A DNA stretch of 64,000 nt from Verrucomicrobiales bacterium (GTDB lineage: Bacteria > Verrucomicrobiota > Verrucomicrobiia > Verrucomicrobiales > DEV007), in NCBI GenBank assembly GCA_029213195.1, contig JARGNI010000015.1:1-64000 (forward strand), read 5' to 3'. Shown here one piece after another: positions 1 to 64,000 of the stretch (positions within the stretch are counted from its first letter, which is position 1; each line of letters starts with the position of its first letter). A program made the position numbers and the translations under genes. Under the pieces are notes generated by a model that saw only the letters and a program-made list of their open reading frames with translations, did no database searches and was not told the DNA's origin.

Positions 1-2
1 CC

Positions 3-60
3 GGACCGTGAGGACACGGTCCCTCCAGCTCGCGAAGGAGGGACATCGTCCCCGATGTCC
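3..60. repeat. Tandem hairpin intergenic element (REP-like)
   Basis: Two perfect 8-bp hairpins sit side by side upstream of lpxC-fabZ: GGACCGTG/CACGGTCC (3-10 and 15-22, loop AGGA) and GGACATCG/CGATGTCC (41-48 and 53-60, loop TCCC). CCCTCC (21-26) can also pair with GGAGGG (37-42), giving a compound fold. It is non-coding and looks like a dispersed palindromic repeat rather than a terminator, since no T tract follows. Only one copy was recognised in this window. Confidence 0.5.
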
Positions 61-180
61 GCGCGGATGGCGTGAATCCCCACGTATGGCGCGAGGAAGA
101 GCTGCCCTTTCCTGCTGGACTATCGCCTCGATTGCGCTAGAGGTTCCCCCTTTCCCATACCCACTGGAACTCAAAAACCC

Positions 181-1491
181 ATGTCGGCTCCGAAACAGAA
201 AACACTCGCCTCTCCGGCTACGATCACCGGCACTTCTCTCCACACGGGAGAGCAGGTGACCCTGACGATGAAACCGGCTCCGGCCAATCACGGAATCAAG
301 TTTCGTCGGGTCGATCTCGATGACCAGCCCTTCATCGATGCCCATGTATCAAAGGTGCAGACCGTCGAGCGCGCCACAACCCTGGCCGAGGGATCGGTCA
401 AGGTGCACACCGTCGAGCATGTCATCTCCGCTCTCGTCGGTATGGGTGTCGACAATGCCGTGATCGAGATGGATGCGAACGAGCCTCCGATCGGGGACGG
501 ATCGGCCAAGCCTTTCGTCGATTGCATCAAGAAGGCGGGAATCGAGGAGCAGGATGCCATTCTCAGTGTTTTCGAAGTCCGGGAACCCATCCATCTCGAG
601 ACGAAGAACGGATCGCTCATCACCATCGTGCCGGACAAGGATTTCCGTATTTCCTGCACCCAGGTGGGTCCCGATGGGCGCATGACCCAGTTCTACTCGA
701 CGAAAATCACTCCCGAGATCTACGAGAAGGAAATCGCCGACGCCCGGACCTTTGTTTTTTACGAGGATGTCGAGCCGTTGCTCGAAAAAGGTCTCATCAA
801 GGGCGGCAGCCTCGAGAACGCCATCGTCATCAAGGGTGAGTCGGTCATGAGCAAGGAGTCCCTCCGTCACAAGGAGGAGTTCGCTCGTCACAAGATCCTC
901 GACATCGTCGGTGATCTCATGCTCAGCGGAAAGCGGATCATGGGGCATGTCATCGCGGTGAAGCCCGGTCACGGTCCCAATACCCAGATGGCCGAGAAGC
1001 TCGCGACGACCTTCGCCCAGACCATGTCGATGGTGCCTTCGGTTAATATTCCGACCGGTGAGGGAGTCATGGACAACGTCGAGGTGCAGAAGGTGCTCCC
1101 GCATCGCTATCCTTTCCTCATGGTCGATCGCATCGTCGGCTTCGAGGGCGAGTTCAAGTGCACCGGCGTCAAGCAGATCACGATCAACGAACCCTACTTC
1201 CAGGGCCACTTTCCCGGTCATCCCGTGATGCCCGGCGTTCTTCAAGTCGAGGCGATGGCCCAGGTCTCCAGCATCACTTTGCTGAGGCAGCCGGAGAACC
1301 AGGGCAAGATCGGTTACTTCATGAGTGCGGACAAAGTGAAGTTCCGCAAGCCGGTCATGCCGGGCGACACGCTCTTTATCGAATCCGAGATCCTCAAGAC
1401 CCGCCGAAACATCAGCTATGCCCGCTGTCGCTGTGTTGTGAACGGCGAGACCACTTCCGAGTGTGAATTGAAGTTCGCGCTTATGGTCTGA
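181..1491 (+). CDS. lpxC/fabZ: Bifunctional LpxC-FabZ: UDP-3-O-acyl-GlcNAc deacetylase / 3-hydroxyacyl-ACP dehydratase
   Basis: Cytoplasmic fusion enzyme of 436 aa. The LpxC part (about 8-285) does the committed deacetylation of lipid A synthesis. It shows the zinc motif HTVEH (H76, H80), the ANEPPIGDGSA strand and the RHKILDIVGDL motif with further His/Asp ligands. The FabZ part (about 298-436) dehydrates 3-hydroxyacyl-ACP and shows LPHRYPFLMVDR and GHFPGHPVMPGVLQVEAMAQ with the catalytic His and Glu. The fusion is known from Bacteroidetes and some PVC bacteria. It is followed 44 bp later by lpxA, as expected for an operon. The ATG at 181 gives the normal LpxC N-terminus. Confidence 0.96.
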   Translation: MSAPKQKTLASPATITGTSLHTGEQVTLTMKPAPANHGIKFRRVDLDDQPFIDAHVSKVQTVERATTLAEGSVKVHTVEHVISALVGMGVDNAVIEMDANEPPIGDGSAKPFVDCIKKAGIEEQDAILSVFEVREPIHLETKNGSLITIVPDKDFRISCTQVGPDGRMTQFYSTKITPEIYEKEIADARTFVFYEDVEPLLEKGLIKGGSLENAIVIKGESVMSKESLRHKEEFARHKILDIVGDLMLSGKRIMGHVIAVKPGHGPNTQMAEKLATTFAQTMSMVPSVNIPTGEGVMDNVEVQKVLPHRYPFLMVDRIVGFEGEFKCTGVKQITINEPYFQGHFPGHPVMPGVLQVEAMAQVSSITLLRQPENQGKIGYFMSADKVKFRKPVMPGDTLFIESEILKTRRNISYARCRCVVNGETTSECELKFALMV

Positions 1492-1535
1492 GTGGTCTAA
1501 GGATTTCCCTTCGATTCCGTTCCTTCGGTAAACCC

Positions 1536-2309
1536 ATGGCCAATCAGATTCACCCCACCGCAGTTGTCGATCCGGGCGCCGAGCTTGGCGACGACATCGA
1601 GATCGGACCCTATTCCGTGATCCAGGCCGGGGTGAAGCTCGGAGACGGTTGCCGGTTGCAGAATCATGTCACCATCGCCGGACCTACCGAAGTCGGTTCG
1701 GGAAACGAATTCTTTCCCTACGCCTCGATCGGGCAGCGTTCGCAGGATCTCAAGTATGAGGGCGAGCCAACCTATCTCGAGATCGGCGATGGCAATGCCT
1801 TTCGTGAATTCTGCACCGTGAATCGCGGCACCGCTCCCGAGTCCTACACCATCATCGGGAGCCACGGCAACTTCCTCGCCTACAGTCATATCGCGCATGA
1901 CTGCATCGTCGGGGATCATGTCATTTTCTCCAACAACGGAACCCTCGCTGGTCATGTCACGGTCGAGGACTATGCGATCATGGGTGGGCTGACCGCCGTT
2001 CACCAGTTCTGCCGGATTGGTGCTCATGCCATCACCGGAGGATGCTCCAAGATCGTCCAGGATGTGCCTCCCTTTATGGTAGCGGATGGGAACCCGGGCA
2101 AGGTGAGGGCGATCAATTCCGTCGGTCTCAAGCGTCGCGGTTTCAGCGAGGAGAAGGTGGCTGCGATCAAGCATGCCCATCGCGTGCTCTACCGTGAGAA
2201 GCGAAATTACCGCGACGCCGTCGAGGTGCTGCGCGAGGAGGAGGATCGCTTTCCCGAAGTTGATCACCTCATCGACTTCGTCGCGGCCTCGGAGCGCGGG
2301 ATTTCGTAG
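1536..2309 (+). CDS. lpxA: Acyl-ACP--UDP-N-acetylglucosamine O-acyltransferase LpxA
   Basis: First enzyme of lipid A synthesis: it moves a 3-hydroxyacyl chain from ACP to the 3-OH of UDP-GlcNAc in the cytoplasm. The 257-aa length is typical. The N-terminal two thirds is a left-handed beta helix of hexapeptide repeats (starting IHPTAVVDPGAELGDDIEIG). The catalytic His lies in NFLAYSHIAHDCIVGDHV, and GGLTAVHQFCRIG is the usual LpxA signature. The C-terminal helical domain contains LKRRGFSEEKVAAI. It lies just downstream of lpxC-fabZ on the same strand, so the two are probably co-transcribed. Confidence 0.96.
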   Translation: MANQIHPTAVVDPGAELGDDIEIGPYSVIQAGVKLGDGCRLQNHVTIAGPTEVGSGNEFFPYASIGQRSQDLKYEGEPTYLEIGDGNAFREFCTVNRGTAPESYTIIGSHGNFLAYSHIAHDCIVGDHVIFSNNGTLAGHVTVEDYAIMGGLTAVHQFCRIGAHAITGGCSKIVQDVPPFMVADGNPGKVRAINSVGLKRRGFSEEKVAAIKHAHRVLYREKRNYRDAVEVLREEEDRFPEVDHLIDFVAASERGIS

Positions 2310-2362
2310 GCTTTCTCCTACTGCCCTACGCGAGTGCCCGATAGCGGCCAAGCCTCTTCTTG

Positions 2363-2390
2363 TCCTGATAGGTTTTGTTTGTTATCAGGA
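2363..2390. promoter_or_regulatory. Perfect 8-bp inverted repeat upstream of sigma factor gene
   Basis: TCCTGATA (2363-2370) and TATCAGGA (2383-2390) form a perfect inverted repeat with a 12-nt spacer, in the gap between lpxA and the sigma factor start. No T tract follows, so an operator or leader hairpin is as likely as a terminator for lpxA. Function is inferred from position only. Confidence 0.35.
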
Positions 2391-2412
2391 TAATGTGAAA
2401 GAAGGAAATACC

Positions 2413-3123
2413 GTGAATCGTCCCTTCCCCACGACCCAGTGGTCGTTGATTGCAAGGGTAGCGAAATACGATGACGAGAGGAGATCCCAGGCCCTCGAGG
2501 AGCTCTGCCAGCTCTACTGGCCTCCTGTCTATGCCTTCATTCGGTCCAAGGGGGCGAGTCGAGCCGAGGCGGAGGATCTCACCCAGGGTTTCTTCGCCGA
2601 CCTGCTCGCCCGGGATGACTTTGCCAAGGTATCGAGCGAAATGGGTAAGCTCCGTACTTTTCTGCTTTCCTCTTCCCGCAATTACATGGCAAACGACTGG
2701 CGCAGCAAGCAATGCCTCAAGCGAGGGGGAGGGGCGGAAGTGGTCTCTCTTGATTTGACCAACGAGAATAGTGAGGAGAGGATCATCGAGCCCGAGGAGA
2801 AAGACACGCCGGAGTCCATCTTTGATCGGCAGTGGGCACTGACTTTGTTGCACCATGTGGTGGAATCCTTGCGGCAGCGCTATGAGGCCAAGGGCCAGGG
2901 AAGTCTTTTTGAGGCCCTCCGGTTTGTCATTTCGTCCGGAAGTCCGGGGACGACCTACAAGGAGATTGCGGCCGCAGAAGGCATGTCCGAAAGCGCGGTG
3001 AAGGTAGCGGCTCATCGTCTCAAGGAGCGGTATGGACAGCTGCTTCGAGAGACCATCGCCGATACCCTGATTGACGATGCAGGTGTGTCGGAGGAATTGC
3101 GGGATTTGATGAGTGCGTTTTAG
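2413..3123 (+). CDS. ECF-like sigma-70 family RNA polymerase sigma factor
   Basis: A 236-aa sigma factor of the type that PVC bacteria place next to Ser/Thr kinases. Region 2 holds FPTTQWSLIARV near the start, then AEAEDLTQGFFADLLARDDF. Region 4 holds the helix-turn-helix PGTTYKEIAAAEGMSESAVKVAAHRLKERYG. The frame is open further upstream, but the GTG at 2413 is preceded by AGAAGGAA at the right distance and starts exactly at the conserved N-terminus. The acidic AEDLTQ motif of region 2 is present. The next gene is a receptor kinase, so regulation by phosphorylation is plausible; no anti-sigma gene is present. Its regulon is unknown. Confidence 0.88.
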   Translation: MNRPFPTTQWSLIARVAKYDDERRSQALEELCQLYWPPVYAFIRSKGASRAEAEDLTQGFFADLLARDDFAKVSSEMGKLRTFLLSSSRNYMANDWRSKQCLKRGGGAEVVSLDLTNENSEERIIEPEEKDTPESIFDRQWALTLLHHVVESLRQRYEAKGQGSLFEALRFVISSGSPGTTYKEIAAAEGMSESAVKVAAHRLKERYGQLLRETIADTLIDDAGVSEELRDLMSAF

Positions 3124-3262
3124 GAGAGTTCGGGCACCGTGAGCCTGTGAAGTGCTACGCTATGCGGCCTGTAACTTTTCGGTCGGGATCGTTCTGAATG
3201 GGTAAGCATCCTGCTTCGGTTTTTCTTTTCCTTTTTGATAGGTCTTTTCATACTCCCCTTGC

Positions 3263-6200
3263 ATGAGCGCGCCCGACACGAACACATGCCCGACTTGCGA
3301 CTTGGAGATCCCCTCCGCGGCTCCGGGGGGCATGTGCCCGAAGTGCTTGCTCGAAGATGCCCTCCCTCCTACCGAGGAGACTGCAGATGACGACGCCACG
3401 GTTCTGATGGAGTCGCCTCCCGCACTGTCCCCGGCAGCGAAAGCGGCTCGCGAACGGTCCCCGGGTGCCGCCTCACCCCCGGACCCCAAGAAAGGTGCAC
3501 AACAATTCGCGCCCCCGGTCGAGGAGCTGTCGAAACTTTTCCCAGAACTGGAGATCCTCGAACTCCTCGGAGCCGGAGGAATGGGGGCGGTCTACCAGGC
3601 ACGCCAGCCACGACTCGATCGACTCGTCGCCCTGAAGATCCTTAGTTGTCCCGCGGAATACCATGACAACTTTGCGCTGCGTTTCGAGCGCGAGGCTCAA
3701 TTGCTCGCGAAGTTGAGTCATCCCAATATCGTCACCCTCTACGACTTCGGCGAGATCGAGCGGACGGAGGATCCCGAGGAGAACAATCTCTTCTACTTCA
3801 TGATGGAGTATGTCGACGGAGCGGACTTGAGTCGACTCATCCACGATGGGGGCCTCGAACCCGACCAGGCGCTTCGTCTCGTTCCCCAGATCTGTGATGC
3901 GCTGCAGTTCGCCCATGACGAGGGAATCACGCATCGGGACATCAAGCCTGCCAACATCCTCGTCGACAAGAAAGGCAATGTTCGCATCGCCGACTTCGGG
4001 CTCGCCAAGCTGATCAGCGCCGAGCAGGAGGAGGCGATGATGACCGGTCTCACCATGACGGGGACGTCAATGGGGACGCCTCACTACATGGCGCCCGAGC
4101 AGTGGGAGGCCCCGGAGAAGGTGGATCATCGAGCCGATATCTATTCCCTCGGGGTTGTGTTTTACGAAATGCTCACCGGATCCCGACCGCATGGGATTTT
4201 CACTCCGCCTTCGCAGAAGACCGCGATCGATGACCGCATCGACACCGTTGTTCTCAAGGCGATGGAGAAGGAGCCCGAGCTGCGATATCAGCAGGCCAGC
4301 CAGGTGAAAGAGGATGTGACGCGGGTGGTGTCGGAGCCGGTGGAGGTCGTTCCTGCTTCGAAGAATCGGACGGGGTTGTGGATCGTTGTTGCTTTGGCTT
4401 TACTGGCGATCATTGGGTTGGGTATCTGGTGGCAGGGAATCGGACCGGGGCAACCAGTCGAGCAGCCTGAAACGGCTTCAATACCTCAAGAAGATGATGT
4501 CCTGACCCAAGACGAGATCACTTTCCATCTCGAACCACCACGGACCCTCGCCACGATGCGCGAGCGGGGTGGGCGCCTCCGTTTCTGGTCCGAAGGCGAG
4601 ATTCCAGTGCGTCCTGATCTGAGACCAGCGGAGGGTCTGGACGATCTGGTCGCACTCGACGGTGATACCTCGTTTCACGTGGATGAGGACTATCGGTGGA
4701 TGGCTCGCCGCGGTTCAGGAGGGTCGGTTACCGCCTTCACCGGAATCCCCGATCCGGATCGGCTCGTGAGTCTCAACCGTCACCACGCCGTCTACGAGGA
4801 TGGCGATCGTATCCGCATCCGGCAGGATGCTTCGAGCTATGAGTGGACCGAGATACCTGGCGACGTGGTGGCTGCGGAACAATGCATCGCCAACACGCAC
4901 GAGAGCAGCACTTTCGCCATCTTCCTGAAACGAGACGGGAATCTCATCCTCCAAGACGGGTGGCTCAAGCCCGAACTGACCGAGTTGCGGGGACTGCTCC
5001 AGGGTTTGAACGATGTCGTCAAGATCGATGCCGAATGGAACACAGCCGCCGCCCTGCGTGCCAATGGCGAGTTGATCGCATGGAACGACCAGGGAGAGAT
5101 CATTCTCCCCGATCAACCATTGCGAAACGTGGTCGACATCGTCTGCGCTGCAAATCGGTGGTTGGCTCTCGATGCCGGGGGACAGGTCCACTCCTGGCAG
5201 GATCCCGAGCTGGAAGGGGTTGGCAATCCGCCACCACAGGATCTTGGGAAGGCGTATGCCATTGCTGCGTTCGGGAATATCTGCGCCGCCCAGATGGCTG
5301 ACGGAAGCTGGCGGGCGTGGATGGTACGGGGTAATCCCCAGAGTCAACCCCTTGTCGCAAAAATCGAGGCGATCGGACCCGCGCTCGACCTCCTGTTCGA
5401 GCCGCAGAAGCATGCCTCATTGCTCTGGATCGAGCCAGAAAGGCCCGATATTCCAGTTTCCGAAGAAATAGCAAACTTGTTCAAATCCGTCGTCGGTCCC
5501 CTCCAGATCTACGGACGATTTCTGGACAACAAGTCCCCGGACCTGAGCCGCGCTGCTGGAATCGATGACTTTTCGCAAGTGATCCTGACAGAGTCCCATT
5601 GGGTCGCGCTCCGCAAAAATGGGACGATCGTTTCTTCGGACGATCGAGGCCATGGGAAAACCGGCGTGAAGAAATTATTGCAGGGACGATTCAAGAGCTT
5701 TGGCTGGATTGACGAGGACGGAAAGCTCACCATCGTCGGAGACGAGACAGGTGAGGGTCACCGCTTCACCTCGAAAGGCGTTCTCGATGTTCCACAGGAA
5801 ATCCAGTCCATCGGAGTCGTCGATGCCGAGTGGGAAACGGACTTTGCTATTGCGCGGCTGAAAGATGGAACGGCGCGGGTTTGGGGAGAACGCTACTCGA
5901 ACCCGGCTCAGAATTGGCTTCCCCCGTGGCCTTTGCCCTTGTCCGAGGTTCTCACAGATGTGATCGACATCGCGACGACGAATGACACCACGGCAGTGAT
6001 TCAGGCGGACGGTTCGCTCCACGCCTGGTCGGATCAAGGCATGCTCGATTTATCGGAACTATCGGCATCCGCGCCTTTTCGCCAGATCGAGACTGGTTGG
6101 GGATCGAATCATCTCCTTTGTTCCGACGGCACGGTCTACAACGTCTGGAACGATCAACCGGAGTTTCTGAAAGGATGGAAACGAGCGGAGAAGGGACACA

Positions 6201-6481
6201 TGGTCCACGGAGGAGCCTATTTCAGTGCCGAGACGGGCGGGTGGAAATGGATCGATTCCAAGGATACATCGGTCGTGCCGGAATCGATGAAGCAATGGAT
6301 TCCCACGCTAGAGAATCAATCGCCGGAATCATTCTGTATCCGGATCCTCGGTTCTGAAGAGGGGGGGGAAGACCTTTGTCGCGGCATGGATAGGCGATCT
6401 AGATCCGCCGAAGGCTGGCCCGATCAACGAGGCCGAGGCAACCAAGCCCACGGACCCAAAAGAACAGGACAAACTTCTTGA
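3263..6481 (+). CDS. Transmembrane Ser/Thr protein kinase with zinc ribbon and RCC1-like repeats (frameshifted at 3' end)
   Basis: The N-terminus has a zinc ribbon (CPTC at 9-12, CPKC at 25-28). The kinase domain (about 93-355) has a glycine loop GAGGMGAVYQA, VALKIL lysine, HRDIKPANIL and DFG. One membrane helix follows (about 371-391). The outer part carries RCC1/beta-propeller-like units ending in patterns such as ALRANGELIAWN, ALRKNGTIVSSD and ARLKDGTARVWGE. In a run of eight G at 6361-6368 the frame is lost; the last ~38 residues are out-of-frame sequence. The true reading continues in another frame to 7391, for a total of about 1375 aa. The upstream sigma factor is its probable partner. 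Whether the break is real or a sequencing error cannot be decided here. Confidence 0.88.
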   Translation: MSAPDTNTCPTCDLEIPSAAPGGMCPKCLLEDALPPTEETADDDATVLMESPPALSPAAKAARERSPGAASPPDPKKGAQQFAPPVEELSKLFPELEILELLGAGGMGAVYQARQPRLDRLVALKILSCPAEYHDNFALRFEREAQLLAKLSHPNIVTLYDFGEIERTEDPEENNLFYFMMEYVDGADLSRLIHDGGLEPDQALRLVPQICDALQFAHDEGITHRDIKPANILVDKKGNVRIADFGLAKLISAEQEEAMMTGLTMTGTSMGTPHYMAPEQWEAPEKVDHRADIYSLGVVFYEMLTGSRPHGIFTPPSQKTAIDDRIDTVVLKAMEKEPELRYQQASQVKEDVTRVVSEPVEVVPASKNRTGLWIVVALALLAIIGLGIWWQGIGPGQPVEQPETASIPQEDDVLTQDEITFHLEPPRTLATMRERGGRLRFWSEGEIPVRPDLRPAEGLDDLVALDGDTSFHVDEDYRWMARRGSGGSVTAFTGIPDPDRLVSLNRHHAVYEDGDRIRIRQDASSYEWTEIPGDVVAAEQCIANTHESSTFAIFLKRDGNLILQDGWLKPELTELRGLLQGLNDVVKIDAEWNTAAALRANGELIAWNDQGEIILPDQPLRNVVDIVCAANRWLALDAGGQVHSWQDPELEGVGNPPPQDLGKAYAIAAFGNICAAQMADGSWRAWMVRGNPQSQPLVAKIEAIGPALDLLFEPQKHASLLWIEPERPDIPVSEEIANLFKSVVGPLQIYGRFLDNKSPDLSRAAGIDDFSQVILTESHWVALRKNGTIVSSDDRGHGKTGVKKLLQGRFKSFGWIDEDGKLTIVGDETGEGHRFTSKGVLDVPQEIQSIGVVDAEWETDFAIARLKDGTARVWGERYSNPAQNWLPPWPLPLSEVLTDVIDIATTNDTTAVIQADGSLHAWSDQGMLDLSELSASAPFRQIETGWGSNHLLCSDGTVYNVWNDQPEFLKGWKRAEKGHMVHGGAYFSAETGGWKWIDSKDTSVVPESMKQWIPTLENQSPESFCIRILGSEEGGEDLCRGMDRRSRSAEGWPDQRGRGNQAHGPKRTGQTS
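6361..6368 (+). other. G8 homopolymer causing frameshift in receptor kinase gene
   Basis: Eight consecutive G lie at the point where the kinase frame fails. With seven G the codons would read GAG GGG GGG AAG ACC TTT and continue without a stop through AAWIGDLDPP into the second RCC1-like module. Such tracts are prone to slipped-strand mispairing in cells and to miscounting in sequencing. Confidence 0.75.
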
Positions 6482-6539
6482 GACCGTTTCCGGTTCACTC
6501 CAGGGCCAGGGCACCTTCCGATGGGGAGGTGCGATTCGC

Positions 6540-7391
6540 GTGGATTCGGTGGCCGACAAGAACGACTTTGTGGAAGTCATTATGAGCGCAAACATGTGGG
6601 CTGCTCTGCGGAGCAATGGACAGGTCGTCACGAATGATCTCACTCAAACGGAAGAGGGAGTGGCCAAGCTTCTGCTCGGTGCTTTCAACTTCGGAACCAT
6701 CGATCGAAGAGGACGGCTTTCCATTCACGGTGAGATGCCGGATCATCCAGATGTTGCGGGAGGATCGTCTGCGGGAGTGTTCGCCATCCCGGAGGATATC
6801 CAGGAAGTGGGTGTCGAAGATGCCATGTGGGTGGCGGGTATGGCGATGGCTCGTCTCCGTGACGGGACGGTCCGAGTCTGGGGAGAGCGATACGAAAGGG
6901 ATTTCGATGGCCAGAAACAAATTTCCAGGCCTCCTGCCGAGGCGCTCACCCGCGTCGAGGACATCGCCATCTGCAACTATGGGTGTGCCACCCTGACGGA
7001 AGGGGGAAGGTTGCATCTCTGGACCCATCAGTTCTCCCTCTCCCAATTTCCGACCCTCGATAGCGAGGTCGTCGACATCGAAAGAGGGTGGACCACTTTC
7101 CGCGTTCTTCTCGCTAACGGAAAGCTCTTCGAGTTTCTCGGTCCTCATGGGAAAGAGGGGAGCCTCCTCGCAGAAAACATCGAGGCGATGGATGGCCGGC
7201 TGGTCCTTCGCGAAGGCAGTTCTCAATGGGAGTCGCTGGACGAGGACGAGGCCGTCAGGGATATGCTGAACACGCGTCTCGCCGATTTTGGAAGAGTCGC
7301 CCGCAGTTCCTTTGCCGTATCCATCGGGAAGGAAAAGGAAACAGGGGAACCCATGGTGAATGCACTGTGGATCGAGCCTGCAGGAAACTGA
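6540..7391 (+). pseudogene. Out-of-frame C-terminal RCC1-like module of the upstream kinase
   Basis: This 283-aa open frame starts at an internal GTG and has no signal peptide. The same frame is open back to 6366, right after the G8 tract. Its sequence repeats the layout of the preceding kinase ectodomain: MWAALRSNGQVVTND matches HWVALRKNGTIVSSD, and MARLRDGTVRVWGERYE matches IARLKDGTARVWGERYS. It therefore is the distal end of the kinase gene, a tandem duplicate of about 280 residues, separated by the frameshift. On its own it would be a cytoplasmic fragment with no clear role. Confidence 0.85.
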
Positions 7392-7731
7392 TTTCACAGG
7401 GTCGAGTTCCCGTCCAACTGGGATGTTCCCGAGCTGCTGTGTAGTTCGGTAAAATGGGTCGATCTGCAAGCCGCCGATCTGGAGTGCGGCGGCTCGACGC
7501 CGCTTTCGAGGGTTCGAGAGCGATCGAAGGGACATTGGTTTCAGACCCCGGATGGCCCCGTGTAGCTCGGTTCCAACGAGGTTTTACCCGCCCCTTGCGT
7601 CCGCAAAGCGGTGTCGAGCCACCGCACTCCAAACTACAGTTGACTGAGTCGCTGCCTACTTCTCACTGAAAGTAATCCTGGATCAGAAAAATCCAGCGTG
7701 CCCGCCGAGTTTTCTGTATACTGGAACATCT
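7392..7731. other. Intergenic region with large inverted repeat
   Basis: No credible gene is seen in these 340 bp between the kinase and the sulfatase. Its main content is the inverted repeat at 7480-7631. The last 100 bp should hold the sulfatase promoter, but no convincing -35/-10 pair was identified. Confidence 0.6.
7480..7631. repeat. 152-bp inverted-repeat element with 27-bp arms
   Basis: The arms at 7480-7506 and 7605-7631 are reverse complements at 25 of 27 positions. The left arm reads TGGAGTGCGGCGGCTCGACG onward; the right arm ends with GCCACCGCACTCCA. The two mismatches are both transitions, as expected for a maintained hairpin. The size and lack of any gene suggest a miniature palindromic element (MITE/REPIN-like). 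Only one full copy was seen here. Confidence 0.65.
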
Positions 7732-9138
7732 ATGAAGCGTTGTCTGTTTTTACTCCTCTCACTTTTCGTTTCCTCCCTCGGTCTCTCGGCTGAGAAGCCC
7801 AACATCATCTACATCATGGCCGACGACCTCGGCTGGGCGGAGTTGGGGAGCTATGGGCAGGAGAAGATCCAGACACCGAACCTCGATCGTCTCGCCGCCG
7901 ACGGGATTCGTTTCACCCAGCACTACACTTCGGCACCGGTCTGTGCTCCGGCTCGCTATTCGCTGATGACCGGAAAGCATGGAGGACATTCTTTCGTCCG
8001 CTCGAATTACGAGATCGGCGAATGGGACAGTCACCGGGGCCAACTCCCCATGCCGGCCGATGAGGTCACGATTGCCGAGATTCTGAAGAAGCAGGGCTAC
8101 GCCACGGGTGCCTTCGGCAAATGGGGGATCGGCGAACCCGGATCGGAAGGTGACCCGCTGAACCAGGGCTTCGATCGTTTCTACGGTTACAACTGCCAGC
8201 GTCATGCTCACAATCTCTTTCCTGAGTATATCATCGACCAGGACCAGCGCGTTCCGCTCGCAGGCAATACGGCAACGGTCTACGGCCAGACCTATGCTCC
8301 CAAAGTCATTGCCGACGCCGCGCTGCAGTTCGTCGATGACCACAAGGACGAGCCCTTCTTTCTCTACTACCCGACCATCATTCCTCACCTCGCGCTCCAG
8401 GTGCCCTATGACGAGCTGTCTCCCTACATCAACGAGTGGGATGAGACTCCCTATGTCGGGAAGAGCTACCAGCCGCACCCGACTCCACGCGCCGCCTACG
8501 CGGCGATGATTTCCTACATGGACAAGCAGATCGGGCGGTTGCTCGCCAAGCTCGAGGAGCATGGGCTGGCGGAGAACACGGTAATTTTCTTCACTTCGGA
8601 CAATGGAACGACGTTCATCAAGGGCCAGGTCGACTACGAGTTCTTCAACAGCGTCGATCACCTCCGTGGTTTGAAGGGACAGACATTCGAAGGAGGCATT
8701 CGCGTGCCCATGGTCGTTCGCTGGCCTGGGAAGATCGAGGCGGGTCGCGTGACGGATCATCTCAGTACGCATTACGATGCGCTTGCGACCATCGTCGATA
8801 TCACTGACGCCGAGGTCGATTCGGTGCAGGATGGCATTTCCTATCTGCCGACCTTGCTGGGGAAGGAGCAGCCCAATCATGAGTATCTCTTCTGGGATTT
8901 TGCAGGATACGGTGGGCAGGTCGCGATGCGAAAGGGTGACTGGAAAGCGGTTGTGCGCGACGCGATCAAGAAGCCGAATGCCAAGGTGCAGCTCTACAAT
9001 CTTGCCGACGATCCGTCGGAGGAAAAGGACGTAGCCGCGCAGCATCCCGACAAGGTTGCCGAGTTCACCAAGGCGATGATCGAGGCTCGTGATGAGCCCG
9101 AGATCGAGAGGTTTCGTTACTGGAAATACAGTGAGTAG
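7732..9138 (+). CDS. Secreted sulfatase (arylsulfatase family)
   Basis: This 468-aa sulfatase starts with a Sec signal peptide (MKRCLFLLLSLFVSSLGLSA). The alkaline-phosphatase-like fold begins at NIIYIMADDLGW, with D31 and D32 as calcium ligands. The Cys-type active site CAPAR (C71) would be converted to formylglycine by a maturation enzyme that is not in this window. Further motifs are AFGKWGIG, SDNGTTF and PMVVRWPGKI. It is likely exported and cleaves sulfate esters from a polysaccharide or small arylsulfate; the substrate cannot be read from the sequence. No polysaccharide lyase is nearby, and the gene appears monocistronic. Confidence 0.93.
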   Translation: MKRCLFLLLSLFVSSLGLSAEKPNIIYIMADDLGWAELGSYGQEKIQTPNLDRLAADGIRFTQHYTSAPVCAPARYSLMTGKHGGHSFVRSNYEIGEWDSHRGQLPMPADEVTIAEILKKQGYATGAFGKWGIGEPGSEGDPLNQGFDRFYGYNCQRHAHNLFPEYIIDQDQRVPLAGNTATVYGQTYAPKVIADAALQFVDDHKDEPFFLYYPTIIPHLALQVPYDELSPYINEWDETPYVGKSYQPHPTPRAAYAAMISYMDKQIGRLLAKLEEHGLAENTVIFFTSDNGTTFIKGQVDYEFFNSVDHLRGLKGQTFEGGIRVPMVVRWPGKIEAGRVTDHLSTHYDALATIVDITDAEVDSVQDGISYLPTLLGKEQPNHEYLFWDFAGYGGQVAMRKGDWKAVVRDAIKKPNAKVQLYNLADDPSEEKDVAAQHPDKVAEFTKAMIEARDEPEIERFRYWKYSE

Positions 9139-9182
9139 ATTGGGTCACGGGTCACGGGTCGACCTGAATTGGTGTTTTGGTT

Positions 9183-9261
9183 GTAGCGGAACGGGGTCCC
9201 GCAGACGCGGGATTCCGACCGCCTGATCTTCCCACGACGGAATCGTTGACGATTCCGCTAC
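9183..9261. repeat. Family A palindromic element, copy 1
   Basis: Outer arms GTAGCGGA (9183-9190) and TCCGCTAC (9254-9261) enclose two inner hairpins: TCCCGC/GCGGGA, and CGGAATCG/CGATTCCG with loop TTGA. The same outer arms recur at 39587-39653 and 62441-62536. Just before it, GGGTCAC is tandemly repeated (around 9144-9160). Confidence 0.7.
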
Positions 9262-9292
9262 CCTCGATTGACTCTCCCACGTATCTCTTGCC

Positions 9293-10105
9293 ATGCCGGA
9301 ACTGGCCGAAGTCGAATATTATCGTAAGAAGTGGAATCCGGGTTTGGGACAGCGGGTCGAGAAAGTGCTGACTCGTCCCAAGGCACGGATCTATCGCGAT
9401 ATCCCGGCACCCTCGATTCGAAAAGGGCTTCTCGGGCGGACGCTCGTCGAGAGCCAGACCCACGGGAAGCAGATGATGTTTACCTTCTCGGAGGGAGCCT
9501 GGATGGGGCTTCATCTCGGGATGACAGGCAAGCTCTTCACCGAAGGCCTCGACTACGAGCCGGTGAAGAGCGATCACCTCGTCCTGGTCACGGAAACGAA
9601 TCAGCTCGTGTTCAGCGACTACCGGATGTTCGGGAAGCTGACGCTCGACCTGACCGAACATGAGGCGGGTCCCGAGTGGTGGCGAGAGCTTCCTCCGCGC
9701 ACCCTGGATCGAGGATTTTCGAAAAAGGCGCACGCGACTTTCGTTCGTCGCTTTCCCAGGACGCCGCTGAAGACCCTGCTCCTCGATCAGCGAGGGTATC
9801 CCGGGATCGGAAACTGGATGGCGGACGAGATCTGCTGGCGATTGCGGATTCCTCCCCAGACTCGAGTGGGAGAAATCGATGACGAAGCGCTCGATGCAAT
9901 CTGGAAGATGACCCGCCAGGTCTCACGCGACGCTCTACGAGTGATCGGGGACACCTGGGACACGCCTCCGAAAAGCTGGCTCTTCACCCACCGTTGGAAA
10001 GACGGGGGCAGCTGTCCGCGACGCGGTTGTGGAGTTGACCTGCAACGCGCCGATCTGCGCGGGCGGACGACCTGCTGGTGTCCACAGTGCCAGGCGGAGG
10101 GCTGA
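9293..10105 (+). CDS. mutM: Fpg/Nei family DNA glycosylase
   Basis: Base-excision repair enzyme (270 aa) that removes oxidised purines such as 8-oxoguanine and nicks the abasic site. It starts with PELAEVE (canonical PELPEVE), providing the N-terminal proline nucleophile and the catalytic Glu. The Lys of HGKQMMF corresponds to Fpg Lys57. The helix-two-turn-helix includes LLLDQRGYPGIGNWMADEI. The C-terminal zinc finger is complete (CPRRGC then CWCPQC) with the RGRTT arginine. The Ala in place of the second Pro and overall divergence leave the substrate class within Fpg/Nei open. It stands alone between a repeat element and a small membrane protein. Confidence 0.88.
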   Translation: MPELAEVEYYRKKWNPGLGQRVEKVLTRPKARIYRDIPAPSIRKGLLGRTLVESQTHGKQMMFTFSEGAWMGLHLGMTGKLFTEGLDYEPVKSDHLVLVTETNQLVFSDYRMFGKLTLDLTEHEAGPEWWRELPPRTLDRGFSKKAHATFVRRFPRTPLKTLLLDQRGYPGIGNWMADEICWRLRIPPQTRVGEIDDEALDAIWKMTRQVSRDALRVIGDTWDTPPKSWLFTHRWKDGGSCPRRGCGVDLQRADLRGRTTCWCPQCQAEG

Positions 10106-10254
10106 ACTCACGGGTGCTCCATGGGTGAATAGGCCCAGGCAAAGAGTCTCGGATTCGTTGCTTGCGTATCCAGGGATCTTCTTTGTCGGTGGTAGGATCC
10201 CGGTGGAAAACAGGCCTCCTCTACGACAGGGGGCATTCTCGCTCCCCTACTCCC

Positions 10255-10620
10255 ATGAATGCATTTTTCTTCTTCTTTTTGATCGCGCTCATCTCGGCCA
10301 TGGCGTGGACGATCCTTTTGCTAATCTTCGAGCGTCAGAATGGTAGATGGATGGGGCTGATCGGAGCCTGGGCAGCCGTGGTGGTGTTGGGTGCGATATG
10401 GCAGGCAGAAGCGATTGCCTGGCTCTGGATTTTTCTCAAGGCAGTCCTTGCCGTCTGGTTCGGCGCCATTGTTTTTCTGATTGTTGGCACCGTTTCAACC
10501 ACCTCCACGAAACCGGTCTCCTGGCCGATTCTTTCGTGTGCCTTGATCAGTACGCTGGTCAATGTTGCGGCTGGACTCTATTTCCTCTGGGAGGCAACGG
10601 TCAGTGGCGGGGGAGTCTGA
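10255..10620 (+). CDS. Small integral membrane protein, unknown function
   Basis: A 121-aa hydrophobic protein starting MNAFFFFFLIALIS. Four predicted membrane helices fill it: residues about 3-24, 30-48, 50-74 and 84-108. The open frame extends 31 codons further upstream, but that stretch is charged and unlike a gene start, so the ATG at 10255 is preferred. I recognise no family. The next gene is on the opposite strand and ends 31 bp away (convergent). Confidence 0.6.
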   Translation: MNAFFFFFLIALISAMAWTILLLIFERQNGRWMGLIGAWAAVVVLGAIWQAEAIAWLWIFLKAVLAVWFGAIVFLIVGTVSTTSTKPVSWPILSCALISTLVNVAAGLYFLWEATVSGGGV

Positions 10621-10651
10621 ATTGAAGATCGAGAAACAGCAGCTTCTGGTC

Positions 10652-11338
10652 TCAGGAACCGAAGGTCGTTTTCCGATATCCTTCCAGGGAGGGGGAAAAC
10701 AGGGAGTTGGGCATCGAGACATTCGACCTCACCGAGTGGAAGATGGTGTCCACCGAAGAACCATCCTTCAAAGCGATTTCCATTCCGCGGAGTCGGTAGT
10801 CGTCGGCTCCTACCACGAAGGTAAACGAACTGACTCCCCGCCCCGCCGAACCGAGGGGCTGGGTTGCGATGTAGTAGACGCCACCGTTCTTCGAGATCTT
10901 GGTAACCCGATACTTCTGCTGGAACTCGGACATGGTCCGTGGGAATCCCCCGGCAAGGGAAGAGATTCCGGGAGCTCCCCCGCCAGAGCCATAGGGACGC
11001 ACCTCGTATTTCTTCAGCGGTGTTCGAACGATGGTCATTTTGCTCCCACGTCGGACCACGATGGTCTGCGCTGGATCTCCCGTCTGCCAGCGAAAGCGGT
11101 GGTAGCGATAGTCCATCCACAGCGTGCCCGTCTGACGGATCGGGATCTTGAGCGACCGCATCGTCCGCGTCTGGGTGAAGTTGATCTTCACGGTGTTCAC
11201 TCCGGAATTGGTCGCCATCCAGCGTTGCACCACGGAGAGGTCGGCGGCCGAGGAAAGCGAGGAGAAAACAAAGGAGGCGGCGAGAACCACAAAGGCACTC
11301 CCGAGAGAGAATCGAGCGGAGGGGCGCATTGTGGTCAT
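10652..11338 (-). CDS. LolA-like outer-membrane lipoprotein carrier protein
   Basis: A 228-aa periplasmic protein with a signal peptide after the ATG at 11338 (SARFSLGSAFVVLAASFVFS, cleavage near SSAAD). The following region matches the LolA/DUF fold: an N-terminal helix (LSVVQRWM), then VKINFTQTRTMRSLKIPIRQTGTLWMDYR and FRWQTGDPAQTIVVRRG, the strands of the half-barrel that holds lipid chains. An upstream in-frame start at 11380 adds only polar residues; GGCGG lies 5 nt before the ATG at 11338. It lies 53 bp after the MMPL exporter gene on the same strand. LolA-like plus MMPL pairs are known from aryl polyene and related lipid-export clusters, so lipid delivery to the outer membrane is likely. 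Confidence 0.82.
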   Translation of the reverse strand: MTTMRPSARFSLGSAFVVLAASFVFSSLSSAADLSVVQRWMATNSGVNTVKINFTQTRTMRSLKIPIRQTGTLWMDYRYHRFRWQTGDPAQTIVVRRGSKMTIVRTPLKKYEVRPYGSGGGAPGISSLAGGFPRTMSEFQQKYRVTKISKNGGVYYIATQPLGSAGRGVSSFTFVVGADDYRLRGMEIALKDGSSVDTIFHSVRSNVSMPNSLFSPSLEGYRKTTFGS

Positions 11339-11391
11339 TATAACCGCCTCGCTGGATTTGTCAGCCCTAATTAATCTCAATTTTATGATAA

Positions 11392-13800
11392 TCAGGATAT
11401 CTTAGCTTTTGCATCGAGTCCGTGAAACGCTCGATACCAGCTCGGAACGAGGAAGACGGCAATCAGCATGTTGATCAGGATCCCTGTCGCGCAGACGATC
11501 CCGAGACTGGCGAGTCCATGGGCCGAGGCCGTTGCGAGGGACCCGAAACCGATCGCGGAGGAGGCACCGCAAAAGATGAGGGCCTTTCCGATTCCTCGAC
11601 GTGCCCTGGCGATGTCGCCCTTTCCTCGGCGGAGCGCAAAGATCATGTGGATGCTGAAGTCGAGCCCGGTTCCGAAAAGGAGGGGAAGTCCGCAGACATT
11701 GAAGGAATTCCACGTCATGGGAGTCCAGACGGTGAGCAAGACCATACCGGCTGCTGCGAAACCAAGCGAGGAGAGACTCAGCAGGAGATCCCGCCAGGAG
11801 CGAAAGACGAGGGCGAGCATGGCGGCGAGGATTCCCATCATGGGGAGAAAGACCCGCAACACGTCTTCCTTGATTCGCTCGTTGAGCGCGGTGCCGAGAG
11901 ATCCGAGGCTGGCGACCGCGGTCGAGTCGTTGCAGACCTCGTGGACCCAGTTTCGGTCTCGAGGCTGGCTCGGCTTCACGGTTCCGAGGGCAGCGAAGGT
12001 TCCCTCCTGTTCGGCAAAGAGTCGCTCGAGGGACCACTCCGCCAGGGCACCGGTGGGGGCTGCAAATTCTCGGGTCTCCAACTGATCCGCGTAGTTTTCC
12101 CAGGCCTCGAAAAGGGTCGAGGTCAACTCGACGCCTTCTTCCGAGAAACCCGCCTTGCCGATTTCGGATTCGAGCCGTTCGCGTTCCCCGAGCAAGCGTC
12201 GGGCGGTTTCGCGATTGGCCTCCTGGTGAACGGGATCAGGAATGAAGGCGGTCGGCAACACCGAATCGATCAGCAATCCGGAAGAAGTGGCCGCTTCGAT
12301 GCGCTTTTCTGCGAGACTGAGCTCTTCCTGCAACCCGCCGATCGAGGTGGCCGTGATGACCGTGGGGACGGCATTCTCGCGACCTTTGAGCTCGGACTGG
12401 AGGGTTTGCCACGAAATCATGGACGGGCTTTCGCGAATGCGGAAGGGATGAAAGTTGGCTTCGAGATGTGGGATCTCTTTGAGAAACATGGAAGCCAGGG
12501 CCAGCACAGGAATCCCGAAGGAAACGGCGAGAAAGAGAGGACGTGGCAACATTCGCGGTTTGGGGGCGCTTGCTTCGCCTCCGCCCTTGCGACTCTTGGT
12601 AAAACTGACCGCGATTGGTGCGAAACCGTAGAGCATGATGAGGGCACCGATCATGACCCCCATGGCGACGAGATTTCCCATCTCGGAGAGCCCTGGAAGA
12701 GAACTGAGATTCAGCGAGAGGAACACGACAGCCGTCGTCCCTGCTGCCCAGAGGATGCTGGGTCCGACGGCCTTGCGCAAAGCTCGGGCATCCCCTTGGG
12801 TTTCGATCGATTCGCGGTAGATCACGATGCCGTAGTCCACCGCCAGTCCCATGAGGATGGCGGCGAAACCGGCGCTCATGACACTGAGGTTTCCAAAGAA
12901 AAGTCCCCCGATGAAAAGGGTGATGGCGAGGATCGCGAGCATTGCCGAGACCAGCCAGGAAAGAGGCTTGGTCTGTCGGTGCATGATCCAGAAGAGCAGG
13001 GAGATGAGGAGCATCGTCATCACGACCGAGATCGTCATGTCGCGCTCCATTTCCGATCCGACTTCGGCCATGAAAGCCGGTGTGCCGGTCAATCCGACGG
13101 TGATTCCCGGATCGCCTTCATGGGCGGCTTCCCATTCCTGCTCCCAGGCGTCAACAATGGCACGCACTTTCTCCAGCCACACGGCGGCGTCTCGGTAGCT
13201 GGAGAAGTCGACGCCATTGCCCTCGACATAAATGAGCTGAAAGGTTCCGTCTTCCGAGGCCATGGGATCGGGACCGGAGGACTCGCCGTCCCCACCAATC
13301 AACTCACCCACATCGGAAAGCCCGAGGGGGTCGTAGCTCGTGATGACCGCCGCCTGATCGAAGAAGCCACTCTGCAGCGTCTCCATCGAGGTGGCGATCC
13401 GGGCCTGCGACTTTTCGGGAGCGAGGCGTTCGGCCAAGGCTGCAAATTCTTCGGGAGGGGCGTTGAGCCAGAGCCAGGCGAGAAGACCGCCACCTTCCGT
13501 CACCAGCTCGGTGAGGGATAGCTCGCGATACACTTGCGAAACCAGCCCGGGATGTTCCTCGAGTCGCTCCGTGAGAGAGGCCAGCGCTTCGTCAGCGATG
13601 AAGGCTTCGTTGGCTTTGAGCGTCACGATGAGCTGACCATCGCGACTGAAATACCGGTTGAGCTGATCCATGCCTCGCACCTCGGGGAGGTCCGCGGGCA
13701 GCATCTCATACAGGTTCGCCGAGAACTGGACACGCAGGACGCAGAAAGCGGCGATGGCACCGATCACGGTGACAACCAGGATGGGAGGCAGGCGAGTCAT
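11392..13800 (-). CDS. MMPL/RND family lipid exporter
   Basis: An 802-aa inner-membrane transporter with the MMPL/HpnN plan. TM1 (about 5-25) is followed by a large periplasmic loop with the NLYEMLPADLPEV motif. A block of five helices contains FAAILMGLAVDYGIVIYRE, with the proton-relay Asp in the LAVDYG motif. A second loop follows, then another five helices with LPLLFGTGLDFSIHMIFALR. This is the duplicated sterol-sensing-like arrangement. It would use the proton gradient to move hydrophobic lipids towards the periplasm, with the LolA-like protein downstream as acceptor. The frame is open to 13839 via TTG, but the ATG at 13800 gives a standard N-terminus. No aryl-polyene or hopanoid synthesis genes are nearby. 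Confidence 0.88.
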   Translation of the reverse strand: MTRLPPILVVTVIGAIAAFCVLRVQFSANLYEMLPADLPEVRGMDQLNRYFSRDGQLIVTLKANEAFIADEALASLTERLEEHPGLVSQVYRELSLTELVTEGGGLLAWLWLNAPPEEFAALAERLAPEKSQARIATSMETLQSGFFDQAAVITSYDPLGLSDVGELIGGDGESSGPDPMASEDGTFQLIYVEGNGVDFSSYRDAAVWLEKVRAIVDAWEQEWEAAHEGDPGITVGLTGTPAFMAEVGSEMERDMTISVVMTMLLISLLFWIMHRQTKPLSWLVSAMLAILAITLFIGGLFFGNLSVMSAGFAAILMGLAVDYGIVIYRESIETQGDARALRKAVGPSILWAAGTTAVVFLSLNLSSLPGLSEMGNLVAMGVMIGALIMLYGFAPIAVSFTKSRKGGGEASAPKPRMLPRPLFLAVSFGIPVLALASMFLKEIPHLEANFHPFRIRESPSMISWQTLQSELKGRENAVPTVITATSIGGLQEELSLAEKRIEAATSSGLLIDSVLPTAFIPDPVHQEANRETARRLLGERERLESEIGKAGFSEEGVELTSTLFEAWENYADQLETREFAAPTGALAEWSLERLFAEQEGTFAALGTVKPSQPRDRNWVHEVCNDSTAVASLGSLGTALNERIKEDVLRVFLPMMGILAAMLALVFRSWRDLLLSLSSLGFAAAGMVLLTVWTPMTWNSFNVCGLPLLFGTGLDFSIHMIFALRRGKGDIARARRGIGKALIFCGASSAIGFGSLATASAHGLASLGIVCATGILINMLIAVFLVPSWYRAFHGLDAKAKIS

Positions 13801-13824
13801 GGCAGCACGTCGAGGAATGAAAGC

Positions 13825-13854
13825 AGCAATCCGAAGCAAAAGCTTCGGATTGCT
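13825..13854. promoter_or_regulatory. Perfect 13-bp hairpin in the leader of the MMPL gene
   Basis: AGCAATCCGAAGC (13825-13837) and GCTTCGGATTGCT (13842-13854) pair perfectly around an AAAA loop. On the minus strand the hairpin ends 25 nt before the ATG of the MMPL gene, in the 132-nt gap after the upstream gene. No T run follows it, so an attenuator-like or RNA-stability role, or a repeat, is more likely than termination. Confidence 0.5.
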
Positions 13855-13932
13855 TAATATTCATCATCTCCATACTACCAGAGGATTGGCAGCTGTCGCC
13901 CGGAGAATTTTGCGGTTTTCCTGACCGGGGAA

Positions 13933-14664
13933 TTACCCTGCCAATTTGTCTGCCGGAGCTACGAGCTGGTCCTTCCACAGGCGCAGGGTTTGCATCAGCA
14001 TCTTGAACTCGTCTTCGGTGATTCCCTTGGGAATACTGGCGGGGCCCTTGCTCAGCGGGAGGGAGAGAAACCGATTTGGATCCCGGCCCATCTGGGGGGA
14101 ACCGGCTCCCTGGCGACGAGCGTCTGCGGCCCGCTTCCGGGCAGGTCCGACTCCTCCACGCTTTTTCTTCGTGGTTCCTCGGATGGGAAGTTCCGGTTCG
14201 AGTTCGAGCTGGCGGAGCTGGGCAAAGCGGCTGTTCTTCTTGTAGATCTTGCTGGCCCGCTTGGCCCCGGTTTCGGTGAACTCCCGACCGAGGAGAAACT
14301 CCTGGATCTCATCGCGGCTCGAATGACGATTCTGCCGCCAGATATTGCGAAAGGTCAGGGGGGAAAGCGCCGCTTTCTGAAGAGATTCGAGGCGTTCTTC
14401 GGGGTCCTTGGCATCGAGGATGGCGATGGCTACCGGAGAGAGGTAATGACCATCCTCCTTTTTCTGGAGCAGGTCATAGGCGCGAAGCGCACCGATCGTC
14501 TTGACGGCGGCACCATGGAAGCTGGCATATCCGCAGGCTTCCAGAAGCTGGGGACGAGTCAGGGGTTTCTCCCGAGAATCAGGAGTCGAGGCCGCCAGTT
14601 TTTGAAGAAGCGACACAGCTTCTTCCAGCGGGAGAAAGGGAAAACGAGGGCTACGTGATTTCAT
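13933..14664 (-). CDS. Winged-helix-like protein of unknown function
   Basis: A 243-aa soluble, basic protein. Residues about 7-95 look like a winged helix: FPFLPLEEAVSLLQKL, then PLTRPQLLEACGY, then HGAAVKTIGALRAYDLLQKK followed by a wing-like YLSPVAIAIL. This resembles small DNA-binding-like proteins that begin FPxLPLEKA and sort samples by helix-turn-helix. Residues 165-205 are Lys/Arg/Gly-rich and probably disordered. A final helix ends in TLRLWKDQLVAPADKL. It may be a regulator; an inverted repeat lies in its promoter region. No enzyme motif is seen. The assignment to a fold is inference. Confidence 0.6.
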   Translation of the reverse strand: MKSRSPRFPFLPLEEAVSLLQKLAASTPDSREKPLTRPQLLEACGYASFHGAAVKTIGALRAYDLLQKKEDGHYLSPVAIAILDAKDPEERLESLQKAALSPLTFRNIWRQNRHSSRDEIQEFLLGREFTETGAKRASKIYKKNSRFAQLRQLELEPELPIRGTTKKKRGGVGPARKRAADARRQGAGSPQMGRDPNRFLSLPLSKGPASIPKGITEDEFKMLMQTLRLWKDQLVAPADKLAG

Positions 14665-14697
14665 GCCCCTACCTTATAGGCTAAAATAACGGAATCA

Positions 14698-14719
14698 AGC
14701 TAACTGATATTGTTTAGCT
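14698..14719. promoter_or_regulatory. Inverted repeat in the promoter region of the winged-helix-like gene
   Basis: AGCTAA (14698-14703) and TTAGCT (14714-14719) flank a 10-nt spacer, in an unusually AT-rich stretch 34 bp upstream of the start codon at 14664. The position fits an operator, perhaps for autoregulation, but this is inference. Confidence 0.3.
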
Positions 14720-14764
14720 CTAATATTTGTCGAATAGTGATTTCTAGCAGTGCTTTTGAGGCTT

Positions 14765-14795
14765 AACGGGGTTGGCTTGGTGACTCAACCCTGTT
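14765..14795. repeat. Family B 31-nt palindrome, copy 1
   Basis: Arms AACGGGGTTG (14765-14774) and CAACCCTGTT (14786-14795) with an 11-nt spacer. It overlaps the TAA stop codon of the DUF3999-like gene. Copies of the same length lie at 39552-39582 and 56275-56305. Confidence 0.65.
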
Positions 14796-16201
14796 TACTC
14801 GACCGCTTCGACCTTTTTCGCGGCTCCGTAGAGAACCCAGATGAGAAGGGCGACCACGGCAGCGATGAGAAGATGGAGGATCCACTTCTGGGCGAACCAG
14901 GGGGGCAGAGTGATGCCGGCGCTTTCGTCGTAGACCGGATTCGGGCTCGGATCACTCAACGTCAGCCCTTCTTCGGCGATCCCTTCGCTTTCGGCTCGTT
15001 GGAGGACGGCCGTATCATAGTCCGGTCGCTCCAATTCCGCGGCGGGCGCATGATAGGCGAGCTGCCATTGATCGCCGGGTTCGGTGAGGAAGAGGAATTC
15101 CACGAGGGGACCCATTCCCTTCGCGGAACTCACTGCGATGGGGCGATTGTCCCCGTTATCGATCACCAGTCGGATGCGATCGGCCTGGATTTCGCTGAAT
15201 CGCAGGTTGAGCTTCTCTTCCTCGAGCCCGGCCAGGTCATAGCGATGAATGGTATCGCTTCCGATGCTTCGCCATTTCTCTGGATCGTCCTTCCGGGGAA
15301 CCTCGATGCGAACCGCTCTTCGGAAATTCCGCTCGGGAATCGTCAGCGAAATTTGATGCAGCGGAATGGTTTTCGTCTCGAGAATGATCTCCGAGTCCGT
15401 TTTCTCCTCGCGGCCTTCTTTCGCGATCAATTCCTGCGAGACGATCTGGATCGGATAGGTCACCTGGCCGCGTTCGGGCTGGCGAGGCTGTTTCGGGGTG
15501 AAAAAGGAAAAGCGATCGACCCGAAAATTTCGCGTCTTCACGGTGGTCGATTCGGTGACCTGGGGACCGGAGGGATTGCCCAGGGTCTTCGTGACTCGCC
15601 TCAAGTCGGACTGTTGTTCATCCGTCGCATCTTCGAGCTGGATTCGGATCTGATCATAGTGTCCCTTCGGTAGAGGGATGTCGGTACGACGAAAATCGAC
15701 GAAGGCTTCCCGATCGTAGATCAGGAAATCCGAGACGAGCGGAGTCCAGTTCTCATCCTTCGATTTGCCAAAGACCGAGACGGTTTTCTCGAAATTTCGC
15801 AGGGGAGTGTGAATTCGCAGTTGCGAGATCTCGGGGGATTTCTCGGGAAGTTCGACTGTATAGACAAGGAGGTCTTCGGAGCTCTTGTCGAAGGCGACGA
15901 TCTCGCTGGAGACTTCACGTGGGGCGACCTCCTTTCTGCGGGGTCGGGTTTCCCGGACGAGGTAGGGCCATTCGAGGATTTCTTCCTCGCGAATCCGAAA
16001 GAGCCGGACGTCGGCAAAACTCGAATCGCTTTTTTCAAAGAGCGCGGCATCGACTTCGATTCGCCCAAGACCTTCCTGGCCGGAGGCGGAGACCGAGTTG
16101 CGAATGAGCGCGAAGGGTGCCGTCGGGTCTTCGATGGCTTCTTCCGCCCAGGCCGGGCTGCTGAGACAGAGAAGGGTGAGAAAAGTGAGAGATCGGATCA
16201 T
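14795..16201 (-). CDS. DUF3999-like exported membrane-anchored protein
   Basis: A 468-aa protein with an N-terminal signal peptide ([19 protein letters not shown]) and a C-terminal membrane helix (about 440-460, [20 protein letters not shown]). The long periplasmic part is beta-rich and has the DUF3999 layout, with motifs such as [16 protein letters not shown] and a discoidin-like region ([17 protein letters not shown]). Its start overlaps the stop of the DUF2339 gene by 4 nt (ATGA), which indicates translational coupling. The DUF2339-DUF3999 pair is recurrent in bacteria and its function is not established; a cell-envelope role is likely. Its stop codon overlaps a family B repeat. Confidence 0.8.
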
Positions 16202-18747
16202 GAGTCGCGGGAGTCGGATGGAGTTTCTTCTTCGTCGGCTTCTGCAGTGGGTGAGTCGGTGAGGAATCGGTGGCGATATTTGAGATAGAAAAAGGATCCG
16301 AAGAGAATCACGAGTCCGAGGAGGATGAAGGCGATGATACGGAAGAGCTGATCGAGACCGGCCAGATCGATGATGAAGATCTTCAGGACGACTCCGGAGA
16401 AGAGAACCAATCCGATTCCCCTCAGGGCGGCTCGTGATTTCGAAATTCCGGCGAGGAGCAGGGAGAGAGCAAATACGGCCCAGAAAATCGAGAGACCTCC
16501 CATTCGGAAATCGGGCAGGAACTGGTTCAGGGCGGTCCAGACCTCGAGACTGAGGTAGCCAAACAATCCGGCGAGCGAGGCATAGCCAAAGATGGAGGCG
16601 GTCTTCGAATCAGGACGATGCTGGAGGACGAATTGCCAGGCGAGGACGAGGAAAGCAATGAGCGCACCGAAGTTCAGGAGTCGCATCACCCCGCCGGCGA
16701 AGAACTCGTTGAGCCCATAGACGAGATTCCATCCGGGTTCCCAGAAGTGGATGTCGAAAAAGAAGATCTTGAGCGTGAGCACGACCAGGGTGATCCAGAA
16801 GGCTCCGGTCGCGAGAGTGTTTCGATTGGCCAGCATTTCTCGAAAGAGCACCGCGGCGAGCCCCAGCCAGATCAGGGTCAGGGCAGGACGAGTGAAGGGC
16901 TCGTAGAAATGATTGAAAGTGTGGACGGCTTCGAAGTTGAGGACGAGGAACGAGAGTCCCACGACGATCCAGAAACAGATTCGACTGAAGAGGGACTGGC
17001 CAAACCAGGGCTGGATATCGTTCTCCTCGGAGACGATCCATTTTCCTTCTCCCTCTCCTTCATGGGTGAAGAGTCGTCCGGCGGCAAAGAAGGAGGCGAT
17101 CGGGATTCCGAAAAGGAAGATCCTTTCGAGGAAGGCCAAGGCATACTCTCCTCCGCTGAGGTCTTTCATGGGAGGGCCGAACTGGGCGTCGAGATCGAAA
17201 ATCGCGATGCGTGCGAGAACGACGAGGTAGAGGACGTAGGCCAGTTGGCGAAGGAATTCGCTTCTCATCCGGGAGGCGATCCAAAGCATCACGAATCCCT
17301 GGATCGCCCAGCTCACGGTGATCCATCCCTCGGAGAGAACGAGAGGGAGGGTGATGGCTACAAACACCGCGGAGAGACCGATGAAACTCAGGAGCATGCC
17401 CTTGTCTTCGATCTTCTGATTCAGGAAATAGGCGATATGTCCGATGTAGAATGCCGCGAGCCCGAGGGTCACGAGGGCGATGGCCTCGCGGGAGTAGGTG
17501 TTCTCGACGAGATAGATGGAGAAGCTGAGAAAGACCCCGGCATTCAGAAAAAGGAAGAGCAGCTCGAGCAGGGTCGCCTTTTCCCGATGGACGAGGTGAT
17601 AGAGAAAGGTGGCGGTCGAGAAGAGAACGAAGAAGCCGATGAGGAAGGGCATGAACTCCCAGAATCGATCGGGAGCGAAGCCCGCATTGACCGCTTTCAG
17701 GGTGAGCAGGCTCGTGGCCGCGAAGCCGATATAGTTCAGAATTCTCCAATCTCGCTTCCACGCGATGAAGAGAACGCCGGATCCTAACAGGAGCAGATAC
17801 CCGAGGAAGGAAACCACGCTCGGATTCTCCGTTTCGATCATGAACGGGGTGAGGTAGCCTCCTGCGATTCCCAGGATCGCGATGAGAAGAGAGTTTCTTC
17901 GAATGGCGATGACCCCGGCTGCGACCGTCACGAGGATCATGAGGGCGAAGGCGAGAGGGGCTCCGATGACTTCCAGTCGAAAGCCGGTGAAGAAGCTGAA
18001 GTAGAAGGTGGCGAATCCGGCTCCGGCGAGGCCCTGTCCGATCAGATCATAGCGACCGCTGATCAGTTTGAGTCCACCCGCGAGGAGAACCGCACCCGTG
18101 AGCACTGAGACCGAAACCCGGACGAGTGGGCCCATCGCCTCGCTCGTGGCGGTATAGCTGAGAAAAAACCCGATTCCGAGGATGAGGATGAAGATGCCGA
18201 TGCGAAGAAGCCAGGTCGTCGCGACCGCAAACTCCATCGTGACGTTCTCGGGACGATGCTCTTCTCCGACCACGATCCAGCTCCAGATTTTTCGCAGGAT
18301 CTCCTTGGCCGCGGTTTCGAATTTGGAGGGCTCGGATTTCCTGGCCGCGACGGCTGCGGCTTCGACCGGAGCTGCTTCGGGAGAAGTCTCCGTGGTTCCC
18401 GCGGCAGAAGCAGCGAGGGGCTCGCTTGGCTCTTTCTTCGGTAAAGGAGGTGGGGACGCCGGGGATGGATCGAGTGAGAACTCTGGCTCGGCTTTCTCGA
18501 CCTCGGGAACGACAGGTTCCGGCGCGTCTTCCGGTTCGATTTCTTTGGCGACCGAGGTATCGGGGACGGGTTCCTTCTCGGGAGAAGCGTTTCGCGAGAG
18601 GCGTTCGAGGACTCCGATGGACTGGGAGACCCGATCGAGTTCGGATCGGAGCAGTCGGATCGAAGACTCGACTCTGCCCTGTTTCGAAACAACGACAATG
18701 AGGAGAATCAAGATGACGGCCAGGAATAGCAGAGCGATCGGTTCCAT
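16198..18747 (-). CDS. DUF2339 family multi-span membrane protein
   Basis: An 849-aa protein. A single N-terminal helix (5-20) is followed by a coiled segment and a Pro/Glu/Ala-rich linker (about 60-165), then more than 20 predicted membrane helices to the C-terminus. The first motif of the membrane block is [20 protein letters not shown], followed by GFFLSYTAT, typical of DUF2339. The C-terminal tail is charged ([14 protein letters not shown]). The family is large and poorly characterised. It is the first gene of a two-gene unit with the DUF3999-like protein. Confidence 0.85.
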
Positions 18748-18904
18748 AGAGACACAAACAAAGTTCGTGAATATCCTAGGAACTTTTCACCAAGATGGCG
18801 AATTGATAAAATCACCGAAAACATCGCTCTCATCGATGTTTTCTTTCCTCTGCTCGGGGGCCGAGCCGACTCGCTTCCTTGGCTTCGGCGAGCGAAGGCG
18901 GGTT

Positions 18905-19570
18905 TTACGGATCTTCGGGAGTGACCCCGATGACCATGTCGAACTGGGCCGTCAGCTCTCCGGCCTTGCTCCCGACGAGAGGTTCGAAGGGGATCTGGAG
19001 GAGCGGGCGGAGATTCTTCGGAGCTCGATTGAGTAGGAAGTCTTTCGCATTGAGCTCATGTCCGCGGATGTAGCACTGGGTCGTGAGGACCCGCTGGTTT
19101 CCCAGGCTGACTGCGACATGGATATGCGGGGCACGACGGGTGTAGGGCGTCGGCTTGATGCAACGGAAGTAATACTCGCCTTTTCCGCCGGTCAGAAATC
19201 GACCGTAGCCCTGGAAGTGGGGATCGAGTTTCCCGTTTCCACGGCTCTGGGTGTGAATGTAGTTCCCTTCCTGGTCTGCCTGCCAGATCTCAACGAGGGC
19301 GTTTCGGATCGGGGAACCGTTCGCCGAGCGGACGGTTCCCGAAAGATGGGTGATCTCGCCCACCGCCGGAGTGATGGAATCCTGGATCTGAATCAGATCG
19401 TTGTCGGTGTCGAGGGGGAGCTTGTCAGGGTAAAAGGGGCCTTCCGCCTGGCTTGGTGTTTCCGTCAGGGTTTCCGCGAAGAGGCCTGGGGTGGTCCAGA
19501 GGGCTGTCGTCCCGAGGATGGAGTTCCGCAGGAATGTCCGGCGATGAGGAAGGGGTGATTCCGGGGTCAT
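18905..19570 (-). CDS. Tat-exported intradiol ring-cleavage dioxygenase
   Basis: A 221-aa protein of the protocatechuate 3,4-dioxygenase/catechol 1,2-dioxygenase fold. The N-terminus has a twin-arginine signal (HRRTFLRNSILGTTALW). The mature part opens with ETPSQAEGPFYPDKLPL and has the core LSGTVRSANGSPIRNALVEIWQAD. The ligand region ends in PTPYTRRAPHIHVAV, supplying Tyr and two His of the non-haem Fe(III) site. It cleaves a catechol-type ring between the hydroxyls; export through Tat suggests assembly with iron before secretion. No aromatic pathway genes are nearby. Its start overlaps the end of the upstream alpha/beta hydrolase gene by 146 nt. The ATG at 19570 precedes the Tat motif, so it is preferred to the longer frame. 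Confidence 0.87.
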   Translation of the reverse strand: MTPESPLPHRRTFLRNSILGTTALWTTPGLFAETLTETPSQAEGPFYPDKLPLDTDNDLIQIQDSITPAVGEITHLSGTVRSANGSPIRNALVEIWQADQEGNYIHTQSRGNGKLDPHFQGYGRFLTGGKGEYYFRCIKPTPYTRRAPHIHVAVSLGNQRVLTTQCYIRGHELNAKDFLLNRAPKNLRPLLQIPFEPLVGSKAGELTAQFDMVIGVTPEDP

Positions 19571-20369
19571 GATGAGCGTCTTTCTGTCCCTCGATAAAAC
19601 TCCGACGCTCCGGAATGGTTTCCATCCAATCCGAAATAGCCGAGAAGGCCCGCTCGCTTCCGTGTTCATGAAACAACCAGTGTCCGCTGGCCGGGAAGCT
19701 CAAGAAACTCGCAAGGGGATATCGGCGATGCAGCCCTTTCGCGACCCTGGGCAGAACGATGCGATCCATTCCGCCGGAAACGATCAGGATCGGGGCGTCG
19801 ATGTCGCGCTCGATCCGCGTCGTCCCTGAGGGGTCGAGAAACCAGAAGACCATCTCGAAAAATACGCGACCCGATTCGGGGATGAGTGACCGCGAAATCT
19901 TTTCCGCTGACTTGAAAGGGACCCGATTGAGAAGGCCGTAGTGGGCTCGCCGATGACTGGGGCGCCCTGACCGTTTCCAGAAAAAGGGTTGGAGGAGAAT
20001 GTCCAGTGTGGCTCGAACCGAGGAGGGGTAGATGTGGTTGATCCCCGCAGGGCCCGCGGAATTCAACAAGACAAGCGCGCTGACGGGGGATTTGGCTGCG
20101 ACCATCTGCGCAACCAATCCTCCCATGGAGTGTCCGACGAGGATGGGGGGAGAATCGAAATTCTGTTCCGCAAGGTAAACGCGAATCGACTCGGCGTAGT
20201 CCTCAAGGGAAAGTTGAGCGACTTTCTCCGGCGGCCAGGGATTGGAGAGGTCGTGTCCCGGAAGGGCGGGCGAATGCACCTGGTAGCCAAGGTCTTCGAG
20301 ATGAAATCGGAGAGGGGCGGCGATGTCGGGATGACACCAGGCACCATGGATCAGGATAACATCTGACAT
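19425..20369 (-). CDS. Alpha/beta hydrolase
   Basis: A 314-aa cytoplasmic hydrolase. The core covers residues 1-250: oxyanion region ILIHGAWCH, nucleophile elbow VGHSMGG, acid in SGGMDRIVLP and His in PASGHWLFHEH. The C-terminal ~48 residues (rich in Pro, Ser, Asp, Arg) lie entirely over the Tat signal region of the next gene and do not look like hydrolase sequence. This suggests the original stop was lost, or a frameshift occurred near 19570. The ATG at 20369 is used because it directly precedes the first beta strand (SDVILIHGAW). The substrate is unknown; coupling to the dioxygenase may indicate lactone or ester hydrolysis. Confidence 0.82.
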   Translation of the reverse strand: MSDVILIHGAWCHPDIAAPLRFHLEDLGYQVHSPALPGHDLSNPWPPEKVAQLSLEDYAESIRVYLAEQNFDSPPILVGHSMGGLVAQMVAAKSPVSALVLLNSAGPAGINHIYPSSVRATLDILLQPFFWKRSGRPSHRRAHYGLLNRVPFKSAEKISRSLIPESGRVFFEMVFWFLDPSGTTRIERDIDAPILIVSGGMDRIVLPRVAKGLHRRYPLASFLSFPASGHWLFHEHGSERAFSAISDWMETIPERRSFIEGQKDAHHDPGITPSSSPDIPAELHPRDDSPLDHPRPLRGNPDGNTKPGGRPLLP

Positions 20370-20388
20370 ACGCACAAAAGAGAACGCC

Positions 20389-21624
20389 TCAGAAGCGGCG
20401 TTGGTAACTCACGGTAAGGATGTTCCAGTCGTAGGCGTAGGATCCATTGAATGCCGGCTGCACATTGCCCTGGATGTTGGATGCGTCCATGAGCAGGCGA
20501 GTGTAGGCAAAGTCGATCGTGTTGAGCCCCCAGGTGTAGCTGACTCCTGCACTGAGGATATGACGGTCATCGGTCGGGAGGGAGGGATTGTAAGTCGTCT
20601 GGTTGCCAGGGTTGTCCGAGTAAAGATATCCTCCGCGGATCGTCCACTGATCCGAGGCTTGATACTCGAATCCAAAACCCATGCTGACCGAGTCATCCCA
20701 GTTCAGGGGCAGGGCATTGGTTCCCGCGAGCATCGCCTGGTTGACTCCGATGTTGAGAGGGACGTCGTCGTGGAGCGAGTTTTGAATCCACTCGAAGTCG
20801 AAAGCGATCGAGAGCTTCTCGGAGACATCGTACCCGTATCCCACTCCAATGCTGCCGGGGTGCTCGATCTCGGATCGAAAATGGGAGAACGGCGCGAAAG
20901 GGAAGCCTGCTGGCACGTTCGTGACGGAAAACCGACCCTTGTAGTCCACGGAAACGGGAAGCCGACCGACGATGGCAATGTGATGCCGATCGCCGAGATC
21001 GAAATTGACTCCGACATACCCTCCGAGGCCCCATCCACTGCCGTCGAAGATGGCATCGCCATCCGGTCTCGCTGCGGCAGGGGGCACTGCTGCCCAGGGA
21101 AAGCGCTGCTCGAGCCGGAGTTTCGAGCGGTAGATGTCGAGACCGAAACCGATCGAGATCTCATCGTTGATCTTGAGACCAAGAGAGGGGTTGATCGCTG
21201 CCGTTTGCAGGGTCGCATCGTAGGCTCCGGTGTAGCGAAAGGCTCCGAGGCGAGGCCAGTTGATCGAGACCCCGAAAGGAGCGCTGACGCCGAGACCTGC
21301 GGTCATGGTGTCGTTCAAGGGGTGGGCGATGTAAAGGCTTCCTGTGTGCTTCCAGGGAACGACCATGGAGTCGGTGACTCCGTTGGGTCGGGAATAATCG
21401 GTTTTCCCATGCCATGCCTGGTAGGTGACCTGATACATGGTGTCATGGATCCGTGTCAGGGACGCTGGATTGGTTCGCGCGACCGAGGCATCGTCCAAGA
21501 GGATGAAACGTCCTCCGGCAAGACCCATTGCCTCGGCCGTGTCAGGAAGAGCTCGGACCCCTTCCGCACCATAGGCAGAAAGTGACCCCAAAAAGAGCAG
21601 GGCAGGAATGAAGAAGCGATTCAT
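20389..21624 (-). CDS. FadL/OmpP1/TodX family outer-membrane transport protein
   Basis: A 411-aa beta-barrel with signal peptide (MNRFFIPALLFLGSLSAYG). The mature N-terminus has the FadL plug segment with GVRALPDTAEAMGLAGG and NPASLTRI. The C-terminus ends in alternating strands with a terminal aromatic (LTVSYQRRF), as needed for BAM-mediated insertion. Family members let long-chain fatty acids or aromatic hydrocarbons cross the outer membrane. The open frame extends to 21726, but the extra N-terminus lacks signal features. It lies 19 bp after the alpha/beta hydrolase start, on the same strand. Co-occurrence with a hydrolase and an intradiol dioxygenase fits uptake and breakdown of hydrophobic or aromatic compounds, but this is inference. 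Confidence 0.88.
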   Translation of the reverse strand: MNRFFIPALLFLGSLSAYGAEGVRALPDTAEAMGLAGGRFILLDDASVARTNPASLTRIHDTMYQVTYQAWHGKTDYSRPNGVTDSMVVPWKHTGSLYIAHPLNDTMTAGLGVSAPFGVSINWPRLGAFRYTGAYDATLQTAAINPSLGLKINDEISIGFGLDIYRSKLRLEQRFPWAAVPPAAARPDGDAIFDGSGWGLGGYVGVNFDLGDRHHIAIVGRLPVSVDYKGRFSVTNVPAGFPFAPFSHFRSEIEHPGSIGVGYGYDVSEKLSIAFDFEWIQNSLHDDVPLNIGVNQAMLAGTNALPLNWDDSVSMGFGFEYQASDQWTIRGGYLYSDNPGNQTTYNPSLPTDDRHILSAGVSYTWGLNTIDFAYTRLLMDASNIQGNVQPAFNGSYAYDWNILTVSYQRRF

Positions 21625-21792
21625 TATCTGACGAATTTCTATAATTCTCAGATAGGTATTAGTTACGAATCCTCGAATTGTAAAGAGAATAGTAGTTCGG
21701 ATCGAGACAGTTTGTCCCATGGGCACGCCGGATTCTACCGGCGGAGAGGCCGGATCGGTGCGATTCCGGAATCACGAACGGGCAGAAATCGC

Positions 21793-22260
21793 CTAATTCC
21801 GGATCGAGAAGAGCGTGATATTGACCGAGTCCGGTTCGGCTTCGGCAAACTCCTCCCAGTGGAGATGGTCGTCGCTGTTCTTGTCGAGATCCTCGAAGAT
21901 ATCGCTGAAACTGACATGCTCCGTGACGAAGAGGACCGCCTCGTCCTTCGTGACATTTCCATCTCCGTTCTTGTCGAGTTGATTGAAGTGCTCGTCGTTC
22001 TCGCCCGCGCTGGGCTTCGCGCTCGCCCATTCTTCGGCTGAAATCAGGTTGTCGTTGTTGAGATCAAATTCGGCGAGTGCTTCCTGGTGCTTGTGCTCGG
22101 CGAGTTCCGTCTTCGATAGTTTTCCATCTTCGTTTTGATCCGCGATGGCAAACGTAGGTTGATCCATCGCTGGAGTGTTCTCCGACTCCATGGTTTGGCA
22201 GCCCGGGAGGAAGGCCAGGAGGAAAAGCACGACTAGGGAATGGGATCCAGGAACACGCAT
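21793..22260 (-). CDS. EF-hand lipoprotein
   Basis: A 155-aa protein with a lipoprotein signal (hydrophobic LVVLFLLAFLPGC, lipobox LPGC). The mature part has four EF-hand-like loops: DQNEDGKLSKTE, DLNNDNLISAEE, DKNGDGNVTKDE and DKNSDDHLHWEE, the last somewhat degenerate. It likely binds calcium at the periplasmic or outer-membrane face. The ATG at 22260 is chosen because it puts the lipobox at a normal distance. It is divergent from a secreted esterase (starts 55 bp apart), so the two may share a control region. No enzymatic domain is present. Confidence 0.85.
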   Translation of the reverse strand: MRVPGSHSLVVLFLLAFLPGCQTMESENTPAMDQPTFAIADQNEDGKLSKTELAEHKHQEALAEFDLNNDNLISAEEWASAKPSAGENDEHFNQLDKNGDGNVTKDEAVLFVTEHVSFSDIFEDLDKNSDDHLHWEEFAEAEPDSVNITLFSIRN

Positions 22261-22314
22261 CGAATCAGGGATTTCTTCTCGGCAACATGCCATGGAAACG
22301 GATAGGATTCTACG

Positions 22315-23253
22315 ATGGAATCTCTTCGCTCCTTTCTCCTTCTCTTCGTGTTGTCCTGCAGCCTCGCGTCGGCTCAAACGGACTCATCTCCGAAACCGGA
22401 CCGTTCCAAAGTTCTCCCTGATTCGACCGGGGTGCGATCCGAGGGATCGATGATCTTCACCTATGTCGATGAGAAGAAGAGACGTCGTCTCACTCTCGAT
22501 GTTTTCCGGCCGGCCGAGGGCGACGGACCCTACCCGGCTATCGTCATGTTTTTCGGAGGGGGATGGCAGAATGGTCGTCCGGCTCTTTTCACTCCCCTGG
22601 CTCAGGCCCTGGCGAGAAAAGGGTTTGTCTGCGTAGTGCCGGAATACCGACTCTCGGGAGAAGCGCCGTTTCCCGCGGCGGTCCACGATGGAAAAGCTGC
22701 GATTCGTTGGACGAGGAAAAATGCGAAACGGTTCCAGGTCGACCCCGATCGGATCGCGACTCTCGGAGGATCGGCTGGGGGACATCTTTCCGGCTTCATG
22801 GCCTCCACCAACGGGATCGACCGTTTCGAGGGAGGGGGAGACCATCGGGAGGTTTCCTCGGCGGTGCAGGCCGCCGTGGTGATGTGTGGCCCGATGAATA
22901 TGCTGGCCGATGGTGTCGCGGAGCGAGCCGAGGCAGGAGCGAAGATCAAGGTCGGAGATGCGATCCTCGATTTCATGGGGGGAGTTCCTCCCTCGCAGGA
23001 TGCGGAACGGTATCGGGAGGCTTCACCCCTGACCCATCTCGGACCCTCGGCCGTGCCCATGTTGTTCATCGACGGCGAGAATGATCGTCCTCGCCTTCGC
23101 TACACGGACTTCTGGAAAAAGATGGACGAACTGGAAATCCCTCACGAGTTTGCTCTGATGCCGAATGCTCCGCATCCCTTCTGGAACATGCGGGAGTGGT
23201 TCGATCCGACGGTGGAGGCGGTCGACGAGTTCCTCCGGAAACATCTACCCTAA
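22315..23253 (+). CDS. Secreted alpha/beta hydrolase (BD-FAE/acetyl-esterase-like)
   Basis: A 312-aa exported hydrolase with signal peptide (SFLLLFVLSCSLASA). Its domain has the oxyanion motif MFFGGGWQNG (HGG replaced by FGG), the elbow LGGSAGGHLSG with the Ser nucleophile, the acid near FIDGENDRPRLRY, and His in NAPHPFWNM. This layout is that of bifunctional carbohydrate esterases that remove feruloyl or acetyl groups from polysaccharides. A similar esterase with EF-hands is encoded at 25797-26915. The 3' end overlaps that of the bicupin gene by 9 nt (convergent). Confidence 0.86.
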   Translation: MESLRSFLLLFVLSCSLASAQTDSSPKPDRSKVLPDSTGVRSEGSMIFTYVDEKKRRRLTLDVFRPAEGDGPYPAIVMFFGGGWQNGRPALFTPLAQALARKGFVCVVPEYRLSGEAPFPAAVHDGKAAIRWTRKNAKRFQVDPDRIATLGGSAGGHLSGFMASTNGIDRFEGGGDHREVSSAVQAAVVMCGPMNMLADGVAERAEAGAKIKVGDAILDFMGGVPPSQDAERYREASPLTHLGPSAVPMLFIDGENDRPRLRYTDFWKKMDELEIPHEFALMPNAPHPFWNMREWFDPTVEAVDEFLRKHLP

Positions 23254-24201
23254 CGTGATTCCATAGCGAGGCGCGATCTCTTTCAGTTTCGCAATCTCCT
23301 CGGCGGGTGGTGGACCCGGAGCGCCTTTCGCGGTCTCCCACGGTTTTCCGGTCTCCCAAAACATGTCTTCGAGACCGGCGGGAGCGACGAGGATGAGCAT
23401 CTCGGCGGGTTCTGTGGATTCATTCTTGAACCAGTGGCGAGTTCCCTTGGGGAGATTGACTGCGGTCCCGGGCTTGGCGAGCAGGCCTTCGCCGTCATCG
23501 TAGATCATGACTTCGCCGGAAAGTACATAGAAGAATTCCTCCTCGCGAGAGTGTCGATGAGGGGGAGGTCCACCTTGCGGATAGATCGTGGCATGCCACA
23601 GGGCATACTGCCCTTCGGTGTCCGCTCCGGTGACGAGGAATCGATAGACGTCTCCGACTACCCCGATGGTCGCTCCTTCTCCGGGTGATTGCACTCGAAT
23701 CGAGGGTGGCTTCTCGAACTCCTCGGGAGCGGGGTCGAGATCGATTCCGTACTTCGGACCGATTTCCTTCATCCGCTGTTCCGTTCCTTCAGGAGCTTTC
23801 GGAAAGGGCCCGTTCCCATCGGGGACCTCGACGCTGACTTCTTTCTGAAAGGCTTCGAAACCGGAAGGAAAGCAAAAGGTGATCAACTCTGTCTCCGTGT
23901 CGGAAAGGTTCCTGGGAAAGTGAGCGACCCCTCCGTCGAGATGCAGGTAGCCTCCTTCCTCCAGCTCCAGGGATTCGTTGCCGGCAGTGAATTGCATCTT
24001 CCCCGACAGGATCCAGAATCCTTCGGCAAAGGGGTGAGAATGCGGGGGTGCCTGTCCACCTGGCAAGGAAGTCCCTACCGAAACGCAATAGTTTCCGTCG
24101 GTCTCGTCGCCGTTCGCCACGATCCGGGAGGGAATTCCGTGAAAGGAAAGCCAGGTGCCCTGCTCGGGAGAATAGACAACGGGTCGACGAGATTCGGTCA
24201 T
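23245..24201 (-). CDS. Bicupin domain protein
   Basis: A 318-aa protein with two cupin barrels. Cupin 1 (about 30-125) has HSHPFAEGFWILSG and GGVAHFPRN. Cupin 2 (about 185-290) has HRHSREEEFFYVLSG and KGTRHWFKN. Both keep the two His and the Glu of motif 1 and the His of motif 2, so both can bind a metal. There is no signal peptide from the ATG at 24201, and the longer upstream frame is arginine-rich and unlikely. Substrates of such bicupins range from quercetin-like flavonols to sugars and oxalate; nothing here selects one. It is divergent from an MFS transporter. Confidence 0.82.
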   Translation of the reverse strand: MTESRRPVVYSPEQGTWLSFHGIPSRIVANGDETDGNYCVSVGTSLPGGQAPPHSHPFAEGFWILSGKMQFTAGNESLELEEGGYLHLDGGVAHFPRNLSDTETELITFCFPSGFEAFQKEVSVEVPDGNGPFPKAPEGTEQRMKEIGPKYGIDLDPAPEEFEKPPSIRVQSPGEGATIGVVGDVYRFLVTGADTEGQYALWHATIYPQGGPPPHRHSREEEFFYVLSGEVMIYDDGEGLLAKPGTAVNLPKGTRHWFKNESTEPAEMLILVAPAGLEDMFWETGKPWETAKGAPGPPPAEEIAKLKEIAPRYGITLG

Positions 24202-24334
24202 GGGAAAAACCTTCGCTGAGAGGAGCGATCCGGGCAAGAACGAGAAAGTGAGTTTTGCGAAAGGGGAAAGCTTTCTACGCATTCCTCGTCGCAATTCAGG
24301 TCCCCTCGCGTAACGGTGAGTCGAACCGCTTTCC

Positions 24335-25651
24335 ATGGCCCGAAATATTCCGCTCTTCATCGCCTTCCGACTGCTCTTCAACGCGAGATTCTATTACCCG
24401 ATCTTTGCGGTGATCCAGCTCGACTACGGGCTGACGATGTCGCAGTTCGCGATCCTCAATGCCGTGTGGGCGGTTTCGATCGTTCTTCTCGAGGTACCCT
24501 CGGGTGCGATTGCCGATCGAATCGGGCGAAAGCGAATGGTGGTCGGTGCCGCGCTTCTCATGGTCATCGAGATGGCGGTGATTGCCTTCGTGCCCTTGGG
24601 AAACAGCACGCTTGTCTTCTGGGCCTGGGTGATCAATCGGATTCTCTCGGGTGCGGCCGAGGCATCGGCGAGTGGAGCTGACGAGGCGCTGGCCTACGAC
24701 TCCATTCCGGAGGAGGATCAGAAAAAGCGTTGGCCGAGAGTGCTGTCGAGGCTCATGTCGCTATCGGCCATCGCTTTCGTTTTTGCGATGCTGATCGGTT
24801 CTGCCGTCTACGATCCGAATCTCGTGAACAAGGCCCTGGGCTGGCTGGGGATCGAAGCAAACCTGGAGAAGGAAACGGTGATCCGGTTTCCGGTCTACCT
24901 GACACTGGCGACGGGAGTGTGTGCGGTCTTTGTCAGCCTGTTTATGAAGGAGCCGAAGCGGGACAGTTCGCATGATGAAAGCTGCTCGATGTGGTCGGAG
25001 ATTTTCGAAGTGGGCAAATGGATCCTCCGTCACCCTTTCGTCTACGCCCTGATTCTCGCGGCGCTGGTTCATGACAGTGTCATCCGGCTTTTTCTCACTT
25101 CGGCCTCGGAGTACTACCGTCTCATCGACATTCCGATCGCGTGGTACGGAGTCATCGGTGCTGCCTTTGCCGCTCTCGGAATCTTCACTCCGAGAATTGC
25201 CGAATGGCTGGTCGAGCATCGCTCCATCCGGACCAACTATGTCTTTGTCTCGATTGCGACCCTTCTTGGTCTCGTCGGCATCTCGTTTGCGATTCCCATC
25301 TGGGGGGTAGGCATGGTCGTCTTCTTTGGGCTGGGGATGGGGTTCCTGAACTTCTTCACTTCTCACTATCTCAATGCCGAGGTCGATTCAAAAAGACGAG
25401 CGACCGTTCTCAGCTTCAAGGGACTCGCTCTCAATCTCGGGTTTGGAGGAATCGCGCTTCTCTATGGCGGCATCCTCAAGTTTCTTGGGGGAGATGGCGC
25501 GGAGGTGGCAGGGCCTGGTGAGGGAGCTGGTCCGGCGTTTCGCGAAAGTCTCTTCTGGCTTCCCGGGATCTTCCTGGCAGCCCTAGCCGGCTTTTTCCTC
25601 TACTATTTCACCCGGGTCCGGAATGCGATCCCGGAAGAACACGATCGCTAG
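24335..25651 (+). CDS. MFS transporter
   Basis: A 438-aa protein with about 12 membrane helices. Loop 2-3 carries the MFS signature GAIADRIGRKRMVVG. The central cytoplasmic loop contains KEPKRDSSHDESC. The C-terminal half has similar spacing, ending FYLYYFTRV-like (FFLYYFTRV). It is probably a secondary transporter of a small molecule; the substrate is unknown. The start at 24335 lies right before MARNIPLFIAFRLLFNARF, the first helix. It is divergent from the bicupin gene, with 133 bp between the starts, so both could be regulated together. Confidence 0.88.
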   Translation: MARNIPLFIAFRLLFNARFYYPIFAVIQLDYGLTMSQFAILNAVWAVSIVLLEVPSGAIADRIGRKRMVVGAALLMVIEMAVIAFVPLGNSTLVFWAWVINRILSGAAEASASGADEALAYDSIPEEDQKKRWPRVLSRLMSLSAIAFVFAMLIGSAVYDPNLVNKALGWLGIEANLEKETVIRFPVYLTLATGVCAVFVSLFMKEPKRDSSHDESCSMWSEIFEVGKWILRHPFVYALILAALVHDSVIRLFLTSASEYYRLIDIPIAWYGVIGAAFAALGIFTPRIAEWLVEHRSIRTNYVFVSIATLLGLVGISFAIPIWGVGMVVFFGLGMGFLNFFTSHYLNAEVDSKRRATVLSFKGLALNLGFGGIALLYGGILKFLGGDGAEVAGPGEGAGPAFRESLFWLPGIFLAALAGFFLYYFTRVRNAIPEEHDR

Positions 25652-25664
25652 GGCGATCCTGCCG

Positions 25665-25748
25665 ATGTCCGAGATCAACGATGCGATCCGAAAGCTGCAC
25701 GAGGAGAGCCCGGCCCATCGAATCGTACTCCGGAATGATTTCGACTAG
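25665..25748 (+). CDS. Possible short peptide or gene remnant (27 aa)
   Basis: An ATG-started frame of 27 codons between the MFS and EF-hand esterase genes: MSEINDAIRKL, then HEESPAHRIVLRNDFD. It has amphipathic helix character and normal codon use for the region. It may be a short protein, the leftover of a longer gene, or chance. No ribosome binding site is evident. Confidence 0.25.
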   Translation: MSEINDAIRKLHEESPAHRIVLRNDFD

Positions 25749-25796
25749 GGGATGATTTTTCCGCAACCTGGAAGCAAAGAAGGAGTTTCTTTTTTC

Positions 25797-26915
25797 ATGA
25801 GAGTATGGGTTTTTGTCTTTTTCTTTTCCTTCCTCGTCGATTTCAGCAATGCCCAGCGTCCCGAGGTGAATCGGTTCGAGAAATGGGATCGGGATAAGAG
25901 CGGAGGTCTCTCGCGAGACGAGCTCCCCGAGCCACTGCGAAAGAACTTCGATCGTGTCGATCGGAACGGAGACGGAGTGATCTCGAGAGAGGAAGATGCT
26001 GCCGTCGGGCAGCGCAGGAATCCCGGCAAAGGTCAGCGGACGAGCATCCCGCCGTCGATCGAAGCGCTGAAGAATCTCGATTACGTTGGCACGGGCAATC
26101 CTCGCCAGGCCCTCGATCTTTATCTTCCGAAGAAAGCGGAGTCGGCAGAGGGCAAGCCGCCGTTATTGGTTTTCATCCACGGCGGAGGCTGGCGTGCGGG
26201 TGCCAAGGAATCGGGTTGGAATCGGATTCGTCCTTTTGTCGAGAGCGGAAAGTATGCGGCGGCTTCGGTGGGGTATCGACTGACCGACGAGGCGATTTGG
26301 CCAGCGCAGATTCATGATTGCAAGGCGGCGATCCGGTGGCTGCGAGCCCATGCGGAGAAATACGGATACGATGCCGACCGCATCGCCGTTTGGGGGACCT
26401 CGGCTGGGGGACACCTCGTGGCGATGTTGGGAGTGAGTGGAGGTGTCGAGGAATTGGAAGGAGGGATCGGGGATCATCTCGAAGTCTCTTCCGAGGTGAC
26501 CTGTGTCGTGAATTTTTTCGGCCCTTCCGAGTTGCTTACGATGAATGATCACCCCAGTCGGATCGACCATCTCGCTCCCGATTCACCCGAGAGTCGTTTG
26601 GTCGGGGCTCCTTTGCCTACCGTGCCGGAGAAGGCGGCCAATGCTTCACCGATCACCTGGGTCAGCAAAGAGGACGCGCCTTCTCTTATCGTTCACGGCA
26701 CCAAGGACGAACTGGTGCCCTATCCACAGTCGGTCGAGCTGGAGAAACAACTCGAAGAAGTGGGAGTGAACACCATTCTCCTGACCGTGGACGGAGGTGG
26801 GCACGGAGGAGGTTTCGGGCCTGCCGTTTCGCAGGCGGTGGAGACCTTTCTTTCGCACCATCTCCTCGGTGCCGAGAAAACGGTCGAGGATGCCACTGTG
26901 GCTGCCGGGGAATAG
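25797..26915 (+). CDS. Secreted esterase with N-terminal EF-hands (BD-FAE-like)
   Basis: A 372-aa exported protein. Signal peptide (RVWVFVFFFSFLVDFSNA) precedes two EF-hand loops (DRDKSGGLSRDE and DRNGDGVISREE) at about 30-65. The alpha/beta hydrolase follows: HGGGWRAGAK oxyanion motif, GTSAGGHLVAM elbow, acid near HGTKDELVPY, and His in DGGGHGGGF. Such enzymes remove ester groups from plant or algal polysaccharides. The EF-hands may dock calcium or attach it to other proteins. The start at 25797 has AAGGAG 12 nt upstream; an earlier in-frame codon would break the signal peptide. The 3' end faces an opposite-strand gene with one base between them. Confidence 0.88.
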   Translation: MRVWVFVFFFSFLVDFSNAQRPEVNRFEKWDRDKSGGLSRDELPEPLRKNFDRVDRNGDGVISREEDAAVGQRRNPGKGQRTSIPPSIEALKNLDYVGTGNPRQALDLYLPKKAESAEGKPPLLVFIHGGGWRAGAKESGWNRIRPFVESGKYAAASVGYRLTDEAIWPAQIHDCKAAIRWLRAHAEKYGYDADRIAVWGTSAGGHLVAMLGVSGGVEELEGGIGDHLEVSSEVTCVVNFFGPSELLTMNDHPSRIDHLAPDSPESRLVGAPLPTVPEKAANASPITWVSKEDAPSLIVHGTKDELVPYPQSVELEKQLEEVGVNTILLTVDGGGHGGGFGPAVSQAVETFLSHHLLGAEKTVEDATVAAGE

Positions 26916-26916
26916 C

Positions 26917-28113
26917 TCAAGTTTCTTCGCTAGCTGGTTCCAGAACAGGGACCTGGAGAAAGAGGGTCCGGGTGAAGGCGTCGCAGCGAATCAAGGTGCC
27001 CTCGAAGGAAACCTTTTTCCCGATTCGACTCCGGAGGTCCTTCGTTTCGGACTCCGGGGGAGCATTGGTCACCAATTGCAGCCGTTCTCCATTTTCGAGT
27101 CGTCCGAGATCGAAGATGAGCCGGTGACCCGGCCCTCGGCCGAAGACACGATCCATGGAAAACGTCTCGACCGCCTTGAGTTGGGCTTCTCCCGCAACCT
27201 CCTGATCTTTCCAGAAGGTATCGAAGGTCTTGGAGAACTCGTAGCGGCTTGTTGCCTCGGAGAATCCCTCCACCCATTGTGCGACGACAGGGGAAGAGAT
27301 TTCGATGGGCTCCTCGACCACGGGTTCTTCTTCAATTTCTTCCTCGATGACTTCTTCCACGACCGGTTCGGGAGCAGGTTCTTCGACGACCTCCTCTTCG
27401 ACTTCTTCGAAGGCGGGTATCGCTTCTTCCTGCTCGGTTTCTTCTTCCTCGTGCTTCGGAAGAGGAGGTGGGTGGGGAGTCTCTCGGTCTGGCACCGGAG
27501 GCGGAACGGGGATTTTCTCGGTTTCCATGGATTCCTGTTCTTTTCCCGCGTTGGCTTTGTGGATCAGGAAGAGAGAAATTTTCTCGAGGAGCTCGACATC
27601 TTCAGTCAGCAGATCGACTGTGTTCGCGACGCGGCTTCGCAGTACGGTGACACCTCGGTGGTCGATCTCGAACTGGTCGAATCGCGCCACCAGTCTCTTG
27701 ATGGCATGGACGACCTCGGTATCGAGAAATTCTCGAACTTGCGCAGGGTCGGCGCCCTCGACCAGGATTCCCGAGTCGAAGCTCGCGTCTCCGATCTCGA
27801 TATCGACCCGGCTGAAAAGCGAGTTGGTCACCTCGGAAAAGAATCCCTGCGGGCTCAACTTGAGTTGGATGGGCAACGCATTCTTGAAAGTCGCGATATA
27901 CTCCGTCCACTGGCTTTTCCCCACATTCTTGGTCTGCACCAGGAGCTGCATGGCGGGTCGGGATCCGCGTAGGGCCTTGCGGCTTCCGGACTGGAATCTC
28001 AGATCGAGACGATGCGCTGCTTCCGCCCATACTTCGTTGAGTGCCTTCGAATGCTTAGACACCGCGATGGCAATAATCGCACCGACGATGATCAAGATGA
28101 ACAACACTTCCAT
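26917..28113 (-). CDS. Membrane-anchored protein with acidic linker, unknown function
   Basis: A 398-aa protein. One N-terminal helix (MEVLFILIIVGAIIAIAVS) is followed by a folded domain of about 170 residues (from ALNEVWAEAAHRLDLRF). A long Glu/Pro/Val-rich linker (about 185-270) contains proline stretches such as PPPVPDRETPHPPPLP. A C-terminal domain (about 285-390, from VAQWVEGFSEATSRYEF) ends the protein. The first domain resembles proteins that compare local protein data of membranes in Planctomycetes and Verrucomicrobia, but I cannot assign a family. The ATG at 28113 begins the membrane helix. It may be a spacer protein reaching through the periplasm. Confidence 0.7.
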   Translation of the reverse strand: MEVLFILIIVGAIIAIAVSKHSKALNEVWAEAAHRLDLRFQSGSRKALRGSRPAMQLLVQTKNVGKSQWTEYIATFKNALPIQLKLSPQGFFSEVTNSLFSRVDIEIGDASFDSGILVEGADPAQVREFLDTEVVHAIKRLVARFDQFEIDHRGVTVLRSRVANTVDLLTEDVELLEKISLFLIHKANAGKEQESMETEKIPVPPPVPDRETPHPPPLPKHEEEETEQEEAIPAFEEVEEEVVEEPAPEPVVEEVIEEEIEEEPVVEEPIEISSPVVAQWVEGFSEATSRYEFSKTFDTFWKDQEVAGEAQLKAVETFSMDRVFGRGPGHRLIFDLGRLENGERLQLVTNAPPESETKDLRSRIGKKVSFEGTLIRCDAFTRTLFLQVPVLEPASEET

Positions 28114-28188
28114 GGGCGATACCCTGCCCAATCTCTTTCGCGGTGGCGATGGAAAAAAACTCTCCTTTTTGTAATCGAGCTTCTCCGA

Positions 28189-29244
28189 TCAAGTCTCGCG
28201 CAAGATCGAGTGGGTGAGGGCGGGAAAGCCGCAAAAGAGGGTCCCGTCTTCGATCGGCTCATGGGGAAAGGGTTCGTCCGAGGAGAGGTGATCCCGGCAG
28301 ATCGCGTCGAAGGATTCCCGATCCTGGGCCCTTCTCAATTCTTCCTGCAATCGACCTTCGTGAATCCCGGAGACGATGTAGTTGGTGAACTTCTTCATGC
28401 GATGCACGAGTTGCGTCTCGTGATCGAAATCGCCTTCGGCGCGAATTTCCTCCGCGAGCTCCTCCAGGTAGGCCTGGAGGTCTCGGAAGGTGGGGCGGAC
28501 CGTTTCCAGCCCGACAAACGAATCGCGGATCTGCTGGAAGAGCCAGGGGTTTCGGATCCCGCCTCTACCGATCATCAGTCCGGCAGCTTCGGTCTGTTCA
28601 TGCAGTGCACGAGCCGTCTCTACCGACACGATGTTGCCATTGGCGGTGACCGGGTAGGGCAGGACTCTCACGGCTTCGGCGATCCGGTCTGGGTGGATCG
28701 GGGTTCGATATTTTTCGCGAACGGTTCGGCCATGGATCGTGAGTCCATCGATGGGGAGTTCGGCGAACAGGGGGAGAAGCTCGTCGAACTCGCTCTCGGA
28801 TTCGAAACCGATCCTGGTTTTCAGGGTGAGCTTTCCGGTCACGACTTCACGCAGGGCATGGGTGATCGCGCGGATTTTGTCGGGCTCTCGAAGCAAAGCT
28901 CCCCCGGCCGCTTTTCCACAGACCTTCGGAGCCGGGCAGCCGAGGTTGAGATCCATGCCCGCGAGGGGAACCCCCGCCTCTTCGGTCTTTCTCTGGATCT
29001 CGAGAGTCGTTCGCACGAGATCTTCGGCCGAGTTTCCGATCATCTGGGCCTGGATGGGTTTTGCCGAGCCCAGGGAAAGAACGGAGCGAAGAATGGTCTT
29101 GTCAGGATGAGAATCCCGATGGACGCGGAAATATTCGGTCACATAGAGGTCGGCACCTCCCCTTCTCTCGAGGCAACGCCACAGCGGAAGGACGGAGACG
29201 TCCTGCATCGGGGCAAGAGAGAGGATGGGGATCGCGGATGGCAT
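28189..29244 (-). CDS. dus: tRNA-dihydrouridine synthase
   Basis: A 351-aa flavoprotein that reduces uridines in the tRNA D-loop using NADPH. The TIM barrel begins LSLAPMQDVSVLPLW and includes the tRNA/FMN motifs MDLNLGCPAPKVCGKAAGGALL (with catalytic Cys), RIGFES, TIHGRTVREKY, ANGNI and MIGRGGIRNPWLF. It is followed by the C-terminal helical tRNA-binding domain. The ATG at 29244 is used; longer upstream codons are not conserved-looking. Which uridine is modified (DusA, B or C class) is not decided. It is divergent from the Tat-exported isomerase-like gene. Confidence 0.92.
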   Translation of the reverse strand: MPSAIPILSLAPMQDVSVLPLWRCLERRGGADLYVTEYFRVHRDSHPDKTILRSVLSLGSAKPIQAQMIGNSAEDLVRTTLEIQRKTEEAGVPLAGMDLNLGCPAPKVCGKAAGGALLREPDKIRAITHALREVVTGKLTLKTRIGFESESEFDELLPLFAELPIDGLTIHGRTVREKYRTPIHPDRIAEAVRVLPYPVTANGNIVSVETARALHEQTEAAGLMIGRGGIRNPWLFQQIRDSFVGLETVRPTFRDLQAYLEELAEEIRAEGDFDHETQLVHRMKKFTNYIVSGIHEGRLQEELRRAQDRESFDAICRDHLSSDEPFPHEPIEDGTLFCGFPALTHSILRET

Positions 29245-29278
29245 GAAGGTGCAATGGGCAGACACCGGACGGCAACCT

Positions 29279-29309
29279 AACCCTGTATGCTCCCGGAACC
29301 AACAGGGTT
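29279..29309. repeat. 31-nt palindrome related to family B (inverted arms)
   Basis: AACCCTGT (29279-29286) pairs with ACAGGGTT (29302-29309). The words match family B and total length is the same, but the arm order is reversed (AACCC first). It may be a permuted copy or a chance match. Confidence 0.35.
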
Positions 29310-29389
29310 CGATCGATTGAGCAGGAGCGGCAGCGCAATTTCGTACCAATCACGACTATCCTCGACGCGACCTTCGTCTAGTTTTCCCC

Positions 29390-30316
29390 ATGAAGAATTC
29401 CTCTCCCTTTTCTCGTCGTCGCTTTGTTTCCGGTTCGACCGCAACGATCGCCGCGGTTTCGGCCTCCCTTCAAACTCGCTTCGCCCTCGCGGAGAAAGCG
29501 GCCGAGGAGGCCGGGGTCGGAGGCAAGATCAATCATTCCGCCTGCAAATGGTGCTACCGGGACATCTCTCTCGACGATCTCTGCACGGCCGGAAAGGAGT
29601 TTGGATTGGAATCGGTCGAGTTGCTGATGCCCGAAGATTTCCCCACCCTGAAGAAACACGACATGCACTGTGCCATGGTCAGTTTTCCTTCTGCCGAGGT
29701 GACGATTGGGGGGAAGAAGAAAAAGATCGGGACGATTCCGAACGCTTTCAATCGCCTGGAGCATCACGATACCCTCGTCGAAATCTACGAGCCTCACATC
29801 AAGGCCAGCAGGGAAGCTGGTTTCACCAATGTGATCTGCTTTTCGGGGAACCGGAACGGGATGGATGATGAAGAGGGGCTCGAGAACTGTGCGGTCGGTC
29901 TGAAGAAACTCATGCCCCTCTGCGAAAAGCTCGGGGTGACGCTCTCGATGGAACTCCTCAATTCCAAGGTGAATCACAAGGATTACATGTGCGACCTTTC
30001 TTCGTGGGGAGCCGCCCTCTGTGACGAGGTGGGTTCGGAAAATTTCAAACTCCTCTACGATATCTACCACATGCAGATCATGGAGGGAGACATCATCGCG
30101 ACGATCAAGGATCGGAACCAATACTTCAGCCACTACCATACGGGAGGCGTTCCGGGTCGTGCCGAGATCGATGAAACCCAGGAGCTCTACTACCCGGCGA
30201 TCATGAAGGCCATCGTCGAAACCGGCTACACCGGGTGGGTCGCCCAGGAGTTCATTCCGAAGCGCGAGGACAAGATCGCTTCCTTGAAGCAGGCCGTTGA
30301 AATCTGCACGGTCTAG
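29390..30316 (+). CDS. Tat-exported sugar isomerase-like TIM barrel (Hyi/xylose isomerase-like)
   Basis: A 308-aa protein with a twin-arginine signal (SRRRFVSGSTATIAAVSA). The mature TIM barrel resembles hydroxypyruvate isomerase: it has NHSACKWCYRDISLDDLC, VICFSGNRNGMDDEEG, TLSMELLNSKVNHKDYMCD and LLYDIYHMQIMEGDI, with Glu, Asp and His at metal-ligand positions, and ends with GWVAQEFIPKRED. Such proteins are common in Verrucomicrobia and Planctomycetes, often secreted, and may process unusual sugars. The true substrate is not known. Its divergent neighbour (dus) is unrelated. Confidence 0.85.
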   Translation: MKNSSPFSRRRFVSGSTATIAAVSASLQTRFALAEKAAEEAGVGGKINHSACKWCYRDISLDDLCTAGKEFGLESVELLMPEDFPTLKKHDMHCAMVSFPSAEVTIGGKKKKIGTIPNAFNRLEHHDTLVEIYEPHIKASREAGFTNVICFSGNRNGMDDEEGLENCAVGLKKLMPLCEKLGVTLSMELLNSKVNHKDYMCDLSSWGAALCDEVGSENFKLLYDIYHMQIMEGDIIATIKDRNQYFSHYHTGGVPGRAEIDETQELYYPAIMKAIVETGYTGWVAQEFIPKREDKIASLKQAVEICTV

Positions 30317-30350
30317 CGGATCGCGCCAGCCTTGCTGTGGTGGCTGAAAA

Positions 30351-31097
30351 TCACGGCAACTTCCAGAGCTCGCGAAACTTCTTGTACTCCGCCTCGGGGA
30401 GCAGGACGTAGAGCGGGTTCTTGGAGGGATCGATCGCGGCAATGAGTCGCTTGAGATTCGCTTCGGACATCGTCGTGCATCCTGCGGTGGGCGCCGCCCC
30501 ATCTCGTCGCCAGATGTGGAAGAAGATTGAAGAACCTTCCCCGGGGGTGATCCCGGTCTTCTTGGAGTTGTGCTCGATGAAGAGCTTCAGGGAATGGGCA
30601 TGGTCCCCCTGTTTCATTTGCGCTTTTTTCTCGGCCGGCGTACGCGGCTCGTGATCGAGGACACGGTGCTGATTGTAGTAGGGAGAACTCGTATCTTCAT
30701 ACCACATGTCTCGCGTCGTGATCTGCCAGTAGGGAAGAAGAGGGGATTTCTTGACGCTGGGGGAGTAGCCATAGGCGGCTCCCAACTGGAAGATTCCTGC
30801 CGGAGCCCGCCCGTCGCCCTCTCGCTTGGTTCGGATGTTGTCTGGGACCCGCGGATGGATTCCCCGTCCCCAGACGAGACCACTTCTCCCCAATCGCCCT
30901 TTCCAGGAAGGCCCCTGTGCCTTCCAGGCTTTCTTGGCGAAGCCTTTCTTCTCATACAGCGTCAAGGTGACGTAGGAGGAGTTCCAATTCGGAGCGATTC
31001 CGACCAGAACCTGTTCACAGTCATCAGGCAATCGGGCTTCCGCTTTCGGCACCACGAGGACCGAGAGGATGGGAAGGAGAAGGAGAAAGCGAATCAT
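30351..31097 (-). CDS. L,D-transpeptidase catalytic domain protein (YkuD)
   Basis: A 248-aa exported protein with signal peptide (IRFLLLLPILSVLVVPKAEA). The YkuD domain fills the rest and shows the motif FFHIWRRDGAAPTAGCTTM, with conserved His and the catalytic Cys. The substrate-side segment includes RAPAGIFQLGAAYG. This family makes 3-3 crosslinks in peptidoglycan or attaches lipoproteins to it; some homologues hydrolyse. No LysM or other binding domain is present. It is alone on the minus strand, with 170 bp separating it from the preceding operon. Confidence 0.85.
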   Translation of the reverse strand: MIRFLLLLPILSVLVVPKAEARLPDDCEQVLVGIAPNWNSSYVTLTLYEKKGFAKKAWKAQGPSWKGRLGRSGLVWGRGIHPRVPDNIRTKREGDGRAPAGIFQLGAAYGYSPSVKKSPLLPYWQITTRDMWYEDTSSPYYNQHRVLDHEPRTPAEKKAQMKQGDHAHSLKLFIEHNSKKTGITPGEGSSIFFHIWRRDGAAPTAGCTTMSEANLKRLIAAIDPSKNPLYVLLPEAEYKKFRELWKLP

Positions 31098-31154
31098 GGG
31101 GGTGAATTTACTTCGGAAATCTTAAATATCTACCAGATCTCTTTGGCGGGAGTT

Positions 31155-31177
31155 CGCTCTCTACTACGCAGAGAGCG
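31155..31177. other. 8-bp hairpin between two genes
   Basis: CGCTCTCT (31155-31162) pairs perfectly with AGAGAGCG (31170-31177) around a 7-nt loop. It lies between the membrane protein gene ending at 31268 and the L,D-transpeptidase start at 31097, both on the minus strand. It could be a terminator of the upstream operon lacking a strong T tract. Confidence 0.35.
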
Positions 31178-31267
31178 GGAAAACTCATAGAGGTTTCGCT
31201 CTTTCCACCGCCTACGATACGGTGCCAACTGGCAGGTGGGATATGGCGTGAAAGGGAAATCCGGGAG

Positions 31268-31714
31268 CTAGGATGCGTCGGTCTTTCCGAATTTCGTTTC
31301 CCATTCTTCGAGGTCTTCCGGAAAGAAACGAGCGTGCAGGAAAGGGAGCAGGAGAAGAAAGCAAAGGATGGCAAAGAGGGTGGGGGAAGTGCGGATCCCG
31401 GGAATCCAGAATAGGTTGCCGACCAGGAACGGAAGAGGGAGGAGCCAGAAAAGGAAGGGGGACCGCTGAGAGGAATACCATTTTCCAAACAGGGAAACAT
31501 ACCTTCGCGACTCTCCGTACCGCGAGATAAACAGGTGGGTCGTCTCTTGATAGAGAGACAGTAGGGAAAGAAGCGCGATCGCCAATCCGAAGTCGTTGAG
31601 AAATCGGTCGCTCGCGATTTGAGAACCCGCGAGTCGAGAATACACGGTGACTCCGAATCCGGTAATCAACGAGCCCTGAAGGAGAAGTCCCACCAGGTTC
31701 CAGAAGAAAGTCAT
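31268..31714 (-). CDS. Small integral membrane protein of sulfatase operon
   Basis: A 148-aa membrane protein with about four predicted helices (roughly 3-24, 42-56, 84-103 and 110-128), then a charged tail (FPEDLEEWETKFGKTDAS). Its ATG overlaps the stop of the upstream hydrolase gene by 4 nt (ATGA), so it is translationally coupled. No family is recognised. As the last member of the operon-like run with two sulfatases and a hydrolase, it might aid export or anchoring, but this is speculative. Confidence 0.68.
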   Translation of the reverse strand: MTFFWNLVGLLLQGSLITGFGVTVYSRLAGSQIASDRFLNDFGLAIALLSLLSLYQETTHLFISRYGESRRYVSLFGKWYSSQRSPFLFWLLPLPFLVGNLFWIPGIRTSPTLFAILCFLLLLPFLHARFFPEDLEEWETKFGKTDAS

Positions 31715-33738
31715 GGGGAGGGCACAAGCGACTTCACGGCCCAGCGCAATCCTTCGATGTCACCGTACTTTACCGCTCCAGGAACCATGGAGTCATCCCA
31801 GTTGTCTTCGATGGCGGAGAAACGGAAGTCACCCGGATCGATGTCGAGCATGGCAATCGTTTCTCCACAGAGAAGCTTGGCTCCGAGGGCGACACTGGCG
31901 AGAGGACCCTCGGCAGCCACGGTGATCTTCTTCACGTCCCAGTCCGGGTGTTGCTCCGCCATGCGAATGGCGGCGACGAGGTCGTGGACTCGTCGTACCC
32001 ATACGGAGTCATTGTAGCCATAAAAATAGACCGGGGAACGCTGCCAGCTGTCGGCGGCGAGTTCCTTCTTGCCGGAATAGGTTGTCGGGAGATTGGAAAC
32101 TTCAGGATCGTTCTGGCCATAGAGATCGAGACAGATCACGGCGGCTTCCGTGATGCCGACCTCTTCGTTCTGCCCCTTCTCACCGAGTTGGATGAGAACC
32201 TCGCCATTCCAGTTCTTCGGATAGGTGATGTTTGCGGCGATGGGGTCATCACCATTGGCGGAATCGATCTGGCCTGACATGGTCACGATCTGTTCGTCCG
32301 AGGCTTTCAGCTCGAGCGTGAACAGGAACTCCTTTCCTTCGAGGGTCGATTTGCGGAGAATGGTTTCCCAGGCAGGGCGAACCCAAGAATCGATGGCACC
32401 GAAGTCTCCCTGCTTGGCCTTTGCCAGTGCATCGGACCACTGGCTGGCGCTGTCCTCCGCCCAGTGTCGATTGACAGTCCGTTCGTGCTCCGGACCCACC
32501 TCGTAGTTTTCCGGTATGCGCTCCGGATCGCTCCAGACGCTGAGGTGAGATTTGCCGAGGTAGACGAAGTCTTTTTCGAGGACGGGAGTGGACTCTCCCA
32601 AGCCGAAGTGGCGATTGACGAAGTTGTAGAGGTGGCCTCGAGAGACGTGATTGAAGTTGTGTTTGAAGTGGATGTCGAAGTGCGCCTCGTAGTTCTGCGG
32701 CGCTTCGAGCGACTGGTAGAGGGAAAGCAGGTCGGGATGGCCCTTGGTTTCCAGCTCGATCGTCCAGTCGTCGGCCGCGGTCAGTCCGAGCGGGCGAGGC
32801 GCCGTGGCTGCGGCGATATCGATATTCCCCTGGTCGATCCGGAGATAGTAGGTGTTCTCGCAAGTGCACCCTCCCTGCATCGCGGTCGATGCCATCACGG
32901 CGGGAAAGGCGGCATCGATGCGATCATCGATCGCTGATAGAATCATGGTCTGCGTCGCTCCTCCACTGGCTCCGGTGACGAGGAGTCGATCTGGGTCCAC
33001 TTCGGGAATGGTTTCGAGGTAGTCGAGCGCCCGGATGCTGTTCCAGGTTTGGAGACCGAAGTTGGTCTGGAGATGGAGCGTCGCCTGGGGACTGACAAAT
33101 CCCCATTTTCCCATCTCGGGATGGCTCAATTCCTTCCTCGGGCCCCGACGGTGATCGCTCAGCTGGATCGAGTCGGCGTAGCCAATCATGTCGTAGACAA
33201 AAACAACGCAGCCCATTCGGGCAAGCTGAACACACCGAGCGAGAATGGGGTTTCGTGCTGCGTTCCAGAATCGCTCCGCTCCCTTCGCAACCTGCTCGCG
33301 AGCTCCTCGACCCCCGCCCCGGGCGAGGGAGTCGTAGAAACGTCCGTCGGTCCAGTGCCCGTGGGGGCAGAGAACACCGGGCCGCTTTCCATCGCGAAGA
33401 CCCTTTGCCGCCGAGCTGCCAGTCGGGACGAAAAGGCTTCCGGTGACGTAGTGCCCGGGGAACGACTCGAAAAAGACGCGTTCGACACGAAAGCCTTCTC
33501 CCTCGATTGCTCCAAATCGTTGGGGATTGAGAGCCGTCTTTTCAGGGAGTGGGAGCAATCCCGATGCGAGAAGGATTCGCGTCTTGATTTCCTCTCTTCG
33601 TTCTTCCCAGTCCTGTCCCTCCCGAAGGCTTCGAAAGGGGTGCTCGTCGTGGAGAGTGACCGGAGTTTGCAGGCGGGTTTCTGCCGAGGCAAGAGAGAGA
33701 GTGCTCGCGAAGGCGAAGACAAGGAAGAGAAGTTTCAT
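31711..33738 (-). CDS. Large exported alpha/beta hydrolase (acetyl xylan esterase-like)
   Basis: A 675-aa protein with signal peptide (KLLFLVFAFASTLSLASA). The esterase-like core has PGVLCPHGHWTDG, VFVYDMIGYADS, the elbow VTGASGGATQTM (Ser nucleophile in GASGG), and LTAADDWTIELE near the acid. A helical region and a second, hydrolase-like half follow (DGDDPIAANITYPKNWNGEV-type strands ending in a YGDIEGLRWAVKS tail). Related proteins in PVC bacteria sit beside sulfatases and remove acetyl groups from glycans. The ATG at 33738 is 16 bp from the upstream sulfatase stop. Confidence 0.8.
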   Translation of the reverse strand: MKLLFLVFAFASTLSLASAETRLQTPVTLHDEHPFRSLREGQDWEERREEIKTRILLASGLLPLPEKTALNPQRFGAIEGEGFRVERVFFESFPGHYVTGSLFVPTGSSAAKGLRDGKRPGVLCPHGHWTDGRFYDSLARGGGRGAREQVAKGAERFWNAARNPILARCVQLARMGCVVFVYDMIGYADSIQLSDHRRGPRKELSHPEMGKWGFVSPQATLHLQTNFGLQTWNSIRALDYLETIPEVDPDRLLVTGASGGATQTMILSAIDDRIDAAFPAVMASTAMQGGCTCENTYYLRIDQGNIDIAAATAPRPLGLTAADDWTIELETKGHPDLLSLYQSLEAPQNYEAHFDIHFKHNFNHVSRGHLYNFVNRHFGLGESTPVLEKDFVYLGKSHLSVWSDPERIPENYEVGPEHERTVNRHWAEDSASQWSDALAKAKQGDFGAIDSWVRPAWETILRKSTLEGKEFLFTLELKASDEQIVTMSGQIDSANGDDPIAANITYPKNWNGEVLIQLGEKGQNEEVGITEAAVICLDLYGQNDPEVSNLPTTYSGKKELAADSWQRSPVYFYGYNDSVWVRRVHDLVAAIRMAEQHPDWDVKKITVAAEGPLASVALGAKLLCGETIAMLDIDPGDFRFSAIEDNWDDSMVPGAVKYGDIEGLRWAVKSLVPSP

Positions 33739-33754
33739 GATGTGGGGGCAAGGG

Positions 33755-35233
33755 CTACCAGAGCTTGGGTGGTTTGGCACCGGTGTCAGGATTGGGTCGG
33801 AGAGGTTTTGCGTCGACCTCGACTCGCCATTCGTTCAGCGCGTCGGCGAGTTCCTTGACTCGGTCGGCTTCGAGTTGCTCGAGATTGTTGTGCTCTTCCT
33901 CGTCGGTTTCGAGGTGGTAGAGCTCAAAAGCGCCATCCTCGAGATCCTGGATCAGCTTGTATTCTCCCTTGCGTATCGCGCTGGCAGGAAAGCCTCCCTG
34001 GTTGGCGTAGTGTGGGTAGTGAAAGAAGATCGGGCCGCGATCGAACTTGGCGAAAGGATTGCGGAGCAGGGGTTCGAGATTGACGCCGTCGACGTGCTGA
34101 TCGGGGAGCGGTTCGAGCCCCGCCATGGCAAGCAGGGTCGGGTAGAAGTCCGTGCTCACGGCAGGCACATTGCAGCGGGTGCCGGCCGGGGTCACGCCAG
34201 GCCAGCGGAAGATGACCGGCTCGCGGATTCCCCCTTCATACATCCAGCCCTTGCCGCCCCGGAGAGGAAGGTTCGAGGTAGGCCAGCCTTCGGAGGTGGA
34301 GAGTCCTCCGTTGTCGGACATGAAGACGATCGCGGTGTTGTCCCGCATCCCGAGCTCGTCGAGACGCTGGAGGACGCGACCGACAGCCCGGTCGAGGCTT
34401 TCGACCATGGCGGCGTAGGTGGCATGGTTCTGTCGGACTCGAAGTTTCCTTCCCCCCTTGGCTCCCGGCCAGACCTGTCGTTCGCCTTCCGGGTCGAAGC
34501 TTCCTGCGACGTCATCGATCCCGAGGTCTTTTGCTTTCTTGGTGTACTTGTCGACCAGTCTCTTGGGAGCCTGGAGGGGCGTGTGAACGCTGTAAAAGGA
34601 GAGATAGAGGAGAAAGGGATCCGGGCTTCCCGCAGCCTGCTCGAGAAAGGCGACCGATTCCATCGCCAGTCGATCGGTCAGGAATTCTCCCTCGGGTCCG
34701 GGCGAAAGATTCTGGACATTCTTGTAGGGAGAAAAATAGCTCCGCGGCAATCCGTTGGAGCCTCCTCCCTTGTTGATCTGAAATCCCTGATCCGTGGGGA
34801 GATGACCTTCTCCACCCAGGTGCCATTTGCCTGCGAAGAAGGTCTGGTACCCATTGTCGCGAAGCATTTCCGCGAGGGTGACCTCTTCAAGCGCCATCCG
34901 ACTCTGAAACGTAGCCGCTGCGTAGGTGCCATTGCGCCGGCCGGAGAAGTAGTTGGTCGTGTCGGTGCGAGCGGGATATTTCCCGGTGAAAATGCTGGCC
35001 CGGGTGGGGGAGCAAACCTGGCTCGCGGCGTAGAAATCGGTAAAGACCATTCCGCTTTTGGCGAGGCTGTCGAGATGAGGAGTCTCGTAGAAAGTCTCCG
35101 GATTGTTGAAGCCAACATCGTGGTATCCGAGGTCATCGGCGAGAAAGAAGACGAAGTTCAGTTTCTCCTGCGCGGAGAGAGGCAGGATCGAAAACAATCC
35201 CAGGGAAAGGGTGAGGAGTCGGGCTCGGGTCAT
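33755..35233 (-). CDS. Secreted sulfatase, N-acetylglucosamine/arylsulfatase-like
   Basis: A 492-aa sulfatase with signal peptide (LLTLSLGLFSILPLSA). Core motifs are FVFFLADDLGYHDVGF (D33, D34), the Cys-type active site CSPTR (C74), TFFAGKWHLGGEG, FLYLSFYSVHTPL and FMSDNGGLSTSEGWPTSNLP. The maturation enzyme that makes formylglycine is not in the window. It is followed after 16 bp by the large esterase-like gene and is preceded by another sulfatase on the same strand, so the three form a probable carbohydrate-desulfation operon. The target glycan is not known, but algal polysaccharides such as carrageenan or fucoidan are typical for this group. Confidence 0.93.
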   Translation of the reverse strand: MTRARLLTLSLGLFSILPLSAQEKLNFVFFLADDLGYHDVGFNNPETFYETPHLDSLAKSGMVFTDFYAASQVCSPTRASIFTGKYPARTDTTNYFSGRRNGTYAAATFQSRMALEEVTLAEMLRDNGYQTFFAGKWHLGGEGHLPTDQGFQINKGGGSNGLPRSYFSPYKNVQNLSPGPEGEFLTDRLAMESVAFLEQAAGSPDPFLLYLSFYSVHTPLQAPKRLVDKYTKKAKDLGIDDVAGSFDPEGERQVWPGAKGGRKLRVRQNHATYAAMVESLDRAVGRVLQRLDELGMRDNTAIVFMSDNGGLSTSEGWPTSNLPLRGGKGWMYEGGIREPVIFRWPGVTPAGTRCNVPAVSTDFYPTLLAMAGLEPLPDQHVDGVNLEPLLRNPFAKFDRGPIFFHYPHYANQGGFPASAIRKGEYKLIQDLEDGAFELYHLETDEEEHNNLEQLEADRVKELADALNEWRVEVDAKPLRPNPDTGAKPPKLW

Positions 35234-35370
35234 GAGGTCGGGAAAAGGAAAGTGGGTCGGGAACGGGAGAGTAGCATCTCACGAATGCCGGTCCGCTCCA
35301 AGACCAGACTGGGTTTCGTTGATTACTTGAATGCGCCTCGAGGATGCCAGAAACGCAGATCGCCTTTCGA

Positions 35371-36861
35371 TCAACGAGGGCCGCGGGCGAGCTTTTTCGC
35401 CAGTTTGGCGACTTGTTCGGGAGAAGTGGAAGCGATGTTTGCGGTTTCGTCAGGGTCGACCCGGAGATCGTAGAGTTCGACCGCTTCGAGATTTCCTTCC
35501 CTGTCCCGCCATTCGACATAGCGGTGATCCCGAGTGCGAATCGCCTTGCCGAGGAACTTTCCGCGGTATCGGGCATATTCGTGAAAGACCGCTTCCTTTC
35601 CCTCGGCTGCAGGATTCTCCAGAAGAGGGACGAGACTCGAGCCTTCGAGATGATCCGGGCTGCCCACGCCGGTGAGGTCGCAGAGGGTCGGGTAGAGATC
35701 GACCAACTCGGCCAGTGCCTTCGTCCGCGCCGGGGAGACTCCCGGGCCGGAGAGCAGCAGGGGAACCCGTGTGCCGACTTCGTAGTTGGTCATCTTTCCC
35801 CACGCGCTCATTTCGCCGAGGTGCCATCCATGATCGGACCAGAGGGCGATGATAATGTCGTCGAGGAGCCCTGCTTCTTCCAGGGTTTCGAGAAGTCGTC
35901 CGATCTGGGCATCGACATAGGAGATGCAGGCGGCATAAGCATGAATCAACTCGAGCTGGGTTTCCGGAGGGATCACTCCCCGAGTGGGGGCGTCGGTGTA
36001 GCTGCGAAGCTCAAATCCATTCCAGAGGGGGCCTTCTTCTCGACTCGGAGGATTCGGCATCTCGAAACCGAGCTTGCGGGCCATGCCGATATAACCATCG
36101 GAATTGAACCAGGCGAGTGGGGGCGCATCGCGAGGAGGCTCGGGGAATTGCGTGAGCCAGGTCTCGTCTGGCTCGTAGAGATCGAAATACTTCTTCGGGG
36201 CGACGAAGGGGAGGTGAGGGCGGCGAAAACCGACGGCGAAGAAGAAGGGTTTCTCGGAATCTCTAGATTTCAGCAGGTCGATGACTTCGGAGGTCATCCG
36301 GCCGGCGAAGAGATGATCATCCGGGATCTCAGGATCCTGGATCACCGGGCAATCGGTTCGATCGGCGATCCGGGTCGGTCCGAGGGGATTCTCTTCGTCC
36401 ACCACTTCCCACATTTCCCGGTCTCTTCCCGGCGAAGGAGGAAAACTCCAGTCCTCCCGAATCTGCCAACCATCGTGATCGATCTTTCCAAAGCTCCGAG
36501 TTTCGTAGCCGCGATCCTTGAACCAGCGAGCCAGGCTGACTGCATCGGGACGACGTTCTCGAAACTCGGCGACATCTTTTTCGCCGTGACCGAGGACATT
36601 GATCTGACTGGGGCGGAGTCCGGTCATCAGCGAGAGCCGGGAGGCACCGCACTTGGCGTAGTTGCAGTAGGCGCGTTCGAAGAGAACGGAGCGCGCCGCG
36701 AGACGGTCGATGTGGGGAGTGTGGATACGTTCATCGCCATAGCAGCCCAACATGGGGCGCAGATCGTCGACTGCGATCATGAGAATCGAAGGGTGCTTTT
36801 CGTCTCCGTGGGCGACAGGGAGAAGCGTGAGAAGTCCAAAGGCAAGAATCCAGGATCGCAT
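35371..36861 (-). CDS. Secreted sulfatase, iduronate-2-sulfatase-like
   Basis: A 496-aa sulfatase with signal peptide ([15 protein letters not shown]). The IDS-like opening [18 protein letters not shown] carries the calcium-binding Asp pair. The active site reads CGASR (C71), in place of the more common CxPSR; this is accepted for the subfamily. Further motifs are [37 protein letters not shown] and [11 protein letters not shown]. It likely cleaves sulfate from uronic or hexose residues. It is the first gene of the minus-strand sulfatase run; 137 bp separate it from the next sulfatase, so an internal promoter is possible. It is divergent from fhs. Confidence 0.92.
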
Positions 36862-36981
36862 CCTCGGATGGTGAGCGAAGTTTCTCGCTCTGCCAAGTCT
36901 CCGAGCACCGAGATTGCGGAGTATGACGCCATTTGGTTTTCCGGAACTGGACAGGTCAATTTGCGGCTGTTACAGGAAGGC

Positions 36982-38640
36982 ATGACCGATATCGAGATCG
37001 CACGTGGTGCGACCCTGCAACCGATCGCTGACCTGGCAAAAGAGCGACTCGACCTCGATCCGGAGCGCCTCATTCCCTATGGGAAATACAAGGCGAAACT
37101 CATCCCGGAATCCTCGGAAAACCAAACCGGGAAACTCATTCTCGTGACGGCGATCTCCCCGACCCCGGCCGGGGAGGGAAAGACCACGACAACGGTCGGG
37201 CTCGGCGATGGACTCAATCGGATCGGGAAGAAGACCATGATCTGCCTTCGCGAACCCAGCCTTGGTCCTTCGTTCGGAATGAAAGGGGGCGCAGCCGGCG
37301 GCGGACACGCGCAGGTCGTCCCCATGGACGAGATCAACCTCCATTTCACTGGCGATTTCCATGCCATCAGCGCCGCCAACAATCTTCTTTCGGCGATGAT
37401 CGACAATCATCTCCATTGGGGAAATCGCCTGAAGATCGATCTGCGAAAAATTTCGTGGCGACGGGCTGTCGATCTCAATGATCGATCGCTTCGTCATCTT
37501 CTCACGGGCCTGGGGAACGGGAATGGGTTTGCGACCGAGACAGGTGCCGATATCACGGTCGCCTCCGAGGTCATGGCGATTTTCTGCCTCGCCAAAAGCC
37601 TGGCTGATTTGAAGGCACGTCTCGGGCGTATCGTGGTGGGACGCAGTCTCGAAAAGGAGGATGTCCTCGCCTCGGATCTGAAGGCGCACGGCGCGATGAC
37701 CGCTCTCCTCAAAGATGCCATTCGCCCCAATCTTGTGCAGACCCTGGAACAAACCCCGGCCCTGGTGCATGGAGGCCCGTTCGCCAACATCGCGCATGGC
37801 TGCAATTCGGTCATCGCAACCCAGACGGCCCTCGGGCTGGCCGACTATGTCGTGACCGAGGCCGGATTTGGAGCCGATCTCGGGGCTGAGAAGTTTTTCG
37901 ATATCAAGTGTCGGAAGGCAGGGCTCACCCCCGAGGCGGCCGTGGTCGTCGCGACGATTCGGGCGCTCAAGTTTCATGGAGGAGTGGAGCGAAAGGATCT
38001 CGAGACTGAGAATGTCGAGGCCGTGGAGCGAGGATTCGCCAACCTGGAGCGACATCTCGAAAATATCGGAAAGTTCGGAGTCCCCGCCATCGTCGCGGTG
38101 AACGCCTTCGATGCCGATACTGAGGCCGAGACCGAGAAACTCCAGTCTCTCTGTGAAGATCTCGGGGTCCGCTGTGTTCTCGCTCGTCACTGGGCCGAGG
38201 GCGGCAAAGGTGCCGAGGATCTCGCTCGAGCCGTGGTTTCCCAGGTCGAGGAGAAAGACGGGAGTTCTTTCGCTCCCCTTTATCCCGATGAGCTTCCTCT
38301 CGCGGAGAAAATCCGGACCGTCGCTCGCGAAATCTATCGAGCGGACGACATCGAAATGACTTCTGCTGTCGAGCGACAGTTGAGCCAGTGGGACAAGACC
38401 GAGGCGGGCAAGTTTCCCGTCTGCATCGGGAAGACGCCCTACAGCTTCAGCGCCGATCCCGAGAAACGCGGAGCGGCGACAGGTTTCACGCTCCCGGTGA
38501 CATCGGTCCGGCGCTCGGCTGGTGCCGGGTTTGTCGTTGCGCTCACTGGCGAAATCATGACCATGCCGGGGCTCCCCCGGGTGCCGGCTGCCGAGCGGAT
38601 CGATGTCGACGAATCGGGAGAGATCGTCGGGTTGAGCTGA
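36982..38640 (+). CDS. fhs: Formate--tetrahydrofolate ligase
   Basis: A 552-aa cytoplasmic enzyme making 10-formyl-THF from formate, THF and ATP for one-carbon metabolism. It starts [14 protein letters not shown], the usual N-terminus, 1 nt after an AGGAAGG sequence. The P-loop is [14 protein letters not shown] (61-74). Other family motifs are [51 protein letters not shown] and the C-terminal [12 protein letters not shown]. The frame is open far upstream, but that part is antisense to the sulfatase gene. It is convergent with tpiA, with a shared hairpin between them. No other one-carbon genes are nearby. Confidence 0.96.
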
Positions 38641-38687
38641 CAAAAAAGCCCGCCTCCTTTCGGAATAATCCGTTCAGAAGCGGGCTT
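38641..38687 (-). terminator. Rho-independent terminator between fhs and tpiA
   Basis: AAGCCCGC (38646-38653) and GCGGGCTT (38680-38687) form the stem; a smaller CGGA/TCCG stem sits inside. Read on the minus strand, the stem is followed by six T, a good terminator for tpiA. It may also slow read-through from fhs. Confidence 0.75.
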
Positions 38688-38735
38688 GGGAAAAGTGGGT
38701 CAGGACGCTCCGACCGAAACGTCACGGAGAGTTTA

Positions 38736-39503
38736 TCAGCCTCCGATCCCGGCGCTGACGATCTCTGCGAAGCTCTGAGGGTCGAGGCTGGCGCCTCCGA
38801 CGAGGAAGCCGTCGATGTCGGGCTGTCCGATCAGTTCGGCTGCGTTGCCGGGCTTCACCGAACCTCCGTATTGAATTCGCGTCGCGGCAGCGACCTCGGC
38901 TCCGTAAAGATTCTCGAGCACGCTGCGGACGAATTTCTGGGTGTCCTGCGCCTGCTCGGGAGAGGCGGTGACTCCGGTGCCAATGGCCCAGACGGGTTCG
39001 TAAGCGATGACGATGTCGGCCATCTGGTCGGCACTGACCTCAGCGAGGCTGCCCTCGAGCTGGCTCGTGAGAACGCTTTCGAGTTGCCCGCCTTCTCGCT
39101 CTTCGAGCGACTCGCCGATGCAGAGGATGGGCTTCATTCCGGCAGCAAGCGTTGCGTGGACCTTCTTGTTGATGACGGCGTCGTCTTCTCCGTAGAGAGA
39201 GCGTCGCTCGCTGTGTCCGAGGATGACGTATTCGCAGGCGACGTCGAGGAGCATGGCGGCACTTGTCTCACCGGTGAATGCCCCCGATGCCTCGTGAGAC
39301 ATGTTCTGGGCGGAAAGCGAAACCGCCGGATTGGGCGTAATCAGCTCGGAGGCCTTGGGGATGGAGATGAACGAGGGAGCAATGACGATGTCGACATTGA
39401 CTCTCGTGCTGAAGGTTTGGAGAAACGGGTCGAGGAACTCGGCCGTCTCGGACGGCGTCATGTTCATCTTCCAGTTGGCGGCGATGATGTTTTTTCGGCT
39501 CAT
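38736..39503 (-). CDS. tpiA: Triosephosphate isomerase
   Basis: A 255-aa glycolytic enzyme interconverting dihydroxyacetone phosphate and glyceraldehyde 3-phosphate. Catalytic residues are visible: Lys in NWKMN (K12), His in ILGHSERR, Glu in AYEPVWAIGTG, and the flexible loop that follows. The phosphate-binding C-terminal motifs are IQYGGSVKP and DGFLVGGASL. Length is normal for the family. It is third in the gap-pgk-tpiA order on the minus strand, separated from pgk by 158 bp holding family A and B repeats, and it ends in a clear terminator. Confidence 0.97.
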   Translation of the reverse strand: MSRKNIIAANWKMNMTPSETAEFLDPFLQTFSTRVNVDIVIAPSFISIPKASELITPNPAVSLSAQNMSHEASGAFTGETSAAMLLDVACEYVILGHSERRSLYGEDDAVINKKVHATLAAGMKPILCIGESLEEREGGQLESVLTSQLEGSLAEVSADQMADIVIAYEPVWAIGTGVTASPEQAQDTQKFVRSVLENLYGAEVAAATRIQYGGSVKPGNAAELIGQPDIDGFLVGGASLDPQSFAEIVSAGIGG

Positions 39504-39551
39504 GATTTTCGGAGTAGGAGAGAAGTAAAGTAGTGAAGGAGTAGAGAATTC

Positions 39552-39582
39552 AACAGGGTTGAGTCAGGGACTTGATCCTGTT
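39552..39582. repeat. Family B 31-nt palindrome, copy 2
   Basis: AACAGGGTTGAGTC pairs imperfectly with GACTTGATCCTGTT. Length is 31 nt, the same as the other copies at 14765 and 56275. A family A element begins 5 nt later, so the two form a compound block between pgk and tpiA. Confidence 0.6.
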
Positions 39583-39586
39583 CGAT

Positions 39587-39653
39587 GTAGCGGAACGCTC
39601 AAGCGTTCCGACCGCCCTTTGGCAACGGTCGGAAGCGTGGCCGCCTCCGCTAC
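39587..39653. repeat. Family A palindromic element, copy 2
   Basis: Outer arms GTAGCGGA (39587-39594) and TCCGCTAC (39646-39653). Inner hairpins are CGGAACGCT/AGCGTTCCG (perfect 9 bp, loop CA) and CCGACCG/CGGTCGG. It lies in the pgk-tpiA spacer. Confidence 0.7.
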
Positions 39654-39661
39654 GGTTCATT

Positions 39662-40870
39662 TCATTGATCGTCGAGGGCGGCGATTCCAGGGAGTTCTTT
39701 TCCTTCGAGCAACTCGAGGGAGGCGCCTCCGCCGGTGGACATGTGATCCATCTTCTCGCCGAAGCCAAACTGGTTGGCCGCAGTGACGGAGTCTCCGCCA
39801 CCGACGATGGTGATGGCGTCTTCGTTGGCAGCGATTGCGGCGCCGACGGCCTTGGTTCCGATATCGAAGCCACGCTTCTCGAATACTCCCATCGGTCCAT
39901 TCCAGATCACGGTGCCGGCATCGGCAATGACCTTGGTAAAGTCCTCGATTGCTTTGTCGCCGATGTCGATGCCCTCGCGATCTGCGGGAACGGCGGTGCC
40001 GGGTTCGCCCCAGATTCCAGTACACTCGGTCTGGGCATCATCGGCGAATTCCGCGGTATGACGAGTGTCGGCGGGGAGATGAAACGGGGTGTTGTTCGCC
40101 TCGGCTGTCTTGAGAATGCCACGAGCCATCTCGAGAGCTTCTTCCTTGCGCTCGGCAAAGCTGTTGCCCATCTCGTATCCCTGGGCGAGGCGGAAGGTAT
40201 TCGCCATCGCTCCTCCAATGATGAAGGCATCGGCTTTCTCCATGAGTCGCTCGAGGATCTGGATCTTGTCGGAAACCTTGGCTCCGCCCATGATGACAAC
40301 GAAGGGGCGCTGTGGGTCCTCCAACTTGGTCACGAGATACTCGAGTTCCTTCTCGATCAGGAATCCCATGACGCAGGTGTCGATGAACTCGGTCACTCCC
40401 GCCGTGGAAGCGTGGGCGCGGTGGGCGGTTCCGAAGGCATCGTTGACGTAGATGTCACCGTGCGAGGCCAGTTGCTTGGCGAAGTCGCTGTCGTTGTCGG
40501 TTTCACCGGCGTAGAAGCGGACGTTCTCGAGGAGGAGGGCTTCGCCATCCTCGAGATCAGCCACGGCGGCTTCGGCGCTTTCCCCGACACAGTCGTCGAC
40601 GAATTTGACGGGAGCCGAGATCAGCTCACCGAGACGATCGGCGGCCGGCTTGAGAGAAAACTCTGGATTCTTCTGGCCCTTGGGGCGTCCGAGGTGGGAC
40701 ATCAGGATGACGCGACCTCCGGCATTGGTAAGATGCTCGATCGAGGGAATCGCTCCCTTGATCCGGCTGTCGTCGGTGATGTTGCCGTCGTCGTCGAGCG
40801 GCACGTTGAAGTCGACGCGCATGAGGACGCGTTTTCCGGAAGGATCGATGTCGCGAATGGATTTCTTCAT
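39662..40870 (-). CDS. pgk: Phosphoglycerate kinase
   Basis: A 402-aa glycolytic enzyme moving phosphate between 1,3-bisphosphoglycerate and ADP. Diagnostic segments are KRVLMRVDFNVPLDD, LMSHLGRPKGQ, LLENVRFYAGETDND, FVVIMGGAKVSDKI, WNGPMGVFEKRGFDIGT and GGGDSVTAANQFG. It ends MSTGGGASLELLEGKELPGI, with the ATP-binding tail. Length and layout are normal. It is the middle gene of gap-pgk-tpiA, with the spacer towards tpiA filled by palindromic repeats, and a terminator separates it from gap. Confidence 0.97.
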   Translation of the reverse strand: MKKSIRDIDPSGKRVLMRVDFNVPLDDDGNITDDSRIKGAIPSIEHLTNAGGRVILMSHLGRPKGQKNPEFSLKPAADRLGELISAPVKFVDDCVGESAEAAVADLEDGEALLLENVRFYAGETDNDSDFAKQLASHGDIYVNDAFGTAHRAHASTAGVTEFIDTCVMGFLIEKELEYLVTKLEDPQRPFVVIMGGAKVSDKIQILERLMEKADAFIIGGAMANTFRLAQGYEMGNSFAERKEEALEMARGILKTAEANNTPFHLPADTRHTAEFADDAQTECTGIWGEPGTAVPADREGIDIGDKAIEDFTKVIADAGTVIWNGPMGVFEKRGFDIGTKAVGAAIAANEDAITIVGGGDSVTAANQFGFGEKMDHMSTGGGASLELLEGKELPGIAALDDQ

Positions 40871-40939
40871 CTGGAAGTTTGGATATTGGATCTTAGGTTT
40901 TGGATATTGGTGAACTTGGCCGGACCAAGATCGAACATC

Positions 40940-40977
40940 AAAAAAAGGGCGCCACCAACTTCTCAGCCGGGGCGCCC
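40940..40977 (-). terminator. Rho-independent terminator downstream of gap
   Basis: On the minus strand the stem GGGCGCC/GGCGCCC (40947-40953 and 40971-40977) is followed by seven T. It lies 39 bp after the gap stop codon and would end most transcripts before pgk. Confidence 0.8.
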
Positions 40978-41015
40978 GAAATTCGAGAGGCAGTTAAAAT
41001 ACCTCAGCGGCCTTC

Positions 41016-42493
<1,478 letters not shown>

Positions 42494-43198
42494 ATGAAAA
42501 AACTTATCGTAGTTGTCAATGATTTGGAGCGCTCTGGAAAGTCCGCTCTCGCTCGCGCCATCAGCCATCATCTCGGCGAAACGGAGGTCAATCATCTCCT
42601 CGTCAGCTCGAATGAGATGGACATGTCCGACTCCTTCAGAGGAGAGTTTTGGGACCTCGAAGATCAGTTCGATGTGTCGGAGTTGATCGGAGCCCTCGAT
42701 TCCTACGATGCCATCGTCGTAGATGTTCACACCGGAGCTGCCCGCAACTGGGGCGAGTTCTGCGAATCGACCGATCTGGAGAATCTTCTTGCCGAGATCG
42801 ACGCAGAGATGACTCTCGTGATTCCCAACAACCAGAGCGAACGATGCAACGAAGAGATCACCGACATTGCCGAAATTTTTGCAGATCAGGCAGACTACGT
42901 GGTGGCTCAGATGCCCGGCGATGAGCGCGCCATCAAGTGGAAGGCGAGTCCCGCCGAGAAAGCCCTTCGCTATCTCGGAGCTGCGGAGGTGACGCTCCCT
43001 GCTATCTCGGACGAGTTGACGACCGCCATGGAGAGCAGCGAGATCGAATTGAAAGAAGCTCTCAACCAGCCGTCGGAACTGCCCCGCTTTGCGGAGGTGC
43101 AGGTTTCCCAGTGGCTCGAAGAGGTCTCCAGTGCATTGACCGCGGGTCAGGACTACCTGCTTCCCGAAGAAGTCGTTGCTGTTGCGCTCGACTACTGA
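42494..43198 (+). CDS. Deviant Walker-A P-loop ATPase, ParA/StbB-like
   Basis: A 234-aa soluble protein. The N-terminus KKLIVVVNDLERSGKSALARAI matches the P-loop of SIMIBI proteins, but the first glycine is replaced (NDLERSGKS). A later strand YDAIVVDVHTGAA holds the Asp expected near Walker B. The next region LVIPNNQSERCNEEI resembles MinD/ParA switch strands. A helical C-terminal half follows (EALNQPSELP..., ALTAGQDYLLPEEVVAVAL). Similar proteins help partition plasmids or build surface structures; here it is chromosomal, next to PPK2, and stands alone. A strong hairpin terminator follows. No partner ParB-like gene is present, so the role is unknown. Confidence 0.65.
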   Translation: MKKLIVVVNDLERSGKSALARAISHHLGETEVNHLLVSSNEMDMSDSFRGEFWDLEDQFDVSELIGALDSYDAIVVDVHTGAARNWGEFCESTDLENLLAEIDAEMTLVIPNNQSERCNEEITDIAEIFADQADYVVAQMPGDERAIKWKASPAEKALRYLGAAEVTLPAISDELTTAMESSEIELKEALNQPSELPRFAEVQVSQWLEEVSSALTAGQDYLLPEEVVAVALDY

Positions 43199-43233
43199 TC
43201 CCAGTTTCCCCCTCAAAAACTCCCTCAACACGC

Positions 43234-43264
43234 GAAAGGCTCTCCGGAAACCGGAGAGCCTTTC
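43234..43264 (+). terminator. Strong hairpin terminator after the P-loop gene
   Basis: GAAAGGCTCTCCGG (43234-43247) pairs perfectly with CCGGAGAGCCTTTC (43251-43264), loop AAA: a 14-bp stem. The distal arm ends CCTTTCTGCGTTT, giving a weak T run. It can serve this gene and the convergent PPK2 gene. Confidence 0.75.
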
Positions 43265-43305
43265 TGCGTTTCCGGGGAACCGGGCATCGCCACGCGGACG
43301 AGCTT

Positions 43306-44316
43306 TCAGGAAAGGTGAGTGGGAGGGGTATGCATGCGAACGTCTTCGCCTCGTTCGTAGATGTCGGAGGCCGAGCCCACGACGAGGGAATCCACATCTT
43401 CGAGAAGGGCTTCATCCTTCCCGGTGTAGGGCACTTGGTTCAGGAGAAACTTGATCGCATTGATTCGAGCCCGCTTCTTGTCATCGGACCGCACGATGGT
43501 CCAGGGGGCGTCGGCGGTATCGGTGTAGAAGAGCATCGACTTCTTCGCCTCGGTGTATTCATCCCATCGGCTCAAAGACTCGACGTCCATCGGGCTGAGT
43601 TTCCACTGCTTGAGCGGATCCTTGGCCCGGCTGAGAAAGCGACGAAGCTGTTCTTCGCGACTCACGGAGAACCAGAATTTCACGAGATGCGCTCCGCTGC
43701 GGGTGATCATTCTCTCGAACTCGGGGGCCTGGCGCATGAACTCGAGATACTCGGTGGCACTGCAGAAGCCCATGACCTTCTCGACGCCGGCGCGGTTGTA
43801 CCAGGAACGGTCGAAGAAAACGATCTCGCCAGTCGTGGGGAGGTGGGAAACGTAGCGCTGGAAATACCATTCGCCTTTCTCTCGATCGGTCGGTTTCGCG
43901 AGGGCGACAACACGTGCGGATCGGGGATTCAGGTTTTCGGTGAAACGGACAATCGTTCCCCCTTTTCCTGCCGCATCTCGTCCTTCGAAAAGGATCATGA
44001 TCTTTTCTTTGCTGTGGATGAGCCAGGATTGCATCTTGACCAGCTCGATCTGGAGCAACTCGATGACCTTTTCGTATTCGGTCTTCGACATCCGCCGCTC
44101 ATAGGGATAAAGGCAGCTGATGATCTCCTTCTTGTCCTTGGAATTCTTGACCCGGTTGACGACCTCTTTCGGGAGATGCTTTTCGACGAGATCATCGATG
44201 GCAGCGACCGTGGGCGAGACGATGGGGCGGAGAACTTCATCGAGCTCTTCGGGAGATTCCTCCAAGGCTTCAGGCTCAGTCTCGGCGGGCGACGGCGATT
44301 CCTTCGTGACACTCAT
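43306..44316 (-). CDS. ppk2: Polyphosphate kinase 2
   Basis: A 336-aa cytoplasmic kinase that uses polyphosphate to phosphorylate nucleotides, mainly ADP or GDP. The PPK2 fold is plain: KIMILFEGRDAAGKGGTI (Walker A), LNPRSARVVALAKPTDREKGEWYFQRY, then FFDRSWYNRAGVE (Walker B) and KFWFSVSREEQLRRF, and RWDEYTEAKKSMLFYTD near the lid. The N-terminal ~65 residues are acidic and less conserved (ESPSPAETEPEALEESPEEL). It is a class I type by length. It is last in a minus-strand row behind the isomerase and helicase genes. Confidence 0.94.
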   Translation of the reverse strand: MSVTKESPSPAETEPEALEESPEELDEVLRPIVSPTVAAIDDLVEKHLPKEVVNRVKNSKDKKEIISCLYPYERRMSKTEYEKVIELLQIELVKMQSWLIHSKEKIMILFEGRDAAGKGGTIVRFTENLNPRSARVVALAKPTDREKGEWYFQRYVSHLPTTGEIVFFDRSWYNRAGVEKVMGFCSATEYLEFMRQAPEFERMITRSGAHLVKFWFSVSREEQLRRFLSRAKDPLKQWKLSPMDVESLSRWDEYTEAKKSMLFYTDTADAPWTIVRSDDKKRARINAIKFLLNQVPYTGKDEALLEDVDSLVVGSASDIYERGEDVRMHTPPTHLS

Positions 44317-44374
44317 CTTCCTCCGTGCACCGATTCGGGAAACGGGTCAAGTCGTCCTCGCGACTTAAGGTCAG

Positions 44375-44408
44375 GGAATGCGGAGTCCTTGGCCAGGAAT
44401 GCGGAGTC
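44375..44408. repeat. Two short direct repeats of GGAATGCGGAGTC
   Basis: GGAATGCGGAGTC occurs at 44375-44387 and 44396-44408, a 21-nt period, between the isomerase-like gene and ppk2. Similar words with GCGGAGT recur in intergenic palindromes of the window. Function unknown. Confidence 0.4.
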
Positions 44409-44459
44409 GCGCGCTTTCCTGCACCGGGAACGACTCTTTTCGCCCGTCAGAGATTTCGG

Positions 44460-45278
44460 CTACACCCGAGCTTCGACTTCTCGCATGTAGCGAAGACTCG
44501 ACTCGCAGATCGTTTCGATTCCGGGCTCGTAGCGGAATACTTCCACGCTGACCCAGCCGTCGTAGCCGGTTTCCTTCAGGGCGGTAAAGATGGGATCGAA
44601 TTCGACTTCTCCCATTCCAGGACCCAGCAGATTGGGGTCGTTGGCATGGAAATGGGCGGTCCAGTCCCTGGAATTGTGGATGATCTTGGGAATGGGCTTT
44701 TCTTCATCCGACATCGCTTTGACATCGAGATGGAGCCGACAATTCGGCGAATCGACAAGTTGGGCCAAGGCAATGCCACTGGCAGCCGTGTTGAGAAAAT
44801 CTCCTTCTCCTCGCCCGAGGGGCTCGAGAGCCAGGGTCACGCCACAGTCTTCCAGGATCGGCATGGCTTCGCGGATCACGGAAGCGGCGAATTCCATTCC
44901 CTGCTCGTGAGAAACTCCTTCGAGCAGGTTTCGCTGCTGAGGCGATCCGAGAACCATGATGGACCCATCGAGATCCCGGCAGAGTTTCGCGAGTTCCTTG
45001 AGGTATTCGGAAGTCTTTTGGCGGACTGCCTCATCCGGAGTCGTCAGGTAAAAGCCCTCGGTCTTGGCGAGGAGCCAGTGGAGCCCGACGCACTCGAGCC
45101 CGGAATCGACGATCTGTTGGCGCACCGTCTCCCGCTGTTGGGTGGACACCTCCGTTGCCGAGCGGGCAAGGGTGAAGGGAGCAATCTCGATCCCGGTATA
45201 GCCGAGTTCGCGGGCGTAGGAGAAGGCCTTTTCGAAAGGCCAGTCCTGGAAGGTCTCGTTGCAGATCGCGTATTTCAT
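44460..45278 (-). CDS. Sugar phosphate isomerase/epimerase (TIM barrel)
   Basis: A 272-aa cytoplasmic protein of the xylose isomerase-like family. It starts YAICNETFQDWPFEKAFSYARELGYTGIEIAPF, the characteristic first strand-helix unit. Metal-ligand motifs include LALEPLGRGEGDFLNT (Glu), LHLDVKAM (Asp), HFHANDPN (His) and GWVSVEVFRYEPG (Glu). Substrates vary widely in this family. The ATG at 45278 is used; upstream codons are Thr/Ser-rich and do not continue the fold. It lies 28 bp after the DEAD-box helicase gene, so they may be co-transcribed by chance of layout. Confidence 0.87.
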   Translation of the reverse strand: MKYAICNETFQDWPFEKAFSYARELGYTGIEIAPFTLARSATEVSTQQRETVRQQIVDSGLECVGLHWLLAKTEGFYLTTPDEAVRQKTSEYLKELAKLCRDLDGSIMVLGSPQQRNLLEGVSHEQGMEFAASVIREAMPILEDCGVTLALEPLGRGEGDFLNTAASGIALAQLVDSPNCRLHLDVKAMSDEEKPIPKIIHNSRDWTAHFHANDPNLLGPGMGEVEFDPIFTALKETGYDGWVSVEVFRYEPGIETICESSLRYMREVEARV

Positions 45279-45306
45279 AGGAGATCCGGCTGGTGGGGAG
45301 TGGAAA

Positions 45307-46503
45307 TCAACGACGACGACGACCGGGAGGGCGTTTCCGGCGAAGCGGAGCGGCAGGTTTGTCGTCGAGGAGGGCCGTGTAGTTGTAGTCGAACCCGTCG
45401 ATCTTCCGACGCTCGATCTTCTGATCCACGTAGTGCTCAACTGCGGCGGCGTTCTCCAGTTCGTCGGCGGTCAGGATGGTGAAGGCATCTCCCTCCTGCT
45501 GGGCGCGACCGGTTCGACCGATTCGGTGGACGTAATCCTCAGGATTCTCGGGAACTCGGTAGTTGATGACGTGGGTCACACCGGAAATGTCGAGTCCGCG
45601 TGCCGCAATGTCGGTTGCGACAATGATGTTGAAGGTCCCATCGCGAAATCCCTGCAGTGCCTTGGTGCGGTCACTCTGTCGAATATCCGAGTGAAGGGCG
45701 GTCGGCTTCGTGCCTTCGATCTTCTGGATCTGCGCGAGGAGCGTGTCCGCTTCTTTCTTCGTTCTCGTGAAAATCATCATGCTGTCGAAGCCAGTTTGCT
45801 CGACGAGCTTGAGAAGGAGCTCGTCCCGCTGATCCATTCCGACCGGGTAGAAGGCATGGGAGACGGTTTCGGCAGGAGAGCGGCGTTCCCCGATTTCGAC
45901 TTCGACGGGATCCTTCAAGGCCCAGTTGGCCAGCGTCTGGATCGCTCCCGGCATGGTCGCGGAGAAAAAGAGCGTCTTTCGATGGCTCGGGCATCGATCG
46001 ATGATGCGCTTCACATCGGGGAGGAAACCCATATCGAGCATGCGATCGACCTCGTCGAGAACGAGATACTCGATCGAACTGAGATCGATGTTCCCTTTCT
46101 CCATGTGATCGAGAAGTCGACCTGGCGTGGCGATGATGACATCGGCCTGATTCTCCAGCGCTTCGATCTGGTGACCGTATCCGACCCCTCCGTGGAGCAG
46201 CATCACGTTGAGCGGCTTGTAGAAGGAAAAGAGGTTCATCTGCTCTTCGACCTGGGCGGCGAGCTCGCGGGTCGGTTCGAGGACGAGACACTGGGGTCGG
46301 TCCGACGGTCCGATTTTGGAAATGATGGGGAGAGAGAAGGCCGCTGTCTTTCCCGTTCCCGTTTGAGAGGCTCCGACGATGTCTTTCCCCTCGAGGGCAA
46401 CGGGGATGGCCTGGGCCTGGATCGGCGTCGGCTCTTCGTAGCCGGCTTTTTTCACCGCCCGCAGCACCGGTCCTGTAAGTCCTAGATCTTCAAAAGAAGG
46501 CAT
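45307..46503 (-). CDS. DEAD-box RNA helicase, RhlE-like
   Basis: A 398-aa ATP-dependent RNA helicase. Q motif: FEDLGLTGPVLRAVKKAGYEEPTPIQ. Motif I: ASQTGTGKT. Motif II reads DEVD instead of DEAD. Motif III: SAT. RNA-binding motifs: VLEPTRELA, ATPGRLLDHM. Motif V: VATDIAARGLDI. Motif VI: HRIGRTGR. The C-terminal tail is basic (RRKRPPGRRRR). RhlE-group helicases help ribosome assembly and RNA turnover, notably in cold. The ATG at 46503 precedes PSFEDLGL; the 9 extra upstream residues are unlikely. Confidence 0.94.
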   Translation of the reverse strand: MPSFEDLGLTGPVLRAVKKAGYEEPTPIQAQAIPVALEGKDIVGASQTGTGKTAAFSLPIISKIGPSDRPQCLVLEPTRELAAQVEEQMNLFSFYKPLNVMLLHGGVGYGHQIEALENQADVIIATPGRLLDHMEKGNIDLSSIEYLVLDEVDRMLDMGFLPDVKRIIDRCPSHRKTLFFSATMPGAIQTLANWALKDPVEVEIGERRSPAETVSHAFYPVGMDQRDELLLKLVEQTGFDSMMIFTRTKKEADTLLAQIQKIEGTKPTALHSDIRQSDRTKALQGFRDGTFNIIVATDIAARGLDISGVTHVINYRVPENPEDYVHRIGRTGRAQQEGDAFTILTADELENAAAVEHYVDQKIERRKIDGFDYNYTALLDDKPAAPLRRKRPPGRRRR

Positions 46504-46597
46504 TCGGGACAAAGGAGGCGAAGAATGCACCTTTCAAGAACAATTTGGATTAGTTTTCTCCTCACTCCTGCGAGGAACGAATCCAAAACCTCTCCCA

Positions 46598-47059
46598 TCA
46601 CTTCTTCTTTTTCTTCGTGGAGAAGTATTGATCGAGAGTGAGCTTTCCTCCTCCTCCGACAGCAAGCCCGAGTAAAATGAGAAGATAGAGAATCAAGGTT
46701 TGTGGAGAAAGAGCTTTCGAAATTTCCAGGGGAAGAAACAGGGCGCAGCCGATGAGGAGGAAGCCAATGAGTCCGTTCAACCGGGTGAAAAAGCCGAAGG
46801 TGATGCCGAGAAACGCAATACACAGGAAAAGAATCGAGACGACAGCAATCGCTCCGGGAAAAGGAAGCCCGAGGCTGTCGATCGACTGGACGAGAGACCA
46901 CTCCGCATTCTCCCAGAGATAGAGCCGGACGAGGTTGAGCTGATCGATCAGCTGGTAATAGAGAAAGGTAAGAGCCGCGAGGAGACGGATCACGAGAAGC
47001 CCCAGATCGGCGCTGTGTGGTTTGGCAGATTCGTCTTCGGGAAGAGGCTGAAATGGCAT
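46598..47059 (-). CDS. DoxX family membrane protein
   Basis: A 153-aa protein with four membrane helices (about 18-37, 58-78, 82-104, 112-132) and a DoxX layout: LGLLVIRLLAALTFLYYQLI, a loop with LPFPGAIAVVSILFLCIAFLGI, RLNGLIGFLLIGCALF and LYLLILLGLAVGGGGKLTLDQYF. It ends in a lysine run (STKKKKK). DoxX members form redox-linked membrane complexes in some bacteria; the role here is unknown. The longer frame to 47113 lacks a membrane-protein start, so the ATG at 47059 is used. It may be co-transcribed with the helicase gene (94 bp gap). Confidence 0.75.
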   Translation of the reverse strand: MPFQPLPEDESAKPHSADLGLLVIRLLAALTFLYYQLIDQLNLVRLYLWENAEWSLVQSIDSLGLPFPGAIAVVSILFLCIAFLGITFGFFTRLNGLIGFLLIGCALFLPLEISKALSPQTLILYLLILLGLAVGGGGKLTLDQYFSTKKKKK

Positions 47060-47137
47060 AGTCGCTCGGGAATCGATCACGACTAGAAAGCACGCTTGGG
47101 AAGCACTATGCAATACAAAACGTGTTTTACCGGTTTG

Positions 47138-47380
47138 TTAGTTTCGCAGGTAGGTAAAGATCGTCTTGCGATCCGCCGGAGAGAAATTGCCGCGATAGAG
47201 ATGGACGGAACCAAAGTAGGAGTTCTTTCTTGCGGCGACGGGTTTGGGCACGTTGAGAAACCCGAAGTCGTATCCGTTCAAGGGAAGTCTCCCCTTCGCG
47301 ATACTGTTGACGAGCCCACTCGCCTTGAAGGACCCATCGGGGAGGCGGGCGAAGATCTGTTGTTTCCCCTTTTTCCCATC
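47138..47380 (-). pseudogene. C-terminal end of LamG-like domain beyond the in-frame TAG
   Basis: After the TAG at 47381-47383, the same frame continues for 80 sense codons to TAA at 47138. The translation (DGKKGKQQIFARLPDGSF, later FGFLNVPKPV and SYFGSVHLYRGNFSP then ADRKTIFTYLRN) is the expected end of a LamG/concanavalin-like domain. A single base change from TAC or TAT to TAG would explain it. It would be lost unless the stop is read through. Confidence 0.82.
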
Positions 47381-49219
47381 CTAGTGCAGGATGACATCGA
47401 CTTCGCGATTCGGAGGGATCGGAAGTTGGCAGGAGCTCTTGTTCTTCCCCTGCTCGCTGATGAGCATGAGCTTCCCGTTGAAGTGAGAGAAACGGAAATG
47501 GATCGGTCCCTTTTCTCCCTTGAGAAGAAACCTTCCGAGGTGACCTCCCATTTTCTGGTCGACCCGGATCGTCATCGCGAGGGCAAGCTGGTCGGCAATG
47601 AGGACTTCGTTCTGAACCACGGAGGAAGAAACCCCAACTTGCGTTCCAAAGGGAAATCGGATTCGATCCTTTCCTCCGGGACCCCGGATCAAATGCGGGC
47701 TGCGGTCCTGATTCGGTCGGGCGATGAGAAGGTGCTCCGGTGCCGCCGTCGAAACCCGGTTCTGGATGGCTCCAATGGGTTGGCCGGGCTGGGAGAGTCG
47801 CTTCCCGTTTGGGTCGAGTATGCCTCCGGCCAGCGGATACGAGGCGATCAGACGCGAGGCGAATGGAGGGTTCTCGGTTCCCTCGGGAGCGATCCGGGTG
47901 TTGGAGAGCAGCGGAGCCTTTTTCTCGATTTTCGGGGGCGGTGCGGAAGGGCGAGCCTTGTTGGGCTGCGATTTCGCCTTGGGTTGGGGGGGATCGGCTT
48001 TGGGTGGGTTCTCCGCAATTTTCTGCGGCGTGAGGGGAGTCGTTTTTTCCTTGCCGGAAAGCGATGCGATCACGATGCCTCCGATGACGGCCCCAGCGAC
48101 CACTCCAGCGATCAGGAGCTTCCGTGTGATCGGAGTTCGGTGAACGGGTTCGTAGCGCCGGGTCGATTCGGAACGCCCGGGAAGGGAGTTGGTGTAGAGT
48201 TGCGGTCCGGTTGCGATGCGTCGTTTGAAAGCCTTCGAGGTGGAGGCCGGATTTTTCTCCACGGGCTTGGTATGAAGCGGGCGAGCGACCTGGTGTTGGG
48301 TCGTTTCAAGGGTGACCTGTTTCTGAGTCAGCGGCGAAGCAGCAGCGACGGGGACGGCGATGGGAGTCTTCTCATGGGGTGGTTCTTCCTTGGCTTGTTC
48401 CTGAGCGCTTGAGAACGCTTCACGAGCCGCCATCGCGTTCGCGGGACGATCCTCCGTTTTCCTTGAGATCAGACTCATGACCCAGGCAGTGATGGCAGTG
48501 GGCAGGTCCGGTCTGAGTTCCGCGAGGGGAATGACCTTGTGCGAGAGATGATTCGTCATCGTCTCAGCTACGGAATCGCCCGAGAAGGGAGGGGTCTGGG
48601 TCAGGGCGAAGTAGTAGACGCAACCGAGCGAGTAGAGGTCGGTTCGCTGATCGAGAGGTTTCACCTCGACCTGTTCGGGAGCGATGTAGTCGATCGAACC
48701 GAGAAAGGATCCGCTCTGATCGAGCGTCTGGAGCGAAGGTTGCTGGCTGAATTTGGCGAGACCAAAATCGAGGAGCTTGACCTGGAATCGCCCCGAGGGC
48801 TGCCAGGTCATCATGATGTTGCTCGGCTTGATATCCCGGTGGAGGAGATTCATCTCCGAGGCACTGATCAGGGGATCGAGCGTTTGATCGACCAACTCGG
48901 CGAAATCTTCCTCGGAAAAGGCCTGGCGTTCGACCACCGCTTTGAGCGTATCGCCGACGACCAGTTCGAAGACGACATAGGGACCCTCTTCGTCCTCCGC
49001 AAATTCGTAGATTGAGACGACGTTGGGATGCTGAAACTGGGCGAGGGCTCGAGCCTCCTTTTCCAGCGAGGTCGTTACTGGTTCGTTCAGCTTGGTGTCC
49101 TCGAGAGGGAGGAGGCGTTTGATCGCCACGTCACGCTTGAGTCGGATGTCGAAGGCTTTGTAGACCGCTCCGACTCCTCCTCGACCAATTCGGCCCTTAA
49201 TTTCATAACGATCTGCCAT
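47381..49219 (-). CDS. Transmembrane Ser/Thr protein kinase with truncated LamG-like ectodomain
   Basis: A 612-aa receptor kinase. The kinase domain (1-285) has [40 protein letters not shown] and the region [15 protein letters not shown]. One membrane helix (about 366-387, [19 protein letters not shown]) follows a basic/Ser/Pro-rich linker. The outer part begins with Pro/Lys-rich sequence, then the first half of a LamG-like lectin fold ([36 protein letters not shown]). It stops at TAG in mid-domain; the rest lies in the same frame downstream. The ATG at 49219 is used. No sigma factor lies next to this kinase. Confidence 0.88.
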
Positions 49220-49348
49220 GGAATTCCCTGCATTAAGATAATGCATGAATCATAATTATCAAAATTTTCGTCATTTCGAGATTCTCGAATTCCCGTAGGA
49301 TCGTTTTGCCTAGATCGGGGGTGAGGGCTAGGATGGCCGAAATCAGGA

Positions 49349-50623
49349 ATGAAGAATCGATTCTACGAGGAGTTTGATGCGGAGCGACGCGAGAGCCGAC
49401 CAGGAGTTGTGCCCGGCGACTATCGCAGTCCTTTCCAGGTCGATCGCGATCGCATCATTCACACCTCGGCGTTCCGTCGTCTTCAGAACAAGACGCAGGT
49501 CTTCTTTTCCGGGGAATATGATTTCTACCGAACCCGGCTGACTCACTCCATCGAGGTCGCCCAGATCGGGCGAAGCATTTGTCATCGGCTCAATCAGACC
49601 TCTTCCCTGCTCGAAGAAGCTTTCTGGATCGATCCGGACCTGGTGGAAGCTGCCTGCCTCGCGCACGACATCGGACATCCCCCATTCGGTCATACCGGCG
49701 AGCGAACTCTCCATCGACTCATGAGACCCTACGGGGGATTCGAAGGGAATGCCCAGACTCTGCGTATCCTTGCGACGATTCTTTTCGGTCCGGATCGGGG
49801 GATGAATCCTACTCGGGCACTTCTCGATGGGGTGTTGAAATACAAGACTCTGTTTGGCGAAGTCCAAGGCCAGAAGAATCACTTTCTCTATCGGGAGCAG
49901 GGGGAGATCCTCCGTTTTGTCACGGCAAACCAGGAGTTTCCTACCGAATTCCCTCCTGGAAAAATACGGAACGGATTTCGGTCGGTGGAGTGCCAGGTCA
50001 TGGACTGGGCAGACGATACGGCCTACTCCCTGAATGATATCGCCGATGGGATTCAGGCAGGATTCATCACCGGTGAGAATCTCGAGAAGTGGGCGGAGGA
50101 AGAAGAGCTCACCGAGACCGAGTCCGGTTGGATCCACAAGCTTCACGAAGCGATCCGGCGTGGACGGGTCGAATCCACGGTGGGGAAAAAGATCGGCCGG
50201 TTTATTGCTGCCGTCAGCCTGAAGGAAAGGGGCGGCTTCCTGTCCTCAGAGACGAATCGCCATCGCTACGATATCGAGATCGACTCCGAAGTCCTCGAAG
50301 AGTGTGACCTCTACAAGCGGGTTTCTCTAGGCCTCGTGTTTCGAAGTCGGCAACTCCAACAACTCGACCGGAAATCCGATTTCATCCTCGAGCGACTCTT
50401 CGACGTCTTTGCCGAGCAATACATTGCTTCGGAAGCTCCGCCGCAGGGGCGATTTCAGCTCCTGTCCGACGAGGAGGAAGCGCTCGTCTTCCAGCAGCCG
50501 GACGAAGCCGGGCGTGCCCGCGTCATCTGCGATGTTCTGGCCAAGATGACCGACGGGATCGCCAGCCGGACCTACAAGCGCCTGTTCGACCCGGATTTCG
50601 GGTCCATCAACGACCTCATCTGA
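49349..50623 (+). CDS. dgt: Deoxyguanosinetriphosphate triphosphohydrolase-like HD protein
   Basis: A 424-aa HD-domain enzyme splitting dNTPs to deoxynucleoside and triphosphate. N-terminal motif VDRDRIIHTSAFRRLQNKTQVF is typical of Dgt. HD residues are in RLTHSIEVAQIGRSI and AACLAHDIGHPPFGHTGE. The regulatory half carries KYKTLFG and VMDWADDTAYSLNDI. The length falls in the shorter class (type 2/3), which often needs a dNTP activator. The next gene is convergent. A hairpin GATCCGA/TCGGATC follows the stop codon. Confidence 0.93.
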   Translation: MKNRFYEEFDAERRESRPGVVPGDYRSPFQVDRDRIIHTSAFRRLQNKTQVFFSGEYDFYRTRLTHSIEVAQIGRSICHRLNQTSSLLEEAFWIDPDLVEAACLAHDIGHPPFGHTGERTLHRLMRPYGGFEGNAQTLRILATILFGPDRGMNPTRALLDGVLKYKTLFGEVQGQKNHFLYREQGEILRFVTANQEFPTEFPPGKIRNGFRSVECQVMDWADDTAYSLNDIADGIQAGFITGENLEKWAEEEELTETESGWIHKLHEAIRRGRVESTVGKKIGRFIAAVSLKERGGFLSSETNRHRYDIEIDSEVLEECDLYKRVSLGLVFRSRQLQQLDRKSDFILERLFDVFAEQYIASEAPPQGRFQLLSDEEEALVFQQPDEAGRARVICDVLAKMTDGIASRTYKRLFDPDFGSINDLI

Positions 50624-50638
50624 TCCGAAAATCGGATC
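50622..50638 (+). terminator. Weak hairpin at the end of dgt
   Basis: GATCCGA (50622-50628) pairs with TCGGATC (50632-50638), loop AAA, right at the dgt stop codon. No T run follows, so this is a weak candidate. Confidence 0.3.
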
Positions 50639-50655
50639 GTCGAGAAGCTCGTGGT

Positions 50656-51552
50656 CTACTCCTTTGGTGCCCCTGCAGCAGGAGCCGCTTTTGCTTTTTC
50701 CGCGGCTTTTCCAGGTCCCTTGGCCTTGGGCGCTGCCTTCTTTTTCGGTGGGTGGACATCGGGTGCGTCGGCAGGGACAGGAGTCTGGTCGGGGGAGGTG
50801 ATCTTGGTGGAAGGAAGTCGCTTCAAGGCAATGTTGCGAATCTCGACTCGCATTGCCGGGCCTTTGTGAATCTGGAAAGCAAGGACTCCGGCAAGGTCGC
50901 GCTCGTCTTCGTGGTGATCATAGACATCGACGGTCTGGACTCCGTTGACCTCGTGAACGATGTGATTGCCCTGGGCGGTGATCTTGTAGGTGTTCCAGTC
51001 TGCGGTGACGAATTCCGGCTCCATCGGAAGATCTCCTACCTGCTTGGCCTTCCCCTCCGGTGTGATGACGGCTTTCATGCCGCGCTTGCAGAGGATGCCA
51101 CGGCCCTTCTCGTCGTAGAGCATTCCGTTGGCCCAGATGGCGGGGTGCATGTCGCACTGGTATCCGCTGACGACGTAGTCGCCGAGATCGGGTCGCACTT
51201 CGGCTCGGTATTGAATTCCCGAATTGTTGCCGTCGCTGATCAATTTCAACTCGGCGGTCAGTTCGAAATTTTCGAGCGGCGCTCCCTCCCAGATCAGGAA
51301 TTGATTGTAGGGTAGGGGAGCCTCTTCCGTTGTCGTCCCGACAATGACCCCATTCTCGACTTTCCAGTTGTCCGGGTTCCCTTTCCAACCTGTGAGATCC
51401 TTGCCGTTGAAGAGGATTTCGAAACCGGGCTGAGCAGAGATCGTCACTTGAGAAGCGTCCTCCGTATCCTTTTCGTTGGCCGGGGGCTCGGAACAGCTGG
51501 AGAGAAAGAAAGAGGTGCCGGCGAGAGCGAAACAGGGGATCAGGATTTTCAT
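50656..51552 (-). CDS. DUF1080 lipoprotein (3-keto-disaccharide hydrolase-like)
   Basis: A 298-aa lipoprotein (signal FALAGTSFFLSSC; lipobox LSSC). The DUF1080 beta-sandwich (about 45-245) begins FEILFNGKDLTGWKGNPDNW and includes NFELTAELKLISDGNNSGIQYRAE, YQCDM, DWNTYKITAQGNHI and VNGVQTVDVYD. The family is abundant in PVC bacteria, and some members act on 3-keto-sugar glycosides; whether this one does is unknown. The C-terminal ~45 residues are Lys/Ala/Pro-rich (KKKAAPKAKG, EKAKAAPAAG), which is unusual for a lipoprotein and may bind anionic material. Confidence 0.88.
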   Translation of the reverse strand: MKILIPCFALAGTSFFLSSCSEPPANEKDTEDASQVTISAQPGFEILFNGKDLTGWKGNPDNWKVENGVIVGTTTEEAPLPYNQFLIWEGAPLENFELTAELKLISDGNNSGIQYRAEVRPDLGDYVVSGYQCDMHPAIWANGMLYDEKGRGILCKRGMKAVITPEGKAKQVGDLPMEPEFVTADWNTYKITAQGNHIVHEVNGVQTVDVYDHHEDERDLAGVLAFQIHKGPAMRVEIRNIALKRLPSTKITSPDQTPVPADAPDVHPPKKKAAPKAKGPGKAAEKAKAAPAAGAPKE

Positions 51553-51621
51553 GGGGGCGATAGGTATCACACTCCTGCCCGGGGAACGAGAAGAAAGAGC
51601 AGGGAGAGGGCCGGCGACGAA

Positions 51622-51653
51622 AAAACCCGATCCGGATGACCGAATCGGGTTTT
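51622..51653 (-). terminator. Rho-independent terminator downstream of the pseudopilin gene
   Basis: AAAACCCGAT (51622-51631) and ATCGGGTTTT (51644-51653) pair perfectly around a 12-nt loop. On the minus strand the stem is followed by TTTCGTCG, giving a T-rich end. It lies 31 bp after the pseudopilin stop codon. Confidence 0.75.
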
Positions 51654-51683
51654 CGCGTTGGGGTTATAAAGAGGGAGAGAAGA

Positions 51684-52385
<702 letters not shown>

Positions 52386-52418
52386 GGGATTTTCCTTTCG
52401 GTTATAAGTATGATGTAT

Positions 52419-52437
52419 CCTCAGATCCGACCTGAGG
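52419..52437. promoter_or_regulatory. Inverted repeat in pseudopilin promoter region
   Basis: CCTCAG (52419-52424) and CTGAGG (52432-52437) flank a 7-nt spacer, 34 bp before the pseudopilin start. Its position fits an operator or leader hairpin; the role is inferred. Confidence 0.3.
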
Positions 52438-52569
52438 ACGTATGTAATGCTGGAAATGACATAGTAAATACGCCACCTCCATCATGAGAATGGCATTTTT
52501 CGTTTCTGGAAACAAGGAAAAACATGAATTTGCAGGGAGCAAAATCCTCCCGATCCTACGACTCCGCCC

Positions 52570-53403
52570 ATGACCTCGCCGATCCCGATTGAAGACGAAT
52601 TCGAAGACATCATCGCGAAAACCATGCGCGGTCGTCACATTTCTGAAGGTGACCTGCAGAGCAAGACCGGGGTCAGTTCCGACATCCTCCAGCGTCTCTG
52701 TCGTGGAGAATTCTGCGACGAGCCGGCCCTTCTCGCCGTTGCCAAGGCGCTCGACCTCGATCCCCAGGCTCTCACCATGTCGGCTTCGAAAGTCTGGCGA
52801 CCCCGGTCCGTGACGCTCGAGGGGCTGGCAATGACGAACACGCCCTATCGCGACATGCGAGTGAACGCCTTTTTGATCTGGGATCCGGAGTCGAAAAAAG
52901 GTGCAGCCTTCGATACCGGAACGGACAGTAGTGTCCTCACGGAGCAGGCTCGCGAGAAAGGGGTCGCGATCGAAGCCGTTTATTTGACCCATACCCACAA
53001 CGATCATATCGCAGATCTCGATCGACTGACCCAGGACTGGGGAGGGGTTCCCGTCTATGCCAACGAAGCAGAGCCATGGCCTGGTGCGACCGTGTTCTCC
53101 GAAGGTGACTCTTTTACGATCGGGTCCCTCTCGATGACCACGAAGACCACATCGGGTCACTCGGTAGGAGGCACGACATACGTGATCGAAGGGCTCGAGC
53201 GACCCGTGGCTGTGGTGGGGGATGCGATGTTCGCCGGATCGATGGGCGGAGGCATGGTTTCTTTCGCCGATGCCTGGAAAAACAATCGGGAGAAAATTCT
53301 CCGCTTGCCGGATGAAACGATTCTCTGTCCCGGCCATGGACCCTTGACCTCCGTAGGCGAAGAGAAGAACAACAATCCCTTCTTTGCGCAGGAATTCCGA
53401 TGA
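52570..53403 (+). CDS. Helix-turn-helix fused to metallo-beta-lactamase fold hydrolase
   Basis: A 277-aa protein. Residues about 8-65 look like an XRE/Cro helix-turn-helix (GRHISEGDLQSKTGVSSDILQRLCRGEF, then ALLAVAKALDLDPQAL). The MBL domain follows (about 75-277): LTHTHNDHIADLDRL (metal motif), TSGHSVGGTTY, VVGDAMFAGS and CPGHGPLTSVGEEKNN. These are the glyoxalase II-like hydrolase signatures, so it could act on a thioester. The HTH may sense or bind DNA; this fusion is uncommon. Its stop overlaps the start of maf by 4 nt, so both are one operon. Confidence 0.83.
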   Translation: MTSPIPIEDEFEDIIAKTMRGRHISEGDLQSKTGVSSDILQRLCRGEFCDEPALLAVAKALDLDPQALTMSASKVWRPRSVTLEGLAMTNTPYRDMRVNAFLIWDPESKKGAAFDTGTDSSVLTEQAREKGVAIEAVYLTHTHNDHIADLDRLTQDWGGVPVYANEAEPWPGATVFSEGDSFTIGSLSMTTKTTSGHSVGGTTYVIEGLERPVAVVGDAMFAGSMGGGMVSFADAWKNNREKILRLPDETILCPGHGPLTSVGEEKNNNPFFAQEFR

Positions 53404-54023
53404 GCGATTCCCTACCTGCACTCATCCTCGCTTCGGGTTCTCCGCGTCGCAAAGATCTCCTCGAAGAGGCCGGTTACTCATTTCGGGTGGTGCCTCCGGA
53501 GATCGAGGAAATCGAAGACGGGACGATTCCGATCCGGGTTCTCACGGCGAAAAATGCCTCTCTCAAGGCCGAAGCCGTGGCTGCGAAATTTCCCGATGCG
53601 GTCATCCTCGCCGCGGACACTCTCGTTCTGCTGGGCGAGCGGGTATTGAGCAAGCCGGCCGATCGCGAAGAAGCGAGGGAAATGCTCGCTTCTCTAAACG
53701 GAAAATCTCACCAGGTTTTCACGGCGGTGAGTCTCGTGCAGCGGGCGAAGGACAAGTCGCGATCTTTGACGGTCGCCACCGATGTTCATTTCAAGACGCT
53801 CACGGAAATCGAGCGAGATGCCTACCACGAGCGGATCGATCCGATGGACAAGGCGGGGGCCTATGCTGCTCAGGAGCATGGACGCATGATCATCGATCGT
53901 CTCGAAGGATCGATGAGCAACGTGATCGGTCTGCCCATGGATGAGGTGGCGGAAGCGCTCGAGAAGGATTTTGGGATCGTGCTGAGAGGGGAAAAAACAG
54001 GGAATGATGTAGGGCTCGTTTGA
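53400..54023 (+). CDS. maf: Maf family nucleotide pyrophosphatase
   Basis: A 207-aa house-cleaning enzyme hydrolysing modified or canonical nucleoside triphosphates (dTTP, UTP or m7GTP types). N-terminal motif LILASGSPRRKDLL, then AADTLV with a metal ligand, and YHERIDPMDKAGAYAAQEHG with the conserved Lys/Gln. The C-terminal part SNVIGLPMDEV is typical. The ATGA overlap with the HTH-MBL gene indicates translation coupling. Length is normal for the family. The C-terminal extension (GEKTGNDVGLV) is short. Confidence 0.93.
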   Translation: MSDSLPALILASGSPRRKDLLEEAGYSFRVVPPEIEEIEDGTIPIRVLTAKNASLKAEAVAAKFPDAVILAADTLVLLGERVLSKPADREEAREMLASLNGKSHQVFTAVSLVQRAKDKSRSLTVATDVHFKTLTEIERDAYHERIDPMDKAGAYAAQEHGRMIIDRLEGSMSNVIGLPMDEVAEALEKDFGIVLRGEKTGNDVGLV

Positions 54024-54124
54024 AATGACGAAGGACCCAAATACCCAAGACCGAGGGAAGGACGAACTCCGAATGAGAAACCCCGAAAGGAAGATGGGTA
54101 GGTTCAGTTCTCCGCCTGGCTTGT

Positions 54125-55240
54125 TCACTCCAGGCTCCCCAGTCGCTCTCCCTGATAGCTGCCGTCCTCGATGTGCTCGATCCAGGAATTGTTCTCCAAA
54201 TACCACCGCACCGTCTTTTCGAGGCCGGAGGCAAAGGTTTCGCGGGGTGACCATCCCAGTTCCTTTTGGATTTTCGAAGAATCGATCGCATAGCGCCAGT
54301 CATGTCCGGGGCGATCGGTGACGAAGGTGATCGCTTCCTCCGGGGGCACCGACTTCATTCCCGGATCGATGCGCGAAACGGTTTCGATGAGGGCATGGAC
54401 GACGTCGAGGTTTTTCCTCTCACAGTTTCCCCCGATGTTATAGACCTCTCCCGGAGTCCCTCGGACGGCGGCGAGGACGAGAGCTCGACAATGATCCGTA
54501 ACGTAGAGCCAGTCTCGAATGTTCGAGCCGTCGCCATAGACGGGTAGCTTTTCTCCTTTGCGGAGTTTTCCGATCATGAGCGGGAGCAGTTTCTCGGGGA
54601 ACTGATAAGGACCGTAGTTGTTCGAACAGTTCGTGATGATCACGGGAAGTCCGTAGGTATGATGCCAGGCCCGGGCGAGATGATCACTTCCTGCCTTGGA
54701 AGCCGAGTAGGGGCTGTTGGGAGCATAGGGAGTCGTTTCCGAGAACGCAGGATCGTCGAGGGAGAGGGAACCGTAGACTTCGTCGGTCGAGACGTGAAGG
54801 AAGCGAATCGATGGTCTTTCGGTCGGCGAATCGGTTTCAGGGAATCCGAGTTCGTTCGCCCAGGCGCGAAACTCTTCGAGCAGGGTGTGGGTCCCGATTA
54901 CGTTGGTCTGGATGAACTCGGCAGAGGCATCGATGGATCGATCGACATGGGATTCGGCCGCGAGATGCATCACCAGGTTGATTTCTTCTTCGCGCAAAAG
55001 GTTTCCCACCAGGTTCGCATCGCAGATATCTCCGACGACAAGACGATGTCGAGAGTCCATGTCCAAATCGGAGAGATTCTCGCGATTGCCTGCATAGGTC
55101 AGCTTGTCGAGGGTGACGACACGATCGATCGGGATCGCGAGATCGCCGGCCGCTTCGCCGAGGAGGTAGTGAACGAGATTGGAGCCGATGAATCCGGCTC
55201 CTCCGGTCACGAGAATGCGATGTCCTTGCTGGCTCGGCAT
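54125..55240 (-). CDS. rfbB: dTDP-glucose 4,6-dehydratase
   Basis: A 371-aa extended SDR enzyme making dTDP-4-keto-6-deoxyglucose from dTDP-glucose for rhamnose or other deoxysugars. NAD-binding motif LVTGGAGFIGSNLVHYL, active-site VSTDEVYGSL (Asp/Glu), and YSASKAGSDH (Tyr and Lys). Other family motifs are LHLAAESHVDRSI and NCSNNYGPYQFPEKLLPL. Length is typical. rfbA, rfbC and rfbD are not in the window, which is unusual for this pathway; they must be elsewhere. tilS is 12 bp upstream on the same strand, so the two may be co-transcribed. Confidence 0.94.
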   Translation of the reverse strand: MPSQQGHRILVTGGAGFIGSNLVHYLLGEAAGDLAIPIDRVVTLDKLTYAGNRENLSDLDMDSRHRLVVGDICDANLVGNLLREEEINLVMHLAAESHVDRSIDASAEFIQTNVIGTHTLLEEFRAWANELGFPETDSPTERPSIRFLHVSTDEVYGSLSLDDPAFSETTPYAPNSPYSASKAGSDHLARAWHHTYGLPVIITNCSNNYGPYQFPEKLLPLMIGKLRKGEKLPVYGDGSNIRDWLYVTDHCRALVLAAVRGTPGEVYNIGGNCERKNLDVVHALIETVSRIDPGMKSVPPEEAITFVTDRPGHDWRYAIDSSKIQKELGWSPRETFASGLEKTVRWYLENNSWIEHIEDGSYQGERLGSLE

Positions 55241-55252
55241 GGAGATTCCTTT

Positions 55253-56272
55253 CTACTCGATCGCCTCCGAACTGTCTTTGGGAAACTCAAGAAAGAGCAC
55301 TCCCTGGCGACGCCGGATGTGAATGCCCCCGGGGAGATTTTCCTTGGCGGGATGATCCGTGGACACGGCGATCGTCACCGCACGTTCGATCTCGCGATAG
55401 CCGACATCGGGCACGCCTTCGTCTCGGAGCCAGTGCAGGAGAACCCGATCCCGGATTGCCGGGGCGAGAGATCGCAAGGTCGCGACATCGAGACCGTTCT
55501 CCCGGGACTTCGTGACCTTGGGCAGATGATCCTCGAACCAGGCTTCATCTCGCCTTGCCAATTCGGCAGTTCGCAGGACGGCAGCGCGCACATCCCGTTC
55601 GAAGATTTCCGTGAGGGTGGGAAGGAGGCGATGGCGGATCCGATTTCGCAGGGAGAAGTCTTCCGCGTTGGAGAGATCTTCTCGAAAAGGAACGTTCTGG
55701 TTGGCGACGTAAGCGTCGATTTTTTCCCCCGCGATCTCGAGCCAGGGGCGGAGGAGTTCCAACTCGACGCCATCGACTTTGCGGTGGGCATGAGGAACCA
55801 TTCCCGAAAGACCCCGGGCTCCGCTGCCGCGAAAAAAACGAAAGAGGACGGTCTCGACCTGGTCATCGGCGTGATGGGCGAGAAAGATGCGGGGGCAGTC
55901 TTTCTCCCTGGCGATCCGGGCAAATTCGCGATAGCGCAACTCCCGGGCCGCCTCTTCGAGGGAGACCCGCTCTGCCGTGGCATGCTCCGCAACATCGACC
56001 TTTCGGACGAGGCAGGGATGTCCGAGTTTCTCGGAAAAGGCGCGAACGAGAGCCTCGTCGGCATCGGCCTCTTCGCCCCGCAGTCCATGATGGACGTGAA
56101 TGACGGTCAGGTTCCGGTAGCCGTGGTGATGCAGAAAGTGGAGCATCGCCATCGAGTCGCGACCCCCTGAGACGGCGATGAGACAGGACTCGTCGACGGG
56201 GTGTTGATCGTGAATCTCGGCGGCGAAGTCGGCGTCGAGATTCTGGGAGAGGAAAGCAGCCACGCGGATCAA
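55253..56272 (-). CDS. tilS: tRNA(Ile)-lysidine synthase
   Basis: A 339-aa PP-loop ATPase joining lysine to cytidine 34 of tRNA(Ile) CAU, an essential step for AUA decoding. The PP-loop SGGRDS lies at 35-40, followed by HVHHGLRGEEADADE. The motif FLAHHADDQVETVLFRFFRGSGARGLSG is diagnostic. The C-terminal helices carry RNRIRHRLLPTL. It is short of the larger TilS type with a long tail, so it is a minimal form. It is close to rfbB and divergent from typA; a family B repeat sits in the shared gap. Confidence 0.93.
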   Translation of the reverse strand: MIRVAAFLSQNLDADFAAEIHDQHPVDESCLIAVSGGRDSMAMLHFLHHHGYRNLTVIHVHHGLRGEEADADEALVRAFSEKLGHPCLVRKVDVAEHATAERVSLEEAARELRYREFARIAREKDCPRIFLAHHADDQVETVLFRFFRGSGARGLSGMVPHAHRKVDGVELELLRPWLEIAGEKIDAYVANQNVPFREDLSNAEDFSLRNRIRHRLLPTLTEIFERDVRAAVLRTAELARRDEAWFEDHLPKVTKSRENGLDVATLRSLAPAIRDRVLLHWLRDEGVPDVGYREIERAVTIAVSTDHPAKENLPGGIHIRRRQGVLFLEFPKDSSEAIE

Positions 56273-56274
56273 TC

Positions 56275-56305
56275 AACAGGGTTGGATGACCGAGTCAACC
56301 CTGTT
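56275..56305. repeat. Family B 31-nt palindrome, copy 3
   Basis: AACAGGGTTG (56275-56284) and CAACCCTGTT (56296-56305) pair perfectly, with an 11-nt spacer; one extra pair outside extends the arms to 11 bp. It sits in the divergent gap between tilS and typA. Confidence 0.7.
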
Positions 56306-56424
56306 GAATCGAGCGCGACCCCGAAATCCCCGGAATTTCTGCAGTTTTTGCAGGGCAGAAGATCTATGGGCCTCGGTGTTTCCCCGCTTGCATTCCGGCA
56401 TTTCGGGTGGTCATTCCCGCCGAT

Positions 56425-58281
56425 ATGTCAGACACCGCCATCACACCGGATCGCATCCGTAACATCGCCATCATCGCTCACGTTGATCATGGCAAGACCA
56501 CTCTTGTGGACGAGATGCTCAAACAAGCCGGGTCGTTCCGAGAAAACCAGGCCGTCGACGAGCGAGCCATGGACTCGATGGACCAGGAACGCGAGCGTGG
56601 TATCACGATCAAGGCCAAGAACACTTCCGTCCGCTGGGGGGACAATCTCGTAAATATTGTCGATACTCCAGGACACGCCGACTTCGGAGGAGAGGTCGAG
56701 CGGATCATGAAGATGGTCGATGGGGTCATGCTGGTCGTCGACGCCTACGAAGGTCCCCAGGCACAGACTCGTTTTGTTCTCAAGAAAGCTCTCGGTGCCG
56801 GACTCACCCCGATCGTTTTCGTCAACAAGATCGATCGCCCCAATGCCGAGCCTCTCGAGATGCACGACCGGGTCCTGGAGCTCTTTCTCGAGCTCGAGGC
56901 CAGCGAGGAACAGTTCGAAGCTCCCTTTCTCTACGGAAGTGCGAAGAACGGATATGCCTCGACGACTCCGGATACCAATGCCCCGGACATGACGCCACTC
57001 TTCGAGACGATCATGGAGAACATCCCCGCACCCGAGGTCGATCTCGATGCGGATTTCCAGATGCTCGTTTCCAATATCGACTGGTCGGACTATGTCGGTC
57101 GGATCGCGATCGGGAAGATCCTCTCCGGCCGGGTCAAGCTCGGGGACAACGTCTGGCGTCTCATGAAGGACGAGAAACCCCAGCGGGCCAAGATCAGCAA
57201 GATTTTCGAGTACAGCGCTCTCGCGACCAGTGAGGCGGAAGATGCCGTCGCGGGAAATATTGTAGGTTTGTCAGGATTTGAGGATGTCGACATCGGTGAA
57301 ACCATCGCGGCCGACCAGGAGTCCGAGCCCCTGCCTTTTGTCGATATCGATCCACCGACGGTGATGATGTCCTTCGCGGTCAACGATGGCCCTTTTGCCG
57401 GGCTCGAGGGAGATCGTGTCACTTCCCGTGAGATTCGGGATCGACTCATTCGCGAAGGCCGCACCAACGTCTCGATCAAGGTCGAGGATACCGATGCGGC
57501 CGGGGTCTTCAAAGTCAGTGCTCGAGGAGCGATGCAGGTCGCGGTGGTCGTCGAGCAGATGCGTCGCGAAGGCTACGAATTGCTCGTCTCGCGCCCCACG
57601 GTCATCAAGAAGGAGATCGACGGAAAATGGCACGAGCCTTTTGAGACCCTCTACCTCGAAGTACCCGACGAAGCCGTGGGAGGTTGCATGCAGTCACTCG
57701 CCACGCGGAAAGGAAAGGTCGAGGCCATGAATGCCAAGAACGGTCGCACCAACATGGAAGTCGATATTCCAACTCGCGGCCTCATCGGTTTCGAGTTCGA
57801 ATTGCTCAACCTGACGAGTGGAGAAGGGATCATGTCGCACCTCTTCAAGGAGTATCGTCCCGATACCGGCGATATCCGAACTCGCCAGACCGGCACGCTG
57901 GTCTCCATGGAAAAAGGAGAGGCGATGACCTATTCGCTTCTCAATATCGAAACCCGCGGAAAGCTTTTCATCGGACCTGGCGACCAGGTTTACGAAGGGA
58001 TGATCGTCGGGGAGAATCCCCGCACGGATGACCTCCCGGTCAACCCGACCAAGGCAAAGCAACTCACCAACCACCGGGCGTCCGGCAGTGACAAGACGGT
58101 TACCCTGACACCTGCTCTTCGGTTCTCTCTCGAGCGGGCGATCGAGTATATCGCACCGGACGAACTGGTCGAAGCGACCCCGAAGACGATTCGTCTCCGC
58201 AAGCGCATCCTCGACAGCAACGAACGCAAGCGCGCCGTCAAGCGTGCCGCGGCGGAAGCCGAGTCCGCTGCCGCCGGCTGA
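56425..58281 (+). CDS. typA: Ribosome-associated GTPase TypA/BipA
   Basis: A 618-aa translational GTPase that assists 50S assembly and stress responses. G1 AIIAHVDHGKTTLVDEML, G2 ERERGITIKAKN, G3 DTPGHADFGGEVERI, G4 VNKIDRP. Then domain II, EF-G-like domain III (LLVSRPTVIKKEIDGK) and the BipA-specific C-terminal domain (from MPVNPTKAKQLTNHRA-type DDLPVNPTKAKQL, with YIAPDELVEATP). The ATG at 56425 precedes SDTAITPDRIRN; the GTG at 56407 is less likely. The tail is Ala/Lys-rich. Confidence 0.96.
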   Translation: MSDTAITPDRIRNIAIIAHVDHGKTTLVDEMLKQAGSFRENQAVDERAMDSMDQERERGITIKAKNTSVRWGDNLVNIVDTPGHADFGGEVERIMKMVDGVMLVVDAYEGPQAQTRFVLKKALGAGLTPIVFVNKIDRPNAEPLEMHDRVLELFLELEASEEQFEAPFLYGSAKNGYASTTPDTNAPDMTPLFETIMENIPAPEVDLDADFQMLVSNIDWSDYVGRIAIGKILSGRVKLGDNVWRLMKDEKPQRAKISKIFEYSALATSEAEDAVAGNIVGLSGFEDVDIGETIAADQESEPLPFVDIDPPTVMMSFAVNDGPFAGLEGDRVTSREIRDRLIREGRTNVSIKVEDTDAAGVFKVSARGAMQVAVVVEQMRREGYELLVSRPTVIKKEIDGKWHEPFETLYLEVPDEAVGGCMQSLATRKGKVEAMNAKNGRTNMEVDIPTRGLIGFEFELLNLTSGEGIMSHLFKEYRPDTGDIRTRQTGTLVSMEKGEAMTYSLLNIETRGKLFIGPGDQVYEGMIVGENPRTDDLPVNPTKAKQLTNHRASGSDKTVTLTPALRFSLERAIEYIAPDELVEATPKTIRLRKRILDSNERKRAVKRAAAEAESAAAG

Positions 58282-58302
58282 GGTGTGGCCGGCTGAGGTG
58301 CG
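58273..58302. repeat. 15-bp tandem duplication across the typA stop codon
   Basis: GCCGGCTGAGGTGTG (58273-58287) is followed by GCCGGCTGAGGTGCG (58288-58302), differing at one base. The first copy contains the typA stop codon. It looks like a recent slippage duplication. Confidence 0.7.
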
Positions 58303-58471
58303 GCTAGCTTCGAAGAAAAGATCGATTCCCGTAGTCCACGATTACGAGATCGAACGGAATCGGATTCAAAACGAGCAATTGTAGGCTTCTGCATCTCCTC
58401 GGCGCGTGTTGATCGCGCGGGTTTGTAGAGAAAGGTTTGTGCCTGCCTGACGTCTACAGGTCTGGTATCAT

Positions 58472-59020
58472 GTGGAGGTGAACCCTCGTGAATCTCTTCT
58501 TTCTGCAGCCCGTTTCGCCTTCTGGATATTCCTTGTCCTGACATTGGCGTTCGTCGTCTTCATTGTCTGGAGCCATGGACGGCTGCCGGATCGCATCCCG
58601 GTGCACTTCGACTTTGAGGGAGAGGTCAATCGGAGGGCGAGCAAGAGCGAATTTCTTGTCGTCAATCTCGGCGTCGCCGCTCTGTTGTTTGTCTGCTTCG
58701 GGATGTTTGCTCTTTTTGTCGGGCGAATCCCCAACCGCTATTTCAATCTCCCTCACCGCGACTACTGGCTCGCTCCGGAGCGCAGGTCGCAGTCGATTGC
58801 TCGGTTCAACGCCTGGTATCTGTGGATGGGGATCCTGTCCCTTGGGCTCATGTTCCATCTCGCCTGGCAGGTTTACGAGATCGGCATGGGGAAAACCGAA
58901 AGACTCGAGTCCGGTTGGATCGCACTCACGGTCTACCTGTCAGGACTGACTCTTCTCTGCCTCGGGCTCTGGCGGGCCTTTGCAAAGAAGCCGACCGAAG
59001 ACTACTCGGGGCACCGGTGA
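58472..59020 (+). CDS. DUF1648/SdpI-like membrane protein
   Basis: A 182-aa protein with about four helices (residues 12-33, 63-85, 113-136, 146-168). The loop after helix 1 reads HGRLPDRIPVHFDFEGEVNRRASK, the DUF1648 signature known from SdpI-type proteins. The C-terminal helix ends with ALAGLCKEAD-like charge (AFAKKPTEDYSGHR). It begins with GTG at 58472; a second GTG six bases later has GGAG just upstream and is an equal candidate. It lies back to back with the aspartase, with one base between stop codons. Confidence 0.72.
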   Translation: MEVNPRESLLSAARFAFWIFLVLTLAFVVFIVWSHGRLPDRIPVHFDFEGEVNRRASKSEFLVVNLGVAALLFVCFGMFALFVGRIPNRYFNLPHRDYWLAPERRSQSIARFNAWYLWMGILSLGLMFHLAWQVYEIGMGKTERLESGWIALTVYLSGLTLLCLGLWRAFAKKPTEDYSGHR

Positions 59021-59021
59021 A

Positions 59022-60884
59022 CTAGTCGTGGAGAAGAGGATTCGCCATTTTCTCGGGACGCAGCAGGTTGTCGAGCTGGGCCTTGGAAATCCATCCCTTT
59101 TCGAGAACGAGATCGTAGACGCTGCGATCGGTCTTCAGCGCTTCCTTGGCGATCATTGCGGATTTCTCGTATCCGAGAACGGGGTTGAGCGCGGTGACCA
59201 CGCCGATCGAATTCTTGACGTAGTTGGCGCAGTGCTCCCGGTTTGCCGTGATCCCGTGAACACAGCGATTGGCGAGAACGATGGCCGCATTTTTCAAGAG
59301 CATGAGACTGCTCAGGATGTTGTAGGCCATGACGGGCTCCGCCATATTGAGTTCGAATTCCGTGGCCTCCGCTGCCATGGAGACGGTCAGATCGGAGCCG
59401 ATGATCTGGTAACAGATCTGGTTGACGACTTCGGGAATGACCGGATTGACCTTGCCCGGCATGATGGAGGAACCTGGCTGCTGCGGGGGGAGATTGATCT
59501 CCGCCAAACCACATCGTGGTCCCGATGATGCCCAGCGAAGATCGTTGCAGATCTTGGAAATCTGGATAGCCGTCGCCTTGAGCGTTCCGCTCATGACTGC
59601 GAAGTCACCCGCATCCTGGGTGGCTTCGACGAGGTCCTCGGCGAGCTTCACGTGGAGACCGCTCATCTCGTTGATCTTGCGTGTGCAAAGGGCGGCGTAG
59701 CCTTTGGGACTGTTCAGCCCGGTCCCGATCGCGGTCGCTCCCATGTTGATGACGAGTAGCTCCTGGGAAGTGTTCTCGAGCCGGCGGATCCCATCGTTGA
59801 CCATGACGGCGTAGGCGGCGAACTCCTGCCCGAGCGTCATCGGGACTGCGTCCTGATTCTCGGTTCTCCCCATCTTGATGACATCGGAGAACTCCTCGGC
59901 TTTTTCCTCGAAGGCTTTGCGCAATACCTTGAGAGAGGACACCGTCTCGTGAACGGAGGCGACCACGGCGATCTTCACGGCAGTCGGGTAGGCATCGTTC
60001 GTCGACTGGGAGCAGTTCACGTGGTCGTTCGGGTGGCAATACTCGTATTCGCCTTTGCGGTGTCCCATGATCTCGAGAGCGAGGTTGGCGATGACCTCGT
60101 TGGCATTCATGTTCGATGAGGTTCCCGCACCGCCCTGGATCATGTCGACGACGAAATGCTCATGGAGTTCTCCGGCGAGAATGCGATCGCAGGCCTGGCA
60201 GATCGCTTCGGCGATCTTCGGATCGAGGACCCCGAGGATGGAGTTGGCAGTCGCCGCCGCTTTCTTGACATAGGCGAAGGCGTTGACGAGGTGCTGGAAA
60301 TGCGAAAGGCGCATCCCGGAAAAGGGGAAGTTCTCCACCGCTCGCGTCGTTTGCACGCCGTAGTAGTGGGCATTGGAAACTTCGCGTTCTCCGAGGGAAT
60401 CGCGTTCGGTTCGAAAGTCGGTGATGTCGGATCGATTGCGCTCCGAGTGGAGAAGCATCTCGGTGGACTCCCGGAGACGATACCCGATCCGCTGGGCGGC
60501 ACGGGCGACCATGCGATAGAAAATCTCGGGCTTTTCGGCGCGGAAGGTTTCGATGCGGTCCTTGGGAATCGCCCAGATCTCGATTTCGTCGAGGGCGAGT
60601 CCGGACACGCTGTGAGAGAGCTCGTCGATAAAAAGGCTTTCTCCAATCACGGCTCCTTCGGTGAGGCAGGCGATCGTGACATGGCGACCGGACAGTCCCC
60701 GTTGGAGATTGATGTTTCCTTTCAGAACAATTCCGAACCACTTTCGGGGAGAAGATTCGTGGAAGAGATAGTCTCCCTGCTCGAAGGTCTTTTTCTCTCC
60801 CAGCGCGACGAACTTCTCGAGTTCTTCGAAGGAGACATCCATATCGCCCGCGACGCGTTCGATCAGTTCTCTCGTGATTTCCAT
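59022..60884 (-). CDS. aspA: Aspartate ammonia-lyase with N-terminal cyclic-nucleotide-binding domain
   Basis: A 620-aa fusion. The cNMP-binding fold (about 8-130) has the jelly-roll strand KKTFEQGDYLF and the cassette region GAVIGESLFIDELSHSVSGLAL. The cassette arginine of classical cAMP binders is replaced (SHS), so ligand binding is uncertain. The lyase domain (about 155-620) shows YYGVQTTRAVENFPFSG, MIQGGAGTSSNMNANEVIAN, CSQSTNDAYPTAVKIA and GSSIMPGKVNPVIPEVVNQ (near 471, mobile Ser loop). It converts aspartate to fumarate and ammonia. Activity may be controlled by a bound ligand. A mini ExbB-like gene lies 8 bp upstream in the same direction. Confidence 0.92.
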   Translation of the reverse strand: MEITRELIERVAGDMDVSFEELEKFVALGEKKTFEQGDYLFHESSPRKWFGIVLKGNINLQRGLSGRHVTIACLTEGAVIGESLFIDELSHSVSGLALDEIEIWAIPKDRIETFRAEKPEIFYRMVARAAQRIGYRLRESTEMLLHSERNRSDITDFRTERDSLGEREVSNAHYYGVQTTRAVENFPFSGMRLSHFQHLVNAFAYVKKAAATANSILGVLDPKIAEAICQACDRILAGELHEHFVVDMIQGGAGTSSNMNANEVIANLALEIMGHRKGEYEYCHPNDHVNCSQSTNDAYPTAVKIAVVASVHETVSSLKVLRKAFEEKAEEFSDVIKMGRTENQDAVPMTLGQEFAAYAVMVNDGIRRLENTSQELLVINMGATAIGTGLNSPKGYAALCTRKINEMSGLHVKLAEDLVEATQDAGDFAVMSGTLKATAIQISKICNDLRWASSGPRCGLAEINLPPQQPGSSIMPGKVNPVIPEVVNQICYQIIGSDLTVSMAAEATEFELNMAEPVMAYNILSSLMLLKNAAIVLANRCVHGITANREHCANYVKNSIGVVTALNPVLGYEKSAMIAKEALKTDRSVYDLVLEKGWISKAQLDNLLRPEKMANPLLHD

Positions 60885-60892
60885 CGGAAAGG

Positions 60893-61252
60893 TTACGCGC
60901 TCGGGTGATTCGGCGAGTTCTTGATTTTGCTCAGGGTGATGAGCCAGAAGACCAGGCTGATGATGAAGAGGATTCCAAAGAGAAGCGCGATGATGATTCC
61001 GAGTGCGGTGGTGATGAGGGATCCTGAAATGTCGCTGGCAAGGGCTTCGGGATCTCCTCCGCCAGTTCGCCCGATCTCATCGAAAGCAGAGACCATCCCG
61101 AGTACGGTTCCCGATACCCCGATGAGGGGTGGGACGATGATCCCTACGACTGAGAGAATCACCATGGTCAGCCAGGTCTTGGCCCGTTTTCTCAGGGTGA
61201 GGACTTCACCCGGTGGCGTGACGGGATGCAGGGAAGAAGGGGGCTCGCTCAT
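60893..61252 (-). CDS. Mini MotA/TolQ/ExbB-like membrane protein
   Basis: A 119-aa protein with two or three helices. The central part PPLIGVSGTVLGMVSAFDEI, GRTGGGDPEALASDI, GSLITTALGIIIALLFGI matches the core of MotA/TolQ/ExbB proton-channel proteins: the GTVxGM turn, the small-residue helix and the LITTALG strand. The usual N-terminal helix and large cytoplasmic loop are missing (ExbB is normally over 200 aa). No ExbD/TolR partner is next to it. It precedes aspA by 8 bp, so the two are likely co-transcribed, an odd combination whose reason is unknown. Confidence 0.7.
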   Translation of the reverse strand: MSEPPSSLHPVTPPGEVLTLRKRAKTWLTMVILSVVGIIVPPLIGVSGTVLGMVSAFDEIGRTGGGDPEALASDISGSLITTALGIIIALLFGILFIISLVFWLITLSKIKNSPNHPSA

Positions 61253-61350
61253 ACGGGCATCAGGGTAGCCAATCTCAGACAGGGTGGGAATCTTTGTTTT
61301 TTTCCAATGCGCCGGTTGCTAACGGAGTATTCCTCGCTACATGCTAGATC

Positions 61351-62427
61351 ATGGGAAAAACCGGCTACGACTACGCACCTTCTTCGAAAACCTTGCCTCC
61401 GGTGGTCGCACCCGGCGAATTTGTCTTCTCCGTTACCGGCCTCGACCATGGTCACATCTTTGGGCAGACCAATGGATTGCTCGATGCGGGGGGCACGTTG
61501 AAATATGTCTACGATCCCGATTCGAAGAAACTGGATGACTTCCTCGAGCGATATCCGGATGCCAAGCGCGCCGACTCCCTCGATCAGATTCTGGAAGATG
61601 AAGAGACTCTCTGCGTCGCTTCCGCCTGTATCCCCTGCGATCGCGGGCCGCTTGGGGTGAAAGTCCTGGAAGCAGGGAAGCACTATTTCACCGACAAGTC
61701 TCCTTTCACGACCCTGGAGCAACTCGAGGATGCGAGGAAGGCGGTTGCCGCCTCCGGGAAGCGCTACATGGTCTACTACAGCGAGCGGCTTCACAACGAG
61801 TCTTCGATGAAGGCCACCGAGTTGATCCAGTCGGGGGCGATCGGGGACGTTCTCCAGGTCATCAATCTCGCGCCTCATCGCATGTCCAAGGACGCTCGTC
61901 CCGACTGGTTTTTCGAGAAAGACCAATACGGAGGCATTCTGACCGATATCGGATCGCACCAGTTCGAGCAGTTTCTCGCCTTCACCGGAGCCAAGGATGG
62001 GACTGTCAATTTCGCCCGCGTCGAGAACTTCACTGCGCCGGACAAACCGGGACTCGAGGATTTCGGGGAGTGTTCCCTGACGATGGATACCGGGGCGTCC
62101 TGCTATTGCCGGATCGACTGGCTCACTCCGGATGGACTTCGCGTCTGGGGAGACGGACGGGCATTTGTCGTCGGGAGCGAAGGCACGATCGAGATTCGGA
62201 AATACATCGCTCTCGCCCGCCAGGAGCCGGGGAACAAGCTCTTCCTCGTGAACGCCGAAGAGGAGCAGGAGATCGATTGCGATGGCTCCACCGGTTTCCC
62301 TTTCTTCGGTGAGATGATTCTCGATCTTCTGAATGGGACCGAGAACGCGATGACCCAGGATCATATCTTCAAGTCGGCGGAACTCTCCATGATCGCCCAG
62401 AAGATGGCCGATGAGGCGAAGGGGTGA
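61351..62427 (+). CDS. Gfo/Idh/MocA family oxidoreductase
   Basis: A 358-aa NAD(P)-dependent dehydrogenase-like protein. The Rossmann part starts at FVFSVTGLDHGHIFGQT, with Cys/Pro-rich IPCDRGPLGVKVLEAGKHYFTDKSP, in place of the normal EKP-type Lys. The C-terminal domain holds LTDIGSHQFEQFLAF (His), then MDTGASCYCRIDW and GSEGTIEIRKYI. There is no signal peptide. Such proteins work on sugars or inositols, and in this group often on keto- or amino-sugars from polysaccharides. The substrate is unknown. Family A repeats follow in the gap downstream. Confidence 0.88.
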   Translation: MGKTGYDYAPSSKTLPPVVAPGEFVFSVTGLDHGHIFGQTNGLLDAGGTLKYVYDPDSKKLDDFLERYPDAKRADSLDQILEDEETLCVASACIPCDRGPLGVKVLEAGKHYFTDKSPFTTLEQLEDARKAVAASGKRYMVYYSERLHNESSMKATELIQSGAIGDVLQVINLAPHRMSKDARPDWFFEKDQYGGILTDIGSHQFEQFLAFTGAKDGTVNFARVENFTAPDKPGLEDFGECSLTMDTGASCYCRIDWLTPDGLRVWGDGRAFVVGSEGTIEIRKYIALARQEPGNKLFLVNAEEEQEIDCDGSTGFPFFGEMILDLLNGTENAMTQDHIFKSAELSMIAQKMADEAKG

Positions 62428-62440
62428 TCGTATTTTGCGA

Positions 62441-62536
62441 GTAGCGGAACGTTCAGACGTTCCGGAGGGCATGGGGTCTCGCTCGGAATGGGACGTGCAC
62501 GTGATCCGAGGTCGGAATGCTTGCGCATTCCGCTAC
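62441..62536. repeat. Family A palindromic element, copy 3
   Basis: Outer arms GTAGCGGA (62441-62448) and TCCGCTAC (62529-62536). Inner hairpins are CGGAACGT/ACGTTCCG and CGGAATGC/GCATTCCG. It fills most of the gap between the oxidoreductase and the acyl ligase genes, which are convergent. Confidence 0.7.
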
Positions 62537-62550
62537 GAGTAAAGCGCTCG

Positions 62551-62574
62551 GTAGCGGAACGTTCGAACGTTCCG
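62551..62574. repeat. Family A half-element with perfect 20-bp palindrome
   Basis: GTAGCGGA (62551-62558) begins the copy, and CGGAACGTTC/GAACGTTCCG (62555-62574) is a perfect palindrome. The distal arm of the element is absent, so it is a half copy or a truncated one. Confidence 0.65.
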
Positions 62575-62596
62575 TAATCGTTCTGCGCCCTCGGTC

Positions 62597-64000
62597 CTAG
62601 ACCTTAGCCAGGGTTTCGCAGCTCTTGATGTCGAGCTTGCCGCTGGCGAGGATGGGGATCTCGTCGACGTCAATGATCTTCTTGGGAATCCAGAGGGCTG
62701 GAATGCCATCGTTGGTCAGCTGGACTCGCAATTCGTGAAGATCGATATCGGGGTCGGAGGAGAGAAGGATCAGGGCTTCTCCCTTGGCCTCGTCGGGAAC
62801 GCCGACGATGGCGATGGTCCGGGCATCGTCTCCTTTTTCGAGAGCCTTGTTCACGAGATCCTCGACGGTTTCGTGAGGCACCATTTCGCCGCCGATCTTG
62901 GAAAATCGGGAAAGTCGTCCCTCGATGTAGAGGAAGCCATCTTCGTCGACTCGTCCGATGTCTCCTGTCATGAACCATCCGTTCTGCAAAACCTCCGCGG
63001 TTTTCTCGGGCATGTTGAGATAGCCCTCGAAAATGTTGGGACCTCGCAGCCAGATCATTCCGCTGGAATGGAGCGGAAGCGGTTCGTTCGTATCCGGGTC
63101 GGTGATCCGCACGGCGACGCCCGGGATGAACAGGCCGACGGATCCGAATCGGGCGTTCGGAAGAACGGGGTGAGACGAGTCTCCATCGTCGATCTCGGGA
63201 AGGTTGACGTTGGTCACCGGGGAGGTCTCGGTCAGGCCGTAGCCTTCGAGCACGGGTTTGCCGAAACGTTTCTCAAAGGCGTCGGCCACTTTCTTGGGCA
63301 GTTTTTCCGCCCCGGTGATGACCAGCTTGACGCTCTCCAACTGCTCCTTCTTGGCGCGTCGAAGATATCCTCGCAGAAAAGTCGGGGTCGCGATGAGAAG
63401 ATTGACCGAGTGTTTTTCAATCAGTTCGGCGAGCTTGGGGACTTCCAGCGGGCTGGGGTAGGTCACGACCGATACGCCTTCGATCATGGGATAGAACATC
63501 GTTACGGTACATCCGAAACTGTGAAAGAGGGGGAGACAGCCGAGGACGCGATCGGTCGACTTCAGAGCGATGCGGGATCCGAACTGGTTTACGTTCGAAA
63601 GAATGTTCCGATGCGAGAGGATCACCCCCTTGGGTTCTCCGGAACTGCCACTGGTGAAGAGGAGAATGGCTTCGTCGGTGCCTCCTTTCTTGGGAACCTT
63701 GAGGAGCCTTGCCAGCATCCCCGGCGAGAAAACTTTCGAGAGACCGAGCCAGAGCGCGATCTTCGGTTTCAGATCGGGCAGGACGCGATCGAGAAGGATG
63801 AGGTTCCGGGTCGGGGGCCAGGGGAAGGCGGACATTTTCCGGACGAAAGGATCTGCGGTGATGAACTTGTCGAGTTCCGCCTGGCGGATGCTGGATTCGA
63901 CGGCTTTGTCCCCCGCCGTGAAATTGAGATTCACCGGGATCTTTCCGGCGAGGAGGACCGCCACATTCGCGACCATGCCTCCCTTTCCTGGAGGGAGAAT
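62597..64000 (-). CDS. Acyl-CoA/acyl-ACP synthetase, Aas-like AMP-binding enzyme (partial)
   Basis: The 5' end runs off the right edge; at least 467 residues of the C-terminal part are present. The AMP-binding fold has LLFTSGSSGEPKGVILSHRN (P-loop), ITGAEKLPKKV, EGYGLTETSP, FMTGDIGRVDEDG and SGKLDIKS. The upstream residues read ILPPGKGGMVANVAVLLAGKIPVNLNF, as in the C-terminal half of Aas (acyl-ACP synthetase/2-acyl-GPE acyltransferase). So an N-terminal acyltransferase or MFS domain may lie outside. It likely activates fatty acids for phospholipid repair. Confidence 0.85.
   Translation of the reverse strand: MLPPGKGGMVANVAVLLAGKIPVNLNFTAGDKAVESSIRQAELDKFITADPFVRKMSAFPWPPTRNLILLDRVLPDLKPKIALWLGLSKVFSPGMLARLLKVPKKGGTDEAILLFTSGSSGEPKGVILSHRNILSNVNQFGSRIALKSTDRVLGCLPLFHSFGCTVTMFYPMIEGVSVVTYPSPLEVPKLAELIEKHSVNLLIATPTFLRGYLRRAKKEQLESVKLVITGAEKLPKKVADAFEKRFGKPVLEGYGLTETSPVTNVNLPEIDDGDSSHPVLPNARFGSVGLFIPGVAVRITDPDTNEPLPLHSSGMIWLRGPNIFEGYLNMPEKTAEVLQNGWFMTGDIGRVDEDGFLYIEGRLSRFSKIGGEMVPHETVEDLVNKALEKGDDARTIAIVGVPDEAKGEALILLSSDPDIDLHELRVQLTNDGIPALWIPKKIIDVDEIPILASGKLDIKSCETLAKV

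What the first reader, a model, noticed from the sequence alone, without database searches (positions are those of the whole stretch)
47381..47383. In-frame amber codon inside the LamG-like ectodomain of a second kinase
The frame continues for 80 codons past TAG and completes the lectin-like fold (DGKKGKQQIFARLPDG...VHLYRGNFSP). The residue expected is Tyr (TAC/TAT), one base from TAG. It could be a nonsense mutation, a sequencing error, or a stop that is read through.
Basis: partly seen in the sequence, partly recalled or inferred. Interest (0 to 1): 0.7.

Follow-up and report, generated by a model that had tools for sequence, protein, structure and literature searches.

The report
Recent nonsense mutation in sensor kinase
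A membrane-anchored protein kinase gene of a verrucomicrobial bacterium carries one premature stop codon where its relatives almost all have tryptophan; the same gene is broken or missing in several related species, so this looks like ordinary ongoing gene decay and not a new way of reading the genetic code.

Summary
On the minus strand a TAG (47383-47381) interrupts a 702-codon frame: Ser/Thr kinase, a membrane segment, then a concanavalin-like outer domain. The 80 codons after the TAG match relatives (tail-only HMM, E 3.2e-19) and end where they end. The expected residue is Trp, not Tyr: 15 of 16 other genus copies have TGG in that column.

Best reading: a recent nonsense mutation in a dispensable gene. 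Of 17 genus copies, 13 are intact, one is cut by a contig end and 3 are broken: this one; one with a frameshift plus a TAA at the adjacent codon; one with a TAG, a deletion and a frameshift. In six other genomes the flanking genes abut and the kinase is absent. Intact, broken and absent states interleave on a helicase tree.

Recoding gets no support: RF1 is present, none of 41 detected tRNAs reads UAG, and RNA around the stop folds no better than shuffles. The tail is not decayed, so the mutation is recent, or the stop is tolerated or decoded. No reads, RNA or peptides could be examined; assembly error and RNA editing are unlikely but not excluded.

The parts
47138..49246 (-). Whole kinase gene including the interrupted part; 621 codons, TAG, 80 codons, TAA. 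Likely true start is the ATG at 49219.
48400..49219 (-). Cytoplasmic Ser/Thr protein kinase domain, catalytic motifs present
   Evidence: Pfam Pkinase E 1.2e-45, residues 14-275; motif positions; 68-81% identity to the 13 relatives whose kinase part aligns in frame
48056..48121 (-). Probable single membrane-spanning segment [22 protein letters not shown]
   Evidence: position; hydrophobicity read by eye, no predictor run
47141..47851 (-). Concanavalin-like (LamG-like) outer domain, interrupted by the TAG
   Evidence: model m37d594f91c33, PDB fold matches, alignment A1
47381..47383 (-). Premature TAG at a column that is Trp (TGG) in 15 of 16 other genus copies
47141..47380 (-). 80-codon tail after the stop: last strands and terminal helix of the jelly roll
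   Evidence: tail-only HMM E 3.2e-19; secondary structure of the model
47377..47393 (.). Perfect inverted repeat CATCCT-AGTGC-AGGATG that overlaps the TAG; significance unknown
   Evidence: sequence; RNA folds of this area are not better than shuffles
46598..47059 (-). Downstream neighbour: small membrane-type protein (I called it DoxX-like by eye; no Pfam or NCBIfam match), used as a synteny marker
45307..46530 (-). DEAD-box RNA helicase, synteny marker and tree gene
   Evidence: Pfam DEAD E 4.2e-48
49349..50623 (+). dGTP triphosphohydrolase family gene, divergent upstream neighbour, synteny marker
   Evidence: TIGR01353 303.7 bits, cut-off 152.35

Best explanation
The gene encodes a membrane-anchored Ser/Thr kinase with a fast-evolving lectin-like outer domain. 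A recent point mutation turned a nearly invariant Trp codon (TGG in relatives) into TAG. Ribosomes stop there, so the protein made would be kinase, membrane segment and an unfinished outer domain lacking its last strands and helix; that domain probably cannot fold, and the receptor is probably non-functional or blind to its signal. The gene is dispensable in this genus: it has been broken or removed repeatedly at the same chromosomal place, and this copy is at the first step of that decay. Shown here: the TAG, the Trp column, the intact tail, the broken and missing copies in other genomes. Inferred: that the stop terminates translation, that the truncated protein does not work, and that the direction of change is loss.
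For: 15 of 16 other genus copies have TGG in the column. Of 17 genus copies, 13 are intact, 1 (G001) is cut by a contig end, 3 are broken: G000; G012 with a frameshift between kinase and outer domain plus TAA one codon before the Trp; G022 with TAG in the kinase, a deletion removing the kinase end and membrane segment, and a frameshift. In 6 of 28 genomes with the downstream neighbour, the dGTPase gene abuts it (128-502 bp) with no kinase between; in 15 of 28 the kinase or its outer domain is there. Close sisters differ in state: G006 intact/G022 broken (support 100/100), G014 intact/G012 broken (98/91), G031 intact/G013 absent (100/99); at least 5 presence/absence changes on the tree with doubtful absences left out, 7 with them. 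RF1 passes its curated cut-off; 41 of 41 detected tRNA genes have other anticodons than CTA. TAG ends 18 of 49 ORFs of a mechanical ORF map of the window, some of them spurious.
Against: The tail shows no decay: its identity to relatives equals that of the part before the stop (0.282 against 0.280; ratio range in 16 other copies 0.90-1.17). That fits a very recent mutation but also a stop that is read through. Two of the three broken copies carry their outer-domain stop at adjacent codons; the chance of that, given two transition-type stops in this domain, is about 3% (after the fact). In G012 the tail is also no more diverged from its sister than the part before the stop (61% against 60%, dN 0.30 against 0.31). 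The tree cannot tell gain from loss, and half of its inner branches (12 of 24) are unresolved.
Confidence: 0.8

Rival explanations
1. Base-calling, assembly or strain-mixture artefact: the genome has no stop there, or only a minority strain has one.
For: The genome is a draft of 115 contigs, and the named relatives are metagenome-assembled. The codon differs from the relatives' by a single base. No reads were available.
Against: Consensus looks good: the same genome holds uninterrupted frames of 18,544 and 16,801 codons, and 0 of the 150 best-scoring LamG_3 matches listed in the genus (of 587 counted) have inner stops, a list biased to good copies. None of the 16 kinase matches of the own genome has an inner stop. 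Independent lesions in two other genomes make a true lesion plausible.
Confidence: 0.1
2. Tolerated truncation: the stop is real and terminates translation, but the kinase plus a partial outer domain still works or is constitutively on, so the truncation is neutral or selected.
For: Kinase motifs are intact and its kinase domain is as similar to relatives as they are to each other (68-81%). The outer domain evolves much faster than the kinase, and G012 also has a stop at this point.
Against: G012 also carries a frameshift before the membrane segment and G022 is broken within the kinase, which speaks for whole-gene loss. The stop removes several core strands and the final helix of the model.
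Confidence: 0.07
3. Recoding: the TAG is decoded by read-through, or the mRNA is edited A-to-I so that UAG becomes a Trp codon, giving the residue that relatives encode.
For: The tail is undecayed. Editing of the A would give exactly the relatives' Trp. Fungi correct UAG to UGG in the kinase PUK1 and some 70 further genes (PMC11156358, passages). Cytidine/adenosine deaminase-family genes exist here (3 matches to PF00383; which one is TadA was not tested). The context CUAGGAU fits 5 of 7 positions of the S. pyogenes motif YUAMGRA (PMC11472039, passages).
Against: No CTA tRNA among 41, RF1 present. The base after the A is G, not the C of UACG nor the A/C of UAMG, so neither known bacterial motif is met. 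RNA z-scores around the stop are -0.25, 1.29 and 0.54. No other copy has TAG at this column, and PMC11472039 says that the significance of stop-codon editing in bacteria is unclear.
Confidence: 0.03

Closest known systems
Recent bacterial pseudogenes with a single nonsense mutation
   Same: One in-frame stop in an otherwise full-length, alignable frame; other genomes of the genus have lost the gene. Widespread gene decay in prokaryotes is reported (PMC522871, start of abstract in a listing only).
   Different: Nothing essential; loss of function and fixation in the population are not shown.
Bacterial transmembrane Ser/Thr kinases (Pkinase, PF00069) with C-terminal sensor domains
   Same: Kinase domain well above Pfam's cut-off, a membrane-type segment, then a C-terminal lectin-like domain.
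   Different: The outer domain matches no Pfam family at E<=1; this copy is truncated within it.
PUK1 of Fusarium graminearum, UAG-to-UGG editing (PMC11156358, passages read)
   Same: A kinase gene with an in-frame UAG that an A-to-I edit would turn into Trp.
   Different: That is a fungus with an ADAT-based, stage-specific system; here there is no conserved stop, no known bacterial editing motif and no RNA evidence.

Membership tests
Ser/Thr protein kinase (PF00069) | Match to the kinase profile with catalytic motifs | tested here: met
   E 1.2e-45, 156.4 bits, cut-off 31.7; motifs by position
LamG / concanavalin-like domain | Match to a curated sequence family | tested here: not met
   0 Pfam families at E<=1 for the ectodomain
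LamG / concanavalin-like domain | Jelly-roll fold | tested here: met
   Model pLDDT 79.1 from 3 sequences; 368 PDB matches at E<=0.001; the listed ones are clostridial neurotoxin binding domains and complexes, and legume seed lectins, 8-13% identity, query TM 0.37-0.59. Fold class only; no toxin relationship is implied.
Recent pseudogene | Disabling lesion relative to intact relatives in the same genus | tested here: met
   TAG against 13 intact full-length frames
Recent pseudogene | Relaxed selection after the lesion | tested here: inconclusive
   Tail identity equals the part before the stop; no close sister species of G000 was available for dN/dS
Recent pseudogene | No full-length product | not testable with these tools
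   Needs proteomics or a reporter
Amber suppression or pyrrolysine decoding | tRNA with anticodon CTA | tested here: not met
   0 of 41 tRNA genes detected in the 95%-complete genome
TAG reassigned as a sense codon | Loss of RF1 and TAG not used as terminator | tested here: not met
   prfA 474.1 bits, cut-off 423.25; TAG ends 18 of 49 mechanically chosen ORFs in the window
TadA-type A-to-I mRNA editing | UACG (or UAMG) core motif | tested here: not met
   Site reads CUAGGAU; motifs from passages of PMC12214031 and PMC11472039
TadA-type A-to-I mRNA editing | A/G mixture in RNA reads | not testable with these tools
   No RNA data

The most novel reading that the evidence does not exclude
The UAG is edited A-to-I (or read through with Trp) under some condition, so that the outer domain of this sensor kinase is completed only when needed: a bacterial counterpart of fungal UAG-to-UGG editing of PUK1. 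The adjacent-codon stop in G012 would be a second, convergent switch at the same structural point.
Probability: 0.02. Interest if true: 0.85.

Novelty: new member of a known kind. Interest (0 to 1): 0.15.

Why it matters
It is mainly a caution: an in-frame stop in one genome is best read against its relatives. Here these change the expected residue from Tyr to Trp and show that the whole gene is on its way out in several lineages. The locus is a small, clean case of repeated loss of a sensor kinase at one conserved chromosomal place, with intermediates still visible. If the stop were decoded or edited instead, it would be the first step to a switchable bacterial receptor, but nothing here points to that strongly.

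Tried and rejected
Tyr as the lost residue: rejected, Trp in 15 of 16 other genus copies.

Amber suppressor tRNA, pyrrolysine or TAG reassignment: rejected on the tRNA set and RF1. The tRNA search scored 150 of 159 first-look candidates and the genome is 95% complete, so a missed tRNA is possible.

Structure-stimulated read-through: three folds gave z-scores of -0.25, 1.29 and 0.54.

Shared stop in the family: rejected, no other copy has TAG at this column; G012 has TAA one codon earlier. I looked at that near-coincidence as a possible sign of a programmed site. The computed chance is about 3%, given two transition-type stops in the domain, and it is after the fact. G012's sister has CAG there, two changes away from TAA, so the transition-only model is approximate for it.

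dN/dS for the window gene: synonymous sites are saturated at these distances, so no test was possible; only the G012/G014 pair was close enough.

Copies not counted among the 17: the alignment search also found G029:C77, second copies in G023:C38 and G004:C264, and weaker matches in other genera; none has inner stops. I left them out as divergent.

Kinase identity of 74% averaged includes the frameshifted G012 row and a two-column G022 row; I quote only the 13 usable rows.

Literature on LamG kinases in Verrucomicrobia: the one search with these three words found 0 papers; a general pseudogene search gave a listing only.

Full report
What is there. On the minus strand, a frame that starts at 49246 or, more likely, 49219 encodes a Ser/Thr kinase domain (Pfam Pkinase, E 1.2e-45), a hydrophobic segment (48121-48056, read by eye) and an outer domain. 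A TAG at 47383-47381 interrupts it after codon 621; 80 codons follow before TAA at 47140-47138. Pfam has no family for the outer domain at E<=1. A model of the domain, read through with Trp and built from three sequences, has mean pLDDT 79.1 and matches concanavalin-like jelly rolls at 8-13% identity in the 50 rows shown. In that model the stop falls in the strand 169-176 (residue 175) and removes the strands 181-187, 193-195, 207-220 and 229-238 and the helix 243-254.

The frame after the stop is real coding sequence. A profile made from the relatives' tails without the window finds it at E 3.2e-19, the only hit at E<=1 among 1,095 segments. It ends at the place where relatives end.

The expected residue is Trp. 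A search of 95 genomes around the window's own found the outer domain in 17 genomes of the genus, the window's included, and weakly in two genomes of other genera. In the alignment, 15 of the 16 other genus copies have TGG in the TAG column and one (G023) has Ile. The two copies from other genera have Trp and Arg.

The gene is being lost in this genus. Of the 17 copies, 13 are full-length and uninterrupted, one (G001) is cut by a contig end, and three are broken. G012 has a frameshift between the kinase and the outer domain, and a TAA one codon before the conserved Trp. G022 has a TAG in the kinase, a deletion that takes the end of the kinase and the membrane segment, and a frameshift in the outer domain. 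I used the downstream neighbour as a landmark: 28 of 33 genus genomes have it. In 15 of these 28 the kinase or its outer domain lies next to it, in 6 the dGTPase gene that normally lies beyond the kinase follows after 128-502 bp, and in 7 neither was seen within the stretch held; two of those 7 (G016, G023) have the kinase gene on another contig.

A tree of the neighbouring DEAD-box helicase for 27 genomes puts intact copies beside broken or absent ones: G006/G022 (100/100), G014/G012 (98/91), G031/G013 (100/99), G028/G002 (95/92, absence in G002 less sure) and G007/G030 (87/74). The fewest changes between present and absent are 7 for all 27 genomes and 5 without the four doubtful absences; between intact and lost, 8. 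For these labels G001 counted as intact. Twelve of 24 inner branches are unresolved, one row (G004) is very long, and such counts cannot tell gain from loss. Broken copies at the same place make loss the likelier direction.

Timing. The tail has not decayed: its identity to relatives is 0.282 against 0.280 for the part before the stop, and the ratio in the 16 other copies ranges from 0.90 to 1.17. In the G012/G014 pair the tail (49 of 80 identical) and the part before the stop (95 of 158) are also alike. So the lesions are recent, or the stop costs little, or it is decoded.

Is it decoded? The genome has RF1 (474.1 bits, cut-off 423.25). None of 41 detected tRNA genes has anticodon CTA. RNA folds around the stop are no better than shuffles. 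TAG ends 18 of 49 ORFs chosen mechanically in the window, some of them spurious. A-to-I editing would turn UAG into a Trp codon, which is exactly what relatives have, and fungi do this in the kinase PUK1 (PMC11156358, passages). Known bacterial sites need UACG (PMC12214031, passages) or, in S. pyogenes, UAMG (PMC11472039, passages); this site is UAGG. Three deaminase-family genes are present, but I did not test which is TadA. The reading remains open at about 2%.

Is it an artefact? Reads were not available. The genome holds uninterrupted frames of 18,544 and 16,801 codons, and 0 of the 150 listed LamG_3 matches in the genus, the best of 587, have inner stops. Relatives of a paralogous kinase's outer domain have inner stops in 1 of 19 genomes (G002, 3 TGA and 1 TAG). 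So an inner stop is uncommon in such domains, and an error at this one base is possible but not likely.

An oddity that I report against the simple reading: the window's stop and G012's stop fall in adjacent codons. Given two transition-type stops somewhere in this domain, the chance is about 3%. The column before the Trp is often Gln, so the pair is a natural target; I regard this as coincidence.

Verdict. Ordinary: a recent nonsense mutation in a sensor kinase that the genus loses repeatedly. Confidence 0.8.

Noticed in passing
G000:C57:133860-185267 (another contig of the same genome): Uninterrupted open frames of 18,544 and 16,801 codons that hold LamG_3 domains: giant genes.
   Followed up: no
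L096 (G000:C75:3300-7400, contig of 7,442 bases): Six tRNA genes (Arg-TCT, Gln-CTG, Gln-TTG, Glu-TTC, Thr-TGT, Leu-TAG) on one small contig, as in a phage or plasmid tRNA array.
   Followed up: no
L092 and the other tRNA loci of G000: A tRNA-Leu with anticodon AAG is present, while no tRNA-Arg with ACG was among the 41 tRNA genes found. If true, TadA's main substrate here would be unusual; a gap in the draft genome is the simpler reason.
   Followed up: no
L019 (G012:C651) and L028/L025 (G022:C101): Two further broken copies of the same kinase gene: frameshift plus TAA, and TAG plus deletion plus frameshift.
   Followed up: yes
G002:C281:1494-1922: A relative of the paralogous LamG-type kinase outer domain with 3 TGA and 1 TAG inside.
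   Followed up: no
window 47377-47393: Perfect 6-bp inverted repeat with a 5-base loop that overlaps the TAG; with the relatives' Trp codon the stem would be one pair shorter.
   Followed up: partly
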